From Haloferax sp. Q22 (GTDB lineage Archaea > Halobacteriota > Halobacteria > Halobacteriales > Haloferacaceae), in assembly GCF_001482285.1 (NCBI RefSeq), contig NZ_LOEP01000056.1, positions 1 through 64,000 on the forward strand: a stretch of DNA of 64,000 nt, read 5' to 3'. Shown here piece by piece: positions 1 through 64,000 of the stretch. A program made the position numbers and the translations under genes. The notes under the pieces are model-generated. The model ran no database searches and had not been told where the DNA came from. It was given only the letters and a program-made list of their open reading frames with translations. Each line of letters starts with the position of its first letter. The first letter of the stretch is position 1.

Positions 1-54
1 ACTCGTCCTGATGTGTACGGTTCACAACATCAAGCAATCGCTGAACCCGTGAAA

Positions 55-414
55 TCAAGCTACGTCTGGCGATTCACCACGGCCGATTCGAGGGATATCA
101 CCATCTAATTGGCTAGCCACTTCGAGCCACTCAGCGGGTTCACGAACTGGGGAATGAAACTGAACCTCAAGCCCTGCGACAGGTATTTTACGAGAATATT
201 TATTGATCCAGCTATCAAGTTCCCCAATCTCATAGAGGTTCTTAAATTCGTTTGACAGATCAATGTATAATGTCATGTCGATTGGTCTGCCTATCGTGAG
301 ATGTCCAGCAGGATGCAACCCAGTATCAATCTCAAAGTCGGGATGACTAGCCAAGATCACCTCATTGTTGATTTCTCTCGCGACCCGCTGAACAACTCCG
401 TCTTTTCGTTCCAT
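55..414 (-). CDS. Hypothetical protein, AT-richer than neighbours
   Basis: Encodes 119 residues and I recognise no family. No signal peptide, membrane helix or clear motif is visible. The protein has an acidic to neutral mix with hydrophobic stretches such as PIDMTLYIDLSN and WLEVASQL, which fits a small cytosolic domain. The DNA is clearly less GC-rich than everything to its right, with many A/T third positions, so it may be horizontally acquired. A TATA-like CTAATTAAA on the minus strand near 439-447 lies about 25-30 bases upstream of the ATG, so a leaderless transcript is likely. That promoter overlaps the stop codon of the next gene. Confidence 0.6.
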   Translation of the reverse strand: MERKDGVVQRVAREINNEVILASHPDFEIDTGLHPAGHLTIGRPIDMTLYIDLSNEFKNLYEIGELDSWINKYSRKIPVAGLEVQFHSPVREPAEWLEVASQLDGDIPRIGRGESPDVA

Positions 415-437
415 TTACTAAATTGACACTACCGAGT

Positions 438-1727
438 TTAATTAGAGTTTTTCCCAGATGGGGTCGGCAACGACCGTATCTCTCGCGGCGGCACGAGGAA
501 GTTACCGCGGCGCTTGACGAAGATGTACTCCAAAATCCCGTTGTTGACGCGCTGGCGGACGGTCGGCACGTCGGTCAGGTCGGTGCCGTTCATCGCCTCG
601 CGGACTTCCTCGAACGCCGAGATACCGCGCTGGAGCGACGGGAAGTGCAGGCTCGCCACGCCGTCGTCGGCCGACTCGAAGTGCCTGCGGAGGAGTCTGA
701 CGTTTCCCTCCTCGTCGCGGTTAGCGCGGGCGGCCTTCTGGGCGTGGCCGACGTGGCCGAACTCGACGGCGTCGTCGCGGAGGCGGTCGAGCATCGCGTC
801 GATACCGCTGTCGTCGCCGAGGTTGTCGCCGACGCCGTCGACGAGGTCCTGCTCGGCGTGCGCAGGCGAAAACAGCTTCATGACCCGGTGGTAGCGGTCT
901 TCCTCGTCGTACCAGTCCGAGAGGCGCTGGCGGACGTTCGCCACGTGCTTCGTGGTCGCGCCCGCGAACGGCCCCTCGTCGATGGTGACGTACTCCTCGG
1001 TGGCCTGATTCTTGGCGAATCCCGCTTTGAACCCCATGAACAACGGCGATTCCTCGGGGACGGGGTTCCCGTCGGGGATGCCGTTCAGGTCGGACTGGTG
1101 GTCCGCGGGGAGTCCGGCCCCGACGAAGCCTGTCCGTCTGGAGGCGACCGAGAAGACGCCCGAGAGGTCGGCGTCGACGGCGACGCCGTTGGCCTCGTCA
1201 ACCTCGCCGAGGAGCGCCTGCTCGGCTTCGAGGACCGCGTCGGCGCGGTCGGACGCGAGGTGGATGAGCGCGTCCTGCCGGTCGAACTCGGGCGTCTCGA
1301 AGGGCGACAGCACCCGCGGCTCGGGCAGGTCGACGCTGTCGGGAAGCGGGTCGTCAAAGCGGTCGAAGTACCGCGGGGAGTAGGCAACGGACCAGATGAC
1401 GCCCTCGTGGCTCCGCTCGTAGGCGCGGTCGAGGACGCGGAAGGCGCGCTCGACGGTCTCGCGGTCGGCCTCATCGGGCGGTCCCTCGCCCGCGAAGTCG
1501 AGGTAGAGGAGCACCTGATGGCGGGGCATCTCGACGTTGTCGTGGTCGTCAGTCCGGCAGAACTCGTTCCACGCGTGCTGTCTGCTCGGGAGCGTCTCGA
1601 ACGCGTCGGTCCCCGCCGGGACGGGGTCGTCCGGTGCCCTGTCGAGGCAGGCGGACAGCGCCGCCGCGCCGCCGGCGGCGACCGCGGCCTTCAGGAACTC
1701 CCGGCGGGACGGAGACCCGTCGAACAT
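438..1727 (-). CDS. Tat lipoprotein with DyP-peroxidase-like features
   Basis: Encodes 429 residues starting MFDGSPSRREFLKAA. The N-terminus is a textbook twin-arginine signal (SRREF) with a lipobox-like LSAC, so the product should be exported folded and lipid-anchored. The body has features reminiscent of dye-decolorizing (DyP/EfeB) peroxidases: a GFKAGF stretch, then GATTKHVANVRQRLSDWY, then a GHVGHAQKAAR segment where the proximal heme histidine is expected, then LLRRHF. This is pattern resemblance and the GFxDG motif is imperfect (GFKAG). The open frame runs 143 codons further upstream, but the Tat signal fixes the ATG at 1727. It is divergent from the SCO gene. A heme protein acting with metal-handling neighbours is plausible but inferred. 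Confidence 0.75.
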   Translation of the reverse strand: MFDGSPSRREFLKAAVAAGGAAALSACLDRAPDDPVPAGTDAFETLPSRQHAWNEFCRTDDHDNVEMPRHQVLLYLDFAGEGPPDEADRETVERAFRVLDRAYERSHEGVIWSVAYSPRYFDRFDDPLPDSVDLPEPRVLSPFETPEFDRQDALIHLASDRADAVLEAEQALLGEVDEANGVAVDADLSGVFSVASRRTGFVGAGLPADHQSDLNGIPDGNPVPEESPLFMGFKAGFAKNQATEEYVTIDEGPFAGATTKHVANVRQRLSDWYDEEDRYHRVMKLFSPAHAEQDLVDGVGDNLGDDSGIDAMLDRLRDDAVEFGHVGHAQKAARANRDEEGNVRLLRRHFESADDGVASLHFPSLQRGISAFEEVREAMNGTDLTDVPTVRQRVNNGILEYIFVKRRGNFLVPPREIRSLPTPSGKNSN

Positions 1728-1872
1728 ACGCCCGGCTAGGGACCTCGTCGGGAAGTCCGTTCTGGTGTGTGCGTCGAAGATTTCACCTCGGTCGTGCGGG
1801 ACGAGAACACGCGCGCTGCCGTTCGAAACACACACCAAACGGCATTTGAGTACCGGGGCGCTAGCGAGGATA

Positions 1873-2541
1873 ATGAAACGACGCACGTATCTCCGCGCCG
1901 CCGGGGCTGGCGCGGCCGTCGGTCTCGCGGGCTGTCTCGGCGGCGACGCCAATCCGAACGTCTCGCTGTCGAAGCCAGACCGCGAAAACGACGTGTCCAG
2001 CGAGGACCTCCCGTATCCGGCGTGGGGCCAGCAGGTCCCCGACGTGACGCTCTCGGACCCCATCGCGGGGGCCGAGGTGTCGGTGCGCGACATCGACGTG
2101 CCGCACTTCCACACGTACTTTTTCACCAACTGCATGACCGTCTGTCCGGTCCTCATCAGCGCGCTCCGCGAGGTCCAGATTCACTCGGTCACCGAGGGCT
2201 ACGCCGACGAGGTGTCGTTCTATCCCATCACGTTCGACCCCGCCCGCGACGACGCCGACGCCTTCCGCGCGGAGGCCGACCAGATGAACGTGGACATGGA
2301 CGCGGGCAACTGGCACTTCCTCCGGCCCGCCGACGAGGCCGAGGCGAAGTCCGTCGTCGAAGACCAGTTCGGCGTCTTCTTCGAGCAGAACGAGCCGAAC
2401 GACGAGGGCAACTACATGTTCACCCACCTCGGTCTCGTCTCGCTCGTCAACGGCGACGGCTACGTCGAGCGGACCTACCGCGGCAACCAACCGGACGAAC
2501 AGACGCTCATCGACGACCTCACCGCGCTCCGGGAGGCATGA
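1873..2541 (+). CDS. SCO1/SenC family protein (Tat lipoprotein)
   Basis: Encodes 222 residues. Starts MKRRTYLRAAGAGA with an RR signal and lipobox LAGC, so it is an exported lipoprotein. The thioredoxin-like domain carries the SCO copper-site pattern: TNCMTVCP (CxxxC) near residue 92, and a downstream histidine in FTHLGLV. SCO proteins bind copper and help metallate the CuA site of cytochrome oxidase or act as thiol reductants. The length is normal for the family. The start is set by the Tat signal; the frame is open for 112 codons upstream without coding character. The stop overlaps the next gene's ATG (ATGA), so the two are translationally coupled. Confidence 0.9.
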   Translation: MKRRTYLRAAGAGAAVGLAGCLGGDANPNVSLSKPDRENDVSSEDLPYPAWGQQVPDVTLSDPIAGAEVSVRDIDVPHFHTYFFTNCMTVCPVLISALREVQIHSVTEGYADEVSFYPITFDPARDDADAFRAEADQMNVDMDAGNWHFLRPADEAEAKSVVEDQFGVFFEQNEPNDEGNYMFTHLGLVSLVNGDGYVERTYRGNQPDEQTLIDDLTALREA

Positions 2542-3599
2542 CGAGTCGGCGTCAGTTCCTCGCGGCGACCGGAACCGTCGCGGCCGCGGGTCTCTCCGGT
2601 TGTCTCGCCGAACTCGGCCGGCTCTACACCTCGAACGAACCGCCGGTCGTCTCGAACCGCCCCGACGAGGTGTACGTCCCGACCCACACCGAGGGGATGC
2701 GCATGGTCGGGAGTGCGGACGCCGGCGACCTCCGGGTGGGCGTCTTCTACAGCTATCCCCACCGGTTCTGGGTCATGTCCGACGAGAGCGACGGCTTCGG
2801 CACGTCGAAACTGTCGGTCGAGGCCGGCGACGACGTGCATCTCATGGCCGCCGTCTGGGACGCCGAGACGGGCGTCGTCGTCCCCGACACCGGCCTCTCG
2901 CTCGAAATCGCCCGCGACGGCGACCTCGTGAGCGAGGAGGTCGTCTACGCGATGCTCTCCCAGCGGATGGGCTTTCACTACGGCTCGAACTTCGGCCTCG
3001 ACGGCGACGGGAGCTACGAGGTGACGGTGGACGTGGGCGCGCCTTCTCTGCGCCTGTTCGGCGACCTCGCCGGCCGGTTCGAGTCGCCCGCGAGCGCGAC
3101 GCTCGACTTCGAGTACAGCGCCCGCGACCGCGACGACATCCCGTACACGATGCTCGGCGACCAGCAGGGCGACCCCGGCGCGGTCAAGCCGATGGAGATG
3201 GACGCGCTCCCGCTCGGTCGTGCCCCCGAGACGCTTCCGGGGACGGCGCTCGGGGAGGCGACGACGGGGAGCCTCCGACTCGTCGGCACCGTCCTCGACG
3301 CCGACCGCTTCGGCGACGACCCGTACCTCGCCGTCTCCCCGCAGACGCCTTACAACCGGCTTCTCGTCCCGCGGCTGGGACTCACCGCGACCGTCGCGTC
3401 CGGCGGCTCGGACCGCTTCGACGGCCGACTCGAACCCGGCCTCGACGCGGACCTCGGCTTCCACTACGGCGCGTCGATTCCGGGGCTTGCCGCCGACGAC
3501 GTGACCGCCGACCTCGCGGTTGACGTGCCGCCGCAGGTCGCCCGCCACGAGGGGTACGAGACGGCCTTCCTCGAATTCGACCCCGTCCGCCTCGGGTAA
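2538..3599 (+). CDS. Tat lipoprotein with P19/Tp34-like metal-binding domain
   Basis: Encodes 353 residues beginning MTSRRQFLAATG with lipobox LSGC. The first half resembles periplasmic P19/Tp34 (iron/copper transport) proteins. It has VHLMAAVWDAETG, and later GFHYGSNFGLDGDGSYEVTV, which matches the HYGxNxxLxGxGxY signature of that fold. The second half looks like a further beta-rich domain, with a second FHYGASIPG segment near residue 316. P19 proteins bind Cu and Fe and work with high-affinity iron uptake. It is coupled to the SCO gene by ATGA overlap and sits next to a DyP-like lipoprotein. A shared metal-handling role is inferred from this context. Confidence 0.75.
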   Translation: MTSRRQFLAATGTVAAAGLSGCLAELGRLYTSNEPPVVSNRPDEVYVPTHTEGMRMVGSADAGDLRVGVFYSYPHRFWVMSDESDGFGTSKLSVEAGDDVHLMAAVWDAETGVVVPDTGLSLEIARDGDLVSEEVVYAMLSQRMGFHYGSNFGLDGDGSYEVTVDVGAPSLRLFGDLAGRFESPASATLDFEYSARDRDDIPYTMLGDQQGDPGAVKPMEMDALPLGRAPETLPGTALGEATTGSLRLVGTVLDADRFGDDPYLAVSPQTPYNRLLVPRLGLTATVASGGSDRFDGRLEPGLDADLGFHYGASIPGLAADDVTADLAVDVPPQVARHEGYETAFLEFDPVRLG

Positions 3600-3655
3600 C
3601 GGCAACCGAATCGAACAAGGACAGGGCTATTTTCGTCCGGGCCGACCGACCCCGT

Positions 3656-4873
3656 ATGGACTCGACGCGCCGCGAACGAGCGACACTCGCCCTCGCCGTC
3701 TGGGGCGTCCTCGTCTCGCAGGTCCTCCTCTACCCCGGCGTCTCCGACCTCGTGACCGCCCTCGGCGGCGGGCAGGGGGAGTACGATCTCTCGGCCGGGA
3801 TGCTGTTTCTCGTCGCCGAGTTCGCCTCGTTCGTCGCCTTCTCCAGCGTCTGGGGCGCGCTCTCGGACACGCTCGGCCGACGGACGTGGCTCATCGTCAC
3901 CGGCGCGCTCGGGGGCGCGGCCAGCTACGTCGCACTCATTGCGCTCGCCACGGTCCCGTGGCTCGACGCGACGTTCGGCGCGGTCCTCGTCGTCCGCCTC
4001 GTCGGCGGCGCGATGACCATCGGCGCGTTCTCGCTGTCGATTACGATGCTCGCGGACCTCTCGGGAGGCAACGGCCGGAACATGGGTGCGGCGGGCATCG
4101 CCATCGGCCTCGGCGCGGCGCTCGGCTCGGTCGTCGGCGGCCAACTCACCACCATCGACCCGCTCGCGCCGCTGTACGCGTCCGCCGCGGCGCTCACCGC
4201 CGTCGCCCTCCTCGTCACGACCGTCACCGACAGGACGCCCGACTCGACCCGCGTCGGCGTCGGTGTCGTCCTCAAGAAACTGGCCGGCCGGCCGGCGTTC
4301 GCGGTCCCGTACGCCTTCGGCTTCATCGACCGCATGACCGCCGGCTTCTTCGCCCTCGTCGGAGTGTACTACTTCCGCGAGGTGTTCGGGGTGAACGCCG
4401 CAATCGCGGGCGGGGTGCTCGCGCTCTTTTTCGTCCCCTTCGCGCTCCTGCAGTACCCCCTCGGCTCGCTGTCCGACCGCATCGGCCGGTTCGTCCCCGT
4501 CGTCGCGGGCTCGATGCTCTACGGGGTGGCCATCATCGCCGTCGGGCTCGCCCCCGCCTTCGAACTCGCGGCCGGCCTGATGGTCGTCGTCGGCGTCTTC
4601 GGCGCGCTCGTCGCGCCCGCGACGATGGCGCTCGTGACCGACCTCGCCGAGCCGGGCGAGCGCGGGGCGGCCCTCGGCGGCTTCAACGTCTTCGGGAGTC
4701 TCGGCTTTCTCGCGGGCTTCCTCATCGGCGGCGTCGTCGCCGACGCGGTCGGCTACCTCCCGTCGTTCCTCGTCGTCGGCTTCGCCGAGGTCGCCATCGC
4801 CGTCGTCGCGCTCCGAGCGGTGAAGCGGATCGACGGCATCGACGCGGCTCAGACGCCGTCGAGCGCCGACTGA
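3656..4873 (+). CDS. MFS transporter
   Basis: Encodes 405 residues with about twelve hydrophobic helices arranged as two six-helix halves, the normal size for the major facilitator superfamily. The loop after helix 2 has GALSDTLGRRTW, and the equivalent loop in the second half has GSLSDRIGRFVP; both are the classic MFS motif A. Substrate cannot be told from sequence; the family includes drug and sugar efflux carriers. A TATA-like CTATTTTC lies about 30 bases before the ATG. The 3' end overlaps the tail of the convergent membrane protein gene by 25 bases. Confidence 0.88.
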   Translation: MDSTRRERATLALAVWGVLVSQVLLYPGVSDLVTALGGGQGEYDLSAGMLFLVAEFASFVAFSSVWGALSDTLGRRTWLIVTGALGGAASYVALIALATVPWLDATFGAVLVVRLVGGAMTIGAFSLSITMLADLSGGNGRNMGAAGIAIGLGAALGSVVGGQLTTIDPLAPLYASAAALTAVALLVTTVTDRTPDSTRVGVGVVLKKLAGRPAFAVPYAFGFIDRMTAGFFALVGVYYFREVFGVNAAIAGGVLALFFVPFALLQYPLGSLSDRIGRFVPVVAGSMLYGVAIIAVGLAPAFELAAGLMVVVGVFGALVAPATMALVTDLAEPGERGAALGGFNVFGSLGFLAGFLIGGVVADAVGYLPSFLVVGFAEVAIAVVALRAVKRIDGIDAAQTPSSAD

Positions 4874-5406
4874 AGTTCGGCGTTCACGACGAGCCACATC
4901 CCGCGGAGACAGACGACCACGGCGAGGCCGACGCCCGCGAGGACGAACGCCAAGAACAGGCCGACGAAGACGCCGCCGCCCCGCGGGTCGGGGACGGTCG
5001 CCGCGAACTCGCCGAGTTGGACCGCGAACGCGACGATACCGGCGACGAGGAACGCGAGCAGCAGTTCGAGAAGCCGCCAGAACGTCTCGATTCGCAGGCC
5101 GCCGCGGCCGGTGAGAAGAAGGGCGATTCGACGCGACGCCGCCAGAAGCGAGACGACCGTGAGAAGCAACGTCGCGGCGGCCGCGAGCGCGAAGCCCACG
5201 TCGGCGAGCGGGAGCGACGACGCGAGCGGCGAGGCGAGCGTCAGCGCGACGCCGAGGAGGACGCCGGTCGCCGGGAGCGACGACGCGAGCGGCGAGGCGA
5301 GCGTCAGCGCGACGCCGAGGAGGACGCCGGTCGCGAGGAGCGACTCGACGCCGAGAATCGCCGTTTCCGGCTCGTCGCGGGCGATTCGAGCGAGTGTCCC
5401 GTACAC
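4849..5406 (-). CDS. Multi-helix membrane protein with internal tandem duplication
   Basis: Encodes about 185 residues if the GTG at 5406 (VYGTLARIARDEPETA) is the start; there is no ATG nearby. It is a predicted polytopic membrane protein of unknown function. A hydrophobic segment containing ATGVLLGVALTLASPLASSL occurs twice in a row, produced by a perfect 63-bp direct repeat in the DNA. The downstream half has two or three more helices (LLELLLAFLVAGIVAFAV and VFVGLFLAFVLAGVGLAVVV) and a charged end. The start is uncertain because all candidates are non-ATG. Confidence 0.65.
   Translation of the reverse strand: MYGTLARIARDEPETAILGVESLLATGVLLGVALTLASPLASSLPATGVLLGVALTLASPLASSLPLADVGFALAAAATLLLTVVSLLAASRRIALLLTGRGGLRIETFWRLLELLLAFLVAGIVAFAVQLGEFAATVPDPRGGGVFVGLFLAFVLAGVGLAVVVCLRGMWLVVNAELQSALDGV
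5209..5334. repeat. Perfect 63-bp tandem direct repeat (two copies)
   Basis: Bases 5209-5271 and 5272-5334 are identical. The unit length is 21 codons, so the reading frame of the membrane protein is kept and one transmembrane segment is duplicated. No mismatch between copies suggests a recent duplication. Confidence 0.95.
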
Positions 5407-5449
5407 GGCCGAGTCTCTCGGCGGGCGCTCAAGGCTGTTTCCCTTGGCC

Positions 5450-6424
5450 TTAGTCGTGCCCGGAAACGCGGACCGGCTGGTAGGGTTCTTCGAGGTAGTC
5501 GATGTCGGAGTCCGAGAGCTTGATGTCGAGGGCCTCGACCGCGTCTTCGAGGTGTTCGACACTGCTCGTGCCGACGATAGGCGCGTCCACCCAGTCCTTG
5601 TGGAGCACCCACGAGAGGGCGAGTTGCGCCATCTTGACGCCCTTCTCGTCGGCGAGTTCCTCGACGCGCTCGTTCACCTCGCGGCCGCCGCCCTCGAAGT
5701 ACGGGTGACCCTTGGCGTGCTCGTCGGTCCGGCCGCGGGTCGTCGCCTCGAACTCCTCGTGGGGCCGGGTGAGGTAGCCGCGGGCGAGCGGCGACCACGG
5801 CATGACGCCGACGCCCTGCGTCTCGCAGAGGGGAAGCATCTCGCGCTCTTCCTCGCGGTAGAGCAGGTTGTAGTGGTTCTGCATCGTAGCGAAGCGGTCC
5901 AGTCCGAGCGAGTCGGCGGTGTACTGCGCCTCGGCGAACTGATGGGCCCACATCGACGACGCGCCGACGTAGCGGGTCTTGCCGCGGCGAACCGCGTCGT
6001 CGAGCGCGCGCATCGTCGTCTCGATGGGCGTGTCGTAATCGTAGCGGTGAATCTGCAGCAGGTCGAGGCTGTCCATCCCGAGGCGGTCCAGCGAGTTGTC
6101 GAGTTCCTGCTCGATGGCCTTCCGCGAGAGGCCGCCGGAGTTCGGGTCGTCCTCGTCCATCTGGAAGTACACCTTCGAGGCGACGACGGCCTCGTCGCGT
6201 CGGCCCTCCAGCGCCTTCCCGAGGACGCGCTCGGACTCGCCGTTCGAGTACATGTTCGCGGTGTCGAAGAAGTTGATACCGAGTTCGATGGCGCGGTCGA
6301 CCAGTTCGAGGCCCGCCTCCTCCTCTAAGACCCACTCGCGCCACTCCGGCGTGCCGAAGCTCATACAGCCGAGACAGATGCGGGAGACCTCCATGCCGGT
6401 GTCTCCGAGCGTCGTGTACTCCAT
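5450..6424 (-). CDS. Aldo/keto reductase
   Basis: Encodes 324 residues from MEYTTLGDTGMEVSRICLG, the usual AKR N-terminus. The family signatures are present: GINFFDTANMYSNGESE (catalytic Asp and Tyr), the Lys in VVASKVYF, DLLQIHRYD (catalytic His) and the C-terminal NADPH-binding region PIVGTSSVEHLEDAVEALDIKL. It resembles the YajO/Gcy-type soluble reductases that use NADPH on aldehydes or ketones. An in-frame upstream ATG at 6463 would add 13 residues that are not AKR-like, so 6424 is preferred. It is monocistronic. Confidence 0.92.
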   Translation of the reverse strand: MEYTTLGDTGMEVSRICLGCMSFGTPEWREWVLEEEAGLELVDRAIELGINFFDTANMYSNGESERVLGKALEGRRDEAVVASKVYFQMDEDDPNSGGLSRKAIEQELDNSLDRLGMDSLDLLQIHRYDYDTPIETTMRALDDAVRRGKTRYVGASSMWAHQFAEAQYTADSLGLDRFATMQNHYNLLYREEEREMLPLCETQGVGVMPWSPLARGYLTRPHEEFEATTRGRTDEHAKGHPYFEGGGREVNERVEELADEKGVKMAQLALSWVLHKDWVDAPIVGTSSVEHLEDAVEALDIKLSDSDIDYLEEPYQPVRVSGHD

Positions 6425-6588
6425 GCCGGACCATCCCCGCGAGTCGGCAAAAAGATGGACCAAGCGGTAGCCGCGGCGGGAGACCCGCCGCCCGTCAGGG
6501 GAGACACCGCGCGACCGCCCGGCCGGTCGGCGGGACGAGACAGTCAGCCTAAACGGCCGTTTCCCGGGGTTTGAAACCGTCTCTCTCG

Positions 6589-6596
6589 GTTTATGC
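6589..6596 (+). promoter_or_regulatory. TATA-like promoter of the bactofilin-like gene
   Basis: GTTTATGC lies about 50 bases before the ATG at 6644, predicting a transcript with a leader of roughly 25-30 bases. Confidence 0.45.
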
Positions 6597-6643
6597 TCTC
6601 TGCCGTCGTATCATTCATCCGAGGCGTAGCCTCGGTGATTCCG

Positions 6644-7765
6644 ATGTTCACAACGAAACAACTGGTCGCGGTCCTCCTGAGTCTCCTCGTGGTGGGGTCG
6701 CTCGCGGGCGTCGCGGCCGCACAACAGGGGCCGTCAGCCGGCGGTGCCGTCGTCGTCGACGAAGGCGAGACCTTCGACGGCGACCTCGACGCGGTCGGCG
6801 GAACGGTGGTCATCGCCGGGACGGTAACCGGCGACGTGTCAGCGACGGCCGGAACCGTCCTCGTGACGGAGACGGGCGTCATCAACGGTAACCTCGACGG
6901 GGTCGCGGGCTCCGTCACTATCGAGGGGACCGTCAACGGCGACGTGAGCCTCGCGGGCGGCGCGGTGTTCGTCCGCGACACCGCCAAAATCGACGGGTCG
7001 TTAGACGCCGCGGGCGGCAACGTCCAGCTCGACGGCGCGGTCGACGGGAACGTCCGCGTCGGTGCGGAAGAACTCGCGGTCGGCCCGACCGCCCGGGTCG
7101 GCGGCTCGCTCGAATACGACGCGGCGACCGCGACTGTCGACTCCGCGGCCGTCGTCGACGGCGGCGTGCGACAGGTCGACGGCCTCGTGGTCGCCAGTCC
7201 CGTCGTCGCCGGCGCGCCGTTCCAGTTCGGCCAGTTCGAAGCCCCGGTCATCCCCGGCTGGGTGGTCTCGGGCTACTGGCTGCTCGCCAACTTCGTCCTC
7301 GGCGCGATTATCGTCCTCGTCGCTCCCGACTTCGCCCGCCGCGTGACGGGCCTCGGGACGAAGAAAGCCGTTCGCAGCGGCGGCGTCGGGCTCCTCGCCA
7401 TCGTCGCGATACCCATCGTCCTGCTGCTCCTGCTGTTGACCATCGTGGGCATCCCGCTCTCGCTGGCCGGCGGGGTTGGGTTCGTCCTCGCCCTCTGGGT
7501 CGCGAGCATCTACGGCGCGCTCGTCCTCGGGACGTGGCTCCTGTCGCTCGCGGACTACGACAACCGCTGGGCCGCGCTGTTCGCCGGCCTGTTCGTCCTC
7601 GCCGTGCTCGACTTCGTCCCCCTCGGAGGCGTCCTCGAGTTCGTCGTCCTCCTCGTCGGGCTCGGCGCGTTCGCGCTTGCACTCCGCGGGGAGTCCGGCG
7701 ACGACGGCGACGAGAGCGTGAGCGCGCCCGACGAAGGGCCACAAGAAGGCTCGCCGATGGCCTGA
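6644..7765 (+). CDS. Exported bactofilin-like (polymer-forming) membrane protein
   Basis: Encodes 373 residues. A Sec-type signal (MFTTKQLVAVLLSLLVVGSLAGVAAA) is followed by about 150 residues of short beta repeats such as GTVVIAGTVTGDVSATAGTV and GTVNGDVSLAGGAVF, a pattern typical of the bactofilin/polymer-forming cytoskeletal right-handed beta helix. Four or so hydrophobic helices follow (from about residue 205) and then a short acidic tail. Unlike cytosolic bacterial bactofilins, the beta domain here should be outside the cell. Haloarchaea commonly carry such proteins; the function is unknown. An upstream in-frame ATG at 6593 is rejected because it would precede the signal peptide. Confidence 0.8.
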   Translation: MFTTKQLVAVLLSLLVVGSLAGVAAAQQGPSAGGAVVVDEGETFDGDLDAVGGTVVIAGTVTGDVSATAGTVLVTETGVINGNLDGVAGSVTIEGTVNGDVSLAGGAVFVRDTAKIDGSLDAAGGNVQLDGAVDGNVRVGAEELAVGPTARVGGSLEYDAATATVDSAAVVDGGVRQVDGLVVASPVVAGAPFQFGQFEAPVIPGWVVSGYWLLANFVLGAIIVLVAPDFARRVTGLGTKKAVRSGGVGLLAIVAIPIVLLLLLLTIVGIPLSLAGGVGFVLALWVASIYGALVLGTWLLSLADYDNRWAALFAGLFVLAVLDFVPLGGVLEFVVLLVGLGAFALALRGESGDDGDESVSAPDEGPQEGSPMA

Positions 7766-7797
7766 CGGCGCGGCGCTCTCGCACAATCCGGACGAAC

Positions 7798-7805
7798 AAT
7801 TATTA
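7798..7805 (+). promoter_or_regulatory. TATA box for leaderless acyl-CoA synthetase mRNA
   Basis: AATTATTA is centred about 27 bases before the ATG at 7829. The in-frame ATG at 7805 lies inside this box, which argues for the downstream start. Confidence 0.55.
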
Positions 7806-7828
7806 TGGTCTATTCTGTCTGTCGAGCC

Positions 7829-9436
7829 ATGGCAGTCGAGTACGCGGCCGAGTTGGAATCGTTCGAGTGGGACATCCCCGAGGACTACAACATCCCCGCG
7901 GTCATCGAATCGCACGCCGACGCCTTCGGCGACCGCGTCGCCCTGAAGTTCCGCGACGCCGACGACGGCCGCGAGGAGCGGACCTACGGCGACCTCCGCG
8001 ACGACATGAACCGCTTCGCCAACGCGCTCGAATCCATGGGCGTCGGGAAGGGCGACCGGCTCATCCACCTCCTCCCCCGCGACCCCGACGTGTTCGCCGT
8101 CCAACTCGGCGCGCTCAAGCGCGGCGCGCTCCTCGTCCCCAGTTCGTCGATGCTCAAACCCAAGGACATCGCGTTCCGCGCGAACGACTGCGAGGCGACG
8201 ACCGCCGTCGTCCACGAGTCGCTCGTCGACATGGTCGACGAGGTGCGAGACGAGACGCCGCTTTCGAACTTCGTCGTCCTCGGCGGCGACGCCGACGGCT
8301 GGACCTCGTTTTCGGACCTCGTCGCCGACGAGTCCACCGACCACGACGGCCCCGACCTCCGGGCCGAAGACCCGATGTCCATCAACTACACGTCGGGGAC
8401 GACCGGCCAGCCCAAGCCGGTCCGCCACCGCCACCGCTGGATGCGGTGTTTCGAACTCGTCAACGCCCCCTACTGGTGGGGCGTCACGGCCGACGACGAC
8501 CTCTCCGACGAACTGCTCTGGGCGACAACTGGAACCGGCTGGGCCAAGTGGTTCTGGAGCCCCGTCGGCGTCGGTCTGACGACCGGCGCGACCCAGTTCG
8601 TCTACCGCGGCGACTTCGAACCGGACACGTTCCTCGACATCATGGAGGAGGAGGGCGTCACCCGCCTCTGTGCCGTCCCGACCCAGTACCGGATGTTCGC
8701 CCAGCGCGACCTCGGCTCGTACGACCTGCGACTGAAAGAGGCGCTGTCGGCGGGCGAACCGCTCAACCGCGAGCCAATCGAGGCGTTCCGCGAGGCGTTC
8801 GGCGTCATCCCGAGAGACGGCTACGGCCAGACCGAGACGGTGGCGCTCCTCACGAACTACCCCGGCATCGACGTGAAACCCGGCAGCATGGGCAAGCCGA
8901 CCCCCGGACTCGGCACGACCATCATCGACGAGAACGAGGAGGTGGTCGGCGTCGACGAAATCGGCGAAATCGCCGTCCCGGTCGGCTGTCCCGGTATCTT
9001 CGACGGCTACTACGAGAAGCCGAACCTCGACGAACAGACGTTCTCGGGCGACTACTACCGGACCGGCGACCTCGCCTCCCGCGACGAGGACGGCTACTTC
9101 TTCTTCGAGGGCCGCGCCGACGACATCATCATCTCGGCGGGCTACCGCATCGGCCCCTTCGAGGTCGAAGACGCGCTCGTCTCCCACGAGGCGGTCGCCG
9201 AGGCCGCCGCGGTCGCCAGCCCCCACGAGGAACGCGGCAGCATCGTCAAGGCGTTCGTCGTCCTCACCGACGGCTACGAGGGCTCCGACGGCCTCGTCGA
9301 CGAACTCCAGTCGTTCATGAAAGCGCAGACGGCCCCGTACAAGTACCCGCGCGAAATCGAGTTCGTCGCGGAACTGCCGAAGACCTCCTCGGGGAAGATT
9401 CGGCGCATCGAACTGCGGTCGCAGGAACGGGACTGA
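7829..9436 (+). CDS. AMP-forming acyl-CoA synthetase
   Basis: Encodes 535 residues from MAVEYAAELESFEW. It is an ANL-superfamily ligase: P-loop YTSGTTGQPKPV, the GYGQTET adenine site, YYRTGDLASRDEDGYFFFEGRADD, hinge region GYRIGPFEVEDAL, and the catalytic lysine motif KTSSGKIRRIEL. These enzymes activate a carboxylic acid with ATP and load it onto CoA. The GYRIGPFEVEDAL form is common in medium-chain acyl-CoA synthetases, so a short to medium-chain acid is likely, though the substrate is not provable here. It seems to be its own transcription unit. Confidence 0.92.
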   Translation: MAVEYAAELESFEWDIPEDYNIPAVIESHADAFGDRVALKFRDADDGREERTYGDLRDDMNRFANALESMGVGKGDRLIHLLPRDPDVFAVQLGALKRGALLVPSSSMLKPKDIAFRANDCEATTAVVHESLVDMVDEVRDETPLSNFVVLGGDADGWTSFSDLVADESTDHDGPDLRAEDPMSINYTSGTTGQPKPVRHRHRWMRCFELVNAPYWWGVTADDDLSDELLWATTGTGWAKWFWSPVGVGLTTGATQFVYRGDFEPDTFLDIMEEEGVTRLCAVPTQYRMFAQRDLGSYDLRLKEALSAGEPLNREPIEAFREAFGVIPRDGYGQTETVALLTNYPGIDVKPGSMGKPTPGLGTTIIDENEEVVGVDEIGEIAVPVGCPGIFDGYYEKPNLDEQTFSGDYYRTGDLASRDEDGYFFFEGRADDIIISAGYRIGPFEVEDALVSHEAVAEAAAVASPHEERGSIVKAFVVLTDGYEGSDGLVDELQSFMKAQTAPYKYPREIEFVAELPKTSSGKIRRIELRSQERD

Positions 9437-9505
9437 GCCGCGTCTCCCGGGGAACCCATTTCCCCTTTGTCACCTTTCTTTAGGCGTCGTCGCTTGGTGA
9501 CGCCC

Positions 9506-10300
9506 ATGTACATCGCGGACCAGACGTGGCCCGAACTCGGCGACTACGTGGCCGAATCGTCGCTCGCGGTCGTCCCCCTCGGCTCGACGGAACAGCACGG
9601 CCCGCACCTCCCGCTCGCCACAGACCACCTCATCGCGGAGGCGTTGGCCCGCGAGGCGGCCGACCGGACGGGGTACCTCTGCACGCCGACCGTCAACGTC
9701 GGCGTCAGCCCCCACCACCGCCAGTTCCACGGGACGATGTGGGTGGACCCGCCGCAGTTCCGCGACTACGTGGAGTCGATGACGCGCAACCTCGCGTACC
9801 ACGGTATCGACCGGGTCGTGTTCGTCAACGCCCACGGCGGCAACGTCCAGCACCTCCGGGAGGTCGGCCGCCGCCTCCGCGACGACGGTACCATGTACGC
9901 CATCGAGTGGATGTGGGACGAGTCGATTCCGGACCTCGTGACCGACCTGTTCGACCACCCCGGACCCCACGGCGGACCGAAGGAGACCTCGATGATTATG
10001 CACATCGCCCGCGACCTCGTCCGCGAGGGCGAACTCGACTCGGCCCGCGACGGCGGCGTCGTGGACCTGAGCGACGACCACCTCCGCGAACACGGCGCGC
10101 GGACGTTCTACGACGCCATCGAGAACTCCGAAAACGGCGTCTTCGGCGACCAGACCGACGCGTCGCCCGAGGCCGGCGAGGAGCTGTTCGAGGCCGCGAC
10201 CGACCAGCTCGTCCACCTGCTGTCGTGGCTCGACGACCAGCCGATTGAGGACCTGCTCGCGCCCGCGCACGTCGACCCCCAGCCGGGGTCGCGTCGCTGA
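9506..10300 (+). CDS. Creatininase family amidohydrolase
   Basis: Encodes 264 residues from MYIADQTWPELGDY. Metal-binding signatures of the creatininase/MftE/ArfB fold are clear: LGSTEQHGPHLPLATDHL, VSPHHRQFHGTMW, FVNAHGGN and GPHGGPKETSMIM. The family hydrolyses cyclic or formyl amides; archaeal relatives include the formamide hydrolase ArfB of flavin/F420 synthesis. The exact substrate is not decided by sequence. A TATA-like TCTTTAGG about 27 bases upstream suggests a leaderless mRNA. The stop is 49 bases before the photolyase ATG and both could share a transcript. Confidence 0.88.
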   Translation: MYIADQTWPELGDYVAESSLAVVPLGSTEQHGPHLPLATDHLIAEALAREAADRTGYLCTPTVNVGVSPHHRQFHGTMWVDPPQFRDYVESMTRNLAYHGIDRVVFVNAHGGNVQHLREVGRRLRDDGTMYAIEWMWDESIPDLVTDLFDHPGPHGGPKETSMIMHIARDLVREGELDSARDGGVVDLSDDHLREHGARTFYDAIENSENGVFGDQTDASPEAGEELFEAATDQLVHLLSWLDDQPIEDLLAPAHVDPQPGSRR

Positions 10301-10349
10301 CCCATCGACTGGCCGACACGCTCTTTTCTCCGCCGCCGAAGGGACGCCT

Positions 10350-11846
10350 ATGACCGTCTGGGTCCTCGGCGACCAACTCGACCCGTCGGCCGCGCCGCTC
10401 CAGTCCGACGACCGCGTGCTGATGATAGAGGCGCACGCCTTCGGCGACCGGCTGCCGTACCACCCCCAGAAGCTCGCGCTCGTCTTCTCGGCGATGCGGC
10501 ACTTCCGCGACGACCTCCGCGACCGCGGCTACGAGGTGACGTACGTCGAAGCCGAGACGTTCGGCGAGGGGCTCGACCGCTACTTCGACGCCGCGCCCGG
10601 CGACGGTCTCGTCGTGATGGACCCGCCGAGCCACGGAGCGGGCGAGCGGCTTCGGGAACTCGTCGCCGCCCGCGGCGGGTCGCTCACGCTCGTCGAGAAC
10701 GACCTGTTTCTCACGACGCCCGCCGACTTCGACGACTGGGCCGGCGACGCCGACACCTACCGACAGGAACACTGGTACCGACACGCCCGCCGGGCGACGG
10801 GCGTCTTGATGGACGGCGACGACCCCGCCGGCGGCGAGTGGAACTACGACGACCAGAATCGAGAGACGCCGCCGGAGGGGTGGACGCCGCCCGAAGCGCC
10901 GCGGTTCGACCCGGACGAGACGACGCGCGAGGTCATCGAGTTCGTCGGCGAGCGCTACCCCGACTCGTGGGGGTCGCCCGAGCCGTTCGTCTGGCCGGTG
11001 ACGCGCGAGGCGGCGAGACAGGCGCTGTCGCACTTCGTCGAGGTCCGCCTCCCCGAGTTCGGCCCGTATCAGGACGCGATGGTCGACGGCGAGTGGGCGC
11101 TCTGTCACTCCCTGCTGTCGGCGGCCATCAACCTGGGACTGCTCCACCCACGCGAGGCGGTCGAAGCGGTCGAAGAGGCCTACGAGGCGGGTGACGCCCC
11201 GCTCAACAGCGCCGAGGGGTTCGTCCGGCAGGTCCTCGGCTGGCGGGAGTTCGTCCGGCACGTCTACCGGCGGTCGATGCCCGAGTTGGCCGCGGCGAAC
11301 CAACTCGACCAGACCGAACCGCTTCCGGAGGCGTACTGGACCGGCGAGACGGACATGCGCTGTCTCTCGGAGGCCGTGGGCCACGTCCGCGACCGCGGCT
11401 ACGCCCACCACATCGAGCGCCTGATGGTGCTTTCGAACTTCGCGCTCGTCTACGGGGTCGACCCGGCGGAACTCGACCGGTGGTTCCACCTCGGCTTCGT
11501 CGACGCGTTCCACTGGGTGACGACGCCGAACGTGGTCGCCATGGGGTCGTTCGCCACCGACGTGCTCTCGTCGAAGCCCTACGCCTCGTCGGGGAACTAC
11601 GTGAACAAGATGTCAGACTACTGCTCGTCGTGTCCCTACGCGGTGTCGAAGACGACCGGCGAGAACGCCTGCCCGTTCAACGCGCTCTACTGGGACTTCC
11701 TGAAGGAGAACGAAGAACGCCTCCGAGGGACGGGCCGGATGGGGCTCATGTACTCCCACGTTGACCGGAAGGACGACGAGGAGTGGGAGGCCATCCGGGC
11801 GCGGGCCGACGAGATTCGGCGGATGGGGCGGGCGGGGACGCTCTGA
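10350..11846 (+). CDS. Cryptochrome/photolyase with [4Fe-4S] cluster (PhrB/FeS-BCP type)
   Basis: Encodes 498 residues from MTVWVLGDQLDPSAAPL, the N-terminus of the iron-sulfur bacterial cryptochrome/(6-4) photolyase group. Four cysteines at 338, 425, 428 and 441 have nearly the spacing (87, 3, 13) of the cluster ligands in Agrobacterium PhrB. They lie in DMRCLSEA, DYCSSCPY and ENACPFN. FAD-binding helices such as GFVRQVLGWREFVRHVY and DAFHWVTTPNVVAMG are present. The enzyme should repair (6-4) photoproducts or act as a blue-light sensor. The ATG at 10350 is fixed by homology; the frame is open further upstream. Confidence 0.92.
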   Translation: MTVWVLGDQLDPSAAPLQSDDRVLMIEAHAFGDRLPYHPQKLALVFSAMRHFRDDLRDRGYEVTYVEAETFGEGLDRYFDAAPGDGLVVMDPPSHGAGERLRELVAARGGSLTLVENDLFLTTPADFDDWAGDADTYRQEHWYRHARRATGVLMDGDDPAGGEWNYDDQNRETPPEGWTPPEAPRFDPDETTREVIEFVGERYPDSWGSPEPFVWPVTREAARQALSHFVEVRLPEFGPYQDAMVDGEWALCHSLLSAAINLGLLHPREAVEAVEEAYEAGDAPLNSAEGFVRQVLGWREFVRHVYRRSMPELAAANQLDQTEPLPEAYWTGETDMRCLSEAVGHVRDRGYAHHIERLMVLSNFALVYGVDPAELDRWFHLGFVDAFHWVTTPNVVAMGSFATDVLSSKPYASSGNYVNKMSDYCSSCPYAVSKTTGENACPFNALYWDFLKENEERLRGTGRMGLMYSHVDRKDDEEWEAIRARADEIRRMGRAGTL

Positions 11847-11941
11847 GGCGAGAACTTTGGACCGCGAGTGCCGCGGCTCGGCGGGTGATAATGCAGAACG
11901 CTGTTCGCTGTCGAGTCGCCGTCGGCCGGAACGCGCCGGAC

Positions 11942-12136
11942 TCAGAGTCGTGTGACGTTGACCGCGCGCGGGCCCTTGTCGGCCTGCTCGATGTCGAACT
12001 CCACTTCTTGGCCCTCTTCGAGGTCGGGGCCGCCGATGTCCTCCATGTGGAAGAACACGTCGTCGTCGTGGTCTTCGGTCTCGATGAAGCCGTAGCCGCC
12101 GGAGGACTTGAAGAATGCAACCTTACCTTTCGCCAT
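11942..12136 (-). CDS. cspA: Cold-shock domain protein
   Basis: Encodes 64 residues, MAKGKVAFFKSSGGYGFIETED and so on, a single OB-fold with RNP1 (GYGFI) and RNP2 (VFFHM) motifs. CspA-type proteins bind single-stranded RNA/DNA and act as RNA chaperones. The negative charge (EDHDDD, DLEEGQEVEFD) fits a halophile. The ORF is open 18 codons upstream, but a TATA-like ATCCTTATG around 12165-12175 points to a short leader before the ATG at 12136. Confidence 0.95.
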   Translation of the reverse strand: MAKGKVAFFKSSGGYGFIETEDHDDDVFFHMEDIGGPDLEEGQEVEFDIEQADKGPRAVNVTRL

Positions 12137-12220
12137 TGCGTGTCGAAACTCGCCGGTTGGCGGCATAAGGATTCCGCCGGTTGTTACCAATGACCGCGGT
12201 ACTGTTTACTCTCTCACGAG

Positions 12221-12802
12221 TCAGTCGTCGCGCGGCTCTCGGCCGAGCGTGTGGAACTCCTCGTTCGGTCGCATATCCGCGAACATCGCCATGCGGTTGC
12301 TGAGATTGAAGAAGGCCGTGACCGCGCCGATGTCCCAGACCGCCTCCTCGGAGAAGCCGGCGTCGCGGAGTCGCTGCAGGTCGTCCTCGCCGACCTCTGC
12401 GGGCGACTCGGTGAGTTTGACCGCCACGTCGAGCATCGTCTTGTGCTTCTCGGGGATGTCGGCGGTGCGGTAGTTGGCGACCAGTTGGTCCGCGAGCAGC
12501 GGGTCTTTCGCGTAGATGCGGACCAGCGCGCCGTGGGCGACGTTGCAGTAGTAACAGTGGTTGACGCCGGAGACGGCCACGATTATCATCTCCACCTCGT
12601 GGCGTTCGAGGTCGGTGTCCTCGACGAGGGCGTCGTGGTACTCGAAAAAGGGCCGGAAGTGCGAGGGCTTGTACGCGAACGCGGCGAAGACGTTCGGCGT
12701 GAAGCCGGCGCGCTCGGTTTCGTCGTCGATGCGCTCGCGCAGGTCCTCGGGGAGGTCGTCGCGGTCGGGCACCGGGAAGCGGCGCATGGCGTCGTCGTCC
12801 AT
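12221..12802 (-). CDS. AhpD-like peroxidase-related protein
   Basis: Encodes 193 residues. It belongs to the carboxymuconolactone decarboxylase/AhpD superfamily: the active-site pair is in NHCYYCNVAHGALV (CxxC followed by His), within the helical core VEMIIVAVSGVNH. The tail FFNLSNRMAMFADMRPNEEFHTLGR resembles the uncharacterised peroxidase-related enzymes of this superfamily. AhpD-type proteins reduce peroxides or thiols through the CxxC pair. The actual reductant is unknown. It stands alone between the cold-shock gene and the membrane hydrolase gene. Confidence 0.88.
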   Translation of the reverse strand: MDDDAMRRFPVPDRDDLPEDLRERIDDETERAGFTPNVFAAFAYKPSHFRPFFEYHDALVEDTDLERHEVEMIIVAVSGVNHCYYCNVAHGALVRIYAKDPLLADQLVANYRTADIPEKHKTMLDVAVKLTESPAEVGEDDLQRLRDAGFSEEAVWDIGAVTAFFNLSNRMAMFADMRPNEEFHTLGREPRDD

Positions 12803-12879
12803 GCGTCTCCGGTCTCTCGGACAGACCTTAACGATTCCTCAGGTTCGAGGGGTGCTCGCCGCCCCGACTACAGGGGCGC

Positions 12880-13374
12880 TCAGAGCGCGACCGAGAGGTA
12901 CGCCGCCGCGGCCACGGCGAACACGCCGACGGCGAACAGGCCGTAGTTGGCGACGGAGTTGTCTGCAGTCCACAGCGAGAGCGTGAACTTCCGGGACGAA
13001 AGCGGCCACAGGGGGCGGATGCCGGCCGGCGTGAGCACGTCGGCCAGGAGGTGCGCGAGGATGGTGAGCGCGCCCACGGCGAAGCCGAACGCGCCGAGCG
13101 TCGTCGCCGCGGCCTCCGGTTGGCCCGCGTTGCTGGCGAGGAGGTACGCGCCGCCGCCGCCGACACCGCCGACGAGGACGGCGAAGAGGACGGTGTGGGT
13201 CGGCCCGCGGTGGGAGATGCCGGGGACGCGCATGTCGTAGTCGGGGAGCATCGCCAGCCAGCACATCGCCGCGCCGGCGGCGAACGCGAGTTCCGGGCGG
13301 CCGGCCTGCACGAGCGCGAAGCCGAGCGGGGCGAACACGAGGAGCGAGACGCCCCAGTGACCGAATCGGTACAT
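12880..13374 (-). CDS. Membrane-bound metal-dependent hydrolase (YdjM/LexA-regulated type)
   Basis: Encodes 164 residues from MYRFGHWGVSLLVFAPLGFAL. It contains several hydrophobic helices and the conserved motifs of the YdjM-type family: FGHWG, MLPDYDMRVPG, HRGPTHTVLFA and HLLADVLTPAGIRPLWPLS. Histidine and aspartate residues in these loops are the likely metal ligands. The activity is not well established in the family. An in-frame extension to 13641 is antisense to the MscS gene and is rejected; the FGHWG N-terminus defines the start. Confidence 0.85.
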   Translation of the reverse strand: MYRFGHWGVSLLVFAPLGFALVQAGRPELAFAAGAAMCWLAMLPDYDMRVPGISHRGPTHTVLFAVLVGGVGGGGAYLLASNAGQPEAAATTLGAFGFAVGALTILAHLLADVLTPAGIRPLWPLSSRKFTLSLWTADNSVANYGLFAVGVFAVAAAAYLSVAL

Positions 13375-13470
13375 CTGGTGTGCCCTCGCGCCCGCGGCGA
13401 ACAAAACCTTTCGGCCTCCGCGACCGTCAGGGGAGCAATCGTTATCCCCGGTGGCCGCGACTTTCGTCGC

Positions 13471-14679
13471 ATGAGCCAACACCTCTCGTCGTTTCTCTCG
13501 GGCCTGTCGGCGCTTGAGGTGACGGCCCTCGTGCTTCTCATCTCGGTCGGCGGCGCGTTCGTCATGGAGAAGGTGGTCATCCGCCTCCTGTTTCAGTACA
13601 CCAGCCGAACCGAGACGTCGCTCGACAACATCGTCGTCCAAGAGCTTCGGTGGCCAATCGTCGTCACGGTCTCGCTGACCGGCATCTTCCTGTTCTCCAG
13701 AGCCCCGGCGGTCGCCGAGGCGCTCGTCGTCGATTCGGCGACGCTCAACGACTTCTTCGGCCTGCCGTCGCTGTCCGTCGGCATCGTCGTCTGGGCGTGG
13801 GCGCTCAACCGCCTCGTCAACCGCCTCGTCGACGCGGTCAAAGACAAGGGGAGCCGCTACGACTTCGCGCCCGTCTTCTCGAACGTCTGGACCATCGTCG
13901 TCTCGGTCGGCACCATCGGCGCGCTGCTGTACATCTGGGGCATCGAAATCACGCCGCTTTTCGCCGGCGCGGGCATCGCGGGCATCGCCGTCGGCTTCGC
14001 CGCCAAGGACACCGTCGCCAACTTCTTCGGCGGCATCGCGCTGTACTTCGACGACACCTACAAAATCGGTGACTACGTCGTCCTCGACTCCGGCGAGGCG
14101 GGCACCGTCGTCAAGGTCGGCATCCGCTCGACCACGCTTCTCACCCGCGACGAACTGCTCGTGACGGTGCCGAACTCGGTGCTCAACGCCGCGAAAATCA
14201 TCAACGAGTCCGCGCCGAACCGCCGCCGTCGATTGAAAGTCCCGATCGGCGTCGCCTACGGCACCGACGTGGACGAACTCGAAGAACTCCTGACCGATAT
14301 CGCCCTCGACGAGCCGCTGGTACTCGACAGCCCCCGCCCGCGGCCGCGGTTCCGCCGGTTCGGCCCCGACGCGCTAGAGTACGAACTCGTCTGTTGGGTC
14401 AACAGCCCACTCAAGCGCGGGAAGGCGACGCACAACCTCAACCGCGAGATATACAAGCGCCTGAACGACGCCGACATCGGGATTCCGTTCCCCCAGCGGG
14501 ACGTGCACGTCCACTCGGCGGACGCCGAGGCGACCCGGCAGTCGCCCGCGACCGGGCTCTCGAACGGCGGTGTCCGGCACCCCGCTCGCGCCCGAGAGGC
14601 GACCGGCGAGGGGATGGCCGACGAAGTCGCGGACGCGGACGCGAAGTCGGATGAAGACGACAGCGCCTACGACGAGTGA
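13471..14679 (+). CDS. mscS: MscS-type mechanosensitive channel
   Basis: Encodes 402 residues from MSQHLSSFLSGLSALEV. Four hydrophobic segments precede the pore helix and MscS domain, seen in FAGAGIAGIAVGFAAKDTVANFFGGI (Gly/Ala-packed TM3) and FKxGDYVVLDSGEAGTVVKVGIRSTTL-like beta domain. The cytoplasmic cage is followed by an acidic, disordered haloarchaeal tail of about 60 residues. Such channels release osmolytes at hypo-osmotic shock. The frame extends far upstream without a coding signature; the ATG at 13471 follows the divergent hydrolase promoter region. Confidence 0.92.
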   Translation: MSQHLSSFLSGLSALEVTALVLLISVGGAFVMEKVVIRLLFQYTSRTETSLDNIVVQELRWPIVVTVSLTGIFLFSRAPAVAEALVVDSATLNDFFGLPSLSVGIVVWAWALNRLVNRLVDAVKDKGSRYDFAPVFSNVWTIVVSVGTIGALLYIWGIEITPLFAGAGIAGIAVGFAAKDTVANFFGGIALYFDDTYKIGDYVVLDSGEAGTVVKVGIRSTTLLTRDELLVTVPNSVLNAAKIINESAPNRRRRLKVPIGVAYGTDVDELEELLTDIALDEPLVLDSPRPRPRFRRFGPDALEYELVCWVNSPLKRGKATHNLNREIYKRLNDADIGIPFPQRDVHVHSADAEATRQSPATGLSNGGVRHPARAREATGEGMADEVADADAKSDEDDSAYDE

Positions 14680-14758
14680 GCGCCCGGAGTCCCCTACTGT
14701 GGACGCTCCGGAGCGACCTCGCCGGGAACGTTAACCGCGGCGCGGCCGTGGCTCGGAT

Positions 14759-14896
14759 ATGCTCCAACTCGGTCCCGTGGACGGGCTCATCGAGACGTTC
14801 GGCCCCTTCGCGATTCCGGCCTTGCTGTTCGTCGCCGGGCTCGTCGGCTACCTCGTGCTCGTCGCGCTCGGGCGGACCGGCCGCGACGAGAGCTGA
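14759..14896 (+). CDS. 45-residue single-pass membrane protein
   Basis: A small ORF of 46 codons starting ATG at 14759 and ending TGA at 14896. The product begins MLQLGPVDGLIETFGPF, has a central hydrophobic helix (IPALLFVAGLVGYLVLVAL) and ends GRTGRDES. Nearly all third codon positions are G or C, as in real genes here. A TTAACC sequence about 30 bases upstream could be a weak TATA element. The function is unknown. It is similar in layout to the 37-residue protein at 61599. Confidence 0.6.
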   Translation: MLQLGPVDGLIETFGPFAIPALLFVAGLVGYLVLVALGRTGRDES

Positions 14897-14917
14897 GTGT
14901 GCTCCTCGACGACGATT

Positions 14918-15034
14918 CTACTCTTCGACGACGATAGTGCCCGTCATGCCGGCGGCCTCGTGGGAGACGCAGTAGTACGCGTGTTCGCCGGCCGTCTCGA
15001 AGCTGTGGACGTAGGACTGACCAGAGTAGACCTG
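14918..15034 (-). pseudogene. C-terminal remnant of a halocyanin-type blue copper gene
   Basis: The minus strand encodes HSFETAGEHAYYCVSHEAAGMTGTIVVEE followed by a stop. This is the end of a plastocyanin/halocyanin domain, with the YYCxxHxxxGM copper loop (Cys, His, Met). Upstream of roughly residue 49 of the open frame the translation becomes arginine-rich noise and no signal peptide or first copper histidine appears. Most of the gene is therefore missing. An intact halocyanin exists at 45690-46238. Confidence 0.7.
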
Positions 15035-15093
15035 CCTGATTATCGCAGAGATCCCGATTTCACGCGGGACAAAAAGATTGCGCGGCGCTCGCT

Positions 15094-16686
15094 TCAGTCG
15101 GCCGTCGCCGACTCGTCGCCGCGGAAGCGGTCCAGCGCCGACTCGAAGTCGCCGTCGTCTTCGACGGTGTCTTCCCACTCTTCGAGGCCGCGTTCGGCGC
15201 GGGTGCCCGAGATGGTGTTGTCGAAGAAGAAGGCGATGAGCCCGCCGACGGCCATGCCGGTCGAACCGATGACGAAGACGGTGTCGGCGACGAGTTGGGT
15301 TCCGAGGACGGGCCCGACGAGCGCGACCTGTCGCATCCCCTCGCGGAACGCCGCCGCGCTCCCGACGTTACCCATGTAGGCGGGAACGGCGAGGCCGGCG
15401 AACATGGCGACGCCGACGATGAACACGTTCCGGGAGGAATCGAGGTCGACGTACTTCAGGTTCGAGAGGCCGACGGCGACGATTTGGCCGAACATGGCGA
15501 CGTAGAGGCCGCCGACGATGGGGTCGGGAATCGTCGCGATGAGCTGGCCGAAGTAGCCGACAAAGCCCATGACGAGCATCACGACGGCACCGACCTGCAC
15601 GACGTAGCGGGAGGCCACGCCCGTGAGGCCGATCGCGCCGATGTTCTCGGAGTAGGAGGTCGAGCCGCTGCCGCCCATGACGGCCGAAAAGACGTTCATC
15701 AGGCCCTCCATGCCGATGCCGTGGTTGATGCGGCGCTCGGAGGGCGCGCCGACGCCCGAGAGCCGGGCGACGGCGTGGTAGTCGCCGAAGGACTCGACCA
15801 TCGAGGCCGCGACGCCGGCGAGCATCCCGATGATGAACGAAGTCGTAAACTGCGGGATGCCGAAGGCGACCGAGCCCACGACGGGAAGCGCGACGGTCGT
15901 CGTCCCCGCGCCGCCCGCGAAGCCCCACTGCAGGGGGTAGATGGGCATGAGCGCCGGGGCCTCGATGACCGTCTGGAGGTTCACGTAGCCCGCCGCGCCG
16001 GGGGCGATGACGCCCGCGACCGAGAGGCCGGCGGCGACGACGTACGAGACGATGACGCCGAGCAGCACCGGGAACAGCTTGAACGCCGGGTGCGCGGTGT
16101 CGAGGTACTGCGAGAACAGGACGATGAGCGCGAGCGTCAGCCCGAGGAGCCACCAGTTGTTGGTCGCCGACGCAACCTGCGGGGCGTTGAAAAGCGACAG
16201 CCCGATGAGCGCGATGGTCGGCGCGATGACGACCGGCGAGATGAACTTCCGGAGGCGTCCGAGCAGGCCGAAGTAGCCGACGAACACCTCGACGACGGCC
16301 GCGACGATAATCGCGCCCTGCAGTTGCAGGAGCGCGCTCTGCCACGCGACGCCCGACTGGTCGGTCGCCGTCGCCACGCCGATGACGGCGAGCGCCGGCG
16401 CGAGCATCGAGAAGGGCGCGCCCTGCACGATGGGGTAGCGGTTCCCGAACGTCGTCTGCATCAGCGTCGCGATGCCCGAGACGACGAAGAACGTCCCGAC
16501 GAACCGCGGCACCACGTCGGCGGGCATGCCGAGGGCTCCGGCGAGGATGAGGGGGACGGCGATGTTCGCGCCCACCATGGTGAGGTAGTGTTGGGCGCCG
16601 AGAAGGAGAGCGGTTGGAAGGGGTGGTTTGTCGTCGATACCGTACTGCACGAACGAGGAGGGAGAGGTGTCGTCCGTCACGACCAT
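15094..16686 (-). CDS. uraA: Uracil/xanthine permease (NCS2 family)
   Basis: Encodes 530 residues. N-terminal YGIDDKPPLPTALLLGAQHYLTM is the NCS2 QH motif region. Later signatures are ESFGDYHAVARLSG and GLMNVFSAVMGGSGSTSYSENIGAI (substrate-site and NCS2 consensus). About fourteen hydrophobic helices are seen. It should import uracil or xanthine with a proton or ion gradient. The acidic tail after the last helix (about 50 residues) is normal for haloarchaea. The promoter is the shared TATA region at 16743-16751. Confidence 0.93.
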   Translation of the reverse strand: MVVTDDTSPSSFVQYGIDDKPPLPTALLLGAQHYLTMVGANIAVPLILAGALGMPADVVPRFVGTFFVVSGIATLMQTTFGNRYPIVQGAPFSMLAPALAVIGVATATDQSGVAWQSALLQLQGAIIVAAVVEVFVGYFGLLGRLRKFISPVVIAPTIALIGLSLFNAPQVASATNNWWLLGLTLALIVLFSQYLDTAHPAFKLFPVLLGVIVSYVVAAGLSVAGVIAPGAAGYVNLQTVIEAPALMPIYPLQWGFAGGAGTTTVALPVVGSVAFGIPQFTTSFIIGMLAGVAASMVESFGDYHAVARLSGVGAPSERRINHGIGMEGLMNVFSAVMGGSGSTSYSENIGAIGLTGVASRYVVQVGAVVMLVMGFVGYFGQLIATIPDPIVGGLYVAMFGQIVAVGLSNLKYVDLDSSRNVFIVGVAMFAGLAVPAYMGNVGSAAAFREGMRQVALVGPVLGTQLVADTVFVIGSTGMAVGGLIAFFFDNTISGTRAERGLEEWEDTVEDDGDFESALDRFRGDESATAD

Positions 16687-16742
16687 CCCCCCGCGTGTGG
16701 TGGTTCGCTCCCGAGCATGGTTGTCCGAGGATTTTGTTCAGA

Positions 16743-16751
16743 CTATATATG
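16743..16751. promoter_or_regulatory. Bidirectional TATA region between uraA and the MFS gene
   Basis: CTATATATG reads as a TATA box on both strands. It would give a leader of roughly 30 bases to uraA on the minus strand and of roughly 40 bases to the MFS gene on the plus strand. Confidence 0.55.
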
Positions 16752-16813
16752 TCCTGCTCTTCGCGCGCGTTCGGGGAGTAACGACTTTGTTTCACCGGAT
16801 TCATTCGTGACGC

Positions 16814-18163
16814 GTGACCGAACGACACGGGCGTTCGAAGTCGGGGAACCGCGACCGATGGCTGTTCGGCTGGGCGCTGGGCTATGCCGCGGTGGGCGCG
16901 TCGTCGCTCGTCGTCCCGCTGTACGCCATCGAACTAGGAGCGAACGCGCTGTTCGTCGGCCTCATCGCCGCGACCGCCGCCTTCGCCGGCGCGCCGGGCG
17001 CGGTGCTCTGGGGCCGGCTGGCAGCCCGCGCGAAGCGCAGGCGACCCTTCATCCTCGTCGCGCTCGTGGCGACCGCCGGCGCGCTCTTTCTCACGGCCAC
17101 CGTGTCGTCGCCGGCCGCGGTCCTCGTCACCAACGCCCTGCTGTGGTTCGTCGTCGCCGCGGCCGCGCCGGTGTTGAACCTCATCGTCGTCGAGGGCGTT
17201 CCCTCGAAGGACTGGGACCGCCGCTTCGGCGTCCTCAACCACTATCAGGGGTACGGCTGGCTCGGCGGCCTCGTCGTCGGTGCGGTCTGGTCGGCGCTGG
17301 CCCCGCGGCTGTTCGGCCTCGATGCGCTCGCGGTCCAGCGGCGGTTCCTCGTCGTGGCCGCGGTCGCCGCCGCGCTCGGTGCCGTCCTCGTCCGCGTCTG
17401 GTACCCCGAGCGCTCGACGATGTCGGCGCGGCGGTTCGCCCGCGTCTCGGCCAGTATCCGCCGGCAGAGCGGCCTCGTCGGGCGTTCGGTCCGCGCGGTC
17501 CCGTACGGCCCCTCGCGGCTCTACTGGGCGCTCCAGAGCCTCGACCTCGACGACCTCCGGGCGCGGATGAGCCCCGAACTCCTCCGGTACCTCGCGGCCG
17601 CGACGCTGTTTTTCGTCGGTTTCTCGGTCTTCTTCGGGCCGCTGCCCGCGTACCTCGTCGGCTCCGGCCGGTCCGCCGACGAGGTGTTCGCCCTGTTCGT
17701 CCTGTCCAGTCTCGGGTCGGCAGTGAGCTACGCGAAGGTCGGCGCGTTCGCGGCGCGACACGACCCACGTCGCCTGCAGGCCGGCGCGCTGGCGACCCGT
17801 GGACTCGCCTTCCCGGCGGTGGCGGTCGTCGGCACGCAGTTCGCGGCGCTCGCCGCGCTCGTCACCCTCGGCGCGACGTTCCTCGTCATCGGCGTCACGT
17901 GGGCGGTCATCGCGGTGACGGCGACCGGGATGGTGACGCGGCTCGCGCCCGACCGGATTCGCGGGGAGGCCCTCGGCGCGTACACGGCGCTTTCGAGCCT
18001 CGGCGGCGGGGTCGGCTCGGCGCTCGGCGGGGTCGTCGCCGACGCCGCCGGCTACGTCGCGGCGTTCGGCCTCGCGGGCGTCGTCGTGGGCTGTGCGCTC
18101 GTCGTGGTGTTACTCACCGGCGGGCGGGGCGTCGCGGCGGAAGCGCAGTCGCTCGCCGATTAG
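16814..18163 (+). CDS. MFS transporter
   Basis: Encodes 449 residues with a GTG start at 16814 (MTERHGRSKSGNRDRWLFGW). About twelve membrane helices; the loop after helix 2 reads LWGRLAARAKRRRPFIL, a MFS motif A variant, and the second half has a long charged central loop (about residues 195-255). It resembles drug or sugar efflux carriers of the superfamily but the substrate is unknown. It converges on cheW with 38 bases between the stops. Confidence 0.85.
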   Translation: MTERHGRSKSGNRDRWLFGWALGYAAVGASSLVVPLYAIELGANALFVGLIAATAAFAGAPGAVLWGRLAARAKRRRPFILVALVATAGALFLTATVSSPAAVLVTNALLWFVVAAAAPVLNLIVVEGVPSKDWDRRFGVLNHYQGYGWLGGLVVGAVWSALAPRLFGLDALAVQRRFLVVAAVAAALGAVLVRVWYPERSTMSARRFARVSASIRRQSGLVGRSVRAVPYGPSRLYWALQSLDLDDLRARMSPELLRYLAAATLFFVGFSVFFGPLPAYLVGSGRSADEVFALFVLSSLGSAVSYAKVGAFAARHDPRRLQAGALATRGLAFPAVAVVGTQFAALAALVTLGATFLVIGVTWAVIAVTATGMVTRLAPDRIRGEALGAYTALSSLGGGVGSALGGVVADAAGYVAAFGLAGVVVGCALVVVLLTGGRGVAAEAQSLAD

Positions 18164-18201
18164 GTCTCGAAAACGAAAGCGGGGCCGGTCGCGGAACTTT
18201 C

Positions 18202-18675
18202 CTACTCGATGGCGTGCACCGGCGAAATCCAGACGACGAGGTCGCCGTCGCGTTTGATGACGCCCTCGATGGAGTCGTCTTTTTCGAGTGGCGGGTCCTC
18301 CACGTCGTCCATCGAGACGCGCACGACCTGATACACCTCGTCGACGAGCCAGCCGGTCGCCGCCTCGTCTTCGAACTTGTTGGGGTCGAAGATGACGATG
18401 CGCTTCGACTCGCCCTCGTCGTCGATGCTGAGAAGCGACTTCGGATTGATGATGGACGTGGTCCGCCCGCGGAGGTCCATCACGCCCTCGACGTAGTCCG
18501 GCGCGTTCGGCACCGCCGTGAGCTGGCCCTTGTCGACGATTTCGCTCACGTACTCGATATCGACGCAGTACGTCTCCGGGCCGAGTTGGAATTCCAGCAC
18601 CTGTACTTCTTCGGCGGAGTCCTCCGCGTCGGTCTCGTCCGCGCTCATCTCAGTCGTGATTGCATCTTGTCGCAT
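18202..18675 (-). CDS. cheW: Chemotaxis adaptor CheW
   Basis: Encodes 157 residues from MRQDAITTEMSADETD (alternatives: ATG at 18696 or 18648). After an acidic leader comes a single CheW/SH3-like domain: EVQVLEFQLGPETYCVDIEYVSEIV, then VEGVMDLRGRTTSIINPKSLL, then the WLVDEVYQVVRV stretch. CheW couples transducer (MCP) tips to CheA. It is transcribed away from cheBARF1 and has its own TATA box at 18737-18744. Confidence 0.95.
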   Translation of the reverse strand: MRQDAITTEMSADETDAEDSAEEVQVLEFQLGPETYCVDIEYVSEIVDKGQLTAVPNAPDYVEGVMDLRGRTTSIINPKSLLSIDDEGESKRIVIFDPNKFEDEAATGWLVDEVYQVVRVSMDDVEDPPLEKDDSIEGVIKRDGDLVVWISPVHAIE

Positions 18676-18736
18676 GGTCATCCCCGGCGGCGACATCCGC
18701 CGCCACCTGTCTGCTTCAGAGTGGTGAGATTCAGCG

Positions 18737-18744
18737 TATAAAGA
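18737..18744 (-). promoter_or_regulatory. TATA box for cheW
   Basis: Minus-strand TCTTTATA lies about 45 to 65 bases before the candidate cheW start codons. Confidence 0.55.
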
Positions 18745-18784
18745 TACGTACCCGATTATCAGCCGTGATTATCCTCGCCGAGTG

Positions 18785-18792
18785 TTTATATA
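18785..18792 (+). promoter_or_regulatory. TATA box for the cheB-cheA-cheR-cheF1 operon
   Basis: TTTATATA is centred about 136 bases before the cheB ATG, predicting a leader of roughly 110 bases. The short AT-rich divergent spacer holds both this and the cheW promoter. Confidence 0.6.
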
Positions 18793-18924
18793 CCCGATTT
18801 CCGAACCTCGGAGGTAGATGAGCGGTCAACGAAACGGCACACTAACGAATCCACCGAGCCCTCGGCGGGGGGGCCACTCGGCGTCGCCGAGTTCTCGCCG
18901 ACCCGGAACCGCCGGGTGGGGACG

Positions 18925-20025
18925 ATGAGCGCGTCCGCCGACGCGGACCCGACTCGCGCAGTCGTCGTCGACGACTCGCGGTTCATGCGGACGCTGATTC
19001 GCACGCTCCTCGAGGACGCGGACGTCGAGGTCGTCGCCGAGGCGGCCGACGGCCGCGAGGCGATTTCGGTGGTCGAGGCGAACCGTCCGGACGTCGTGAC
19101 GATGGACATCGAGATGCCCGAGATGAACGGACTCGACGCGGTCGAGGCCATCATGGAGGAGTGTCCGACGCCCGTCCTCATGCTCTCGGCGCACGCCGAG
19201 GAGGACGCCGACGTGACGTTCGAAGCGCTCGACCGGGGGGCGGTCGACTTCGTGACGAAACCGGGCGGCGAGGTCACCTCCGAGATGCCCCGCGTCAAGC
19301 GGGAACTGGTCGAGAAGATTCAGTCCGCCGCGGCGGTCGACCTCTCGGCGACGCGTCGGGGCTCCCGGCCGCCGAAGACGGAGCCGAAGTCGGCGGCGAC
19401 CGCGGGAGCGAAACCGTCGTCCTCGGGGACGACCGGGTCGCTGCCGACCGAGGGCTCGACGCTGATTATCGGCGCGTCCACGGGCGGGCCGAACGTCGTC
19501 GAGCGGTTACTCGCGGCGCTCCCCGAGGAGGCCGGCCTCCGCGTGCTCGTCGTCCAGCATATGCCGGCCGGCTTCACGAAGCGCTTTGCGGCGCGGCTCG
19601 ACGGCCGCTGTGACTACGAGGTCCAAGAGGCGAGTGACGGCGAGCGAATCGGCCCCGGGCAGATTCGCATCGCACCCGGCGGTTCCCACCTCCTCGTGAC
19701 CGGCGACCGGGCGGGACGTCTCCGGCTCGAACTCTCCGACGACGAGCCGTTGCACGGCGTCAAACCGGCTATCGACCTCACGATGGCGTCGGCCGCGGAG
19801 GCGGTCGACGCGCCGCTGGCCGGCGTGCTCCTCACCGGCATGGGCCGCGACGGCGTCGAGGGGATGACCCGAATCAAGCGGGCGGGCGGCCACACGGTCG
19901 CACAAGACGAATCGACCTCCGCGATCTTCGGAATGCCGAAGCGGGCCATCGAGGCCGGCTGTGTCGACACCGTCTCGGCCGACGGGCGAATCGCAGACGA
20001 AGCACTCCGCGGGCTCACTACCTGA
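18925..20025 (+). CDS. cheB: Chemotaxis methylesterase CheB
   Basis: Encodes 366 residues. The N-terminal receiver domain has VVVDDSRFM, the phospho-acceptor Asp61 in VTMDIEMPEMNG and the conserved Lys in FVTKPGG. A linker of about 45 residues leads to the methylesterase domain with the catalytic triad motifs GASTGGPN (Ser), VVQHMPAGFT (His) and LTGMGRDGVEG (Asp). CheB removes methyl groups from transducers during adaptation when phosphorylated by CheA. ATG at 18925 is preferred over an in-frame GTG 9 bases earlier. The stop is 2 bases before the cheA ATG. Confidence 0.96.
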   Translation: MSASADADPTRAVVVDDSRFMRTLIRTLLEDADVEVVAEAADGREAISVVEANRPDVVTMDIEMPEMNGLDAVEAIMEECPTPVLMLSAHAEEDADVTFEALDRGAVDFVTKPGGEVTSEMPRVKRELVEKIQSAAAVDLSATRRGSRPPKTEPKSAATAGAKPSSSGTTGSLPTEGSTLIIGASTGGPNVVERLLAALPEEAGLRVLVVQHMPAGFTKRFAARLDGRCDYEVQEASDGERIGPGQIRIAPGGSHLLVTGDRAGRLRLELSDDEPLHGVKPAIDLTMASAAEAVDAPLAGVLLTGMGRDGVEGMTRIKRAGGHTVAQDESTSAIFGMPKRAIEAGCVDTVSADGRIADEALRGLTT

Positions 20026-20027
20026 CC

Positions 20028-22247
20028 ATGGACGAAGAACTCTACCAAGCATTCATCACCGAGAGTGAAGAGAGCATCACGCAGTTGAACAACTCCCTGC
20101 TGTCGCTGGAGTCGAACCCGGACGACACCGAGGCCATCGACGACATCTTCCGGCAGGCCCACACGCTGAAGGGGAACTTCGGTGCGATGGGGTTCGACAA
20201 CGCCGCGACGGTCGCCCACGCCGTCGAGGACCTCCTCGACGAGATTCGCCACGAGCGACTCGACGTGACGGCGGAACGGATGGACCTCGTTTTCGACGGG
20301 ATGGACCTCATCGTGGAGATTCTCCACGACATCGAGGAGAACGGCGAGTCCACCATCGACCCGAACGACACGGTTGAGGAGATTCGCGCCGCAGTCGAAG
20401 ACGGAGGTGACGCGGGAAACTCGAATCCGGCGGCGCCTGACGAGGCCGACCGCGAGTCGGTCGACCTCGACTCTCTCGCCGCCGACTGCGTCGACACTGA
20501 CGCCCTCGACGCGACCACGCTCACCCACGCCCACGTCGAACTCGACGCGGGCCAGATGAAGGGCGTCGACGCCGGTATCTTCCTCAGTAGCATCCCGGAA
20601 GAACTCGACGTGGTCGGGGCGAACCCGAACCGCGACGCCATCGAAGACGGCGAGTACGGCGACGGTTTCGACCTGTTCGTGGCCGAGCGCGACGCCGCCG
20701 TCGTCGAGAGCGAACTCGACGGCCTCTGGAAGGTCTCGACGGTCGAGACGACCGACGTGTCCGACGCGCTCGCCGGCGGCGACGAGGCCGCGGACGCCGG
20801 CGATGAGCCGGCGGCCGAGTCGGAGGTTGATGCTGAGGTTGACGCCCCGGCGTCGGACGGCTCCGACCAGTCCGTTGACGCTGACGGCGCTGTCGACAGT
20901 GACAGCGATGCGGCGTCCGACGACGCTCCCAGTGTTGACGACGGGAGCGAAGGAGACGCCGGCGAGGCCGAGTCGACCGAGAGCGACGAAGAACCGGAGT
21001 CCGGTAACGAGAAGAAAAAGGAGGCACGCTCCATCTCCGCGGTCAAGTCCGTCCGCGTGGACGTCGACCAACTCGACGAACTCCACGAACTCGTCGAGCA
21101 GCTGGTCACGAGCCGCATCAAGCTCAGAAACGCCATCGACGTGGGCCAGACGACCGCGCTCGACACGCTCGACGAACTGGACAAGATATCCTCGAACCTC
21201 CAGAACACCGTGATGGACATGCGGCTCATCCCGCTGAAGAAGGTGTTCGACAAGTTCCCCCGACTGGTGCGCGACCTCGCTCGCGAACAGGACAAGCGCG
21301 TCTCGTTCAAGGTCGAGGGCGCGGACATCGAACTCGACCGCACCATCCTCGACGAGATTTCCGACCCGCTGATGCACGTCCTCCGGAACGCCGTCGACCA
21401 CGGCATCGAAGACCCCGACGTGCGCGAGGCAAACGGCAAGTCCCGCACGGGGACCATCAGACTCTCCGCGCGCCGCCAACACGACACCGTCATCGTGACC
21501 GTCGAGGACGACGGCGGCGGCATCAACGCCGACGCCGTCCGTGACAAGGCGGTCGACAAGGGCGTTGCGACCCGCGAGGAGGTGAACCAGATGCCCGACA
21601 GCGAGGTGTACGACTACATCTTCCACCCCGGCTTCTCGACCAACGACGAAATCACCGACGTGTCCGGCCGCGGCGTCGGCATGGACGTGGTGAAGACGAC
21701 CGTCGAATCGCTCGACGGCTCGGTGTCGGTCGAGAGCGAACCCGGCGAGGGGAGCACGTTCAACATTCGCCTGCCGGTGTCGGTCGCCATCATCAAGGTG
21801 CTGTTCGTGCAGGTCGAAGACCGCGAGTTCGGCGTCCCAATCAAGTACATCGACGAGATTAGCCGCCGCGACCGCGTCCAGACGGTCAGCGGCGCGGAGG
21901 TCATCGTCCACGAGGAGACCATCTTCCCGCTGATTCGGCTCCGCGAGGCGCTCGAAATCGACTCGCCCGAGCCGGACACCGGCATGGTGGTGCGCATCCG
22001 CCCCGACGACAGGCAGGTCGCGCTCCACTGCGACGGCGTGACGAAACAGGAGGAAGTCGTCGTGACTCCCCTGCAGGGGCCGCTGTCGGGCGTCGGCGGG
22101 CTGTCGGGGACGGCCGTCATCGGCGACGGGAACGTCATCCCGATTCTGGATATCTCGACGCTCGAACTCCCGGCCGACGGCGAGCAGGCGATGCGCGAGT
22201 TCGACCCGAGCCAACTCCCGGACACCGCCGAGGAGGCGGCCGACTGA
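20028..22247 (+). CDS. cheA: Chemotaxis histidine kinase CheA
   Basis: Encodes 739 residues. The Hpt domain carries the phosphorylated His45 in IFRQAHTLKGNFGAMGF. A long acidic stretch (about 130-335, rich in D, E and A) holds the P2 region and linkers. The dimerisation helix pair starts near SVRVDVDQLDELHELVEQLV. The ATPase domain has HVLRNAVDHGIED (N box), DDGGGI (G1) and GRGVGMDVV with GEGSTFNI. The C-terminal CheW-like domain starts near residue 590. CheA phosphorylates CheY and CheB. Its stop codon overlaps the cheR ATG (TGATG). Confidence 0.97.
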   Translation: MDEELYQAFITESEESITQLNNSLLSLESNPDDTEAIDDIFRQAHTLKGNFGAMGFDNAATVAHAVEDLLDEIRHERLDVTAERMDLVFDGMDLIVEILHDIEENGESTIDPNDTVEEIRAAVEDGGDAGNSNPAAPDEADRESVDLDSLAADCVDTDALDATTLTHAHVELDAGQMKGVDAGIFLSSIPEELDVVGANPNRDAIEDGEYGDGFDLFVAERDAAVVESELDGLWKVSTVETTDVSDALAGGDEAADAGDEPAAESEVDAEVDAPASDGSDQSVDADGAVDSDSDAASDDAPSVDDGSEGDAGEAESTESDEEPESGNEKKKEARSISAVKSVRVDVDQLDELHELVEQLVTSRIKLRNAIDVGQTTALDTLDELDKISSNLQNTVMDMRLIPLKKVFDKFPRLVRDLAREQDKRVSFKVEGADIELDRTILDEISDPLMHVLRNAVDHGIEDPDVREANGKSRTGTIRLSARRQHDTVIVTVEDDGGGINADAVRDKAVDKGVATREEVNQMPDSEVYDYIFHPGFSTNDEITDVSGRGVGMDVVKTTVESLDGSVSVESEPGEGSTFNIRLPVSVAIIKVLFVQVEDREFGVPIKYIDEISRRDRVQTVSGAEVIVHEETIFPLIRLREALEIDSPEPDTGMVVRIRPDDRQVALHCDGVTKQEEVVVTPLQGPLSGVGGLSGTAVIGDGNVIPILDISTLELPADGEQAMREFDPSQLPDTAEEAAD

Positions 22248-23089
22248 TGCCCTCGTCTGCGACCGACGACCCGGCGTTCGGCCGGCTCTTGGACTACATC
22301 GAAGACTCCCTGCAGTTCCAGACGAGTTCGTACAACGACGCCTACCTCGACCGCCGCGTCTCCGCGCGGATGCGGCGGCGACGCGTCGACGACTACGAGT
22401 CGTACCACGACCTCCTCACCGACGACGAGGACGAACAGCAGGCGCTCCTCGACGCGCTGTCGGTCAACGTGACGAGCTTCTTCCGCAACCCCGAGGTGTG
22501 GGAGGTGCTCCGCGAGGTGCTCCGCGACCTGAGTTCGCGGGGGAGCCACCACGACCCCATCAAGATATGGAGCGCGGCCTGCTCGGACGGCCGCGAGGCC
22601 TATTCGCTTGCGATGCTCGCCCACGACGACGACCGCGTCGACGAGCGACGCATCGAAATCGTCGGCACGGACATCAAACGCGAGATTCTCCGCGCCGCCA
22701 GAGCGGGCGAGTACCGCGCCTCCGAGACGAACGACGTGGCCGAACAGCTCGACCCCATCGGCCGCTGGGAGCGCTTCGTCGATCGCGACGACGACACCTT
22801 CCGAGTGAAGGACGCCGTCACCGACATGGTTCGCTTCGAGCGGCGCGACCTCATCCGCGAGGAGCCGCCGGGGACGTTCGACCTCGTCGTCTGCCGGAAC
22901 CTGTTCATCTACATCAACGCCGAGTCGAAACGGGCCGTCTTCGAGACGCTCGGCTCCGCGCTGAAGCCGGACGGCTACCTCACCATCGGCATGACAGAGA
23001 CCATCCCGCCGACGTGTAGACAGCAGTTCGACCCCGTCGAGAAACGACTCCGCATCTACCGCGCGAGCGACGCCGCGGTCGGGAGGTGA
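22247..23089 (+). CDS. cheR: Chemoreceptor methyltransferase CheR
   Basis: Encodes 280 residues. The N-terminal helical domain and the SAM-dependent methyltransferase domain are both present: VNVTSFFRNPEVWE, IWSAACSDGREAYSLAML (SAM site), IVGTDIKREIL, VVCRNLFIYI and LTIGMTETIP. It methylates glutamates on transducers. The SAM loop reads ACSDGREAYS where most CheR proteins have GCSTGEEPYS, so two usually fixed residues differ. Translation is coupled to cheA by the overlapping TGATG. Confidence 0.95.
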   Translation: MPSSATDDPAFGRLLDYIEDSLQFQTSSYNDAYLDRRVSARMRRRRVDDYESYHDLLTDDEDEQQALLDALSVNVTSFFRNPEVWEVLREVLRDLSSRGSHHDPIKIWSAACSDGREAYSLAMLAHDDDRVDERRIEIVGTDIKREILRAARAGEYRASETNDVAEQLDPIGRWERFVDRDDDTFRVKDAVTDMVRFERRDLIREEPPGTFDLVVCRNLFIYINAESKRAVFETLGSALKPDGYLTIGMTETIPPTCRQQFDPVEKRLRIYRASDAAVGR

Positions 23090-23092
23090 GCG

Positions 23093-23959
23093 ATGAAGCC
23101 CGGTGAGCAAAAACTCGGAGACACCCGCGGGCGGTTCCTCCAAGTCATCAAGAACGGCCGGGAGATACACGACGTTGACTGGACGAGCGGCCGAATCCTG
23201 CTTTCGAACAGACGACTCATCCTCGCGGGCACGGGCGGCAAGCGGACGATTCAGCTCTCGAAGATAGAGGAGTTCGGCGGCCGGTACGACGTGAACCAGC
23301 GCATCGCGACCGTCTCCGATTACTTCAGCGTCCACATCCCGTCGGGCGTCGTCCTGCTCGCGCCCGTCGACTACGACGAGTTCGAGACGGACTTCTTCGG
23401 GGCGCTCCTCAACACCGAGCAGTTCCTCGCACGGCATCCCGCGGTCGCCGGCGGCGTCGTCCAGAACACCGAGTGGGAGAAGTCCCGGCTCAAAGTCGAA
23501 GAGGAGGCCGTGAGCATGGCGACCGTCGGCGGCAAGTTCGTCGAGATACGCCTCGACGACATCGGCGACGTGAAGACCGGCGAACGGACCATCGTCGACG
23601 AACACCGGAGCGTCATCGAGGTCGAACACTCCGACGACGAGGGGACGAGCCTCCAGACGTACATCTCCGGCTCCGACCGCGCCGTCAGCTTCCTCTACAC
23701 GCTCCTCCGCGAGGGCGAGGAGCTTTCCGAGACCTCTATCGAACTGAGCGAGACGGACAAACAGGTCCTCACGGCGCTGTACTCCGGCGTCTCCCCGTTC
23801 GACATCCCCAGCTTCCTCGGACTCGACGTGGACGAGGTCGAGGAACTCTTTCAGCGGCTCATCGACCACAACGTCGTCGAGGAGATTCGCGTGCGCCACG
23901 AGGTGCAACTCAACGCCCGCGGCCGCAGTATCGCCTCCGACGCCATCAACGAGCAGTAG
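23093..23959 (+). CDS. cheF1: CheF, adaptor between CheY and the archaellum
   Basis: Encodes 288 residues from MKPGEQKLGDTRGRFLQVIK. It matches the archaeal CheF (DUF439) layout: an N-terminal domain with GRILLSNRRLILAG, a middle domain with TEWEKSRLKVEEEAV and RTIVDEHRSVIEVEH, and a C-terminal winged-helix-like end (SETDKQVLTALYSGVSPFDIPSFLGLDVDEVEELFQRLIDHNVVEE). In Halobacterium, CheF binds CheY, CheD and the ArlCE switch complex. It is 3 bases after cheR and closes the che operon. A second CheF lies at the end of the arl operon. Confidence 0.93.
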   Translation: MKPGEQKLGDTRGRFLQVIKNGREIHDVDWTSGRILLSNRRLILAGTGGKRTIQLSKIEEFGGRYDVNQRIATVSDYFSVHIPSGVVLLAPVDYDEFETDFFGALLNTEQFLARHPAVAGGVVQNTEWEKSRLKVEEEAVSMATVGGKFVEIRLDDIGDVKTGERTIVDEHRSVIEVEHSDDEGTSLQTYISGSDRAVSFLYTLLREGEELSETSIELSETDKQVLTALYSGVSPFDIPSFLGLDVDEVEELFQRLIDHNVVEEIRVRHEVQLNARGRSIASDAINEQ

Positions 23960-24016
23960 TCGGCACTCGGATTTTCGCGGCGCAGTCACCGGACGAGGAG
24001 CGACGCGTCTCGCTCG

Positions 24017-24379
24017 TCAGTCGTCGGTCGCGCGCCGAGAGGCCCGGTCGAGCGCGATTCCGGCGTAGATGCCTCCCAACCAGAGCCCGGCTAAGACAGC
24101 GATACCCCGCACGCGCTCACCGGGTTCGAAGCCTAGACCGTGAATCGCAATAATCGGTAACAGAGCGCTCAAGACCCCGATTATCGTGTACCAGAAGTGG
24201 TCTTTCGGACCGGACCACCGCCAGCGGTACGCGGGAAAGGCCACGAACCCGAAGCCCGCAATTGTGTACGTGAGAAGGAGAGTGGCGCCGACCAACACGT
24301 CACCGTGTCGGAAGCCGAAGGAGTAGCTGACCGCACTTCCGATTGCCAGCCCGACGAGCGCCGAGGTCCGCGTCCGCAT
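24017..24379 (-). CDS. Small four-helix membrane protein
   Basis: Encodes 120 residues from MRTRTSALVGLAIGSAVSYSFGF. Four hydrophobic segments are visible, with loops WRWSGPKDHFW and GFEPGERVRG. I do not recognise a family, and nothing in it points to motility although it sits between cheF1 and cheF2. Its base composition is slightly less GC-rich than the che genes around it. It converges with cheF1 and its start lies 77 bases beyond the cheF2 stop on the same strand. Confidence 0.7.
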   Translation of the reverse strand: MRTRTSALVGLAIGSAVSYSFGFRHGDVLVGATLLLTYTIAGFGFVAFPAYRWRWSGPKDHFWYTIIGVLSALLPIIAIHGLGFEPGERVRGIAVLAGLWLGGIYAGIALDRASRRATDD

Positions 24380-24444
24380 AGTGACAGGATTGGTTGTGGG
24401 GCTGATAGTTCTTCCCAACCACTGGACGACACCGATTCCGCCAG

Positions 24445-24452
24445 AAAAAAAA
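24445..24452 (-). terminator. T8 terminator after the arl-cheF2 operon
   Basis: The minus strand has an uninterrupted run of eight T beginning 4 bases after the cheF2 stop codon. Archaeal RNA polymerase terminates at such runs. Confidence 0.75.
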
Positions 24453-24455
24453 GCT

Positions 24456-25568
24456 TCAGACGTTTACGTCTTCGATTTCCTCGTTGACGACGAACCTCCC
24501 TTGCGGCGTCAGCGAGGTCGGAAGCTCGTTGTCGCCGATGAGCTCTTCCTCGTGGAGCTTCTCCAGTTCCGCGTCGAGGACGTCCTCTTCGACGCCGAGG
24601 AGTTCGCTGAAGTCGACCTCCGCGGCCATCTCGCCGGCGGAGTACAGTCCGACGAGGACTTCGAGGCCCTGTTCCGTGACCTCGACGTTGCGGACGCCCG
24701 ACTTTATCCAGTGGTAGACGAGCCGGAGGTAGCGCCCGAGGATATTCATCTTCCGACGGGAGTCGAGTGTTATCTCGGAGGTGACCGTCTGGCCCTGTTT
24801 GACGTGCTGGACCGAAAGCACCAGTCGCTTTTCGCCGTCGACGGTCCGTTCGAGCACCTCGAAGAAGATGACGCTCGCGAGGTCGATGTGGAACGGGTCG
24901 CCGTTTTCGGTGAGCGGGCCGTCGTCGTCGGGGAACGTGACGGCCTCGTAGTCGAGGTGCAGGCCGGACGGCTGTCGCTCCGTGTCGAGGACGCGTCCGC
25001 CGATGCGGGCCGGGTGGGTGACCTGCGCGCGCGAGCCGTTGAGCGCCGCGCGGAACAGCAACAGCGCGAACTTCTCGATGGTCTCGCGGTCGCCGCCGAT
25101 GACGGTCGTCCGGCGCTGGCGGCCGATGATGTAGCCGACCATCACCGTGTAGTCGAAGAACTCCTCGACCTCCGGGGGGACCTGCCCGACGGCGATGTCG
25201 AAGATGGACGTGATGGGGATGACGGTCTTGGCCTTCGACGTGGCGAGGATGAGCCGCCGCTGGCTCATCAGGACGCGGCCCTTGACGGGCTCGAACGAGG
25301 CGTTGCCGCCGGCGACGAAGTTGGCGACGAAGTCGACGACGATTGACTCGCCGTTGCTGGTCCGCTTTTCCGTTCGTTTCTTCGAGCGCTCCCGCTCTTG
25401 TTCCTCGCGTTCGTCCGACGGCTCGGACTTCTGCCGGCGGTACGCCTGCAGGAGGTCGCTTTTCGCCACGTCGCCCCCTTCGGGCGCGCGGGAGCGGGCC
25501 TCCTGTGCGGTCTGTTCACCTGCCGCGTCTGGCATCGAATCTCGGGTCTGTTGTCCGTCTTCAGTCAT
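24456..25568 (-). CDS. cheF2: Second CheF paralogue, with acidic N-terminal extension
   Basis: Encodes 370 residues. The first 75 residues are charged and likely disordered (SEPSDEREEQERERSKKR). The rest follows CheF architecture: GRVLMSQRRLILATSKAK parallels GRILLSNRRLILAGTGGK in CheF1, followed by the HLDYEAVTFPDDD-type middle region and the C-terminal winged-helix-like end (GLEVLVGLYSAGEMAAEVDFSELLGVEEDVLDAELEKL). It overlaps arlJ by ATGA and is thus the last gene of the arl operon, consistent with CheF acting at the motor. Confidence 0.88.
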   Translation of the reverse strand: MTEDGQQTRDSMPDAAGEQTAQEARSRAPEGGDVAKSDLLQAYRRQKSEPSDEREEQERERSKKRTEKRTSNGESIVVDFVANFVAGGNASFEPVKGRVLMSQRRLILATSKAKTVIPITSIFDIAVGQVPPEVEEFFDYTVMVGYIIGRQRRTTVIGGDRETIEKFALLLFRAALNGSRAQVTHPARIGGRVLDTERQPSGLHLDYEAVTFPDDDGPLTENGDPFHIDLASVIFFEVLERTVDGEKRLVLSVQHVKQGQTVTSEITLDSRRKMNILGRYLRLVYHWIKSGVRNVEVTEQGLEVLVGLYSAGEMAAEVDFSELLGVEEDVLDAELEKLHEEELIGDNELPTSLTPQGRFVVNEEIEDVNV

Positions 25569-27307
25569 ATACTAATCAGCGCTCCTGCGAGCGACGAGGT
25601 GGCAACCGCCATCAGGGAGCCCACCCAGACGAGCATCACGAAATGCAGATAGGCGTTCGCCTTGTGTCCGCCGTCGACCATCCGAATCATGAGCGACGAC
25701 AGGAGGGCGTTGAACAGGATGATGAGCGTCAGCATGTACTCGATGAAGGGCACGTCGTAGACACCGGCGTAGATGAGCGTCCCGAACTGGAGGCTGTCGA
25801 GGTTCATCTGCGTCGAAAACGACGCGAGAATCTCGACGACTTCCAGCCCGATGAAGAACGCGAACGACGCGGAGGCCGTGATGCCGTAGAGGACGCCGAT
25901 GAGGGTGACCGTCGACTGCTTTCGCTGGCGGCGGAGCTTGATTATCTCGTTCATGTTGCGGCTGATGAGCTCGCCGAGGAGCTTCGGTTTGCCACCCATC
26001 GACCGGCCGACGTTGTACATCTCGGAGAACTTCTGGACGAGATAGGAGTTCGTCTCCGCGGTGAAGAAGAACCACGAACGGTCGGGGTCAAGCCGCATCC
26101 GAAGCCGCGTGTACAGCCGCGATATCTCCCGCGAGAGGACGCCGAAGTCCTTCGTCTTGAGCGTCTTCAGGACGGCCGTGGTCGTGCTCTGTTTCGCCGT
26201 CTCGGACGCCCCGAGCGCGCGGATGAACCCGGGGTACTCCTCGTCGCGCTCGCCGATGCGTTTCTCGTGGCGGCGCGCGACGATGCCGGGGACCGCAAGC
26301 GGGGTCAGCGGCGTCGAGATGAGGAGCGGAATCGGGAGTTCCATCATGATGGGCCGGACCGTCTCGCCGACGATGGTCAGGTTGAACGTGCCCAACGCGA
26401 GCACAAGCACCATCGTGATAGAGAGGCCGACCGCGCCGTACAGCGTGATGTCTATCTGCCGGTCCGCCTTCGTCCGGTACTCGCGCTGGTGGAACCACAG
26501 CGGGTCGTACGGCGACATCGTCCGGATAACGAAGTAGAACCCCAACTGCACGAAGACGAAAAGCACGATGACCGCGCCGATGGTCATCGTCGCGTCGGTC
26601 CCCGTCAGGATGGGGAGGACGATGGCGTTGATGATGGCGAAGGTCATCGACAGAATCATCGAGAGGTAGAGGTCCTTCATGACCTCCAGGTTCCCCAGCG
26701 CGCTCTCGTAGACGGTGATGTACTTCTGAATCATCGCGTTCTGCTCGCCGAGGAGGAAGTCGTCGATGCTCTGGCCGGCGTTGATGGAGTACGCGAGCCT
26801 GTCGAGGAAGTCCGCGAGGGGCTTCGACGGGACCTCTCGGGCCCGGCGCTGACAGGCGTCGTCGAGCGACTGGTTCCACGCGTCGACCAGTTGGACGATG
26901 CGGTTCATCTCGGTCGATAGCTCCCCGTACTCCTCCTCGCGCGCGAGCGTTCGAAACACGGCGACACGGTCGATGTTCGTCGTCGAGAGCACGGTCATGT
27001 GCGTAATGAGGAGGTGGAGTTGGTTCTCCAGACTGCGGCGCGTCTGTTCGACGAGGAGCCGCGGGTAGAGGACGGCTCCGCCCAACAGCAACACGCCGAG
27101 GAGAAACACGGGGATGCGGACGAGGAGGGGAAGCGGGAGCGCGATGGCGCCGGCCACAGAGAGTATGAAGAACACGATGGCGGGGCCGAGCACCGCGAGC
27201 AGGTACCGCGAAAGCGCCATCGGCATCTTCTCGTAGGACTCGATGATGTCGCTGATGAAGTCCCGAACCTGCACCGCCTGCATCGACGCGCTCTGCTCCC
27301 CTGCCAT
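25565..27307 (-). CDS. arlJ: Archaellum membrane platform protein ArlJ (FlaJ)
   Basis: Encodes 580 residues. It is the polytopic TadC/GspF-like protein that anchors the archaellum motor. Hydrophobic helices cluster in three groups, around residues 45-90, 210-340 and the last 130 residues, separated by two large basic cytoplasmic regions (for example RHEKRIGERDEEYPGFIRAL and EMYNVGRSMGGKPKLLGELISRNMNEIIKLRRQRKQ). These loops are expected to contact the ArlI hexamer. It follows arlI by 4 bases and overlaps cheF2. Confidence 0.95.
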   Translation of the reverse strand: MAGEQSASMQAVQVRDFISDIIESYEKMPMALSRYLLAVLGPAIVFFILSVAGAIALPLPLLVRIPVFLLGVLLLGGAVLYPRLLVEQTRRSLENQLHLLITHMTVLSTTNIDRVAVFRTLAREEEYGELSTEMNRIVQLVDAWNQSLDDACQRRAREVPSKPLADFLDRLAYSINAGQSIDDFLLGEQNAMIQKYITVYESALGNLEVMKDLYLSMILSMTFAIINAIVLPILTGTDATMTIGAVIVLFVFVQLGFYFVIRTMSPYDPLWFHQREYRTKADRQIDITLYGAVGLSITMVLVLALGTFNLTIVGETVRPIMMELPIPLLISTPLTPLAVPGIVARRHEKRIGERDEEYPGFIRALGASETAKQSTTTAVLKTLKTKDFGVLSREISRLYTRLRMRLDPDRSWFFFTAETNSYLVQKFSEMYNVGRSMGGKPKLLGELISRNMNEIIKLRRQRKQSTVTLIGVLYGITASASFAFFIGLEVVEILASFSTQMNLDSLQFGTLIYAGVYDVPFIEYMLTLIILFNALLSSLMIRMVDGGHKANAYLHFVMLVWVGSLMAVATSSLAGALISI

Positions 27308-27311
27308 CTCG

Positions 27312-28976
27312 CTACACCCTCGCCATGTCGAACGGCAGTCCTTCGACGCCGTCGCGCTGGTAGTCCTCGATGAGTTCGTTCACCTCGTGGTAGCCGAGGA
27401 CGTTCTCCTGAATCGCCCGGCGGACGAGTTCGGCGCGGAACTGGATGTCGTCGTATATCTTCCGCGTGTCGTCGTAACCGAGGAGCGTCGCGACCTTCTG
27501 CTCCATGATGAAGGAGTTGTTCATCCCCTGGAAGATGATCTCGTCTTGGACGGGGTCCCAGTAGAACGCCTCGCGGGTGACGACGCCGCCCATCTCTTTC
27601 GAGTAGCCCTCGATTTCCTGGACGCTCGTCACCCGGCGGAGGATGTCGTTGCCCCGGCGGACGCGGTTCTGGAACAGCGCGATGTCGCAGTTGTCCATGA
27701 ACGTCTCGGGGACGTTGATGGGGTCGCCGGTGAAACGCTGAATCATGGAGACGATGTCGGACGCGTGGAACGTGAGCATCACCGGGTGACCGGTCTGGGC
27801 CGCCTGGAACGCCATGCGACCCTCCTCGCCACGGACCTCCCCGACGATGATGTAGTCGGGGCGGGAACGGAGCGCGGCCGCGACGAGGTCGAACATGTCG
27901 ACTTCGGAGTCGGAGCCGCGGCCCTCGCGGGTGAGAAGTTGCTGCCACGTATCGTGCGGCGGGAGCACCTCGGCGGTGTCCTCCGCGGTGTAAATCTTCG
28001 AGTCCTGCGGGATGAACGAGAGGATGGCGTTGAGCGTCGTCGTCTTCCCCGACGCCGTCTCGCCGACCACGAAGATGGTTCGTTCGTTCTCCAGCGCGAT
28101 CCAGAGGTACGCGGCCAGTTCGGGCGAGAGCGTCCCCCACTTGGCGATTTGGAACACCGAAAGCGGCACGTCGTCGCCCTGACGGATGGTGAGCGACGAC
28201 CCCTTCAGCGACACGTCGTCGGAGTAGATGATGTTGATACGCGAGCCGTCGGGGAGCGTGGAGTCCACGATGGGGTGGGCGTCGGAGACGGGATCGCCGA
28301 TGCGCTCACCCATGTTGCGGAGCCAGTTATCGAACTGCTCCGTGCTGTCGAACTCGACGCTCGTCTCCAGCAAGCCGAACGTCCCGTGGTCGACGTCGAC
28401 CTGGCTGGGGCCGATAACGTGAATGTCCTCGTTCTCCGGGTCGCGCATGATGGGTTCGAGCGGACCGAGGCCGACGATGTCGCGGACGAGTCGGTACTGT
28501 ATCTTGTCGTAGGTCGTCTGGGAGACCTCGATGCCGGCCACGTCGAGTCGCTTGGCAACCGAGCCGAGCGGCCCGCGGTCGTCGCCCTCGATGTGGACGA
28601 TTTCGGAGAGTAACTCCTCGATGCGCTCTTCGTAGTCGGCGCTTTCTTCGGGGGCCGGCTTCGAGACGCTGCGTTCAAGCAGTTTGTCCTTGACCCGACC
28701 GAACACCTCGAGTTCGTCGTCGTCCATCTCGGGTTCGATGGTGTAGTACTTCGTCGTCTCGCCGAAGTTGCCGTATATCTGGCAGAACACGGGGCCGCCC
28801 AGCGGATAGATGATGTTCGGACGCCGGGACTCGTAGTCGCCCGGCTCGTCGACGAGCATCGGGAACTCGCCGGTGATCTGTCGGAACCGCTTGAGGTGGT
28901 CCCGCAGGTGCGGCCACTGCATCGCGAGGCGCTTGAGATCGTCCGACAGCCTGGCGGAGCCGTGTTCGGTCGCCAT
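27312..28976 (-). CDS. arlI: Archaellum motor ATPase ArlI (FlaI)
   Basis: Encodes 554 residues. It is a GspE/VirB11-type ATPase. The N-terminal domain covers about 1-250, and the ATPase core has Walker A GETASGKTT near residue 303, Walker B YIIVGEVRG, the His box LTFHASD and an Asp box upstream. It powers both assembly and rotation of the archaellum. It is immediately adjacent to arlH (the stop of arlH touches this ATG) and 4 bases from arlJ. Confidence 0.97.
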   Translation of the reverse strand: MATEHGSARLSDDLKRLAMQWPHLRDHLKRFRQITGEFPMLVDEPGDYESRRPNIIYPLGGPVFCQIYGNFGETTKYYTIEPEMDDDELEVFGRVKDKLLERSVSKPAPEESADYEERIEELLSEIVHIEGDDRGPLGSVAKRLDVAGIEVSQTTYDKIQYRLVRDIVGLGPLEPIMRDPENEDIHVIGPSQVDVDHGTFGLLETSVEFDSTEQFDNWLRNMGERIGDPVSDAHPIVDSTLPDGSRINIIYSDDVSLKGSSLTIRQGDDVPLSVFQIAKWGTLSPELAAYLWIALENERTIFVVGETASGKTTTLNAILSFIPQDSKIYTAEDTAEVLPPHDTWQQLLTREGRGSDSEVDMFDLVAAALRSRPDYIIVGEVRGEEGRMAFQAAQTGHPVMLTFHASDIVSMIQRFTGDPINVPETFMDNCDIALFQNRVRRGNDILRRVTSVQEIEGYSKEMGGVVTREAFYWDPVQDEIIFQGMNNSFIMEQKVATLLGYDDTRKIYDDIQFRAELVRRAIQENVLGYHEVNELIEDYQRDGVEGLPFDMARV

Positions 28977-29726
28977 CTACGCCACGCTCCTCGACTCGAT
29001 GACGAGCCCGATACCCGACCGGACCGAGAAGCCGACGCGGTCGCCGACCTGCTGGCCCATCCCCGCAAAGCGCTTCACGAAGATGTTCCGTCGGACGTCG
29101 TTTCCGACCTCCACCATCTCCAGTTCGAAGTAGACGTCGGCGATAGAGCGGAACGGACCGATGGAGCCCTCGTCGACCGACGACGGGTCGACGGTGATGA
29201 TGATGGTCTTGCCCTTCGTCGTCAGCTCGCGGAAAAACGAGATGATTTCGAGGGCGGCCTGCCGCTCGTCGTTCTGCCGGACCAGCGCCTCGAACTGCGG
29301 GTCGTTGCGCAGGATGGCGTCGAACGTGTCGATGATGATGACGTCGGCGTCCCAGAGCGTCTCGGCGTCCATCAGCCGCCGGAGGAGCTGCTTTCGCTCC
29401 TTCTGGCTGCTGCCGCCGGAGAGCGCGCCGCTGCTGTCGATTTCTGCCTGGAGGAACAGGATTCGCTCGTCGAGCAGATGCTTGACGATGTCGTACGAAA
29501 GCGAGTGCATCTGGTCGAGGAAGCCACGGACACCCAGTTCGGTCGAGACGAGCGTCACCACCGTTTCCTCGTCGCAGAAGCCGTAGCTGAATCGCTGCGA
29601 CAGCACGCTTTTTCCGGCGCCGTAATCCCCTTCGATGAGGACGATTGCACCCTTGGGGATGCCGCCGCCGAGTTCCTTTTCGAGACGGTCGTGCCCGGAT
29701 AGCCCGAGAGAGAATTGACTGCTCAT
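28977..29726 (-). CDS. arlH: Archaellum motor protein ArlH (FlaH)
   Basis: Encodes 249 residues with a RecA/KaiC-like fold. Walker A GDYGAGKS lies at 33-40 and the Walker B-like strand is [12 protein letters not shown]. ArlH binds ATP and forms a ring that docks on ArlI. Its length is normal. The start overlaps the end of arlG by 4 bases. The divergent cirA-like gene at 32320 is a second RecA-fold protein of similar size. Confidence 0.96.
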
Positions 29727-30172
29727 GGTACGCGGAATTCGAACACCTCTTCGTCACCGTCGACGACGACGGTCATCCGGTAGTCGCCCGAGTCCAACGC
29801 GATGTCCGTCACCGTGAGTTCGATGACGTTGCTCGGCCGCCACTCGGTGCCGTCGACGACGTTCACCGTGACGTTGGTCTGATACTGTCCACCAACGATG
29901 ATGTCGAAACCACCGCTGGTCGCCGGGAGCGTCCTGAGGCCGGTGTTCTTGACGTATATCGAGAGGTTGTCGTTCGCGCCGTCGTAGACACCCGCCTGCG
30001 GATCGCTTATGACTTCGATGTCGGTTCTGATCTCTGTACTCACGTCGCCGCCGCGCTCGTCGAGCGAACTGCTGATGCCGGTCACGGTGTCGATGAGGAC
30101 GCCCGAGACGCCGGCGGCGACGACGATGCTGGCGATGAACAGGATGAGGCTCGGAACGGAGATGTCGGCCAT
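29723..30172 (-). CDS. arlG: Archaellum stator/anchor protein ArlG (FlaG)
   Basis: Encodes 149 residues. One N-terminal hydrophobic helix ([20 protein letters not shown]) is followed by an all-beta archaellin-like domain ending EVFEFRVP. In other archaea ArlG filaments pair with ArlF to tether the motor to the S-layer. It abuts arlF (0 bases) and overlaps arlH. Confidence 0.92.
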
Positions 30173-30610
30173 CTAGTTCACCGCCTCCGTGGCTGCGACG
30201 CCGCTCCCGGTGACGACCTTCACGCGTTCGGGCGTGGGGTCGACCCCGACCACGAGACTCAGGTTCTCGCCGGCGTACCAGAGGTCGGTTCCGGCGTCGC
30301 CGTCGACGGTCGCGTTGGCCGCCGGCACGTCGACGTACCTGTTGTCGACGAGCAAGGTGGTCTCGCTCACCGAGAGCGTCTCCGAGCCGGCGTTCGTCAG
30401 GTTCACCGTGAGGCTCTCGTTGCCCGCGTCGTAGGTCGCGTTCGTAACGGTGATGTCCGTGTTCGTCCGTTCGAGGGCCCGCTCCGCGTCGGCGTCCTGC
30501 GCTTCGAGCACGTTCTCCGACGCGTTCGACGTCGCTGTGTACAGCGTCCCCGTGGCGACGAGGACGCCGAGGAAGATAACGGCGGTCGAGCCGCTAACAC
30601 CGAATCCCAT
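30173..30610 (-). CDS. arlF: Archaellum stator protein ArlF (FlaF)
   Basis: Encodes 145 residues: an N-terminal helix (GFGVSGSTAVIFLGVLVATGTLYTA) and a beta-sandwich domain. Several NxT/S sequons (NATYDAGNESLTVNLTN) suggest N-glycosylation outside the cell. ArlF binds S-layer protein and acts as stator with ArlG. The start overlaps the end of arlCE by 17 bases. Confidence 0.92.
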   Translation of the reverse strand: MGFGVSGSTAVIFLGVLVATGTLYTATSNASENVLEAQDADAERALERTNTDITVTNATYDAGNESLTVNLTNAGSETLSVSETTLLVDNRYVDVPAANATVDGDAGTDLWYAGENLSLVVGVDPTPERVKVVTGSGVAATEAVN

Positions 30611-32009
30611 CGAATCTCCTCCCGTAAGCGACTAACTCCTCGTACAGTTGTCCCCGCGGGACGTCCTCCGCGAGGCGACAGACGTACGCGAGGCTCGTCT
30701 GGTGGTCGTCGATGCGGAGTTCGTGGTCGTCGGCGTCTTCGACCGACGGCGCAATCTGTCCGACGTGGGCGTTCAGTTCGCTCTCGACGGCGCGCGATAT
30801 CCAGTCCTGCTCCCGATACTGGCGAAGCGCGCGTGACGCGCCGAGCGCGCCGCCGACCGCGACGAGATGTTCGACCCATTCGAGGACGAGCACCTCGGAG
30901 ACGTAGTTCGACGGGAGCGCAGCCAGGTAGGCGTCGGACTCCTCGACCGCCGCCGACGGCTCGGGTTCGGCGGCCGCGTCGTCCTCGTCGTCGACCGAAA
31001 GCTCGTCTTTGGCCATCGCCGCGGTGGCGTACTCTGCCTCTAGCTCGTCGAGCGTCTTGCGGACGTCACCGTCGGCGTCTTCGACCTCGGGTTCGTGTTC
31101 GGACTCGGACGGTTCGTCACTCGGATCGTCGGCCTCGTCGGCGTCGGCGATCGCTTCGAATTCGTCTTCGACGCTGTCAACCGGCTCGTCTTCGAAGTCG
31201 TCTTCGAGGTCGACCGCCGCGTCGGCGAGGTCCGTTTCGGCGTCGTCCGCCTCTCCTTCGTCCGCCTCCGCTTCGTCTTCTTCGTCCCAGCCGCCGCCCT
31301 CCTCGTACTGTTCTTTGAGGTCGTCGAAGCTCGCGCCCCCCGCGCCGCCCGAGTCGTCGGCCTCGTCGGCCTCGTCGTCGTCGTCGAGCACGTCCGCGGG
31401 GCTCTCGCGCTCGGCTTCCACGAGTTCGTCTTCCGCGGCGAGTTCCGCTTCCTTCGCGCCCTCTTCGGCGTCGAGTTCGCCGAAGTCGTCGTCGAAGAAC
31501 GACTCGGCGTCGGCGTTCGCCACGTCCGGGTCGAGGTGCTCTTCGTCCTCGGCTTCCGCCTCGAAGAGACCGAACGCCCCGCCACCGCCGTCGAGGCCGC
31601 CCATCTCGCGGGCGTCGTCGACGAACGGGTTGATGCCGCGGGTGACCATCTCGTAGATGTCGAGCAGTTTGCGAATCGTGTCGTCGAGCTCTTCGACGGT
31701 CTCACCGATCTGTTTGTTCTCTTCGCGGACGGTGTTCATCCCCGACGAGATGGCGCTTACTTCGTTCTCGAGTTCGCCGACGCGATCTTCGAGCTCTGCG
31801 AGTTCCTCGCTGTTGTCGTCGTCGAATCCGCCGAAATCGTCATCGTCGAATCCGTCGTCGAGGTCGTCGCCGAAGTCACCAAACTCGTCGGAGAGGTCGT
31901 CTATCCCCTCCTCGAATCCAAGTCCATCGTCTGATGACATGTGTTGTCCTTCCGTCTCCGTTTCGTCCCCGGCGTCAGCCGTGCCTTCGTCGTTCTGCCA
32001 CTCCATCAT
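30594..32009 (-). CDS. arlCE: Fused archaellum switch protein ArlC/E
   Basis: Encodes about 471 residues. Acidic N-terminus, then a coiled coil (LEDRVGELENEVSAISSGMNTVREENKQI) and the ArlC-type segment LLDIYEMVTRGINPFVDD. A long Asp/Glu/Ala-rich linker follows, and then the ArlD/E domain (YLAALPSNYVSEVLVLEWVEHLV ... SLAYVCRLAED). The ArlC/D/E ring receives chemotaxis signals and couples to ArlH/I. Start alternatives: GTG at 32024 right after GGAGG, tandem ATGs at 32009/32006, or ATG at 31940 behind GGAAGG. I chose 32009 because the peptide between is acidic and GC3-rich. Confidence 0.9.
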   Translation of the reverse strand: MMEWQNDEGTADAGDETETEGQHMSSDDGLGFEEGIDDLSDEFGDFGDDLDDGFDDDDFGGFDDDNSEELAELEDRVGELENEVSAISSGMNTVREENKQIGETVEELDDTIRKLLDIYEMVTRGINPFVDDAREMGGLDGGGGAFGLFEAEAEDEEHLDPDVANADAESFFDDDFGELDAEEGAKEAELAAEDELVEAERESPADVLDDDDEADEADDSGGAGGASFDDLKEQYEEGGGWDEEDEAEADEGEADDAETDLADAAVDLEDDFEDEPVDSVEDEFEAIADADEADDPSDEPSESEHEPEVEDADGDVRKTLDELEAEYATAAMAKDELSVDDEDDAAAEPEPSAAVEESDAYLAALPSNYVSEVLVLEWVEHLVAVGGALGASRALRQYREQDWISRAVESELNAHVGQIAPSVEDADDHELRIDDHQTSLAYVCRLAEDVPRGQLYEELVAYGRRFDGIRC

Positions 32010-32183
32010 GCTCGCAGCGAGCACCTCCGCACCGTTTGCGGGGCGCTTCGTTCGAGCGACGGCCTGTCACCCGGCCGAGCGGCGGACCGGCCGGGGAGGT
32101 CCGACGGACTCGGGGGAGCAGGTAACATTGGTGCAAGGTACGTAAGTCGGTACAAGAAAGTTCCCGTTTCGTTATCAGTAGCG

Positions 32184-32191
32184 ATATTTTA
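32184..32191 (-). promoter_or_regulatory. TATA box for the arlCE operon
   Basis: Minus-strand TAAAATAT sits about 180 bases before the proposed arlCE start and predicts a leader of about 150 bases. The 310-base divergent spacer (32010-32319) also holds the cirA promoter. Confidence 0.45.
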
Positions 32192-32221
32192 GACGTTCGG
32201 AATTTTCGCCGGCTAAGTATG

Positions 32222-32229
32222 TAATAAAA
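32222..32229 (+). promoter_or_regulatory. TATA box for the cirA-like gene
   Basis: TAATAAAA lies about 95 bases before the ATG at 32320, predicting a leader of about 70 bases. It is only some 30 bases from the opposing arlCE box. Confidence 0.45.
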
Positions 32230-32319
32230 GTCAGACGGCGCCGTAGCGGCGGTAAGAAGAATTATCCGGCGTCGGCACGGACGTTCTTCCGACAGCCACA
32301 CACACGTTTCAACACAATC

Positions 32320-33060
32320 ATGACAGAACTAGTCAAGACCGGTGTCGAAGGACTCGATTCCATCCTGAACGGCGGTATCGTCAAGAACGCCGCGGTGCTC
32401 ATCAGCGGAAACCCGGGGACGGGAAAGAGTATCCTCGGCCTCCAGTACCTCTACAACGGCGTCGACCAGTTCGACGAAGGGGGCCTGTATCTCACCTTCG
32501 AGGAGACCGAAGACGACATCCGCGAGGCGGCCGAGTCCATCGGCTTCGACCGCTGGCACGAGTACGTCGAGTCCGGAGATATCAAGGTTTACGACAAGCG
32601 GACGCTCCTCCGCGACGGTGACTTCTCGACGACGCTCGACCGCATCCTCGGCGACCTCCAGGACACCAACTACGACCGACTCGTCCTCGACTCGCTGACG
32701 ATGTTCCAGCTGTTTTTCGACGACGAGAAAGAACAGCGCCAGTACCTCCTGAAGTTCATCGACATCCTGAAGGACAGCGGCCTCACCTCGCTTCTGACCA
32801 CCGAGCAGTCGGCGATCTTCCCCGAGACCGACATCGGCCTCGAGAACTTCCTGACCGACGGGAACATCTACCTCATCCAGAGCCCCGCGGGCGCGACGAG
32901 CAACCGCTACGTCTGGGTGGCGAAGATGCGCAAGCAGAGCATCAAGAACTCGATGTTCCCACTGGAAATCGCACAGGGCGGCATCAAGATATACGAGCAG
33001 GCGGCCGGGTTCTCCATGGTCGGCGAGTCCCCGCCGTGGTTCGGCGAAGAGACCGAGTAA
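32320..33060 (+). CDS. cirA: KaiC-like RecA-superfamily ATPase (CirA-like)
   Basis: Encodes 246 residues. A single KaiC domain starts TELVKTGVEGLDSILNGGIVKNAAVLISG, with Walker A GNPGTGKS at 30-37, the EE pair in YLTFEETEDD and Walker B-like DRLVLDSLTMF. The protein ends with an aromatic stretch SPPWFGEETE. In Haloferax, a RecA-family gene located between chemotaxis and archaellin genes (cirA) has been linked to motility control; I assign that name from position and family, not from a search. It is transcribed toward the convergent archaellin genes. Confidence 0.8.
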   Translation: MTELVKTGVEGLDSILNGGIVKNAAVLISGNPGTGKSILGLQYLYNGVDQFDEGGLYLTFEETEDDIREAAESIGFDRWHEYVESGDIKVYDKRTLLRDGDFSTTLDRILGDLQDTNYDRLVLDSLTMFQLFFDDEKEQRQYLLKFIDILKDSGLTSLLTTEQSAIFPETDIGLENFLTDGNIYLIQSPAGATSNRYVWVAKMRKQSIKNSMFPLEIAQGGIKIYEQAAGFSMVGESPPWFGEETE

Positions 33061-33186
33061 CTCGCTTCGCGTTTCTCTTTTGGCTCGGTGCGTTTCAGCA
33101 CTCTCGTTCGCTCCGAGACGGGGTACGGAACTCGGCTCGGCGCGTGACGAACACCGCTGTGGGCACTAACGGGGTTCTGTGGCGAT

Positions 33187-33195
33187 AAAAAAAAA
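33187..33195 (-). terminator. T9 terminator after the archaellin genes
   Basis: A run of nine T on the minus strand begins about 20 bases after the stop of the second archaellin gene. Confidence 0.75.
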
Positions 33196-33215
33196 GCGCA
33201 GCAGCGAGAGACCGA

Positions 33216-33842
33216 TTAGAGTTTAATCGGGTCGCCGCGCTCCTTGCCGGCGAGCTGCTGGGGCATCGTCATGATGACCTGCGTGGTGCCGCCGGTCCGC
33301 GAGGTAATTTCGAGCGTGACGCGCTCGCCGGTGCCGAGACCGGTTCCGCCCTCAATGGCGGACGTGTTGATTTTGACCTCGTAGCGGTCGTTCATGCTGT
33401 TGAGGACGCCGAACGAACCGTCGTCGTCGGTGACCTCGTCCATCAGGAACTCGTTGCTGTCCGCGTAGGTACGAACGTCGTTGGTCTCTCCGTCGTCGGA
33501 CTGGTTGGTCAGCGTCGTGACCGTGTCGTCACTGAGGTACTTGATGGACGACTCGTTCATGTCGACGCTGGAGGAGCCGGCGGCGAGACGAATCGTGAGG
33601 GTCATGTTGTCGATGTCCTCGGAGTCGCCAACCGTACCGTGCGCGTTGAGGACTTCGACGCGGTTCGTGACCTTGTTCACGGACTGCTCGCCCGCATCTT
33701 CGGCCGTTGCCTGGAGGAAGCCAGCGGTGTTGACGAGGACGCCCGCCGCGATTGCGGCAACCAGGACCATCGCGATGAAGACGATGAGCGTTCCGATACC
33801 GACCTGACCTCTGTCTTCGTCGTTGAACAGTTCGCTAAACAT
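33216..33842 (-). CDS. arlA2: Archaellin, second copy
   Basis: Encodes 208 residues. The class III signal is [12 protein letters not shown], cut by prepilin peptidase before [24 protein letters not shown]. The beta-rich outer domain has NxS/T sequons (NMTL, NESS, NQSD, NTSA). It is nearly identical to the first copy over the N-terminal 45 residues and diverges in the outer domain. It follows arlA1 with no gap, so both are co-transcribed. Confidence 0.96.
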
Positions 33843-34475
33843 TTACAGTGCCACCGGGTCGTTGTTGTCCTTGCCCGCGAGCTGCTGGGGCATCGTCAGG
33901 ATGACCTGCGTCGTGCCGCCGTTGCGCGAGGTTATCTCGAGGGTCACCGATTCACCCGTGCTGAGGCCGTTCTTGTTCGCCCCTTCGATGACGGAGGTGT
34001 TGATGACGATCTCGAAGCGGTCGGTCTGGCTGTTGAGAATCGGGAACGAGGTGTCATCGTCCTGAATCTTACGGACCGCGAACTCGTCGTTTCCGGCGGT
34101 CGACCAGTTGATGCCGTCCGCGTTGTCCGTGTTGTTGTTGACGAGCGTCCGAGCCGTGTCGTCGCTGAGGTATTTAATCGTCGTGTTGTTCAGCGAGACC
34201 GAACCGGAACCGGCTGCCAGACGCGAGGTGAGGTTCACGAAGTCGACGCTCTTCGTCGACGTTCCGTTAACGATACCGTGAGTCGACACGACGTCGACGC
34301 GGTTCGTGACCTTGTTCACAGATTGCTGTCCGGCGTCCTCGGCGGTGGCTTGCAAGAAGCCAGCCGTGTTCACGAGGACGCCCGCCGCGATTGCGGCGAC
34401 CAGAACCATCGCAATGAAGACGATGAGGGTCCCGATACCGACCTGGCCCCGGTCTTCGGTGATGTTTTCGAACAT
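33843..34475 (-). CDS. arlA1: Archaellin, first copy
   Basis: Encodes 210 residues from [23 protein letters not shown]. Cleavage is expected between G and Q of DRGQ. The outer domain carries sequons (NGTS, NLTS, NNTT, NTSV). In Haloferax the first archaellin is the major filament subunit and the second modulates motility. An ORF extension to 34532 would add a peptide in front of the signal and is rejected. Confidence 0.96.
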
Positions 34476-34600
34476 GGGTTGTCGTGGGTTTGGTCCCACA
34501 CTCAGTGGGAGCGAGGAACCGTCACTCGTCAACTTGGAGAGGTGCTACATAACGCTACGGCCCTCAATATCAAGACTGATATCTGTCGGGCGGTACGTCG

Positions 34601-34610
34601 ATAAGTAAAA
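34601..34610 (-). promoter_or_regulatory. TATA region of the archaellin operon
   Basis: Minus-strand TTTTACTTAT lies about 130 bases before the arlA1 ATG, predicting a leader of about 100 bases. A dyad-like CAATATC...GATATC sits between the box and the ATG (34566-34583). Confidence 0.45.
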
Positions 34611-34688
34611 TACTCCGCACGCTCACGCGAGGCGCTAGGCGGTACTCGTCTCAGAAAACGTAAGAAAAGACTCCGGAGTCGGAGCGGT

Positions 34689-35027
34689 TCAGTCCTGCGT
34701 AATCTTCCGCCACACGTCGTCGAGTTTGTTCTTCACCTCCGGGCGCTCGGTCACGCTGACGGTGTAGTCGTCGGCCTCGAACCGGACGACGATTTCGTCG
34801 ACTTCGCGCCGGTAGACGTTCGTCCGTCGGTGCTCGTCGGAAAGAACCCGGTCGTGAAGTTCGAGGAGGCCCGCTGCCGTCAGTTCCTCGATTCGGCGAT
34901 AACAGGTCGCGATGGGGATATCCAACATCTCGCTGAACTCCTGTGCCGAGTGGGGTTCGTCCGCGGCACGGAGGATGTCGGGGTTGTATTCGTTCCCCAG
35001 TGCGGAGAGGGTCCTGTCAGACTCCAT
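34689..35027 (-). CDS. Winged-helix transcription regulator upstream of archaellins
   Basis: Encodes 112 residues from MESDRTLSALGNEYNPDIL. ArsR-like winged helix: SAQEFSEMLDIPIATCYRRIEELTAAGLLELHDRVL is the recognition unit, with a wing RRTNVYRREVDEI and a C-terminal helix. It resembles haloarchaeal ArsR/HTH-20 regulators. It lies directly upstream of arlA1 in the same direction with 213 bases between, so it could regulate the archaellins; methanogens use an unrelated-looking small HTH protein, EarA, for that. The ORF continues to an ATG at 35051, which cannot be excluded. Confidence 0.85.
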   Translation of the reverse strand: MESDRTLSALGNEYNPDILRAADEPHSAQEFSEMLDIPIATCYRRIEELTAAGLLELHDRVLSDEHRRTNVYRREVDEIVVRFEADDYTVSVTERPEVKNKLDDVWRKITQD

Positions 35028-35130
35028 AGATGGAAATTTATCGGAACGCACCGCTTGTCAATGTGTTGGTTGTCTCTCTGCCACGTTCTCAGTCATAGTA
35101 GTGAGTCCCGAACGCCCGGTGACGATGGGA

Positions 35131-35137
35131 TTATATG
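35131..35137 (+). promoter_or_regulatory. TATA box for leaderless mRNA of the 35160 gene
   Basis: TTATATG is centred about 26 bases before the ATG at 35160, the spacing expected if transcription starts at the start codon. Confidence 0.6.
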
Positions 35138-35159
35138 CCACGGCACCGAGCATCCACCG

Positions 35160-35807
35160 ATGGACGACGATGACGAGCGTCCTCCCACTCACCCGCGAGA
35201 ACAGGGAGTCGTCGGGCCGGACGACCTCGATATCAGCTGCGACGAGCACGTCGCGGCGCTCGACACGGGCCGGTACGTCATCTCGACGGGAGAAAACAGG
35301 CCGCCCGCGCCGGTCGACGACGCCGACGACGACGGGCATCAAGCGTCCGACGCAGCGGCCGCCACACCGCCCGGTTCCGAGGACGGTGAGCGCGACAAAG
35401 ACGCGTCGACTCCCGAACTCGTCCTCCCGAAAGACCCGAAAAAACGGGCCGTGCTCGCCCGCCGACTGCTCGCAGAGCGCGTCGGGGCTGTCAGTGCGGA
35501 CCACGCGCTCGTCACCACTGCTCTTGTCGATGGCGAGGTAACCCGTCACGAGACCGTCTCCGACGACGTGACCGAGGTCGTCAACTCGTTTCTCTCGTGG
35601 TACGCCGACGCCATCGGCAGCGCCGACACCCCGCCCGACGAGGTGCTCGGTATCCTGCTTTTAGCCTCGGAGGTACAGGTCACCTATCCCGGTCGGGCCG
35701 TCGAGGCGCTCGCGACCGCGAACGGACTCGACCGCGACGACAGTATCGGTGACCTCCTCGACGCCGTCGGAGAGACCGGCGCTTCGTTCCCGCCGCGTCG
35801 ACGATGA
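35160..35807 (+). CDS. Acidic haloarchaeal protein in the motility locus
   Basis: Encodes 215 residues. The first 85 residues are very acidic and likely disordered (DDADDDGHQASDAAAATPPGSEDGERDKDAS). The second half is a small alpha/beta domain: ELVLPKDPKKRAVLARRLLAERVGAVSADHALVTTALVDGEV, then a helix-rich end. I recall similar conserved proteins of unknown function beside haloarchaeal che genes, but I cannot assign activity. It lies between the archaellin-side regulator and cheY, in the cheY direction, with 150 bases before cheY. Confidence 0.75.
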   Translation: MDDDDERPPTHPREQGVVGPDDLDISCDEHVAALDTGRYVISTGENRPPAPVDDADDDGHQASDAAAATPPGSEDGERDKDASTPELVLPKDPKKRAVLARRLLAERVGAVSADHALVTTALVDGEVTRHETVSDDVTEVVNSFLSWYADAIGSADTPPDEVLGILLLASEVQVTYPGRAVEALATANGLDRDDSIGDLLDAVGETGASFPPRRR

Positions 35808-35957
35808 TGCGCCGGTGACAGGCTCCGGTTCGGGCACCGGAGTCCCCGAATCTTCGGTCGACACGATGTGGCGCGGGCGAATCGCCCGTCTGATGCCGTA
35901 TCATCCTTGATAATGGGGAGGAAGGGTTTATGGTGTGATTTTCGGAAAGCTGGAGGT

Positions 35958-36326
35958 ATGGCAAGCAAGGTACTGGTCGTGGACGATTCTGCGTTCATGC
36001 GGAACCTCCTCAAACAGCTCCTCGAGGGTGAACACGAAGTCGTCGGCGAGGCCGAAAACGGGGTCGAAGCGGTGGAACTCTACCGCGAACTCGAACCCGA
36101 TGTCGTCACGATGGACGTCGTGATGCCGATTCGAAACGGCATCGAAGCGACGTCCGAGATCAAGTCGCTCGACGCCGGCGCATCGGTCATCATGTGCACG
36201 TCGGTCGGACAGGAAGAGAAGATGCGCGAAGCGGTCGAAGCAGGGGCGGACGGCTACATCACGAAACCGTTCCAGAAGCCGAACGTGCTCCAGGCTATCG
36301 CCGACGTGATTCAGGCAGAGGCATGA
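35958..36326 (+). CDS. cheY: Chemotaxis response regulator CheY
   Basis: Encodes 122 residues, a lone receiver domain: acidic pair D9-D10 in LVVDDSAFM, phospho-acceptor Asp53 in VTMDVVMP, Thr81 in MCTSVG and Lys103 in YITKPFQ. Phospho-CheY acts on the archaellum switch through CheF. GGAGGT touches the ATG with no spacer, so it is unlikely to work as a ribosome site. The open frame upstream is not receiver-like. The stop overlaps the cheC ATG (ATGA). Confidence 0.97.
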   Translation: MASKVLVVDDSAFMRNLLKQLLEGEHEVVGEAENGVEAVELYRELEPDVVTMDVVMPIRNGIEATSEIKSLDAGASVIMCTSVGQEEKMREAVEAGADGYITKPFQKPNVLQAIADVIQAEA

Positions 36327-37510
36327 ATCTCGACGTTCGGTCGCTTCGCACGTTCAGTCGGCTCGCCCACTCGGGCGCGGAGAAAGCCGCGGGCTCTCTG
36401 ACTACGCTCGCCGGTATCGACACGTACGTCAACGTCACCAAGGTGGAACTCGGAACGAAGTCAGACGTCGAAAACGAGTTCGCCGAGCGCGACCTCGTGA
36501 GCGTCCACATCGGCTTTTCGGGCGGGCTGGACGGCCACACCGTGTTGGCGTTCTCGCCCGAGTCCGCAGAGCGTCTGGTCGACGCGCTGATGCCGGGTAT
36601 CGACGCCACCGACGCCGAGGGCGAACTCGCCGAGAGTAGCCTCAAAGAGGTCGCGAACATCATGCTCGGCGGCTTCATCGACGGTTGGGCCGACTACCTC
36701 GATACCACCGTCGACATCACGACGCCGACCTACGTCGACGACGAGAACGACGGCCCGCTCGACCACGTCGACGCCGAGGGCTTCGAGAACGGCGGCGACG
36801 ACGAACACGTCCTCGTCTTCCGTAACCAGTTGGAGGCCGCTGACAACGCCATCGAGTTCGACCTGTACATGGTGCCGACCGCCTCGTCCATCGAGACCAT
36901 CGTCGAGGCGAGCGGCGAGGACGGCGCGCTCCCGGTCGAGTCGTTCGCCGCCTTCTCCGAGATGATAAACGACGGTGCGAACCAGGCCTCGGAAGACATC
37001 ACGGCAATGACGGGTATCGACACGACCGTCGAGGTGAGCCGGCTGAGCTTCGTCCCCATCGAGGGCGTCCCCATGTCGTTGACTGACGCGGTCCGCCGCG
37101 GCGTCGTGTTGGAGTTCAGCGGGACGCCGAGCGGCTACATCGCCATTCTCTTCGACGAGCCGTCGGCCGAGAACATCGCGAGCAGCCTCCTGCCGGGCAT
37201 GGAGGGCGACGAGGCGATGCGCCAGAGCGCGATTCAGGAGATCGGCAACATCACGACCTCCGGCTTCCTCGACGGCTGGGCCAACGCGCTCGAGACGACC
37301 ATCGACATCTCGCCGCCGAAGCACGTCCACGACATCGGGTCGGCCATCATCGACCCGCTTGCGACCGACCTCGCGCAGTCCCAGGAGTACGCGTTCCTCA
37401 TCGACTCGACCATTCGGACGGACGACGACGAGTTCACCTGCGACATCTACGCGCTGCCCGACGAGACGGAACTGCGCAAGGCGCTCAAGCAACTCTCGCC
37501 CGTCGCGTGA
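36323..37510 (+). CDS. cheC: Double-domain CheC phosphatase
   Basis: Encodes 395 residues, two CheC-like halves in tandem. Each half has an intact phosphatase signature: SSLKEVANIMLGGFIDGWAD with a following Pro (about 108-135), and SAIQEIGNITTSGFLDGWAN with PP (about 299-330). CheC dephosphorylates CheY-P and binds CheD. Bacterial CheC is about 200 residues, so this is a fused dimer-like form. It is coupled to cheY by ATGA and lies 23 bases before cheD. Confidence 0.93.
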   Translation: MNLDVRSLRTFSRLAHSGAEKAAGSLTTLAGIDTYVNVTKVELGTKSDVENEFAERDLVSVHIGFSGGLDGHTVLAFSPESAERLVDALMPGIDATDAEGELAESSLKEVANIMLGGFIDGWADYLDTTVDITTPTYVDDENDGPLDHVDAEGFENGGDDEHVLVFRNQLEAADNAIEFDLYMVPTASSIETIVEASGEDGALPVESFAAFSEMINDGANQASEDITAMTGIDTTVEVSRLSFVPIEGVPMSLTDAVRRGVVLEFSGTPSGYIAILFDEPSAENIASSLLPGMEGDEAMRQSAIQEIGNITTSGFLDGWANALETTIDISPPKHVHDIGSAIIDPLATDLAQSQEYAFLIDSTIRTDDDEFTCDIYALPDETELRKALKQLSPVA

Positions 37511-37533
37511 ACCCTCCGTAGAGGCACTCAGCA

Positions 37534-38043
37534 ATGCAAGTATACACCACGGACACGCCCGCGGCCCGCTCCGGTCGAATCAAGGTCGGCATCGCCGACT
37601 ACGCCATCTCCGGCGACGAGAGCACGCTGACCACGAGCGGTCTCGGCTCCTGTATCGGCGTCGCGTTGTACGACCCCGAGACCCGCGTTTCCGGTCTCGC
37701 ACACGCGATGCTCCCGGAGGCCGACGGCGGCGGCGAGCCGGCGAAGTTCGTCGACACCGGCATCGAACTCCTGCTCTCGGAGATGCGAGCCGCCGGCGCG
37801 GACATCGACCGCGTCGTCGCGAAAATCGCCGGGGGAAGCACCATGTTCGACTTCACCTCGGCCGACGGTGACGGCAGTATCGGCGATAGAAACGTCGCCG
37901 CGACGCGAGCGACGCTCGACGGGTTCGGCATCGACGTCGTCGCCGAGGACGTCGGCGGCTCCCACGGCCGGTCGTTGGAACTCGACAGCGAGACTGGTGA
38001 CCTCCGCGTTCGGAGCGCAAAAAGCGGCAACCACGTCCTCTGA
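37534..38043 (+). CDS. cheD: Receptor deamidase CheD
   Basis: Encodes 169 residues. The active site is present: Cys in TSGLGSCIGVAL and His in GLAHAMLPE, followed by AGGSTMFDF and DVGGSHGRSLELDSETG. CheD deamidates transducer glutamines and regulates CheC; in haloarchaea it also interacts with CheF. It is the third gene of the cheY-cheC-cheD unit. A TTTTT stretch shortly after the stop could be a weak terminator. Confidence 0.95.
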   Translation: MQVYTTDTPAARSGRIKVGIADYAISGDESTLTTSGLGSCIGVALYDPETRVSGLAHAMLPEADGGGEPAKFVDTGIELLLSEMRAAGADIDRVVAKIAGGSTMFDFTSADGDGSIGDRNVAATRATLDGFGIDVVAEDVGGSHGRSLELDSETGDLRVRSAKSGNHVL

Positions 38044-38331
38044 GCGCTGTTTTTGACGAATTTCGACGAGACTCGCGACCGGGAAGAACACGTCGAGCGC
38101 CGACCACGACCGCCGAGCCGGGTCGCCAACGATACTGGCCTCGACGGTTCGGTGTTCGACCTGAGATATCAGTTCTGATAGCGCCTCGAATAGATTTATG
38201 TCGCCTCCTTCGAATGCTTTCACCGAAACGGTACGATATCGCGTGTGACACCACGGACAGCGCTCTGCGCTCTCCGCCGCCCTGAGTCGGGGGACTCGGG
38301 GGGAATCGTGCCGTCCTGAACGAGGTGACCC

Positions 38332-38877
38332 ATGTACTTGGACCCGGACGAATACGACCCTGACGAACTTCGACGTATCGCGCGTGACGCCCCACGACCC
38401 AGACGGAACGGCGACGGCCGCTTCGACGACGGGAGATTCGATGACAGCCGCTTTGACGACGGCCGGTTCGACGACCGGAGCCCCTTCCGGTTCGACAACC
38501 CGCTTTTCGACCGGAGCCGACAGGAGGCGTCCGAGGCGCTCCGGTCGAGTCAGCTCGAACACCTGCTCGTCCACCAGTCTCGCGGCGAGGAAGACGGCGT
38601 CGAAAAGCCGTACCTCCGCTCGCTTCCGGACAAGTACGGCGCTGAGCGCGTCGTCTTCGACTGGCTCGAGTTCCTCGTCCTCAAGGGCGGGTTCAAGCGG
38701 GCGATGGACGCCCTCCGGTACTATCAGACGGTCGACTGGGTCACGCCAGACGTCGAGGAGACGCTCCGAGACTACCTCCTCGGCTTCTCCGCTGATGTCG
38801 ACGAACCGACCGACCTCGACGTCGACGACCACCTGCTGAGTCTGGTCTACGTCGCACGTCTCTCCTCGATGGTGTGA
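38332..38877 (+). CDS. arlD: Free-standing ArlD/E-domain protein with RFDDG repeats
   Basis: Encodes 181 residues. The C-terminal domain (YLRSLPDKYGAERVVFDWLEFLVLKGGFKRAMDALRYYQTVDW ... LSLVYVARLSSM) is the same domain that ends ArlC/E. The N-terminal 70 residues contain four near-identical copies of a five-residue unit, RFDDG or RFDDS, that is likely disordered. ArlD proteins join the switch complex contacted by CheF. GAGGTG lies 5 bases before the ATG. The 288-base gap before it (38044-38331) has a TATA-like GATTTATG near 38190 and no convincing ORF. Confidence 0.88.
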   Translation: MYLDPDEYDPDELRRIARDAPRPRRNGDGRFDDGRFDDSRFDDGRFDDRSPFRFDNPLFDRSRQEASEALRSSQLEHLLVHQSRGEEDGVEKPYLRSLPDKYGAERVVFDWLEFLVLKGGFKRAMDALRYYQTVDWVTPDVEETLRDYLLGFSADVDEPTDLDVDDHLLSLVYVARLSSMV

Positions 38878-38982
38878 CGCCGACCGACGGGTCTCGAATA
38901 CGGTCTCTCCTTCCGACAACCGAGTGTATACCATGACTGCGCGAACCACCCGCCCGCCGAGTCTGACCCGAGTTGATACCGC

Positions 38983-40062
38983 ATGACGAACGACGCAGCC
39001 GCCGCTACCGACGCTGATGTGACGTCCGAGTCCGACGAGACCGACGTGCCGACGGCCGTCGGCGTCAAGTTCGGGAGCGCCCGGACGGCGCTCGCCTTCG
39101 ACGACGGCGACGCGGCGAGGACGGTTCACCTCCCCTCGCGCCCGGCCGACGGCGAAGACGCGCTCACCGGCGACGAGGATGTCCACCACGATGGGGAGGC
39201 GGTCCGAGAGTCCCCCGAGCGAGTCGAGTCCATGCTCCGCTCGGGCGTGCCCGCGACCGTCCGCGACGCCGAGTCGTTCGAGCGGTTTGTCCGCGAACTC
39301 TGCGCGCGACACGACCTCCCCGCGGACAGCGCCGTCGTGTACGCGATTCCGACCGTCGACGACGATATCGGCCTTGCGAACTTCGGCACCGCGGTCGGCG
39401 AGTGCGGCATCGGTGAGGCGCTCGCGCGCGGATTCCCCGAGTCGCTGTGCGCGTCGATTCCGGCGCTCGGCGACGGAATCGAGGCGGTCGACGAGGTCTT
39501 TGTCGCGCTCAACCTCGGCGCGACGAACCTCGAAGCGTGCGCGTACCGACGCGGAGAGCGGTTGCTTCCGTTCGTCTCCGCGGAGGCGTCCGGTGACCGC
39601 GTCGACCGACGCATCGCCGAGGCGGTCGAAGCCGAGACGGGTGGGCGAGTGACGGTCGATCCCGCCACCGCCCGCGAGTACAAGGAGACCCACGCCGACT
39701 TCGGCGGGTTCGAGCCCTTCACCGACGCGGTCGAACGCGGGAACGAGGGGGCACACGAGTTTACCGTCGAGCGGGGCGTGATGGAGCCGTTGGACGAGTA
39801 TCTCGACGACGTGGTCATCGAGCTCGGCGATTTCTTCTCGCGACTGGCGAGCTCGCACATGAAAACCTATCAGCTCGCTCGCGCTCGCCCGCTCGTCGTC
39901 TCCGGCGGGATGGCGTGCATTCCCGGACTGGTCGAGGAACTCGAAGCGCGGCTCGCCGCGGAACTCGACCGCCCGGTGAACGTGGTCGTCCCCGACGACC
40001 CGGTGACCGCCGCGGCCGAGGGCGCACACAGGCTCGCGGTGCGGCTCCGCGACGCGGCCTAA
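38983..40062 (+). CDS. Actin/Hsp70-fold ATPase in the motility locus
   Basis: Encodes 359 residues. After a disordered acidic leader, GVKFGSARTALAF looks like phosphate loop 1, VFVALNLGATNLEACAYRRGE like phosphate loop 2, and ARPLVVSGGMACIPGLVEELEARL like the adenosine motif of the actin/MreB/Hsp70 superfamily. The end PVTAAAEGAHRLAVRL resembles the MreB-type C-terminal helix. No known haloarchaeal actin (such as salactin or volactin) is obviously identical. It follows arlD by 105 bases in the same direction. A role in placing or holding the motor is a guess from context. Confidence 0.75.
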   Translation: MTNDAAAATDADVTSESDETDVPTAVGVKFGSARTALAFDDGDAARTVHLPSRPADGEDALTGDEDVHHDGEAVRESPERVESMLRSGVPATVRDAESFERFVRELCARHDLPADSAVVYAIPTVDDDIGLANFGTAVGECGIGEALARGFPESLCASIPALGDGIEAVDEVFVALNLGATNLEACAYRRGERLLPFVSAEASGDRVDRRIAEAVEAETGGRVTVDPATAREYKETHADFGGFEPFTDAVERGNEGAHEFTVERGVMEPLDEYLDDVVIELGDFFSRLASSHMKTYQLARARPLVVSGGMACIPGLVEELEARLAAELDRPVNVVVPDDPVTAAAEGAHRLAVRLRDAA

Positions 40063-40119
40063 ACGCTCGGCTCTCGGGTCGTCTCGTTTTCTATGCGACT
40101 CACCCAGTCGCTGCGTAGC

Positions 40120-42246
40120 TCAGTCTGTCTCCGACTCGGTCGCCACTGTCCCGCCGTCGCTGACGGAGACCGCTCGGTCGGCGCTCCGGAGGCCGACGAT
40201 TGCGATGGTCCCCCTGGGGTCGTTCTCCGCGAACCGAAGCTGACCGTTCGAGCGGTCGATTATCCACTGGACTAACCAGAGCCCAAGCCCGCTGATGTGT
40301 TGGAGCGGCGTCTCGGTCCCCGATTCGAGGACGGAGAGCTCGGCGTCGGGAACGCCCGGCCCGTTGTCGGCGATTCGAATCTCCACGAAGTCGGTCGAGG
40401 TCGCGCTCCGCTCGACCGTGACGCCGACTTCCGGAATGACTCGGTCGTTGTGTTCGAGCGCGTTGTCGATGAGGTGTTTGATAGCCGATTCGATGAGGTC
40501 GTCCGCGGAGACCCACACCTCGTCGGGGAGGCTCCGGTGGACGATGGCCTCGGGGTAATCGGACTCGATGTCGTCCAACTGCGCCTCGATGCGCTCGACG
40601 ACCTCGACGGGCTCGATTCCGGACGACCCGCGGGTCAGCGTCGTGTCGATGTGGCGAGTCTGCTCGCCGAGTTCGACCAGCGACGACGCCTTCCGCTTTA
40701 TCGTTCGGGCGTGGTCTTTCGACTCGGCGGGGATACGCTCGTCGAGGAGGAGGTCCGCGTGGCCGAGGATGACGTTCATATCGTTTCTGAGGTCGTGTCG
40801 GAGGACGCGATTCAGCACCCGGAGGCGCTGTTCGTAGCGATGGCGACTGGTCACGTCCCGCGAGTTCAACACGACGCCGTCGACGGCGGGGTCATCGAGG
40901 AGGTTCACACCGACCGTCTCGAACCGTCGCCACATGCCGTTCTTGTGGCGGATTCTGAACTCCGAGCGCACGGGAGAATCGCCGGATATCACCTCGTCGA
41001 GGCGGCCGGCGACCCGGTCTCTGTCTTCGGGGTGGACGAGGTCGAGTACCGATTCACCGACGAGCGCGTCGGTCTGATAGCCGAGAACCTCGGTCATCGA
41101 AGGGCTCGTGTAGGTCCGTTCGCCGTCCTCGTCGAGGACGGTGATGACGTCCCGGGAGTTCTCGATGAGCGCGCGGAACTCCTCTTCGGTTCGCCGACGC
41201 TCCGTCACGTCGTAGAAGACGAGCAAGAGCGCGCGGTCGTGCGTCTGGTCGCCGACCACTTCGGAACGAATCTCGAAGTAACGGCAGGTGCCGCCGTCTT
41301 CGACGACCGCCTCAGCCCTGTCTCGACCCTCCAGAACCGTCCGGACCTCGGCCGGAACGCGAATGCTTTCGAGGACCGGCTCACCGATGCACTCGTCGAC
41401 CGGTCGCTCTAATAGCTCCGAGGCGGCACCGTTCGATTCGACGATTCGGTCCTGTTCGTCGAGGACGACGACTGCGTCCCGCATCTCCGAGAGAATCGCG
41501 TCGCGGGCGATGGGTGTGATGTCGAACAGCTGGTGTCTGAACAGTGCCCAGAGCACGACGACCGAGCTGACGCCGATAGAGAGGGGAACCGGGTTGATTC
41601 GAATCGGGAAAAAGAACTCACTGGCGAGTGCGGCGAGGGGTATGAGACCGGCGACAACGAGGAACCCGGCCTGTCGTCGATGGATGCTCGAACTCCGGAG
41701 GTACGTCTTTCCGATGACGGTCAGCCCGGTGAGGGCGACGCCGGAGCCGTAAATCACGTGTACGACGAAGGGGAGCTCCGGACCGAGCGGGACGAGAAGG
41801 TGCAGACCGGCTCCGCCGGAGTTGTCCGGTGCGGTGACCGTCCAGAGGTCGAGCGAGGACCCGAGAAGTCCGTGAGAGTGGTTCGTCAGCGCGAGGGCGA
41901 TTGCGACGGCGGGCTCGATGGCGAGAAAGCCGACCATCTGGGTGGTGAGCAGTTGGTCCTCGCCGGCGTAGACGAGGGCGAAGATGAGCCATATCGTGGG
42001 GACCACGGCCGCGCCGGCCCAAGCTAGATAGGCGTAGAACAACTCGGCTCCCGGCGTCGTCGCGAGAAAGGCGAAGCCGTACGCGGTGGCCCAGATACTC
42101 CCGGAGAGCGTCAAGAGTGCGAACGGGAGGCGGACCCGCCGAGAGTAGAGTCGGAACCGACCGAGGACGACGAGCGTCACGACCCCCGCGAGGATACCCG
42201 CGGCGAACAGCGCGTACGCGTACGGGAACTGCTCAACGCTGGTCAT
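40120..42246 (-). CDS. Seven-TM, double-PAS sensor histidine kinase
   Basis: Encodes 708 residues. Seven hydrophobic helices fill residues 1-240 and match the 7TM histidine-kinase N-terminal domain. A first PAS domain (AILSEMRDAVVVLDEQDRIVES) and a second PAS (RALIENSRDVITVLDEDGERTYTS) with a PAC segment follow. The H-box is LRHDLRNDMNVILGHADLL. The ATPase has HLIDNALEHND, IADNGPGVPDAE and SGLGLWLVQWI. It should signal to a response regulator that is not adjacent. It converges on the actin-fold gene. Whether it belongs to motility is unknown. Confidence 0.92.
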   Translation of the reverse strand: MTSVEQFPYAYALFAAGILAGVVTLVVLGRFRLYSRRVRLPFALLTLSGSIWATAYGFAFLATTPGAELFYAYLAWAGAAVVPTIWLIFALVYAGEDQLLTTQMVGFLAIEPAVAIALALTNHSHGLLGSSLDLWTVTAPDNSGGAGLHLLVPLGPELPFVVHVIYGSGVALTGLTVIGKTYLRSSSIHRRQAGFLVVAGLIPLAALASEFFFPIRINPVPLSIGVSSVVVLWALFRHQLFDITPIARDAILSEMRDAVVVLDEQDRIVESNGAASELLERPVDECIGEPVLESIRVPAEVRTVLEGRDRAEAVVEDGGTCRYFEIRSEVVGDQTHDRALLLVFYDVTERRRTEEEFRALIENSRDVITVLDEDGERTYTSPSMTEVLGYQTDALVGESVLDLVHPEDRDRVAGRLDEVISGDSPVRSEFRIRHKNGMWRRFETVGVNLLDDPAVDGVVLNSRDVTSRHRYEQRLRVLNRVLRHDLRNDMNVILGHADLLLDERIPAESKDHARTIKRKASSLVELGEQTRHIDTTLTRGSSGIEPVEVVERIEAQLDDIESDYPEAIVHRSLPDEVWVSADDLIESAIKHLIDNALEHNDRVIPEVGVTVERSATSTDFVEIRIADNGPGVPDAELSVLESGTETPLQHISGLGLWLVQWIIDRSNGQLRFAENDPRGTIAIVGLRSADRAVSVSDGGTVATESETD

Positions 42247-42573
42247 GGGTTGGTCGTGGTGCGCATCTGTGAGCCTCTGGAACTGTTATTTCCGATGAGT
42301 GTCACATCGGAGCGATATCAAACGTGTATCCGTTTCTGAACTTAAGCAGTTCGACCTCTCTATCAACGGTGATACTCGGTTTCGTCTGAAAGGCAAGCGG
42401 CCGGTTCGAGCCCGTCTCACGCCTCAATAAGGGCCTCATTCACCGGATAGTCGGATACATTATCAGATATAACATCACGGAGACTGCTGACGGTTCGCGC
42501 GCGGGCGCAGAACTGTCGATATTCGGACGTTCGCCCGAACGCTTAATTCGGATGGACGCACACGCAGGGATAG
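42247..42573. other. 327-base divergent spacer with a dyad
   Basis: AT-richer spacer between the sensor kinase and the second ArlD-like gene. It contains an inverted repeat CCGATG/CATCGG at 42292-42297 and 42305-42310, placed where an operator of the kinase gene would be, and a TTAATTC element at 42542-42548 that is 26-30 bases from the ATG at 42574. I see no ORF with coding character. Confidence 0.5.
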
Positions 42574-43029
42574 ATGCCGCGCGAGTCACGTCGTCCCAAC
42601 GTCGTCGAAGACCCGAGCGGACCCGGGCCCCGTCGGGACACCAGCGACCGGTCGTTCGACTGGGTCGACGCGCCGACGAACCGGACGTGGAGCGACGTTG
42701 CCCACGAGCGCCTCCTCGCGACGACCGCGGCGGTCACGTCGGACGGCGAGCCGTTTCTCGACGAAATTCCGCGGACCCCGCGGGCCGAGCGGGTGCTTCT
42801 CGAATGGTGCGTCCACCTCGTCGAACGATTGGGTGGCCGCGGCGCGCTGGAGATGGCGTCGTACTACCGCGACATCGGCTGGATCGGCGACGGAGCCCAC
42901 GACGCGATTCGCGAGCGCGTCGTCTCCTTTACCGTCCCCTCGGACTTCGAGGACGCGCCGACCGAAGAAGACCACGTCCGCAGTTTCTCGTACGTCGCCC
43001 GGCTGTCGGCGATGGCCGAGTCGGACTGA
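42574..43029 (+). CDS. Second free-standing ArlD/E-domain protein
   Basis: Encodes 151 residues. The domain at about 62-147 (FLDEIPRTPRAERVLLEWCVHLVERLGGRGALEMASYYRDIGWIGDGAHDAI ... FSYVARLSAMAES) parallels the C-terminal domains of ArlC/E and the 38332 protein: the alternating hydrophobic helix after the leading PR/LP turn, the YYRDIGW segment and the final SYVARLSAM. The N-terminus is short and charged. It may join or compete in the switch ring. The promoter suggests a leaderless mRNA, separate from the kinase. The match is domain-level only. Confidence 0.8.
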   Translation: MPRESRRPNVVEDPSGPGPRRDTSDRSFDWVDAPTNRTWSDVAHERLLATTAAVTSDGEPFLDEIPRTPRAERVLLEWCVHLVERLGGRGALEMASYYRDIGWIGDGAHDAIRERVVSFTVPSDFEDAPTEEDHVRSFSYVARLSAMAESD

Positions 43030-43052
43030 GCCTCAGCCCACCTCGAGCGCCC

Positions 43053-44195
<1,143 letters not shown>

Positions 44196-44375
44196 GCGAC
44201 CAACTATCGCCGTGCCGGACATAAACTAATCGAACGACCATGAAGGATTTGGCCGTCGCGGGCGGCGAAGCGGGGGCGGCCGACCACTTTCGGGCCGACC
44301 ATTCCCGGCTCGTCCGCTCCCACCGCGTGGGAATAGGCGTCCGGGTCTTTTTGCGCCGGGGTCCGACGTTCTCGT

Positions 44376-44813
44376 ATGTACTCTCGCATCCTCTTTCCGA
44401 CCGATGGAAGTGACTGCGCGGACGCTGCCTTGGACCACGCCATCGAGCACGCCCGCACCTACGACGCGACGCTCGTGGCGCTCTACGTCGCCGACGTGCG
44501 CGAGGTCGGCTACGCCGCGCCTGCACTCTCGCTCGAACGGGTCCGCGAGGCGCTTCTCAAAAGCGGCAAGCAGGTGTTAGACCGCGTCGCCGAGAGGGCC
44601 CGCAAGGCCGGTGTCGAGGTCGAAACCGTCGTCACCGAGGGAACTCCCGCGAGCGAGATTATCCGCCACGCCGACGAGCGGGACATCGACCTCGTCGTGA
44701 TGGGCACCCACGGCCGCAGCGGCATCGACCGCTATCTCATCGGCAGCGTCGCCGAGCGGGTCGTCCGCGGCTCCGACGCACCCGTGTTGACCGTCCGACA
44801 GGAATCGGCGTAG
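44376..44813 (+). CDS. Universal stress protein (UspA family)
   Basis: Encodes 145 residues beginning MYSRILFPTDGSDCADAALDHAIEHA. A single Usp fold with the ATP-binding signature GTHGRSGIDRYLIGSVAERV (G-2x-G-9x-G-S). The function is a stress-related nucleotide-binding protein; the target is unknown. It lies 39 bases upstream of a kinase gene in the same direction and may be co-transcribed. Confidence 0.93.
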   Translation: MYSRILFPTDGSDCADAALDHAIEHARTYDATLVALYVADVREVGYAAPALSLERVREALLKSGKQVLDRVAERARKAGVEVETVVTEGTPASEIIRHADERDIDLVVMGTHGRSGIDRYLIGSVAERVVRGSDAPVLTVRQESA

Positions 44814-44852
44814 GCCCACGAGGTTAAGCCGCCCCTCGTCTTACGGGGGTGC

Positions 44853-45650
44853 ATGGACCTCCGTCGGCTCGTCCGCGGCCGCCTCGGGTGGCCGCGTCTG
44901 GAGACGGTCGCCCGCGAACTCGCCCGGCGATACGACCGCGACAGCCTCCACATCCGATTTCTCGAGGCGGACAACTGGCTTTCGACCCCGATGGTCGTCG
45001 ACGACGAGTGGTTCGTGAAAGTCATCTCCAAACAGAACTCGCTCGTCCACGCCGTGTTCACGACCGGGCGGAACCTCGGCGCGTTCTCCAGCGGGACGGA
45101 GGGTTTTTTCGGTCATTTCGGGACGCCGCTGGAGATGGCCGAACACGAACTCGAAGCGACGAAGCGACTCCGGAACATCGGCCTGCAAGCGCCCGCGCCG
45201 GTCGAGGCGTTCGAGGTGGACGGCCTCGGCGTGCTCGTCCTCGAATACCTGCCGAACTTCCACACCCTCGACACCGCCCCGCGGGAGGAAGTCGAACGGC
45301 TCGCGCCCGAGTTGTTCGCGGCGCTCTCGGAGATGCACGACAACCACCTCGCCCACGGCGACCTCAGAGCCGAGAACGTCCTCGTCCGCGAGGACGGCAT
45401 CTACTTCATCGACGCGACGAACGTCAACGACGAGGGGATGCGCGACGCCCGCGCGTACGACCTCGCCTGCGGGCTGGCGGCGCTCGAACCGCTCGTCGGC
45501 CCCAAGAAGGCCGTCGCCGCGGCGCTCGACTCCTACGAGGTGGAAGCGCTCTTGGACGCCGTCGACTTCCTCGACTTCGTCAACATCCGGCCCGACCACG
45601 ACTTCGACGCCGCGTCACTCAAAGGCGAGATAGAAAAGCACGCGGCGTGA
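44853..45650 (+). CDS. RIO-like serine/threonine protein kinase
   Basis: Encodes 265 residues. An N-terminal region with WFVKVISK (ATP-binding Lys) is followed by VLVLEYLPNF (hinge), LAHGDLRAENVLV (catalytic loop Asp and Asn) and YFIDATNV in place of the DFG strand. This is the haloarchaeal group of kinases related to RIO and Bud32 families. The substrate is unknown. There is no membrane segment. The start MDLRRLVRGRLGWPRL is 39 bases from the uspA stop. Confidence 0.8.
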   Translation: MDLRRLVRGRLGWPRLETVARELARRYDRDSLHIRFLEADNWLSTPMVVDDEWFVKVISKQNSLVHAVFTTGRNLGAFSSGTEGFFGHFGTPLEMAEHELEATKRLRNIGLQAPAPVEAFEVDGLGVLVLEYLPNFHTLDTAPREEVERLAPELFAALSEMHDNHLAHGDLRAENVLVREDGIYFIDATNVNDEGMRDARAYDLACGLAALEPLVGPKKAVAAALDSYEVEALLDAVDFLDFVNIRPDHDFDAASLKGEIEKHAA

Positions 45651-45689
45651 GTCCTCGGTTCGGTTCCGCGGCCGCCGCGCCGACCCGAC

Positions 45690-46238
45690 TCACTCGCAGG
45701 GGAGCGTCCCGTCGTAGCTCGCGTCGCCGACCACGACGACCCCACACATCGCCGTCGAGCCGTGGATGCCGCAGTCGTACTGGTAGACGCCGGGGTCGTC
45801 GAAGCGGTAGGTGACCCGCCCGTCGCGACCGACCGTCTCAGACTGAAACGACCAGTCGGTCGCCGCGTCGTCGAAGGTCGCCGCGCGGACGTTGTGTTGA
45901 AGCGCCTCTCCGTTTTCCCACGCGACCGTCGTCCCCGGCTCGACCGAGAGCCGCATCGGTGAGAAGGCGACGCCCTCCATGACGACGAGCGAGCCGGACG
46001 CATCGCCTGACGCCGGCTCAGTCGTCGAACCCGGTGATTCGCTCGTCGGCGTCGGCGACGCTGTCGGTGTCGGTGTCGGTGTTGGTGTCGCCGTTGAACT
46101 CGGAGACGACGCCGCGGTTTCGGTCGGGGGCGACTCCGTCTCCTCGCTCGGCATCTCCGTCTGGTCGCCACCCGTACAGCCGGCGAGCAGTCCGAGTCCG
46201 ATCACAGCGGCGAGGGCACGTCGTCTCGTGAGTCGCAT
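45690..46238 (-). CDS. Halocyanin-type blue copper lipoprotein
   Basis: Encodes 182 residues from MRLTRRRALAAVIGLGLLAGC (Tat-like RRR with lipobox). A Thr/Pro/Ser linker of about 60 residues leads to one plastocyanin domain: first copper His in ALQHNVR, then YQYDCGIHGSTAMCG supplying Cys, His and Met. It should carry electrons at the outer face. The N-terminal TPTPTPTPTASPTPT low-complexity stretch is normal for such proteins. An open frame to 46301 precedes the signal and is rejected. Confidence 0.92.
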   Translation of the reverse strand: MRLTRRRALAAVIGLGLLAGCTGGDQTEMPSEETESPPTETAASSPSSTATPTPTPTPTASPTPTSESPGSTTEPASGDASGSLVVMEGVAFSPMRLSVEPGTTVAWENGEALQHNVRAATFDDAATDWSFQSETVGRDGRVTYRFDDPGVYQYDCGIHGSTAMCGVVVVGDASYDGTLPCE

Positions 46239-46382
46239 ACCAGTGGTCGGGCCACCCGAAGAATAAGCGATGTCCCAAATTCCGCCCGATTGGAACCCCA
46301 TCTCGCCGACAACGGCGAGGGGCTGCGGGCGGAACGCGGTTCTGGGGGAGTTCGGCCGCGGGTCGCGCCCGCGGCTCGCGAG

Positions 46383-47120
46383 TTACTCGCCCTCGACGCC
46401 CTCGTAGTCCGCGCCGCCCATGTAGAGCCGCGAGACTTCGGGGTCGTCGAGGAGGCCGTCGGCGTCGCCCTCGTAGGCGACGGTCCCCTGGTCGAGGACG
46501 TAGCCGCGGTCGGAGATGCCGAGCCCCTCGCGGGCGTTCTGCTCGACCATCAGGACCGCGGTCCCGAGTTCGTTCACCTTCTTCACGTCCTCGAACACCG
46601 ACTGGACGATGTTGGGCGCGAGGCCCGCCGAGGGCTCGTCGATGAGAAGCACCTCGGGCTCCATCACGAGCGCGCGGGCGAACGCGAGCACCTGCCGCTG
46701 GCCACCCGAGAGCGTCCGGGCCTTGGCCGAGCGCTTCTCGTCGAGAATCGTGAACTGGTCGTACAGTTCGTCGATTCTGGCCTGTAGGCCCTCGGAGCGG
46801 GCGACGCCACCCATCTTGAGGTTCTCGTCGATGGTGAGAGAGGAAAAGACGTTGTCCACCTGTGGGACGTAGCCCATCCCGACGCGGACGAGGTCTTCCG
46901 GCTCCTCGCCGGTGATGTCTTGTCCGCTCAGTTCGACCGATCCGGTCCACGGCTTGAGGAGGCCGAACACCGTCTTGAGGACGGTCGACTTCCCCGCGCC
47001 GTTCGGCCCGATGATACAGACGATTTCGTCCGATTCGAGGTGGAGCGTCAGGTCGGGGAGGACCTGCACCTCGCCGTAGCCGCTGTCGACGCCCGAGACG
47101 TCGAGTGCGCGCTCGGTCAT
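46383..47120 (-). CDS. livF: Branched-chain amino acid ABC transporter ATPase LivF
   Basis: Encodes 245 residues. Walker A GPNGAGKS, Q-loop YVPQVDNVF, ABC signature TLSGGQRQVLAFARAL, Walker B VLLIDEPSAG and H-switch region. LivF pairs with LivG in importing amino acids (HAAT family). It is the last gene of the liv operon and overlaps livG by 4 bases. Confidence 0.95.
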   Translation of the reverse strand: MTERALDVSGVDSGYGEVQVLPDLTLHLESDEIVCIIGPNGAGKSTVLKTVFGLLKPWTGSVELSGQDITGEEPEDLVRVGMGYVPQVDNVFSSLTIDENLKMGGVARSEGLQARIDELYDQFTILDEKRSAKARTLSGGQRQVLAFARALVMEPEVLLIDEPSAGLAPNIVQSVFEDVKKVNELGTAVLMVEQNAREGLGISDRGYVLDQGTVAYEGDADGLLDDPEVSRLYMGGADYEGVEGE

Positions 47121-47923
47121 GGGCCGGCCCCCCCGAGGTACGCCTCGATGACGCGGTCGTCGGAGCGGACTTCGTCCGGCGAGCCCTCCATGAGCACCTT
47201 CCCTTGGTCGAGAACGATGATGGGGTCTGCGAGGTCCATGATGAACGGCATGTCGTGTTCGATGATGAGGAAGGTCTGGCCCTCCTCGTTGAGTTCGCGG
47301 ATGAACCGCTTGATGTCGTTTGCGAGCGTCGGGTTGACGCCGGCGACCGGCTCGTCCAAGAGCAGGATGTCGGGGTCCGTCGTGAACGCCCGCGCGAGCT
47401 CGACGAGCTTCATCTGCCCGCCGGAGAGGTCGGTCGACGGCTGGTCGATGAGGTGCCCGATCTCGAACCGTTCGAGCAACTCGCGCGTCTGTTCGATGTT
47501 CGCCCGCTCCTCTTCGGTCACGTCGGAGCCGGAGAAGAAAAGCGAGAAGATCGACTCGCCTTTCTGCGGTCCGGGGCCGACGAGCATCGCCTCGCGGACG
47601 GACATCCCCTCCAGCCGCCGGGGTGTCTGGAAGGTCCGAACGAGTCCCTTTCGGGCGCGCTCGTGCGGTTCGAGGTCGGTCACGTCCTCGCCGTTGACGG
47701 TGACGTGGCCGGCGTCGTTCTCGTAGAAGCCGGAGATGAGGTTGAACAGCGTGGACTTGCCCGCGCCGTTCGGCCCGATCATTCCGGTAATGGTCCCGCG
47801 TTCGACCTCGATGGAGACGCCGTCGGTGGCGACGAGGCCGCCGAACGCCTTCTCCAAGTCGGTCGTCTTCAGGACGACATCGTCCTTGCCGAGGTGGGCA
47901 CCCTCGTACGCGCCGTCGTTCAT
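47117..47923 (-). CDS. livG: Branched-chain amino acid ABC transporter ATPase LivG
   Basis: Encodes 268 residues. Walker A GPNGAGKS, signature LSGGQMKLVELARAF, Walker B LLLDEPVAGVNP and LIIEHDMPFIMDLAD. The LivG-type long loop (FSLFFSGSDVTEEERAN) is present. It overlaps livM and livF by 4 bases each. Confidence 0.95.
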   Translation of the reverse strand: MNDGAYEGAHLGKDDVVLKTTDLEKAFGGLVATDGVSIEVERGTITGMIGPNGAGKSTLFNLISGFYENDAGHVTVNGEDVTDLEPHERARKGLVRTFQTPRRLEGMSVREAMLVGPGPQKGESIFSLFFSGSDVTEEERANIEQTRELLERFEIGHLIDQPSTDLSGGQMKLVELARAFTTDPDILLLDEPVAGVNPTLANDIKRFIRELNEEGQTFLIIEHDMPFIMDLADPIIVLDQGKVLMEGSPDEVRSDDRVIEAYLGGAGP

Positions 47924-49044
47924 CGGTCGTCACCTCCGTTCGAGGCGGTGCCGCCGTCCGGGACAGCACCCGACGGTGACGCGCCGCCGGTACTGCTCTC
48001 GTCGCGCGCCGCCGGCCAGATGAGTTCGTCCTTCGGGGGAAGGAGTCCGTCCTGCCGGAAGCGCATGATGAGGATGATGAGCCCGCCGACGAACAGCAGT
48101 CGCAGCGGAGCCAAGTCGATGCCGAGCGTCTGGATGAACCCGATGTCGTTGAGGAAGCGGGTCCCCTCGCGGATGGCGATGACGACGGCCGCGCCGACGA
48201 CCGCCCCGCGGTTCGACCCGGTCCCGCCGAGGATGACGGCGATCCAGATGTAGAACGTCGTCAGGGGGACGAGGTCGGAGGGGTCGATGTAGAGGTTCAA
48301 GTGGGCGTAGAACGCCCCGGCGACGGCCATGATGACCGAGCCGATGACGAACGCCTGCATCTTGAACTGGTAGGTGTTTTTACCGAGCGCCTTCGCGAGG
48401 TCCTCGTCGGACCGGATGGTCCGGAGGACGCGCCCCCACGGCGACCGGTGGACGCGCCGGAGGAACAGGTAGACGACCGCGATGAGGACGACCACGATTG
48501 CGGCCGTCGTCGCGGCGTCTGTCAGCGGGAGCCACGACATGAGGTTCGGGATACCGCTGATACCGCTCGAACCGGCGGTCCACTGGCGCTCGTTGAGGAT
48601 GATGGCGCGGATAACCTCGGCCAGTCCGAGGCTGGCGATGGCGAGGTAGTCCTCGCGCAGGCGCAGCGTCGGGATACCGATGAGCACCGCGATGAACGCG
48701 CTCACGACGATTGCCGCGAGGAACCCGAACACCGGGTGGAGTCCGAGTCCGAGTGGGGAGTTCGGTGCAGTCAACAGCGCGGCACAGTAGGCTCCGATTC
48801 CCCAGAACGCGGCGACGGAGAAGTTGATGAGCCCGGCGTAGCCCCACTGGACGTTGAGTCCGAGCGAGAGCAGGGCGTACATCCCGACGAGCGCGATTTG
48901 GAACAGGAGGAACCGCGGTCCGATGACGCCGGTGAGGACGCCGACGACGAGTAGCACCGTGATGAGTCCGAGCACTGCGAAGATGCGCCGCTCGGTCGGG
49001 TCGCGGACGAGCGTCTCGCTCACCCACGTGGACACGGCGCTCAT
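47920..49044 (-). CDS. livM: Branched-chain amino acid ABC permease LivM
   Basis: Encodes 374 residues with about ten hydrophobic helices and the LivM motifs SLGLNVQWGYAGLINFSVAAFWGIGAY and GGTGSNRGAVVGAAVVI. A Gly/Ser-rich, acidic C-terminal tail of about 35 residues follows the last helix. It forms the membrane channel with LivH. It overlaps livH by 4 bases. Confidence 0.94.
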   Translation of the reverse strand: MSAVSTWVSETLVRDPTERRIFAVLGLITVLLVVGVLTGVIGPRFLLFQIALVGMYALLSLGLNVQWGYAGLINFSVAAFWGIGAYCAALLTAPNSPLGLGLHPVFGFLAAIVVSAFIAVLIGIPTLRLREDYLAIASLGLAEVIRAIILNERQWTAGSSGISGIPNLMSWLPLTDAATTAAIVVVLIAVVYLFLRRVHRSPWGRVLRTIRSDEDLAKALGKNTYQFKMQAFVIGSVIMAVAGAFYAHLNLYIDPSDLVPLTTFYIWIAVILGGTGSNRGAVVGAAVVIAIREGTRFLNDIGFIQTLGIDLAPLRLLFVGGLIILIMRFRQDGLLPPKDELIWPAARDESSTGGASPSGAVPDGGTASNGGDDR

Positions 49045-49982
49045 CCGCTATCACCCGCGATTCCGCTCGGGCGAACGAGCAGGATGGCGACCATGATGAC
49101 GAACGCGACGGCCGCGGCGTACCGCGAGCCGACCGGGCTGATGCCCCACTGGTAGAACAGCGGAACCAGTTCGTGGACCATCCCGATGACGAGACCGCCG
49201 AGCATCGCGCCGTAGACGGAGCCGATGCCGCCGAGGATGACCGCGGCGAAGACGATGAGCAGGATGTCGAAGCCCATGCGCGGGCGGACGAGTTCCTCCA
49301 GTCCGAGGAAGACGCCGCCGGCCGCGGCGAGCGCGCCGCCGATGAGCCACATGGCGAAGATGACCTCGCTGGTCCGAATCCCGCTGACCCGCGCGAGGTC
49401 CGCGTTGTCGGCGGTCGCACGCATCTTCCGGCCGAGGGTCGTCCGCGTCAGCGTCAGGTGCAGCGCCGTCACGAGCACGATAGTGAGCGCCACGACGACG
49501 AGGTTGCGCGGGGTGACCGCGATACCGAGCGTCTCGCGGACCCACGGAATCGGTCCCTGTCTGGGGACGCCGTAGCGCTCGGCCTCGGTCCCGAACGACA
49601 GGAAGACGAGCGCGCGATAGACGAGCGCGACCCCGATACTGGAGATGAGCAGGCCGATGGAGTCGGACCCCTTCACCGGTTGGTAGATGACGCGGTCGGT
49701 GATGACGGAGATGACCGCCGCCGCGCCCATGCCGAACGCGAGGGCGAGGAAGAACCAAAGCGGCAGGCCGAACACCCCCGCGTCGCCCAGCATCGGTCGG
49801 AGGAAGCCGACCGAGAACAGCGCGGAGAACGCCCCCACGGTCATGAGGTCGCCGTGGGCGAAGTTCGCGAAGTCCGCGATGCTGTAGACGAGCGACAGCC
49901 CGATGGCCGCGAGGACGATGATGCTCGAAAACACCACGCCGTTGGCGACGTACTGGAAGGGGCTGATTTGGAGCGGTATCAC
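49041..49982 (-). CDS. livH: Branched-chain amino acid ABC permease LivH
   Basis: Encodes 313 residues with a GTG start at 49982 (VIPLQISPFQYVANGV). Eight or so helices; family signatures are IGLSLVYSIADFANFAHGDLMTVGAF and AVILGGIGSVYGAMLGGLVIGMV. The open frame to 50222 upstream is not LivH-like. It is separated from the broken livK by about 50 bases. Confidence 0.93.
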   Translation of the reverse strand: MIPLQISPFQYVANGVVFSSIIVLAAIGLSLVYSIADFANFAHGDLMTVGAFSALFSVGFLRPMLGDAGVFGLPLWFFLALAFGMGAAAVISVITDRVIYQPVKGSDSIGLLISSIGVALVYRALVFLSFGTEAERYGVPRQGPIPWVRETLGIAVTPRNLVVVALTIVLVTALHLTLTRTTLGRKMRATADNADLARVSGIRTSEVIFAMWLIGGALAAAGGVFLGLEELVRPRMGFDILLIVFAAVILGGIGSVYGAMLGGLVIGMVHELVPLFYQWGISPVGSRYAAAVAFVIMVAILLVRPSGIAGDSG

Positions 49983-50034
49983 GGCTCCGGAACCCTCCAG
50001 TCGGTCGGTCGGCGTCCGTTCCGTGCGTGCATGG

Positions 50035-51375
50035 TTAGCTCGTGATGTAGTCGCCGAACACGTACTCGTGGTCCTGGACGCTGTAAATCTGGTAGTAGCC
50101 CGGCGGGTCGCCGTTCTCGTCGAGGTCGACCGGACCGCTGACGCCCTGATAGTTGATGTCGCTCGGCGAACCGCCGTCGCGCAGCACGGCCGCGGCCTCC
50201 TCGAAGGTGAAGACCTCCTCACCCTCGGGACGGGTCACGTCGCGGACGACGGACGCGAGCGCCTCGCCGGAGAACTCGTCGGCCGCCTCGATGGCGAGCG
50301 CCGCAACGGTCACGGCGTCGTAGGCGTACGCCGACCAGACCGTCGGCGTCGTAGGCGTACGCCGACCAGACCGTCGGCGTCGCGTCGTAGTTCTCCTCGA
50401 ACGCGGAGACGAAGTTCTGGTAGTTCTCCTGGTCCTGCGGGGCGCTCTCGGTGATACCCTTCATCCCGTCCATACTGCCCGCGGGGGTGTTTTCGATGAT
50501 AGAGTCGGCGACGGTGGACTCCGCACCGTAGTAGTCCACAGCGGTGTTGTAGCCCTGGTCGAACCCCTCGTTGACCATGACGGTGTACTCGTTGGCGTAC
50601 GTGATGAACACCCACGCGGAGGCGTCCGTCGAGGCCATCTCGGTGAGGATGCCGCTGTACGACGACTGCCCCTGGTCGTGGGGCTCGTTGTAGGCGACGG
50701 TGCCGCCGAGGTCGGACTCGAACGTCTCGGCGAACACGTCCGAGAGGCCCGTCCCGTAGTCGTTGTTGATCCACGTGACGGCGACGGTGTCGTGGCCGTC
50801 GTCGTTGACGAGATTGGCGAGCGCTTGCCCCTTCGCGGCCCCCGAGGGGCTCATGCGGAGCAGGTCCGGCCGCGACGTGAGTTCGGGGCTCGTGCTGTTC
50901 TGGCTGATCTGGACGACGCCGGCGTCGTTGGTGACGCTGTCGTGGATGGCGATGGAGACGCCCGAGCCGACAGAGCCGATGAGGAGCGGCACGCCGTCCT
51001 GGTTGACGAGCTTCTGCGCGCCGTTGACCCCGCCCTGGTTCGTACTCTCGTCGTCCTCGACGGAGATTCTTAGCGACGCCCCCTCGGAGCCGATGCCTGC
51101 CTCGTTGATGGCGGCGAGTGCGAGTTCGCGGCCGCGGGTGTTGCGCTCGCCGTAGGGTGCGAGCGACCCGGTGAGCGAGTCGACCATGCCGATGGTGTAC
51201 GACTCGCCGCTGCCACCGCTTTCCTCGGTCGTCGTGGTGGTCTCCTCACCGCCGCCACCGCCACTCTCCTCAGTCGTCGTGGCCGTGGCCGTGCCCTCGT
51301 CTTCGCCTTCGAGACAACCGGCGGTCGCCCCGACAGCTTCAGCAGCGTTCTGCGGTCCATGTCGTGTGGTGACAT
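50035..51375 (-). pseudogene. livK: Broken livK: amino acid substrate-binding protein with two lesions
   Basis: The coding sequence is split over three frames. The first frame reads MSPHDMDRRTLLKLSG, a Tat signal start, and then shifts. The second frame picks up at AVGATAGCLEGEDEG with the lipobox and the full Leu/Ile/Val-binding fold (YTIGMVDSLTGSLAPYGERN ... NYDATPTVWSAYAYDA). A 31-bp tandem duplication (50314-50344 and 50345-50375) then throws it out of frame. The last part, VTVAALAIEAADEF ... HEYVFGDYITS, is in a third frame. Removing one repeat copy restores WSAYAYDAVTVAALA exactly. Without repair, no complete binding protein can be made for LivFGMH. Confidence 0.9.
50314..50375. repeat. 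31-bp perfect tandem repeat causing a frameshift
   Basis: Bases 50314-50344 and 50345-50375 are identical. Because 31 is not a multiple of three, the second copy shifts the livK frame; excision of one copy restores it. Confidence 0.95.
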
Positions 51376-51400
51376 AACAAGATATGCTCTCCAATTATCG

Positions 51401-51408
51401 TAAATATA
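51401..51408 (-). promoter_or_regulatory. TATA box of the liv operon
   Basis: Minus-strand TATATTTA lies about 28 bases before the ATG at 51375, so a leaderless start at that ATG is predicted. Confidence 0.55.
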
Positions 51409-51540
51409 CCTGTAACCGTTCATGGTCGGGCGCCCGAAACCCGCCGGACGAAACGAGCGTCCGGAGATTATTTCAGTAATATTTTTCAGAATGATTTGGT
51501 AGGGTCTCTCTTTAGGGTATGTGTCTCACAATAGCGGGAT

Positions 51541-52380
51541 ATGATACCCCCCATCGCGAACAACTTCGTGGCGGGTGAGACGGCCGACGGGGCGGTCTCG
51601 CACGTCGAGTCGCTGAACCGCGACGGCATCGCGGGGATACTGAACCTACTCGGCGAGCATTACACCGACCGAGCCGATGCCGACGCCGACGCCGACGCGT
51701 ACATCGACCTCGTCCGCCAACTCGGCGCGACGAATCTCGACGGTTGTGTCTCGGTGAAACCCTCACAGATCGGCCTCGACATCGGCGACCGCGTCTTCCG
51801 GGAGAACCTCGACCGCATCGTCGACGCCGCGGACGCCGAGGGGGTGTTCGTCTGGGTCGACATGGAGGATCACGAGACGACCGACGTGACCCTCGACGCC
51901 GTCGACGACTTGGGTCACCGGACGGGCGGGAACGTCGGCGTCTGTGTACAGGCGAACCTGAAACGCACGCGCGAGGACCTCGAACGCCTCGCCGAGGTGC
52001 CCGGGAAGGTCCGCCTCGTCAAGGGCGCGTACAACGAGCCCGCGTCCATCGCGTACAAGGAGAAGTCGAAGGTGGACGAGGTGTACGAGGACCTCCTCGA
52101 ATACATGTTCACCGAGTTCGACGACGGCGTCGCGGTCGGCAGTCACGACCCGCACATGATCGCGCACGCCCGACACCTCCACGAGCAGTACGGGACGCCC
52201 TACGAGGTACAGATGCTCATGGGCGTGCGCGAGGACGGCCAGCGCGACCTCGCCGACGCCGACATCGAGATGTGGCAGTACGTGCCCTACGGCGACAAGT
52301 GGTTCTCTTACTTCTACCGGCGCGTCCGCGAGCGGAAATCGAACGCGCTGTTCGCGCTTCGCGCCGTCGCCGGCATCTGA
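51541..52380 (+). CDS. Proline dehydrogenase
   Basis: Encodes 279 residues, the size of the stand-alone ProDH/PutA barrel. Family motifs include VSVKPSQIGLDIG, VWVDMEDHETTD, VRLVKGAYNEPASIAYKEKSKVD, VGSHDPHMIAHA, QMLMGVREDG and the C-terminal YVPYGDKWFSYFYRRVRERKSN (substrate Arg pair). It oxidises proline to pyrroline-5-carboxylate using FAD. It is followed by a convergent HTH gene and the P5C dehydrogenase gene, completing proline catabolism. Confidence 0.93.
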   Translation: MIPPIANNFVAGETADGAVSHVESLNRDGIAGILNLLGEHYTDRADADADADAYIDLVRQLGATNLDGCVSVKPSQIGLDIGDRVFRENLDRIVDAADAEGVFVWVDMEDHETTDVTLDAVDDLGHRTGGNVGVCVQANLKRTREDLERLAEVPGKVRLVKGAYNEPASIAYKEKSKVDEVYEDLLEYMFTEFDDGVAVGSHDPHMIAHARHLHEQYGTPYEVQMLMGVREDGQRDLADADIEMWQYVPYGDKWFSYFYRRVRERKSNALFALRAVAGI

Positions 52381-52410
52381 GTCGGGACAGGCCCCCCGGC
52401 TCGCCCCGCG

Positions 52411-53130
52411 CTACTGCGGGTCGAGCAGTTTCGATTCCGCCTTTCGGAGGTGTTCGAGCAGCGTCGTCTTCGAGATGTCCATCTCGGCGGCGAGTTTGCG
52501 GGTGGAAACCTCGCGGGGCCAGCGGTAGTACCCCTCTTCGCGCGCGAGTTCGAACGCCTGCCGCTGGCTCCGGGTGAGCGTGTCGAGTCGCCGACTGCGC
52601 TCCGGCTCCGCACCCTCCGACGTGGAGATGGAGGCGACGCGAATCTCGGCACCGGTCTCGTCCATGACGGTCTCGATGCGAGGCTGAATCTCTTCTCTCG
52701 CGCCCGCGAACCAGACTTCCCACCGCTCTCGGCCGTTTTCTATCTGCGTGGGGGCGCTGTGGACGAAGCCCTGCTTGAGTAGCTCCGGACACATCATGTC
52801 GCTCGGGTCGTACTCCAAGAAGAACTCGCGGGCGACCGAGCCGGGTGCGACGTGCTTCCCGCGGGAGTCGAACCGCTCTTGCAGTTCCAACACTTCGCCG
52901 GTGAGGTCCGAGTCGGCGATAACGTCAAGGAGCGTTTCGACCTCGTCGAGCGACTCGCCGTAGGCGGTGAACAGTCCGTTCGACCGCTCAACGCCCGCGG
53001 TGGGGGCGTCGTAGATGGCGTGTGCGAGGATGCCGCCGTCGTACTCGCTCGTCGATTCTATCGCCCAGCAGTTCGGATGCCACAGGTCGAGCGTGAGGCG
53101 TGTACCTTCACCTGACATGCGCTCGCTCAT
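52411..53130 (-). CDS. HTH-10 (bat-like) transcription regulator, likely of proline use
   Basis: Encodes 239 residues. The C-terminal HTH-10 domain is clear: LTRSQRQAFELAREEGYYRWPREVSTRKLAAEMDISKTTLLEHLRKAE. The N-terminal about 170 residues form an alpha/beta sensor domain (TLDLWHPNCWAIEST; HAIYDAPTAGVERSNGLFTAY) typical of haloarchaeal bat-type regulators. An ATG at 53118 is an alternative start. Its position between the proline dehydrogenase and P5C dehydrogenase genes, as in other haloarchaeal put clusters, suggests that it senses proline or P5C. Confidence 0.88.
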   Translation of the reverse strand: MSERMSGEGTRLTLDLWHPNCWAIESTSEYDGGILAHAIYDAPTAGVERSNGLFTAYGESLDEVETLLDVIADSDLTGEVLELQERFDSRGKHVAPGSVAREFFLEYDPSDMMCPELLKQGFVHSAPTQIENGRERWEVWFAGAREEIQPRIETVMDETGAEIRVASISTSEGAEPERSRRLDTLTRSQRQAFELAREEGYYRWPREVSTRKLAAEMDISKTTLLEHLRKAESKLLDPQ

Positions 53131-53231
53131 ACACCGGGTAATACGCCGCTACGTAAGATGTTGTCTGTGGTCACTCGGGAGTTGGTTGACGCGTCGACCC
53201 GGGGACATCCCTTCCATGGGAGGGTCCGGGG

Positions 53232-53239
53232 TTATTAAT
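53232..53239 (+). promoter_or_regulatory. TATA box of the P5C dehydrogenase gene
   Basis: TTATTAAT is centred about 27 bases before the ATG at 53263, as expected for a leaderless mRNA. Confidence 0.6.
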
Positions 53240-53262
53240 CCTAGTTGTGACGCTAGAGTCAT

Positions 53263-54789
53263 ATGGCGCAGGACGAATATCGGCACTATATCGACGGCGA
53301 GTGGACGGACGGAACCGGCGACGAGACGTTCGAGAGCACGAATCCCGCGACGGGCGAGTCGCTGGGGACGTTCCGACGCGGCACGCCCGAGGACATCGAC
53401 GCCGCGGCCGCCGCGGCCGACGAAGCCTACGAGGAGTGGCGCGAACTCTCGCACATCGACCGCGCGGAGTATCTCTGGGACATCTACCACGAACTGCGCG
53501 ACCGCACCGAGGAACTCGCGGAGGTCGTCACCAAGGAGTGCGGTAAGGAGATTTCCGAGGGTCGCGCCGACGTCATCGAGGCGTACCACATGGTCGAGTG
53601 GGCCGCGGGCGACGCCCGCCACCCCAAAGGCGACGTGATTCCCTCCGAGATTCCCGCGAAGGACGCCTATATGCGCCGCAAACCGCGCGGCGTCGTCGGC
53701 TGTATCACCCCGTGGAACTTCCCGGTCGCCATCCCCTTCTGGCACATGGCCGTCGCGCTCGTCGAGGGCAACACCGTCGTCTGGAAGCCCGCCGAGCAGA
53801 CGCCGTGGTGCGGCCAGATCATCGCCGAGATGTTCGAGGACGCCGGCATCCCCGACGGCGTGTTCAACATGGTACAGGGCTTCGGCGACGCCGGCGCGAG
53901 CATCGTCGACGACGAGCGCGTCGACTCCGTGCTGTTCACGGGCTCCGCCGAGGTCGGCCACGAGGTCGCGAGCAAGGTGGCCCAACAGCCCGGCAAGCTC
54001 GCCGCGTGTGAGATGGGCGGCAAGAACAACGTCGTCATCACCGAGAAGGCGGACCTCGACATCGCGGTCCACTCCGCGACGATGTCGTCGTTCAAGACCA
54101 CCGGCCAGCGGTGTGTCTCCTCCGAGCGCATCGTCGTCCACGAGGACGTGTACGACGAGTTCAAGGAACGCTTCGTCGAGAACGCGAAGAACGTCTCCGT
54201 GGGCGACCCGCTCCGCGAGGACACGTTCATGGGCCCCCTCATCGAGGAGGGCCACAAGGAGAAGGTCACGAAGTACAACGAACTCGCGGAGAAGGAGGGC
54301 GTGAACGTCCTCGTCGACCGCACCGAACTCGACGCCGACGAGATTCCCGAGGGCCACGAGGAGGGCAACTGGGTCGGGCCGTTCGTCTACGAGGCGGACC
54401 CCCACGACGACCTCCGCTGTACCCACGAGGAGGTCTTCGGTCCCCACGTCGCCCTGCTGAAGTACTCGGGCGACATCGAGGACGCCGTCGAGATTCAGAA
54501 CGACACCGACTACGGGCTGGCCGGTGCCGTCATCTCCGAGGACTACCGCCAGATCAACTACTTCCGCGACCACGCCGAGGTCGGCCTCGCCTACGGGAAC
54601 CTCCCGTGTATCGGCGCGGAGGTCCATCTCCCGTTCGGCGGCGTGAAGAAGTCCGGCAACGGCTACCCCTCGGCCCGCGAAATCATCGAGGCCGTCACCG
54701 AGCGCACCGCGTGGACGCTCAACAACTCGAAGGAGATTCGCATGGCGCAGGGCCTCTCCGCGGACATCAAGACCAAAGAAGACGAGTAA
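53263..54789 (+). CDS. Aldehyde dehydrogenase, probable 1-pyrroline-5-carboxylate dehydrogenase
   Basis: Encodes 508 residues of the ALDH superfamily: TPWNFPVAIPFWHMAVAL (NAD site), FTGSAEVGHEV, ACEMGGKNNVVI (general base Glu) and FKTTGQRCVSSERI (catalytic Cys), with HLPFGGVKKSGNG near the end. It should oxidise glutamate semialdehyde to glutamate with NAD(P). Sequence alone does not separate it from other ALDHs, but the adjacent proline dehydrogenase and regulator make P5C dehydrogenase the best call. Confidence 0.88.
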   Translation: MAQDEYRHYIDGEWTDGTGDETFESTNPATGESLGTFRRGTPEDIDAAAAAADEAYEEWRELSHIDRAEYLWDIYHELRDRTEELAEVVTKECGKEISEGRADVIEAYHMVEWAAGDARHPKGDVIPSEIPAKDAYMRRKPRGVVGCITPWNFPVAIPFWHMAVALVEGNTVVWKPAEQTPWCGQIIAEMFEDAGIPDGVFNMVQGFGDAGASIVDDERVDSVLFTGSAEVGHEVASKVAQQPGKLAACEMGGKNNVVITEKADLDIAVHSATMSSFKTTGQRCVSSERIVVHEDVYDEFKERFVENAKNVSVGDPLREDTFMGPLIEEGHKEKVTKYNELAEKEGVNVLVDRTELDADEIPEGHEEGNWVGPFVYEADPHDDLRCTHEEVFGPHVALLKYSGDIEDAVEIQNDTDYGLAGAVISEDYRQINYFRDHAEVGLAYGNLPCIGAEVHLPFGGVKKSGNGYPSAREIIEAVTERTAWTLNNSKEIRMAQGLSADIKTKEDE

Positions 54790-54842
54790 GGTCGGTCACC
54801 CACCGCGGCCCCGCATCTGTCCCACCTTTTCGTTCCGTCGTT

Positions 54843-55160
54843 TCACCCGTCGTCCGCAGACGCTTCCTCACGGTGAGCGGCCGCCGTAACGTAGACGCCG
54901 GGCATGTCCGTCTCCTCGACGGTCAGCGTCACCTCCTCGTCCTCGTCGACGTGGCGGTCGGTCACGACGGTCACCGCCTCGATGGGGTCGCGGCGGACGA
55001 ACGCCCAGATGAGGTCGAGTATCGAGGGGTGACCGCCCTTCCGGACGACGAGCACGTGGCGCGAGTCGGCCAGCGCCCGGAGTTCGGGCGACAGGTCCTC
55101 TTCGTCGAGTTCGTCCGGCGGGATGGCGTGCAGCACGTCGCCTCGAATCGTCTCGGTCAT
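54843..55160 (-). CDS. Small acidic conserved haloarchaeal protein
   Basis: Encodes 105 residues from MTETIRGDVLHAIPPDELDEEDLSPELRALADSRHVLVVRKGG. An alpha/beta pattern with a hydrophobic core (HVLVVRKGGHPSILDLIWAFV, AVTVVTDRHVD) but no known motif. It may be a small domain of a family shared by haloarchaea, I cannot name a function. The frame is open upstream to 55337 but the N-terminal 59 residues are Arg/Ser-rich and lie in the structured region, so they are excluded. Confidence 0.7.
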   Translation of the reverse strand: MTETIRGDVLHAIPPDELDEEDLSPELRALADSRHVLVVRKGGHPSILDLIWAFVRRDPIEAVTVVTDRHVDEDEEVTLTVEETDMPGVYVTAAAHREEASADDG

Positions 55161-55257
55161 GGTGTCTCCACGGCCCCCGGAGGAAAGAAGCGTGCGCTCC
55201 GAGACGCGACCGGTATCGGCGACCGACAGCGCCGTGGCTCGGAACGAAGCGGTCGTC

Positions 55258-55470
55258 AAAAGGCGGAGGCGAATTCGCCTCCCGCCGAATCTCGTGTCAC
55301 CAGTTGGCGAAGTGAGACGAGGGGAGTGCACCCCCACCGGGCTTGGGGGCGCGAAACGACGTGGCCACGTCGTTTCTGATGCCGCAACGGACCCCGAAAC
55401 GTTGCGGCGGGTGCGGCGGATGTGGAGTCGCCGACGACTGGCGAGAAAAGCGCCTATTGCGTCGGCGACT
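55258..55470 (-). ncRNA. Candidate structured RNA with own TATA box and terminator
   Basis: Read on the minus strand from about 55470, this stretch forms a run of hairpins: a 10-bp stem pairing 55461-55470 with 55426-55435; a 9-bp stem pairing 55400-55408 with 55381-55389; a perfect 24-bp palindrome at 55353-55376; a CCCCC/GGGGG hairpin at 55333-55349 or so; and a GC-rich terminal hairpin at 55262-55286 followed by TTTT at 55258-55261. A TATA box lies about 25 bases upstream. No acidic protein is encoded. It lacks the signature segments of SRP RNA and RNase P RNA. It could instead be the 5' leader of the 54843-55160 gene. Confidence 0.35.
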
Positions 55471-55488
55471 TTCGCTTAGGAGCCGCGA

Positions 55489-55498
55489 TGTATAAACC
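55489..55498 (-). promoter_or_regulatory. TATA box next to the hairpin cluster
   Basis: Minus-strand GGTTTATACA is placed so that transcription would begin near 55468-55470, exactly at the first base of the outermost stem. The same bases read TGTATAAACC on the plus strand, but no plus-strand gene follows. Confidence 0.5.
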
Positions 55499-55589
55499 CA
55501 CCGCAACACGGGTTCCCACGCCCCGTGAGCCCACGGATCTTGGGGTTCGTCGCTTCGGACTCATCGTGAGTGAGCGGTCGTCTTCGGCC

Positions 55590-56021
55590 TCAGGCGGTCG
55601 CTTCGAACTCGCGCCGGAGCGCCGATTCGAGGTTGTCGAGTTCGCGGTCGAGATTGCGCTCGAAGAACGCCTCTACACCCGGCAACCGGCCGTCGACGGT
55701 GAACTCGTTGACGAGGCGGCTGCCGCCGTCGCGCTCTTCGATGGTGTGTTCGCCCGTCACCCGCATCACCCGTGACTTGCCGACGAACTTGACGTGCGTC
55801 GGCTCGTCGACTTCGATGTCTTCGGTCTCGACGGTCACCGTCGAGCGGATGAGCGGAATCGGCAGTTCGAGGTACCACGTCGCGTGGCGTCCGTCGTCGG
55901 CCACGTCGAAGCGGTCGACGACGCTGATAGCCTCCGCTCGCTTGGCCGGGTCGGCGATAAACTCCCAGACGCGCTCGCCGGGAGCGTCGAACTCGAAGGT
56001 TCGTTTCACGCGGACGGTCAT
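55590..56021 (-). CDS. SRPBCC (START-like) domain protein
   Basis: Encodes 143 residues. Typical of the polyketide cyclase/CoxG-like SRPBCC fold: MTVRVKRTFEFDAPGERVWEFIADPAKRAEAI at the start, VETEDIEVDEPTHVKFVGKSRVMRVTGEHTIEE in the sheet and a long final helix (GVEAFFERNLDRELDNLESALRREF). It should bind a small hydrophobic ligand; the ligand is unknown. A 43-base spacer separates it from the next gene upstream on the same strand. Confidence 0.88.
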   Translation of the reverse strand: MTVRVKRTFEFDAPGERVWEFIADPAKRAEAISVVDRFDVADDGRHATWYLELPIPLIRSTVTVETEDIEVDEPTHVKFVGKSRVMRVTGEHTIEERDGGSRLVNEFTVDGRLPGVEAFFERNLDRELDNLESALRREFEATA

Positions 56022-56064
56022 GGGATACCATCACACCTCCACAGTAAAAAGCCGTGGAATCGCC

Positions 56065-56289
56065 TCAGCTTCGGGTGACGCGCCACGTCGTCGAGCGGGC
56101 GCGCCCCCACTTCTCGATTTCGACGTCCTCGGACTTCTCGGCCAGCCGCGGCAGACGGGACCCGACCTGCTTCGCGGTGAGACCGATGGCTTCGGCGATG
56201 TTCTTCGCCCGGAAGTAGCCCTCGCCGCGGCTGACGCTGTCGCGGAGATAGGCGAGAATGCGTTGTTCCTCGTCGGTGTACTCAGTCAT
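56065..56289 (-). CDS. Small winged-helix-like protein (DUF7123 type)
   Basis: Encodes 74 residues: MTEYTDEEQRILAYLRDSVSRGEGYFRAKNIAEAIGLTAKQVGSRLPRLAEK and a short wing (VEIEKWGRARSTTWRVTRS). It has the helix-turn-helix pattern of small haloarchaeal DNA-binding proteins; I recall the DUF7123 label for this type. A regulatory role is likely but the target is unknown. Confidence 0.8.
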   Translation of the reverse strand: MTEYTDEEQRILAYLRDSVSRGEGYFRAKNIAEAIGLTAKQVGSRLPRLAEKSEDVEIEKWGRARSTTWRVTRS

Positions 56290-56350
56290 CCTCGGGCCGT
56301 CTAGGGAATGGGCGTTATTAACGGTTACCCGTGTTCCTCAACGTTGATAG

Positions 56351-56533
56351 CTACTGGAACAGATGCGCACCGCAAACGGCCAGCGAGGCCGCGATAATCG
56401 CTACCATAAATCCGAGCGCCTTCGTCAACTGGTCCGGTCCGGCGACCATCAGCCCTGCGCCGACGAGCGTGAGCACGCCGAACAACGCCGCAAAGCCGAT
56501 GGACTTGTCGGATTGCACCGTCTTGGTTTCCAT
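56351..56533 (-). CDS. 60-residue two-helix membrane protein
   Basis: Starts METKTVQSDKSIGFAALFGVLTLVGAGLMVAG and ends LGFMVAIIAASLAVCGAHLFQ: two transmembrane helices with a short loop. It looks like a conserved small haloarchaeal membrane protein. The function is unknown. Confidence 0.75.
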   Translation of the reverse strand: METKTVQSDKSIGFAALFGVLTLVGAGLMVAGPDQLTKALGFMVAIIAASLAVCGAHLFQ

Positions 56534-56685
56534 GTTTCCGACCTTCGCGGGTGCGCACTTAGTTCATTCGACACCACCTGTCGTGGGGTAGCGTGACGGG
56601 GTCCGGGCGTGCGGTGTGGCCCCACGGACCAGTCTCGCGCTCGGCCGTTCGACATATGTACCACCAGTCTCGTGTGTCCACAACG

Positions 56686-57870
56686 ATGGGACTGACATCC
56701 GCGTTGTTCGGCGGAAAACTCCGTATCGCACTCGTCGCGCTGGTGCTCGTCGCGGCCGGCGTCGGCGGGGCGTACGCGACCGGCGTCATCGGCGCGCCGA
56801 GCGTTGACCGGGTCGACAACCGGTTCGCCGGGGTCAACGAGACGGAGACGGTCATCGAGACCGACCTGTACGTCTCGAACCCCAACCCGCTTTCGGCGAA
56901 CCTCTCGGGCCTCGAAGTCGACTACGGCGTCGAGATGAACGGGATTCAGATGGCGACGGGCGAGAAGGAAGGCGTCGCTATCGGGCGGGGGACCACGGCG
57001 GTCCCGCTCCGGACGACGCTCGAAAACGAGCGCATCCCCGAGTGGTGGGTCTCACACATCCAGAACGGCGAGCACACCGACCTCGTCGTGGACGCCAACG
57101 TCTCCTCGGAGACGCTCGGGCGGACCTTCGAAGCGCCCGAGATAACCCGGAGCATCGACACCGACCTGCTGTCGGCGTTCAACTCCACGGAGACCCGCGA
57201 GATAGACGCGAACTCGCCGGTCGTCTCGGACCCCGTGTTGTACGTCAACGAGACGAGCGCCGAGTGGGGCGAGTCCACGGGCGAGCGCACGGCGCTCGAA
57301 CTCACGTTCGTCGTCCACAACCCCAAGCCGTACCCGATTGCGGTCTCCGAACTCGGCTACGATATCTCCATGAACGACGTGGACGTGGGCGAGGGGACGA
57401 CGAACTCCGAGTACGTCATCCCCCCGCAGTCGACCGAGACCATCGAGGCGACGACCTACATTCAGAACGACAAACTCGACGAGTGGTGGGTCTCGCACCT
57501 CGAACGCGACCAGACGACCGACCTGCGCATCGACTTCTACGCGAACCTCGACGCCGGCGGCACGACCCTCCGCGTTCCGCTCGACCCGCTGACCTACGAA
57601 AAGACGTTCGAGACGGACATCTTCGGGAACAAGGCGGCGTCGGAGGGGAACGAGACGGCGACCGAGACGACGGCGACGGCGACCGAGACGGCCACGGAAA
57701 CTGCGACGACCACCTCGACCGCGACTGCAACTGAGACTTCGACAGACACCGCGACGGCGACAACGACGACAACCGAGACGACAACGACGACAACCGAGAC
57801 GACAACGTCCGCGACAACGACCACGTCGTCAGACGGCGGGACCACCACGACCGACGACGGCCTCCTGTAG
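56686..57870 (+). CDS. Anchored double LEA14/WHy-domain protein with Thr-rich tail
   Basis: Encodes 394 residues from MGLTSALFGGKLRIALVAL. One N-terminal helix is followed by two repeats of an LEA-type (WHy) beta domain, each with the pattern TDLYVSNPNPLSANLSGLEVDYGVEMNG or LTFVVHNPKPYPIAVSELGYDISMND, and each followed by EWWVSHI/L. After about residue 345 the protein is almost all Thr, Ala, Glu and Ser (TETTTTTTETTTS), a probable glycosylated wall-spanning stalk. It is likely cell-surface. The TATA-like CATATGTA about 30 bases upstream supports the 56686 start; the upstream ATG at 56593 is rejected. Confidence 0.82.
   Translation: MGLTSALFGGKLRIALVALVLVAAGVGGAYATGVIGAPSVDRVDNRFAGVNETETVIETDLYVSNPNPLSANLSGLEVDYGVEMNGIQMATGEKEGVAIGRGTTAVPLRTTLENERIPEWWVSHIQNGEHTDLVVDANVSSETLGRTFEAPEITRSIDTDLLSAFNSTETREIDANSPVVSDPVLYVNETSAEWGESTGERTALELTFVVHNPKPYPIAVSELGYDISMNDVDVGEGTTNSEYVIPPQSTETIEATTYIQNDKLDEWWVSHLERDQTTDLRIDFYANLDAGGTTLRVPLDPLTYEKTFETDIFGNKAASEGNETATETTATATETATETATTTSTATATETSTDTATATTTTTETTTTTTETTTSATTTTSSDGGTTTTDDGLL
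57650..57850 (+). repeat. Low-complexity Thr-rich coding repeat
   Basis: Imperfect repeats of ACNGANACG triplets encode the Thr/Ala/Glu tail of the LEA-domain protein. Not an independent element. Confidence 0.7.
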
Positions 57871-57889
57871 CGGCCGCGTTCAGTCCCGC

Positions 57890-57983
57890 GGCGGAGGAGG
57901 GAGTCGAACCCTCGTGTGACCGCCCCGATTCGCCGAGAAATCCTCGGTGATTCCTGACTCAGCCGACAACCCTTTACCGTCGG
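57890..57983 (-). other. tRNA-3'-end-like structured segment
   Basis: On the minus strand, GAGGG-TTCGACT-CCCTC (57897-57913) is a perfect T-arm with the TTCGA loop, followed by CTCCGCC as a 3' acceptor strand (57890-57896). A matching 5' acceptor strand, D-arm and anticodon arm are missing. Just upstream are two more hairpins (CCGAG/CTCGG at 57933-57947 and CCGAC/GTCGG at 57963-57983), and GGCGG (57920-57924) can pair with CCGCC to enclose the T-arm. It is either the 3' fragment of a tRNA left by an integration event or part of a small structured RNA. Confidence 0.35.
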
Positions 57984-58055
57984 ACGAGATATTCGATGAT
58001 ATGACACGGAGTACCCACGCTCCTGATCGAGTTCTTCTCCCGTAATGAGAACCCT

Positions 58056-58499
58056 GTGTCCGTCGAGAGCGACGACGAAACCATCGTCGTCTCCTTTGGC
58101 GACCAGTCCTGTGAACTGTCCCGAGACGCCGCTGCCGACCTGCAGGAGGCCATCGGCTCGGCGCTGACCGAGAAACGAGAGTTCTTCCGCACGGCCGGTG
58201 AGTACCGGCGGGACGGAAGCTACGTCGTCTCCCGCCGTGGTGCGGACTCCACTGGCAACGCGAAGGTGTTCACCAGTTTCGACGAACTGCGTCGACTGTA
58301 CGACCGCCTACCCGAGCGCTTTACCGCCGAGGACATCGGCCGAACCGGCATCACGGGGTCGCGGCGTCACATGATACTCCGGCACTTCGGCGAGCATCCG
58401 GCGTTCGACTGCCGCATCGCCAGCCGCAACCCGCTGACGGGTGAAAAAGAGTCGTCCGAGACCGAGAACAGCGAGGCGATGGAAGTCATCGCCGACTGA
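58056..58499 (+). CDS. Conserved haloarchaeal protein of unknown function
   Basis: Encodes 147 residues with GTG start (MSVESDDETIVVSFGDQSCELSRDAAADLQEAIGSALTEKREFF). A small N-terminal beta/helix unit, a VVSRRGADSTGNAKVFTSFDELRRLYDRLPERF middle and a HMILRHFGEHPAFDCRIASRNPL end resembling a winged-helix. No membrane segment. I cannot name a function. The nearby ATG at 58045 is out of frame. Confidence 0.75.
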   Translation: MSVESDDETIVVSFGDQSCELSRDAAADLQEAIGSALTEKREFFRTAGEYRRDGSYVVSRRGADSTGNAKVFTSFDELRRLYDRLPERFTAEDIGRTGITGSRRHMILRHFGEHPAFDCRIASRNPLTGEKESSETENSEAMEVIAD

Positions 58500-58555
58500 G
58501 CGCGACGGTACGACGGCGTGCCGCCGCCCTGCCGCCCACAGTTTCTCTCGGGTCC

Positions 58556-59587
58556 TCAGTCTATCGTGACGTGGTCCGATTCCTCGTTGAGCGCGAGGTT
58601 CGACGCGATTTCGGCGTTCCGCATCGCGTACTGCGCGGTCTGCTGGAGGCTCACGAGCACCTCGCGAATCTGGAGGAGCTTCTGGTTTTCCATCTCCGGG
58701 AGGTCGTTGAGGATGTCGCGCTCGCGGTCGCTTATCTCACGGAACAGCTCTCGGCACTCGATTGTGAGGTCGTAGTCGCGCTCGACGACGGCCCGCACCG
58801 CGGTCGTCGTAATCTCGTCGACGTGGTCCGTGAACTCGCGGATGCGCCGCATCGTCGACTGGTCGACGTCGATGGTGTGTCCCTCGGCGTCCATGACGAT
58901 GTTGGCGATGTCCTCGGCGTTGTCGGCGGTCAGTTCGAGGTTCTTCGCCACCGAACGGTAGCCGATGAGCGGGAAGCCGGAGTCGAGGCCGACCGCCCGC
59001 GCGAGGTTGGGGTTCTGGTAGGACGTGAAGATGAGTCGGAGCAGGAGGACGAAAATCTTGTTCGCCTGTCGCTCGCGGTTGAGCGCCCGCTGGGCGAGGT
59101 CGGGGTTGCCGTGGGCGAGCGCCTTGACGGCCTCGCCGCGCATCGTGCTCCCCGTGTTTTCGAGGCGTTCGAGCAGGTTGTCGAGGGTGAAGTCCTCCGC
59201 GTCGACCGAGCAGCGAATCGCGATTCGCTCGGGCGTCTCCTCGATGACCCCGAGGCCCATGAGCTGAGTCTCGGCCTTGTAGACGGCGTTGATGTGGTCC
59301 GAGTCGAGCGCGCCCTCGCTCTTTTCGATGTGGATGACGCGCCGCCCGAGGACGTACTGTGCCACGATGGCGCGTTCGAGCGCCTCTGCATTCAGATTGT
59401 CCGCGCGAATCGTCGCCTTCGAGTCCTCCGTGTTGACCGATTCGGGGAGAACGGTCAGCGTGCCCTTCCCGCTCGTCCGAATGGTCACTTCGTCGCCCTT
59501 CTCGACGTTGTGTTCCTTGGCCCACTCCGCTGGAAGCGTCATCGCCAGCGTGGAGGGACCGAGACGCTGGACTTTCCGGGTTTCCAT
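58556..59587 (-). CDS. AbrB-PhoU domain phosphate-uptake regulator
   Basis: Encodes 343 residues from METRKVQRLGPSTLAMTLPAEWAKEHNVEKGDEVTI, a SpoVT/AbrB DNA-binding fold, followed by two PhoU-like three-helix bundles (about 110-330). Archaeal members of this type are linked to phosphate-dependent control of pst genes. No pst genes are in this window, so regulation is in trans. The upstream in-frame codon at 59623 is not used; the AbrB start is clear. Confidence 0.9.
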   Translation of the reverse strand: METRKVQRLGPSTLAMTLPAEWAKEHNVEKGDEVTIRTSGKGTLTVLPESVNTEDSKATIRADNLNAEALERAIVAQYVLGRRVIHIEKSEGALDSDHINAVYKAETQLMGLGVIEETPERIAIRCSVDAEDFTLDNLLERLENTGSTMRGEAVKALAHGNPDLAQRALNRERQANKIFVLLLRLIFTSYQNPNLARAVGLDSGFPLIGYRSVAKNLELTADNAEDIANIVMDAEGHTIDVDQSTMRRIREFTDHVDEITTTAVRAVVERDYDLTIECRELFREISDRERDILNDLPEMENQKLLQIREVLVSLQQTAQYAMRNAEIASNLALNEESDHVTID

Positions 59588-59622
59588 GGTAGTCAGAACC
59601 CCTCCAATGACCTTAAACCTCA

Positions 59623-59630
59623 CTATATTA
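59623..59630 (-). promoter_or_regulatory. TATA box for the AbrB-PhoU gene
   Basis: Minus-strand TAATATAG lies about 40 bases before the ATG at 59587, predicting a leader of about 15 bases. Confidence 0.55.
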
Positions 59631-59781
59631 CACCCTCTATGAATAATGGGTAGTGGTTCTCATTGCACACAATTCCAAATATTAAATCATTCATGTCGAA
59701 CCGGCGGGGTGATGGGAGAGAACCATCCCCCAGGCCGGCATATTAACCGCGCATTTCCCCGGAACGTCGTCGATACGGACA

Positions 59782-59789
59782 TATTATAA
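59782..59789 (+). promoter_or_regulatory. TATA box for the CMD-family gene
   Basis: TATTATAA lies about 95 bases before the ATG at 59880, predicting a leader of about 70 bases. Confidence 0.5.
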
Positions 59790-59879
59790 CTACCCAGACG
59801 GCTCATAACTTTACTTCTCCAACACCTCGTAGTAAGTACCTCCCCAGCGACGGGACTGCGGAGGTAACGGGGGAAAGAG

Positions 59880-60281
59880 ATGGTATCAGACACCACACGG
59901 CAAGAGATGGAGGGAATGCTCGGCCAAGTCCCGAGTTGGATGGAGGACTTGGCAGCACCGGCGAGCGAACACAGTTGGGGGCTCTTCCGCGACCTCAATC
60001 TGGGGGAGGAGACCGAACTGTCCGGGCGAGAGAAAGCACTCATCGGTGTCGGCGTCGCGGCCGCGACTAGCTGTCCCTACTGTATCTACTTCCACACTGA
60101 GGAAGCGCGGTTGAGCGGCGTCACGGACGAGGAACTCAAAGAGGCAGTCAATCTCGCCGCCGACACGAAGTACTTCTCGACGGTTCTCCACGGGAACGAG
60201 ACCGACCTCGACGAGTTCAAGACCGAAACGGACGAAATCGTCGAGTACATCACGAAACAACAGGCACCGGCGGACGACTAA
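59880..60281 (+). CDS. Carboxymuconolactone decarboxylase/AhpD-like protein
   Basis: Encodes 133 residues. The CMD core is SGREKALIGVGVAAATSCPYCIYFHTEEARLSGVTDEELKEAV with the redox CPYC and the following His. Such proteins are peroxidase reductants or thiol-disulfide enzymes. Activity is not specified by sequence. It has its own promoter region; the intergenic stretch upstream (59624-59879) is unusually AT-rich. Confidence 0.92.
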   Translation: MVSDTTRQEMEGMLGQVPSWMEDLAAPASEHSWGLFRDLNLGEETELSGREKALIGVGVAAATSCPYCIYFHTEEARLSGVTDEELKEAVNLAADTKYFSTVLHGNETDLDEFKTETDEIVEYITKQQAPADD

Positions 60282-60359
60282 CGAGGCGGCCGACGGGAGC
60301 GGTCTCTCGCTCGATTTTTCTGTTGGCGTGCCGAGTCGGCCGCGACTGACGTGCGACGT

Positions 60360-61424
60360 TCACTCGATTTTCATCATCCGCCGCTCGACGCGACCCACGC
60401 GGACTTTCGTCCACCCGCGGAGGTCGGCGTCGAGGTCGGGGTCGTCGGTATCGACCCGGAGGACCGGAATCGCGTCGAGTTTCGACCGCGAGGCGACGAC
60501 CGACACGTCGCAGCGGCGAATCACGTCCGGCGAGAGTTGGGGGTTGCCGCGGCCGAAGACGAACCCCTGTCCGCCGATTGGGGTGACGACGATGACGTTC
60601 TCCTCGCCGAGACTCGCCAGAATCTCGGCCTCGGTCGCGTCGCGGGCGAGCACCTCGCCGTCGCGGTAGACATCGACACCGAGCGGCGACCCGTCGATGC
60701 CCAACTCGGCTTTCACCGCGCCGACGGTGCTTCCGGGGCCGAGGACGTAGGTGACGCCCTCGGTCGCACGGATGTCGTCGGCGACGCCCGCGGCCAGCGC
60801 TTCGACGGTGCCGCCGCCGGTCTGTTTCGACGACTGGAGGTCCTCGGCGACGGGGACGTGCGCGACCGCCCGAAGCTCCGGCCTGACCTCGCCCTCGCGG
60901 TAGTCGTCCTCGTCGATGTCCATGACCTCGCGAGCCTCGGTCCGCTCGAACGAGGTGACGACGTGGGCGGCGTCTTCGGGCGAGACGGCGAAGACGGAGG
61001 AGTAGACCTTCACGCCCGCGGGGACGCCGAGCATCGGTACGTCGGTGCCGTCGAGCGCCTCGGCCACGTCCGCCGCGGTGCCGTCGCCGCCGACGAACAA
61101 CACGAGGTCCGCGCCGGCGGCGACGAACGCCTGCACGGCGGCGAGAGTGTCGGCCGCGCTCGTCTCGTCGCCTGACGGTTCGCCGAGCACGTCGGGGGCG
61201 AAACCGGCCTCTCGGGCGGCCGACGCGCCCATCTCGCCGCCCCACGCGAGCAGTTCCGTCTCGGGAGCGGCCTCGAAGAGCCGCGAGAGCGCCCGTCGCG
61301 CCCGCTCGGGCGACCGCGGCTCCGCGCCGCGCGCTCTGGCCTCCTCGACTTTCCCGTCGGTTCCCTTCAGGCCGACCCGGCCGCCCATCCCCGCGACGGG
61401 GTTGACGACGACACCGATTCGCAT
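60360..61424 (-). CDS. ATP-NAD kinase family protein
   Basis: Encodes 354 residues from MRIGVVVNPVAGMGGRVGL. It has the GGDGTAADVAEAL motif of NAD kinases and diacylglycerol-kinase-like catalytic domains, VLGVPAGVKVYSSVFAV, YVLGPGSTVGAVKAEL and VVTPIGGQGFVFGRGN. It belongs to the AcoX-like archaeal branch, which differs from the canonical short NadK. The true substrate is uncertain. The open frame to 61523 precedes the conserved start and is rejected. Confidence 0.88.
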   Translation of the reverse strand: MRIGVVVNPVAGMGGRVGLKGTDGKVEEARARGAEPRSPERARRALSRLFEAAPETELLAWGGEMGASAAREAGFAPDVLGEPSGDETSAADTLAAVQAFVAAGADLVLFVGGDGTAADVAEALDGTDVPMLGVPAGVKVYSSVFAVSPEDAAHVVTSFERTEAREVMDIDEDDYREGEVRPELRAVAHVPVAEDLQSSKQTGGGTVEALAAGVADDIRATEGVTYVLGPGSTVGAVKAELGIDGSPLGVDVYRDGEVLARDATEAEILASLGEENVIVVTPIGGQGFVFGRGNPQLSPDVIRRCDVSVVASRSKLDAIPVLRVDTDDPDLDADLRGWTKVRVGRVERRMMKIE

Positions 61425-61598
61425 GACTGAACGAACCCGCGCCCCGGGGAAAAGCGACGCGGTAGCCGGCGGTTGAACCGCCCGCCGCGAGCGGCGGTGC
61501 CGCGGGCAGCGCGCGTCGGCCACGGCGGCGACGTTCAGTCCGGGCCGACCGTCGCCGGAACCTCACCGTTTAACAAGGGGACCGGGCAATTGTCACCT

Positions 61599-61712
61599 AT
61601 GATTCCGTTAGAATCCGCCGGACAGGTGCTGCCGACCTCGGAGACGGCCGCGACCGTGCTTCTCGTGGGTATCCTCATGACCGCTGGGTGGCTCTGGTAC
61701 CTCCAGCGCTGA
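61599..61712 (+). CDS. 37-residue single-pass membrane protein
   Basis: Starts MIPLESAGQVLPTSETAATVLLVGILMTAGWLWYLQR, an N-out-like short segment and one helix with WLWYLQR end. A TTTAACAAG element about 30 bases upstream fits a leaderless start. The function is unknown. It is convergent with the CinA-type gene. Confidence 0.65.
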   Translation: MIPLESAGQVLPTSETAATVLLVGILMTAGWLWYLQR

Positions 61713-61730
61713 CCCGTCGGCCGACCGACC

Positions 61731-62423
61731 CTATTCTTCGTACGACTCGACTCGCGCTTCGAGCCACGCGGCCGCCGATTCGACGGTCTCCTCGTCGGCT
61801 CCGGCGAGTTTGATTCTGACGTGGTCGCCGGGGTAGCTCCCGACGGTCACGTCGAACTCTGATTGGACGGCCTCGAACCGCTCGATGAGCGAACTTTCCG
61901 GCTCCGACGTGTGGACGAACCGAACGTGAGTCCGCTCGCCGGCGAACTCGTCGGCGACGCGGGCGAACATGGCTTTCATCTCGCCGGGGACGCCGGGGAG
62001 CACGTACACCGAACCGACGACCGCGCCGGGCGCGACGCCCTCGTCGTTCGGGAGCATTCGCGACCCGGCGGGGAGGTCGGTCGTCCCCTCCACGAGGTCC
62101 GCCGCGGAGTAGCCGCCGTTCGTCTCCAGCCACTCCTCGGCATCGGGGTTCCGCTCCAAAGGGCGTCCGAACGCGGCCGCAACGGCCTCCATCGTCACGT
62201 CGTCGTGGGTCGGCCCCAGCCCGCCGGTGACGACGACGGCGTCGTACTCGGCGTGGTACTCGTTTACCACGCGGGCGATGTCGGCGACGCGGTCGGGGAC
62301 CGTCGTCACGCGCTCGACGGAGACGCCCCGCTCTGTCAGTTCCGCGCACAACCACGCGGCGTTCGTGTTGACGGTGTCGCCGGCGAGGAGTTCGTCCCCG
62401 ACGGTGACCACGGCGACTTGCAT
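61731..62423 (-). CDS. CinA N-terminal/molybdopterin-binding domain protein
   Basis: Encodes 230 residues from MQVAVVTVGDELLAGDTVNTNAAWLCAELTERG, the competence-damage (MoaB-like) domain. VVVTGGLGPTHDDVTMEAVAAAFGR carries the ligand-binding GGLGPTHDD loop, and YVLPGVPGEMKAMF is also conserved. Stand-alone archaeal versions lack the deamidase half found in bacterial CinA. Proposed activities in the family include ADP-ribose pyrophosphatase. An ATG at 62462 is in frame but less likely. Confidence 0.92.
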   Translation of the reverse strand: MQVAVVTVGDELLAGDTVNTNAAWLCAELTERGVSVERVTTVPDRVADIARVVNEYHAEYDAVVVTGGLGPTHDDVTMEAVAAAFGRPLERNPDAEEWLETNGGYSAADLVEGTTDLPAGSRMLPNDEGVAPGAVVGSVYVLPGVPGEMKAMFARVADEFAGERTHVRFVHTSEPESSLIERFEAVQSEFDVTVGSYPGDHVRIKLAGADEETVESAAAWLEARVESYEE

Positions 62424-62511
62424 ACCCCGAGGTAGCGGGCTGCGAGGCAAAAAAGCGTTCACACCGGCGAGCTGAGTCGGCCGACCGACGCCGCGGTTTG
62501 CCGGGCGTTCG

Positions 62512-63267
62512 TCAGCGGTCGTCGTCTTCGACGTCCAAGCCGAGTTCCTGTCGGCGGTCGCGGAGCGCCTGAATCTGCCGGCGGTAGTAGAGTATCCCCG
62601 CGCCGCCGACGAGCACCGAGACGGCGGCGACCGCCGCGAAGATGCCGAGATCGCGCTGGAGGTAGAACTGCACGACGACGTTCCCGTCGGTCACCTCGGG
62701 CCACCGGATGTGGACCCGGTCATCGATGACCTCGGTCTCGTAACCGGACGGTCGAACCGCCCCGAATATCGGGAAGTCGACGCGGCGGTCGGCAGGCAGG
62801 ACGACCTCGTAGCTCCCCTCGACGAAGACGGGAAGCGAGAACCGCTTCGGCGAGGACGACGAACTGAACGCGATTTTGCCGGCGCTCCCGGCGTCAGCGG
62901 GGAGCGAGACGTTCGTGATGCGGTCGTTTTGGGTCACGTCGCCGCCGCGGGCCTTCAGTTCAGTCCCGTTGATGACGCTCCCGTTCTCGTAGCGGTAGCG
63001 GACCGCCTCGACCGGAAGCGGCGTCCGACTGCCGAAGCCGTCGAAGCGGTAGAGCTCGACCGAGGAGTCGTTCATCTCGTAGACCGCGCGGAACCGGCCG
63101 TTGTCCTGAACGGTGATGTGCGCGTCGGTCTCCGCGGACCACGCGTACTCGCCGTCGGGCGCGGCGTCGAGCCGGTCGTTCGAGACGCTAGAGGTGCCGC
63201 CGAGACAGCCGGCGGTCACGAGGAGGAGGGCAAGCGCGGCGATACCGACGAGGAGTCGCCTGTTCAT
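62512..63267 (-). CDS. DUF5803-type lipoprotein with C-terminal helix
   Basis: Encodes 251 residues. The signal MNRRLLVGIAALALLLVTAGC has a lipobox. A beta-rich extracellular region (about 25-205) with sequons NDSS, NGS and NVS leads to a hydrophobic helix (GIFAAVAAVSVLVGGAGILYY) and a charged cytoplasmic end (RRQIQALRDRRQELGLDVED). Haloarchaeal proteins of this layout are labelled DUF5803. The function is unknown. It lies 4 bases from the DUF2110 gene and is co-transcribed with it. Confidence 0.85.
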   Translation of the reverse strand: MNRRLLVGIAALALLLVTAGCLGGTSSVSNDRLDAAPDGEYAWSAETDAHITVQDNGRFRAVYEMNDSSVELYRFDGFGSRTPLPVEAVRYRYENGSVINGTELKARGGDVTQNDRITNVSLPADAGSAGKIAFSSSSSPKRFSLPVFVEGSYEVVLPADRRVDFPIFGAVRPSGYETEVIDDRVHIRWPEVTDGNVVVQFYLQRDLGIFAAVAAVSVLVGGAGILYYRRQIQALRDRRQELGLDVEDDDR

Positions 63268-63271
63268 CGTC

Positions 63272-63949
63272 TTACTGGCCGATAACGCACTTCAGTTCGG
63301 CCGGCAGGTACGAGCCGATGCTGGCGAGGAGGCCTGGCGGGTCGGTCTCGTCCCGGCAGACGATGCTCTGTTCGAGGAGGCCGAGGCGCTCGACTGTCAC
63401 GATATCTTTCGCGTGACCGGCGCGGTTGACCGTCGCGCGGACCTCGCCGCGGGTCGCGCTGTTGACGTTGACGCGACCGCTGCCGCGGGTCCAGTCGTAG
63501 AGGCGGTCGACCTGCTCGTCGGCCAGCCGTGAGGGCTCATCGTCGCCGCCGTAGACGAACGTCAGGGGCATGTGCTGGACGAGGCCGAAGCGGTCGCGAA
63601 TCTGGGTCGCGGAGCCGCGGCCGAGGCCGAGTTCCTCGGTCGGGATGCGCACTTCGATGCCGGCGTCGAGGACGAAGCCGTCGTCGTCCCAGTGTTCGAG
63701 CGTGCCGACGTAGGTCTCACCGGCCGAGAGGTGCGGCGTGACTTCGCCCCACTCCTCGCGGAGGACGTTGCGCGCGACCGTCTCGTCGTCGCCGGAGACC
63801 GTTACGGAGATGAAATCGTCGTCGCGGACGCCGATGTCGTACTCCACGTCGAGGTCGCCGATGTCGTTGGCGACGAGCGAGGTGAGACTGTCGAGCGCGC
63901 GGTCGCGGGCGTCGCCGTCGATGTAGCACTTCGTTGCGAGAACGACCAT
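63272..63949 (-). CDS. DUF2110 family protein
   Basis: Encodes 225 residues: MVVLATKCYIDGDARDRALDSLTSLVANDIGDLDVEYDIGV, a KH-like or S1-like centre (SAGETYVGTLEHWDDDGFVLDAGIEVRIPTEELGLG) and an end LLASIGSYLPAELKCVIGQ. The DUF2110 family is nearly always next to transcription factor E in haloarchaea. The overlapping arrangement with the preceding gene (its stop is at 63950-63952) supports that context. Role in transcription or RNA is inferred. Confidence 0.85.
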   Translation of the reverse strand: MVVLATKCYIDGDARDRALDSLTSLVANDIGDLDVEYDIGVRDDDFISVTVSGDDETVARNVLREEWGEVTPHLSAGETYVGTLEHWDDDGFVLDAGIEVRIPTEELGLGRGSATQIRDRFGLVQHMPLTFVYGGDDEPSRLADEQVDRLYDWTRGSGRVNVNSATRGEVRATVNRAGHAKDIVTVERLGLLEQSIVCRDETDPPGLLASIGSYLPAELKCVIGQ

Positions 63950-64000
63950 TCAGTTGGTCCCCGTCACTTCGACGTTGAGCTCGTCTCGAAGCTCTTCGAT
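63950..64000 (-). CDS. tfe: C-terminal end of a gene, probably transcription factor E (partial)
   Basis: The last 16 codons read IEELRDELNVEVTGTN then TGA. The 5' part is beyond the window. The charged helix and the position directly upstream of a DUF2110 gene suggest the alpha subunit of transcription initiation factor E. The stop and the next ATG are adjacent, so the genes are coupled. The identity rests on synteny only. Confidence 0.55.
   Translation of the reverse strand: MEELRDELNVEVTGTN

Follow-up and report, generated by a model that had tools for sequence, protein, structure and literature searches.

What does a gap packed with hairpins encode in a haloarchaeal genome? Between an SRPBCC gene and a DUF7526 gene of Haloferax sp. 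Q22, in the stretch of 64,000 nucleotides analyzed here (the window), several inverted repeats lie behind a TATA box, and an earlier note, made from the sequence alone, left two answers standing: a stand-alone RNA or the 5' leader of the DUF7526 gene (54843-55160). The comparative analysis described below argues for the first of these. Whereas the individual RNA is already known from a single species, H. volcanii, what is new is an order-wide family of structured RNAs that carries an almost invariant CGCUUUUC(U/A)CG hairpin.

Hairpins and promoter of the locus

On the minus strand, positions 55258-55470 form six hairpins, namely P1 to P5 and, at the 3' end, a GC hairpin with UUUU behind it (Table 1). 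The cluster described in the earlier note is real on this strand, although it counts six hairpins and not the five inverted repeats that had been reported in about 210 bases; the perfect 24-bp palindrome, which is P3, and the terminal GC hairpin followed by TTTT are both found where they had been placed. Dinucleotide shuffles fold at -96.1 kcal/mol (sd 4.8) and the minus strand at -120.7 kcal/mol, which gives z = -5.15; none of 200 shuffles folds as well. The impression that the hairpin density lies far above background is borne out by this z-score and by the conservation of hairpins and promoter in 15 of 15 genomes of the genus. The RNA gene extends from about 55470 to about 55316 or 55258. 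The mature RNA may end before P5, and the 3' GC hairpin with its UUUU is a possible terminator or processing end; the sequence of this hairpin varies among species, yet most of them keep some hairpin at this place.

Table 1. Elements of the RNA gene and its promoter in the window.
Element	Position	Strand	Description	Support
BRE-like element	55497..55504	-	G-rich GCGGTGGG, directly 5' of the TATA box	conserved in the Haloferax alignment
TATA box	55491..55496	-	TTTATA	sequence; pattern searches
-10 'WW' promoter element	55476..55477	-	A/T	same offset in 87-90% of 129 copies
P1 (5' hairpin)	55426..55470	-	arms 55426-55436 / 55460-55470, perfect 11-bp outer stem; inner stem GGCG/CGCC, loop CUUUUCU; apex almost invariant CGCUUUUC[U/A]CG	compensatory changes in 8/13 pairs
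Linker	55409..55425	-	CCACAUCCGCCGCACCC, C-rich, unpaired in the consensus fold	CCGCCGCAC enriched among non-redundant copies
P2	55381..55408	-	GCCGCAACG-UUUCGGGGUC-CGUUGCGGC; arms 55381-55389 / 55400-55408, perfect 9 bp	compensatory changes in 7/9 pairs; GGGGUCC-loop hairpin in 46/129 copies vs 0.2 expected
P3	55353..55376	-	24-nt perfect palindrome, genus-specific	kept via a G-U pair in two species
P4	55328..55352	-	arms 55328-55336 / 55344-55352; CCCGG loop	compensatory pairs within Haloferax; CCCGG-loop hairpin in 47/129 copies vs 5.2 expected
P5	55291..55321	-	CUCGUCUCACUUCGCCAACUGGUGACACGAG	fold and consensus; found within the genus only
3' GC hairpin and UUUU	55258..55282	-	hairpin 55265-55282, TTTT 55258-55261	

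The TATA box sets the predicted start at about 55466-55470, at the base of P1, in agreement with the earlier proposal that transcription would begin at the first stem. Both the TATA box and the start position are conserved throughout the order. Among 129 non-redundant haloarchaeal copies, the distance from TTT(A/T) to P1 is 26 nt in 103 and 25-27 nt in 126, and the BRE-like position is G-rich across the set.

A protein-coding reading was rejected: the overlapping ORFs have no Pfam match, as expected from the remark that no protein fits, the RNA strand has no ATG, and the indels between species are not multiples of three. Searching the window with cmscan and Rfam 15 gave no match at the gathering threshold, and permissive thresholds added only sub-threshold chance matches near the locus, none of them credible. 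RNase P RNA (RF00373) and archaeal SRP RNA (RF01857) are likewise stable, structured, spread throughout the haloarchaea and usually present in one copy. However, they are encoded elsewhere in the genome (their covariance models have no match at this locus and find the true copies on other contigs) and have no similarity to the RNA by cmscan.

Spread and covariation of the RNA

The RNA gene is present in all 15 Haloferax genomes, and in their alignment the flanks have diverged around a conserved block of promoter, P1, linker, P2 and P3/P4 region; some stem pairs have already changed on both sides within the genus. BLAST did not find full-length relatives outside it, and this blindness explains why sRNA500, the H. 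volcanii RNA discussed below, had been seen as unconserved. A covariance model built from the genus copies and run on 170 genomes of the family matched in 86 of them, in 17 of 28 genera, and 40 family copies have in common the P1 apex CGCUUUUCUCG, a C-rich linker that contains CCGCCGCA and the P2 loop GGGGUCC. A core covariance model widened the family to the whole order. Since GC-rich genomes can produce weak covariance matches that are false, the spread was tested independently with a pattern in which a TATA box, a fixed distance, GCCR and then the apex had to follow one another, with the reversed pattern as control. The strict pattern was found in 151 of 392 haloarchaeal genomes (control, one match). 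In one large family the apex reads CGCUUUUCACG, and a generalized pattern matched 323 of the 392 genomes, representing 82 of 95 genera (reversed control, about 10 genomes). Halorubrum, Halobacterium, Haloquadratum, Haladaptatus, Halorhabdus and Halobellus are among the genera with the RNA. Usually there is one copy per genome, often in the same genomic position. One genus of a single family (f17) has almost no pattern match, through either absence or divergence. The strict pattern, which is also blind to the A-loop variant, had no match in 242 other genomes of the phylum. By these searches, the RNA is a member of a family present in most haloarchaea.

The absence of compensatory changes in relatives had been named beforehand as grounds for giving up the RNA. 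In the 40-copy alignment, 15 of 22 core pairs have undergone compensatory double changes and 93% of the cells pair; none of 500 shuffles matches the covariation values, and shifting the pair partners abolishes the signal. The sequences of the P1 stem vary greatly, yet most of the 129 non-redundant copies retain the pairing, as scored with an automatic stem finder that misplaced a few stems. Within the helices G-U occurs 40 times and A-C 3 times, which identifies the minus strand as the RNA. Pyrimidine motifs, e.g., CCCGCCTCC, are enriched downstream, and a single seed sequence is not obvious because the 3' half differs strongly among families.

Genomic setting and probable identity with sRNA500

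Genes in the window are arranged in the order Pro_dh, HTH_10, Aldedh, DUF7526, RNA and SRPBCC. In many genera, a DUF7123 helix-turn-helix gene, the SRPBCC gene and a nitrilase-like gene precede the RNA, which is followed by a convergent gene, often for an aldehyde dehydrogenase. This conserved synteny marks the RNA copies as orthologues. The nitrilase-like gene between SRPBCC and the RNA is missing in Haloferax (55500-55600 in the window), Halogeometricum and Halobellus, which is read from the sequences as a lineage-specific loss or insertion. DUF7526 occurs in only part of the genus, and elsewhere the RNA directly faces the convergent dehydrogenase; a search of viral contigs with the DUF7526 protein gave no match. 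Positions 56593-57870 encode a LEA_2-domain protein whose long C-terminal tail is rich in Thr.

We regard the locus with high confidence as a stand-alone structured RNA gene on the minus strand. Its position on the same strand and 3' of the SRPBCC or nitrilase-like gene in many genera would also suit a 3' UTR element, or an RNA derived from the 3' end of the upstream SRPBCC transcript (gene at 55590-56021). This origin is improbable, however, in view of the TATA box and -10 element that the RNA has for itself at near-fixed spacing in almost all copies, and of Haladaptatus, Halospeciosus and Salinarchaeum, in which the RNA is kept where no upstream gene of the set was found. Of the two answers offered by the earlier note, the stand-alone RNA has held and the leader has not. 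DUF7526 is indeed the next gene on the same strand in the window, but several Haloferax species carry the RNA without this gene downstream, so the RNA is not its leader. Relatives have either another gene downstream or a convergent one, the latter being the case for the next identified gene in most other genera; moreover, a hairpin with UUUU closes the element ahead of the gene and Rfam has no cis-regulatory match to it, all of which makes a 5' leader or riboswitch of DUF7526 highly implausible. Equally little is to be said for an element acting as DNA, such as protein-binding palindromes or an origin-like structure, since, although P3 is a perfect DNA palindrome, only one of the strands tolerates G-U (40 G-U vs 3 A-C), stems covary while loops are kept, a promoter stands in front of the element and a transcript has been reported in H. 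volcanii (PMC3956466).

This transcript is sRNA500 (HVO_1187s), a 155-nt RNA on strand F of the H. volcanii chromosome (1080188-1080342) that was detected by RNomics, prediction and high-throughput sequencing (PMC3956466). The genes of the window have the same order and orientation as HVO_1187-HVO_1191 and the flagellin region of H. volcanii, in which HVO_1191 is proline dehydrogenase, HVO_1189 P5C dehydrogenase (PMC6801745) and HVO_1210/1211 the flagellins (PMC3956466). From this order and the identities of HVO_1191 and HVO_1189, the RNA falls between HVO_1188 and HVO_1187, two genes from HVO_1189 and on the far side from HVO_1191. It runs from SRPBCC to Aldedh, i.e., toward rising HVO numbers, which corresponds to strand F. 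Slot and strand relative to the neighbors are thus those of sRNA500, and the size is compatible, 155 nt spanning P1 to P4. Gene order, naming and strand together make it quite probable that the RNA is the orthologue of sRNA500. Two other conserved RNAs were weighed and rejected: HVO_2908s, found in extracellular vesicles (PMC10927574), has as neighbor the tRNA methyltransferase gene HVO_2906, which is absent around the RNA, and for sRNA_83 (182 nt; PMC12482152) there was no support.

Earlier work portrays haloarchaeal sRNAs as little conserved and rapidly evolving, with 22 of 27 confined to H. volcanii, among them sRNA500, for which Table 5 of the same study lists no homologue in any other haloarchaeon (PMC3956466). 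The spread across the order contradicts this reported lack of homologues: what had been published as confined to one species on the basis of BLAST is here an order-wide family with a defined structure, to which sRNA500 was matched by order and strand. Deletion mutants of sRNA500 are viable, swarm at 29% of wild type and reach a growth yield in paraquat of 129%, phenotypes that come from one study (PMC3956466).

Possible modes of action and meaning of the family

The RNA probably works in trans as a ribonucleoprotein, i.e., as a protein-bound regulator. A conserved RNA-binding protein would dock at the P1 apex. One candidate is the Sm-like protein Lsm with its preference for U-rich RNA; as a sign of association with Lsm/SmAP1, the U-rich apex is no more than suggestive. 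The linker, C-rich and unpaired, and the hairpin loops would pair with G-rich stretches in target mRNAs and in this way alter, among others, genes needed for swarming, and the fold may be stabilized by a contact between the P2 and P4 loops (CGGG with CCCG). Haloarchaeal mRNAs are mostly leaderless. In the RsaE group of bacterial sRNAs, which are structured and have C-rich loops, exposed C-rich segments could meet G-rich ribosome-binding sites; this likeness is a lead only, and no homology with the RNA is expected. A simple duplex screen against the gene starts in the window, a weak screen, did not favor the flagellins. Taken as a whole, a trans-acting, protein-bound RNA that contacts mRNAs is put forward tentatively.

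About 21 kb from the RNA is a motility and chemotaxis cluster (16814-45650) with CheR, CheF, archaellum assembly genes, CheC and CheD. Tandem flagellins are found at 33216-34532, and a gene for salactin, an actin-like filament protein, at 38983-40062 within the same region. In the 3.5-kb flanks of the RNA that were compared across other genera, no motility gene was noted.

A conceivable, slightly less likely alternative to regulation through mRNA contacts is that the RNA sequesters proteins or serves as a scaffold, binding through P1 (and the P2/P4 loops) in the manner of 6S, 7SK and Y-type RNAs and without pairing to mRNAs. This would agree with the fact that conservation is highest in a hairpin apex and not in an unpaired seed, that the P1 stem drifts while its apex stays, and that linker and tail sequences vary among families. 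On the other hand, the C-rich motifs CCGCCGCAC and CCCGCCTCC are enriched too, and no protein partner is known. At a more general level, the RNA might be a core haloarchaeal RNA, spread within the group like RNase P and SRP RNA. It would form a ribonucleoprotein via the P1 apex, which almost every known copy has kept, and its general role would become visible only as motility and redox phenotypes on deletion; this, too, is speculative.

No description of the family, its structure, its order-wide spread or its promoter was found in the open-licence literature, an earlier account elsewhere being possible, and searching the literature for the loop sequence brought up nothing relevant. In all, most haloarchaea have an sRNA that was supposed to be species-specific, its stems covarying and its loop near-invariant, which suggests that BLAST-based estimates of conservation are too low for archaeal sRNAs. 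The RNA family thereby revealed had been overlooked; it has a phenotype related to swimming and offers a tractable target, combining the genetics of a model organism and an available deletion mutant, strongly impaired in swarming, with a sharp motif for the search for partner proteins.
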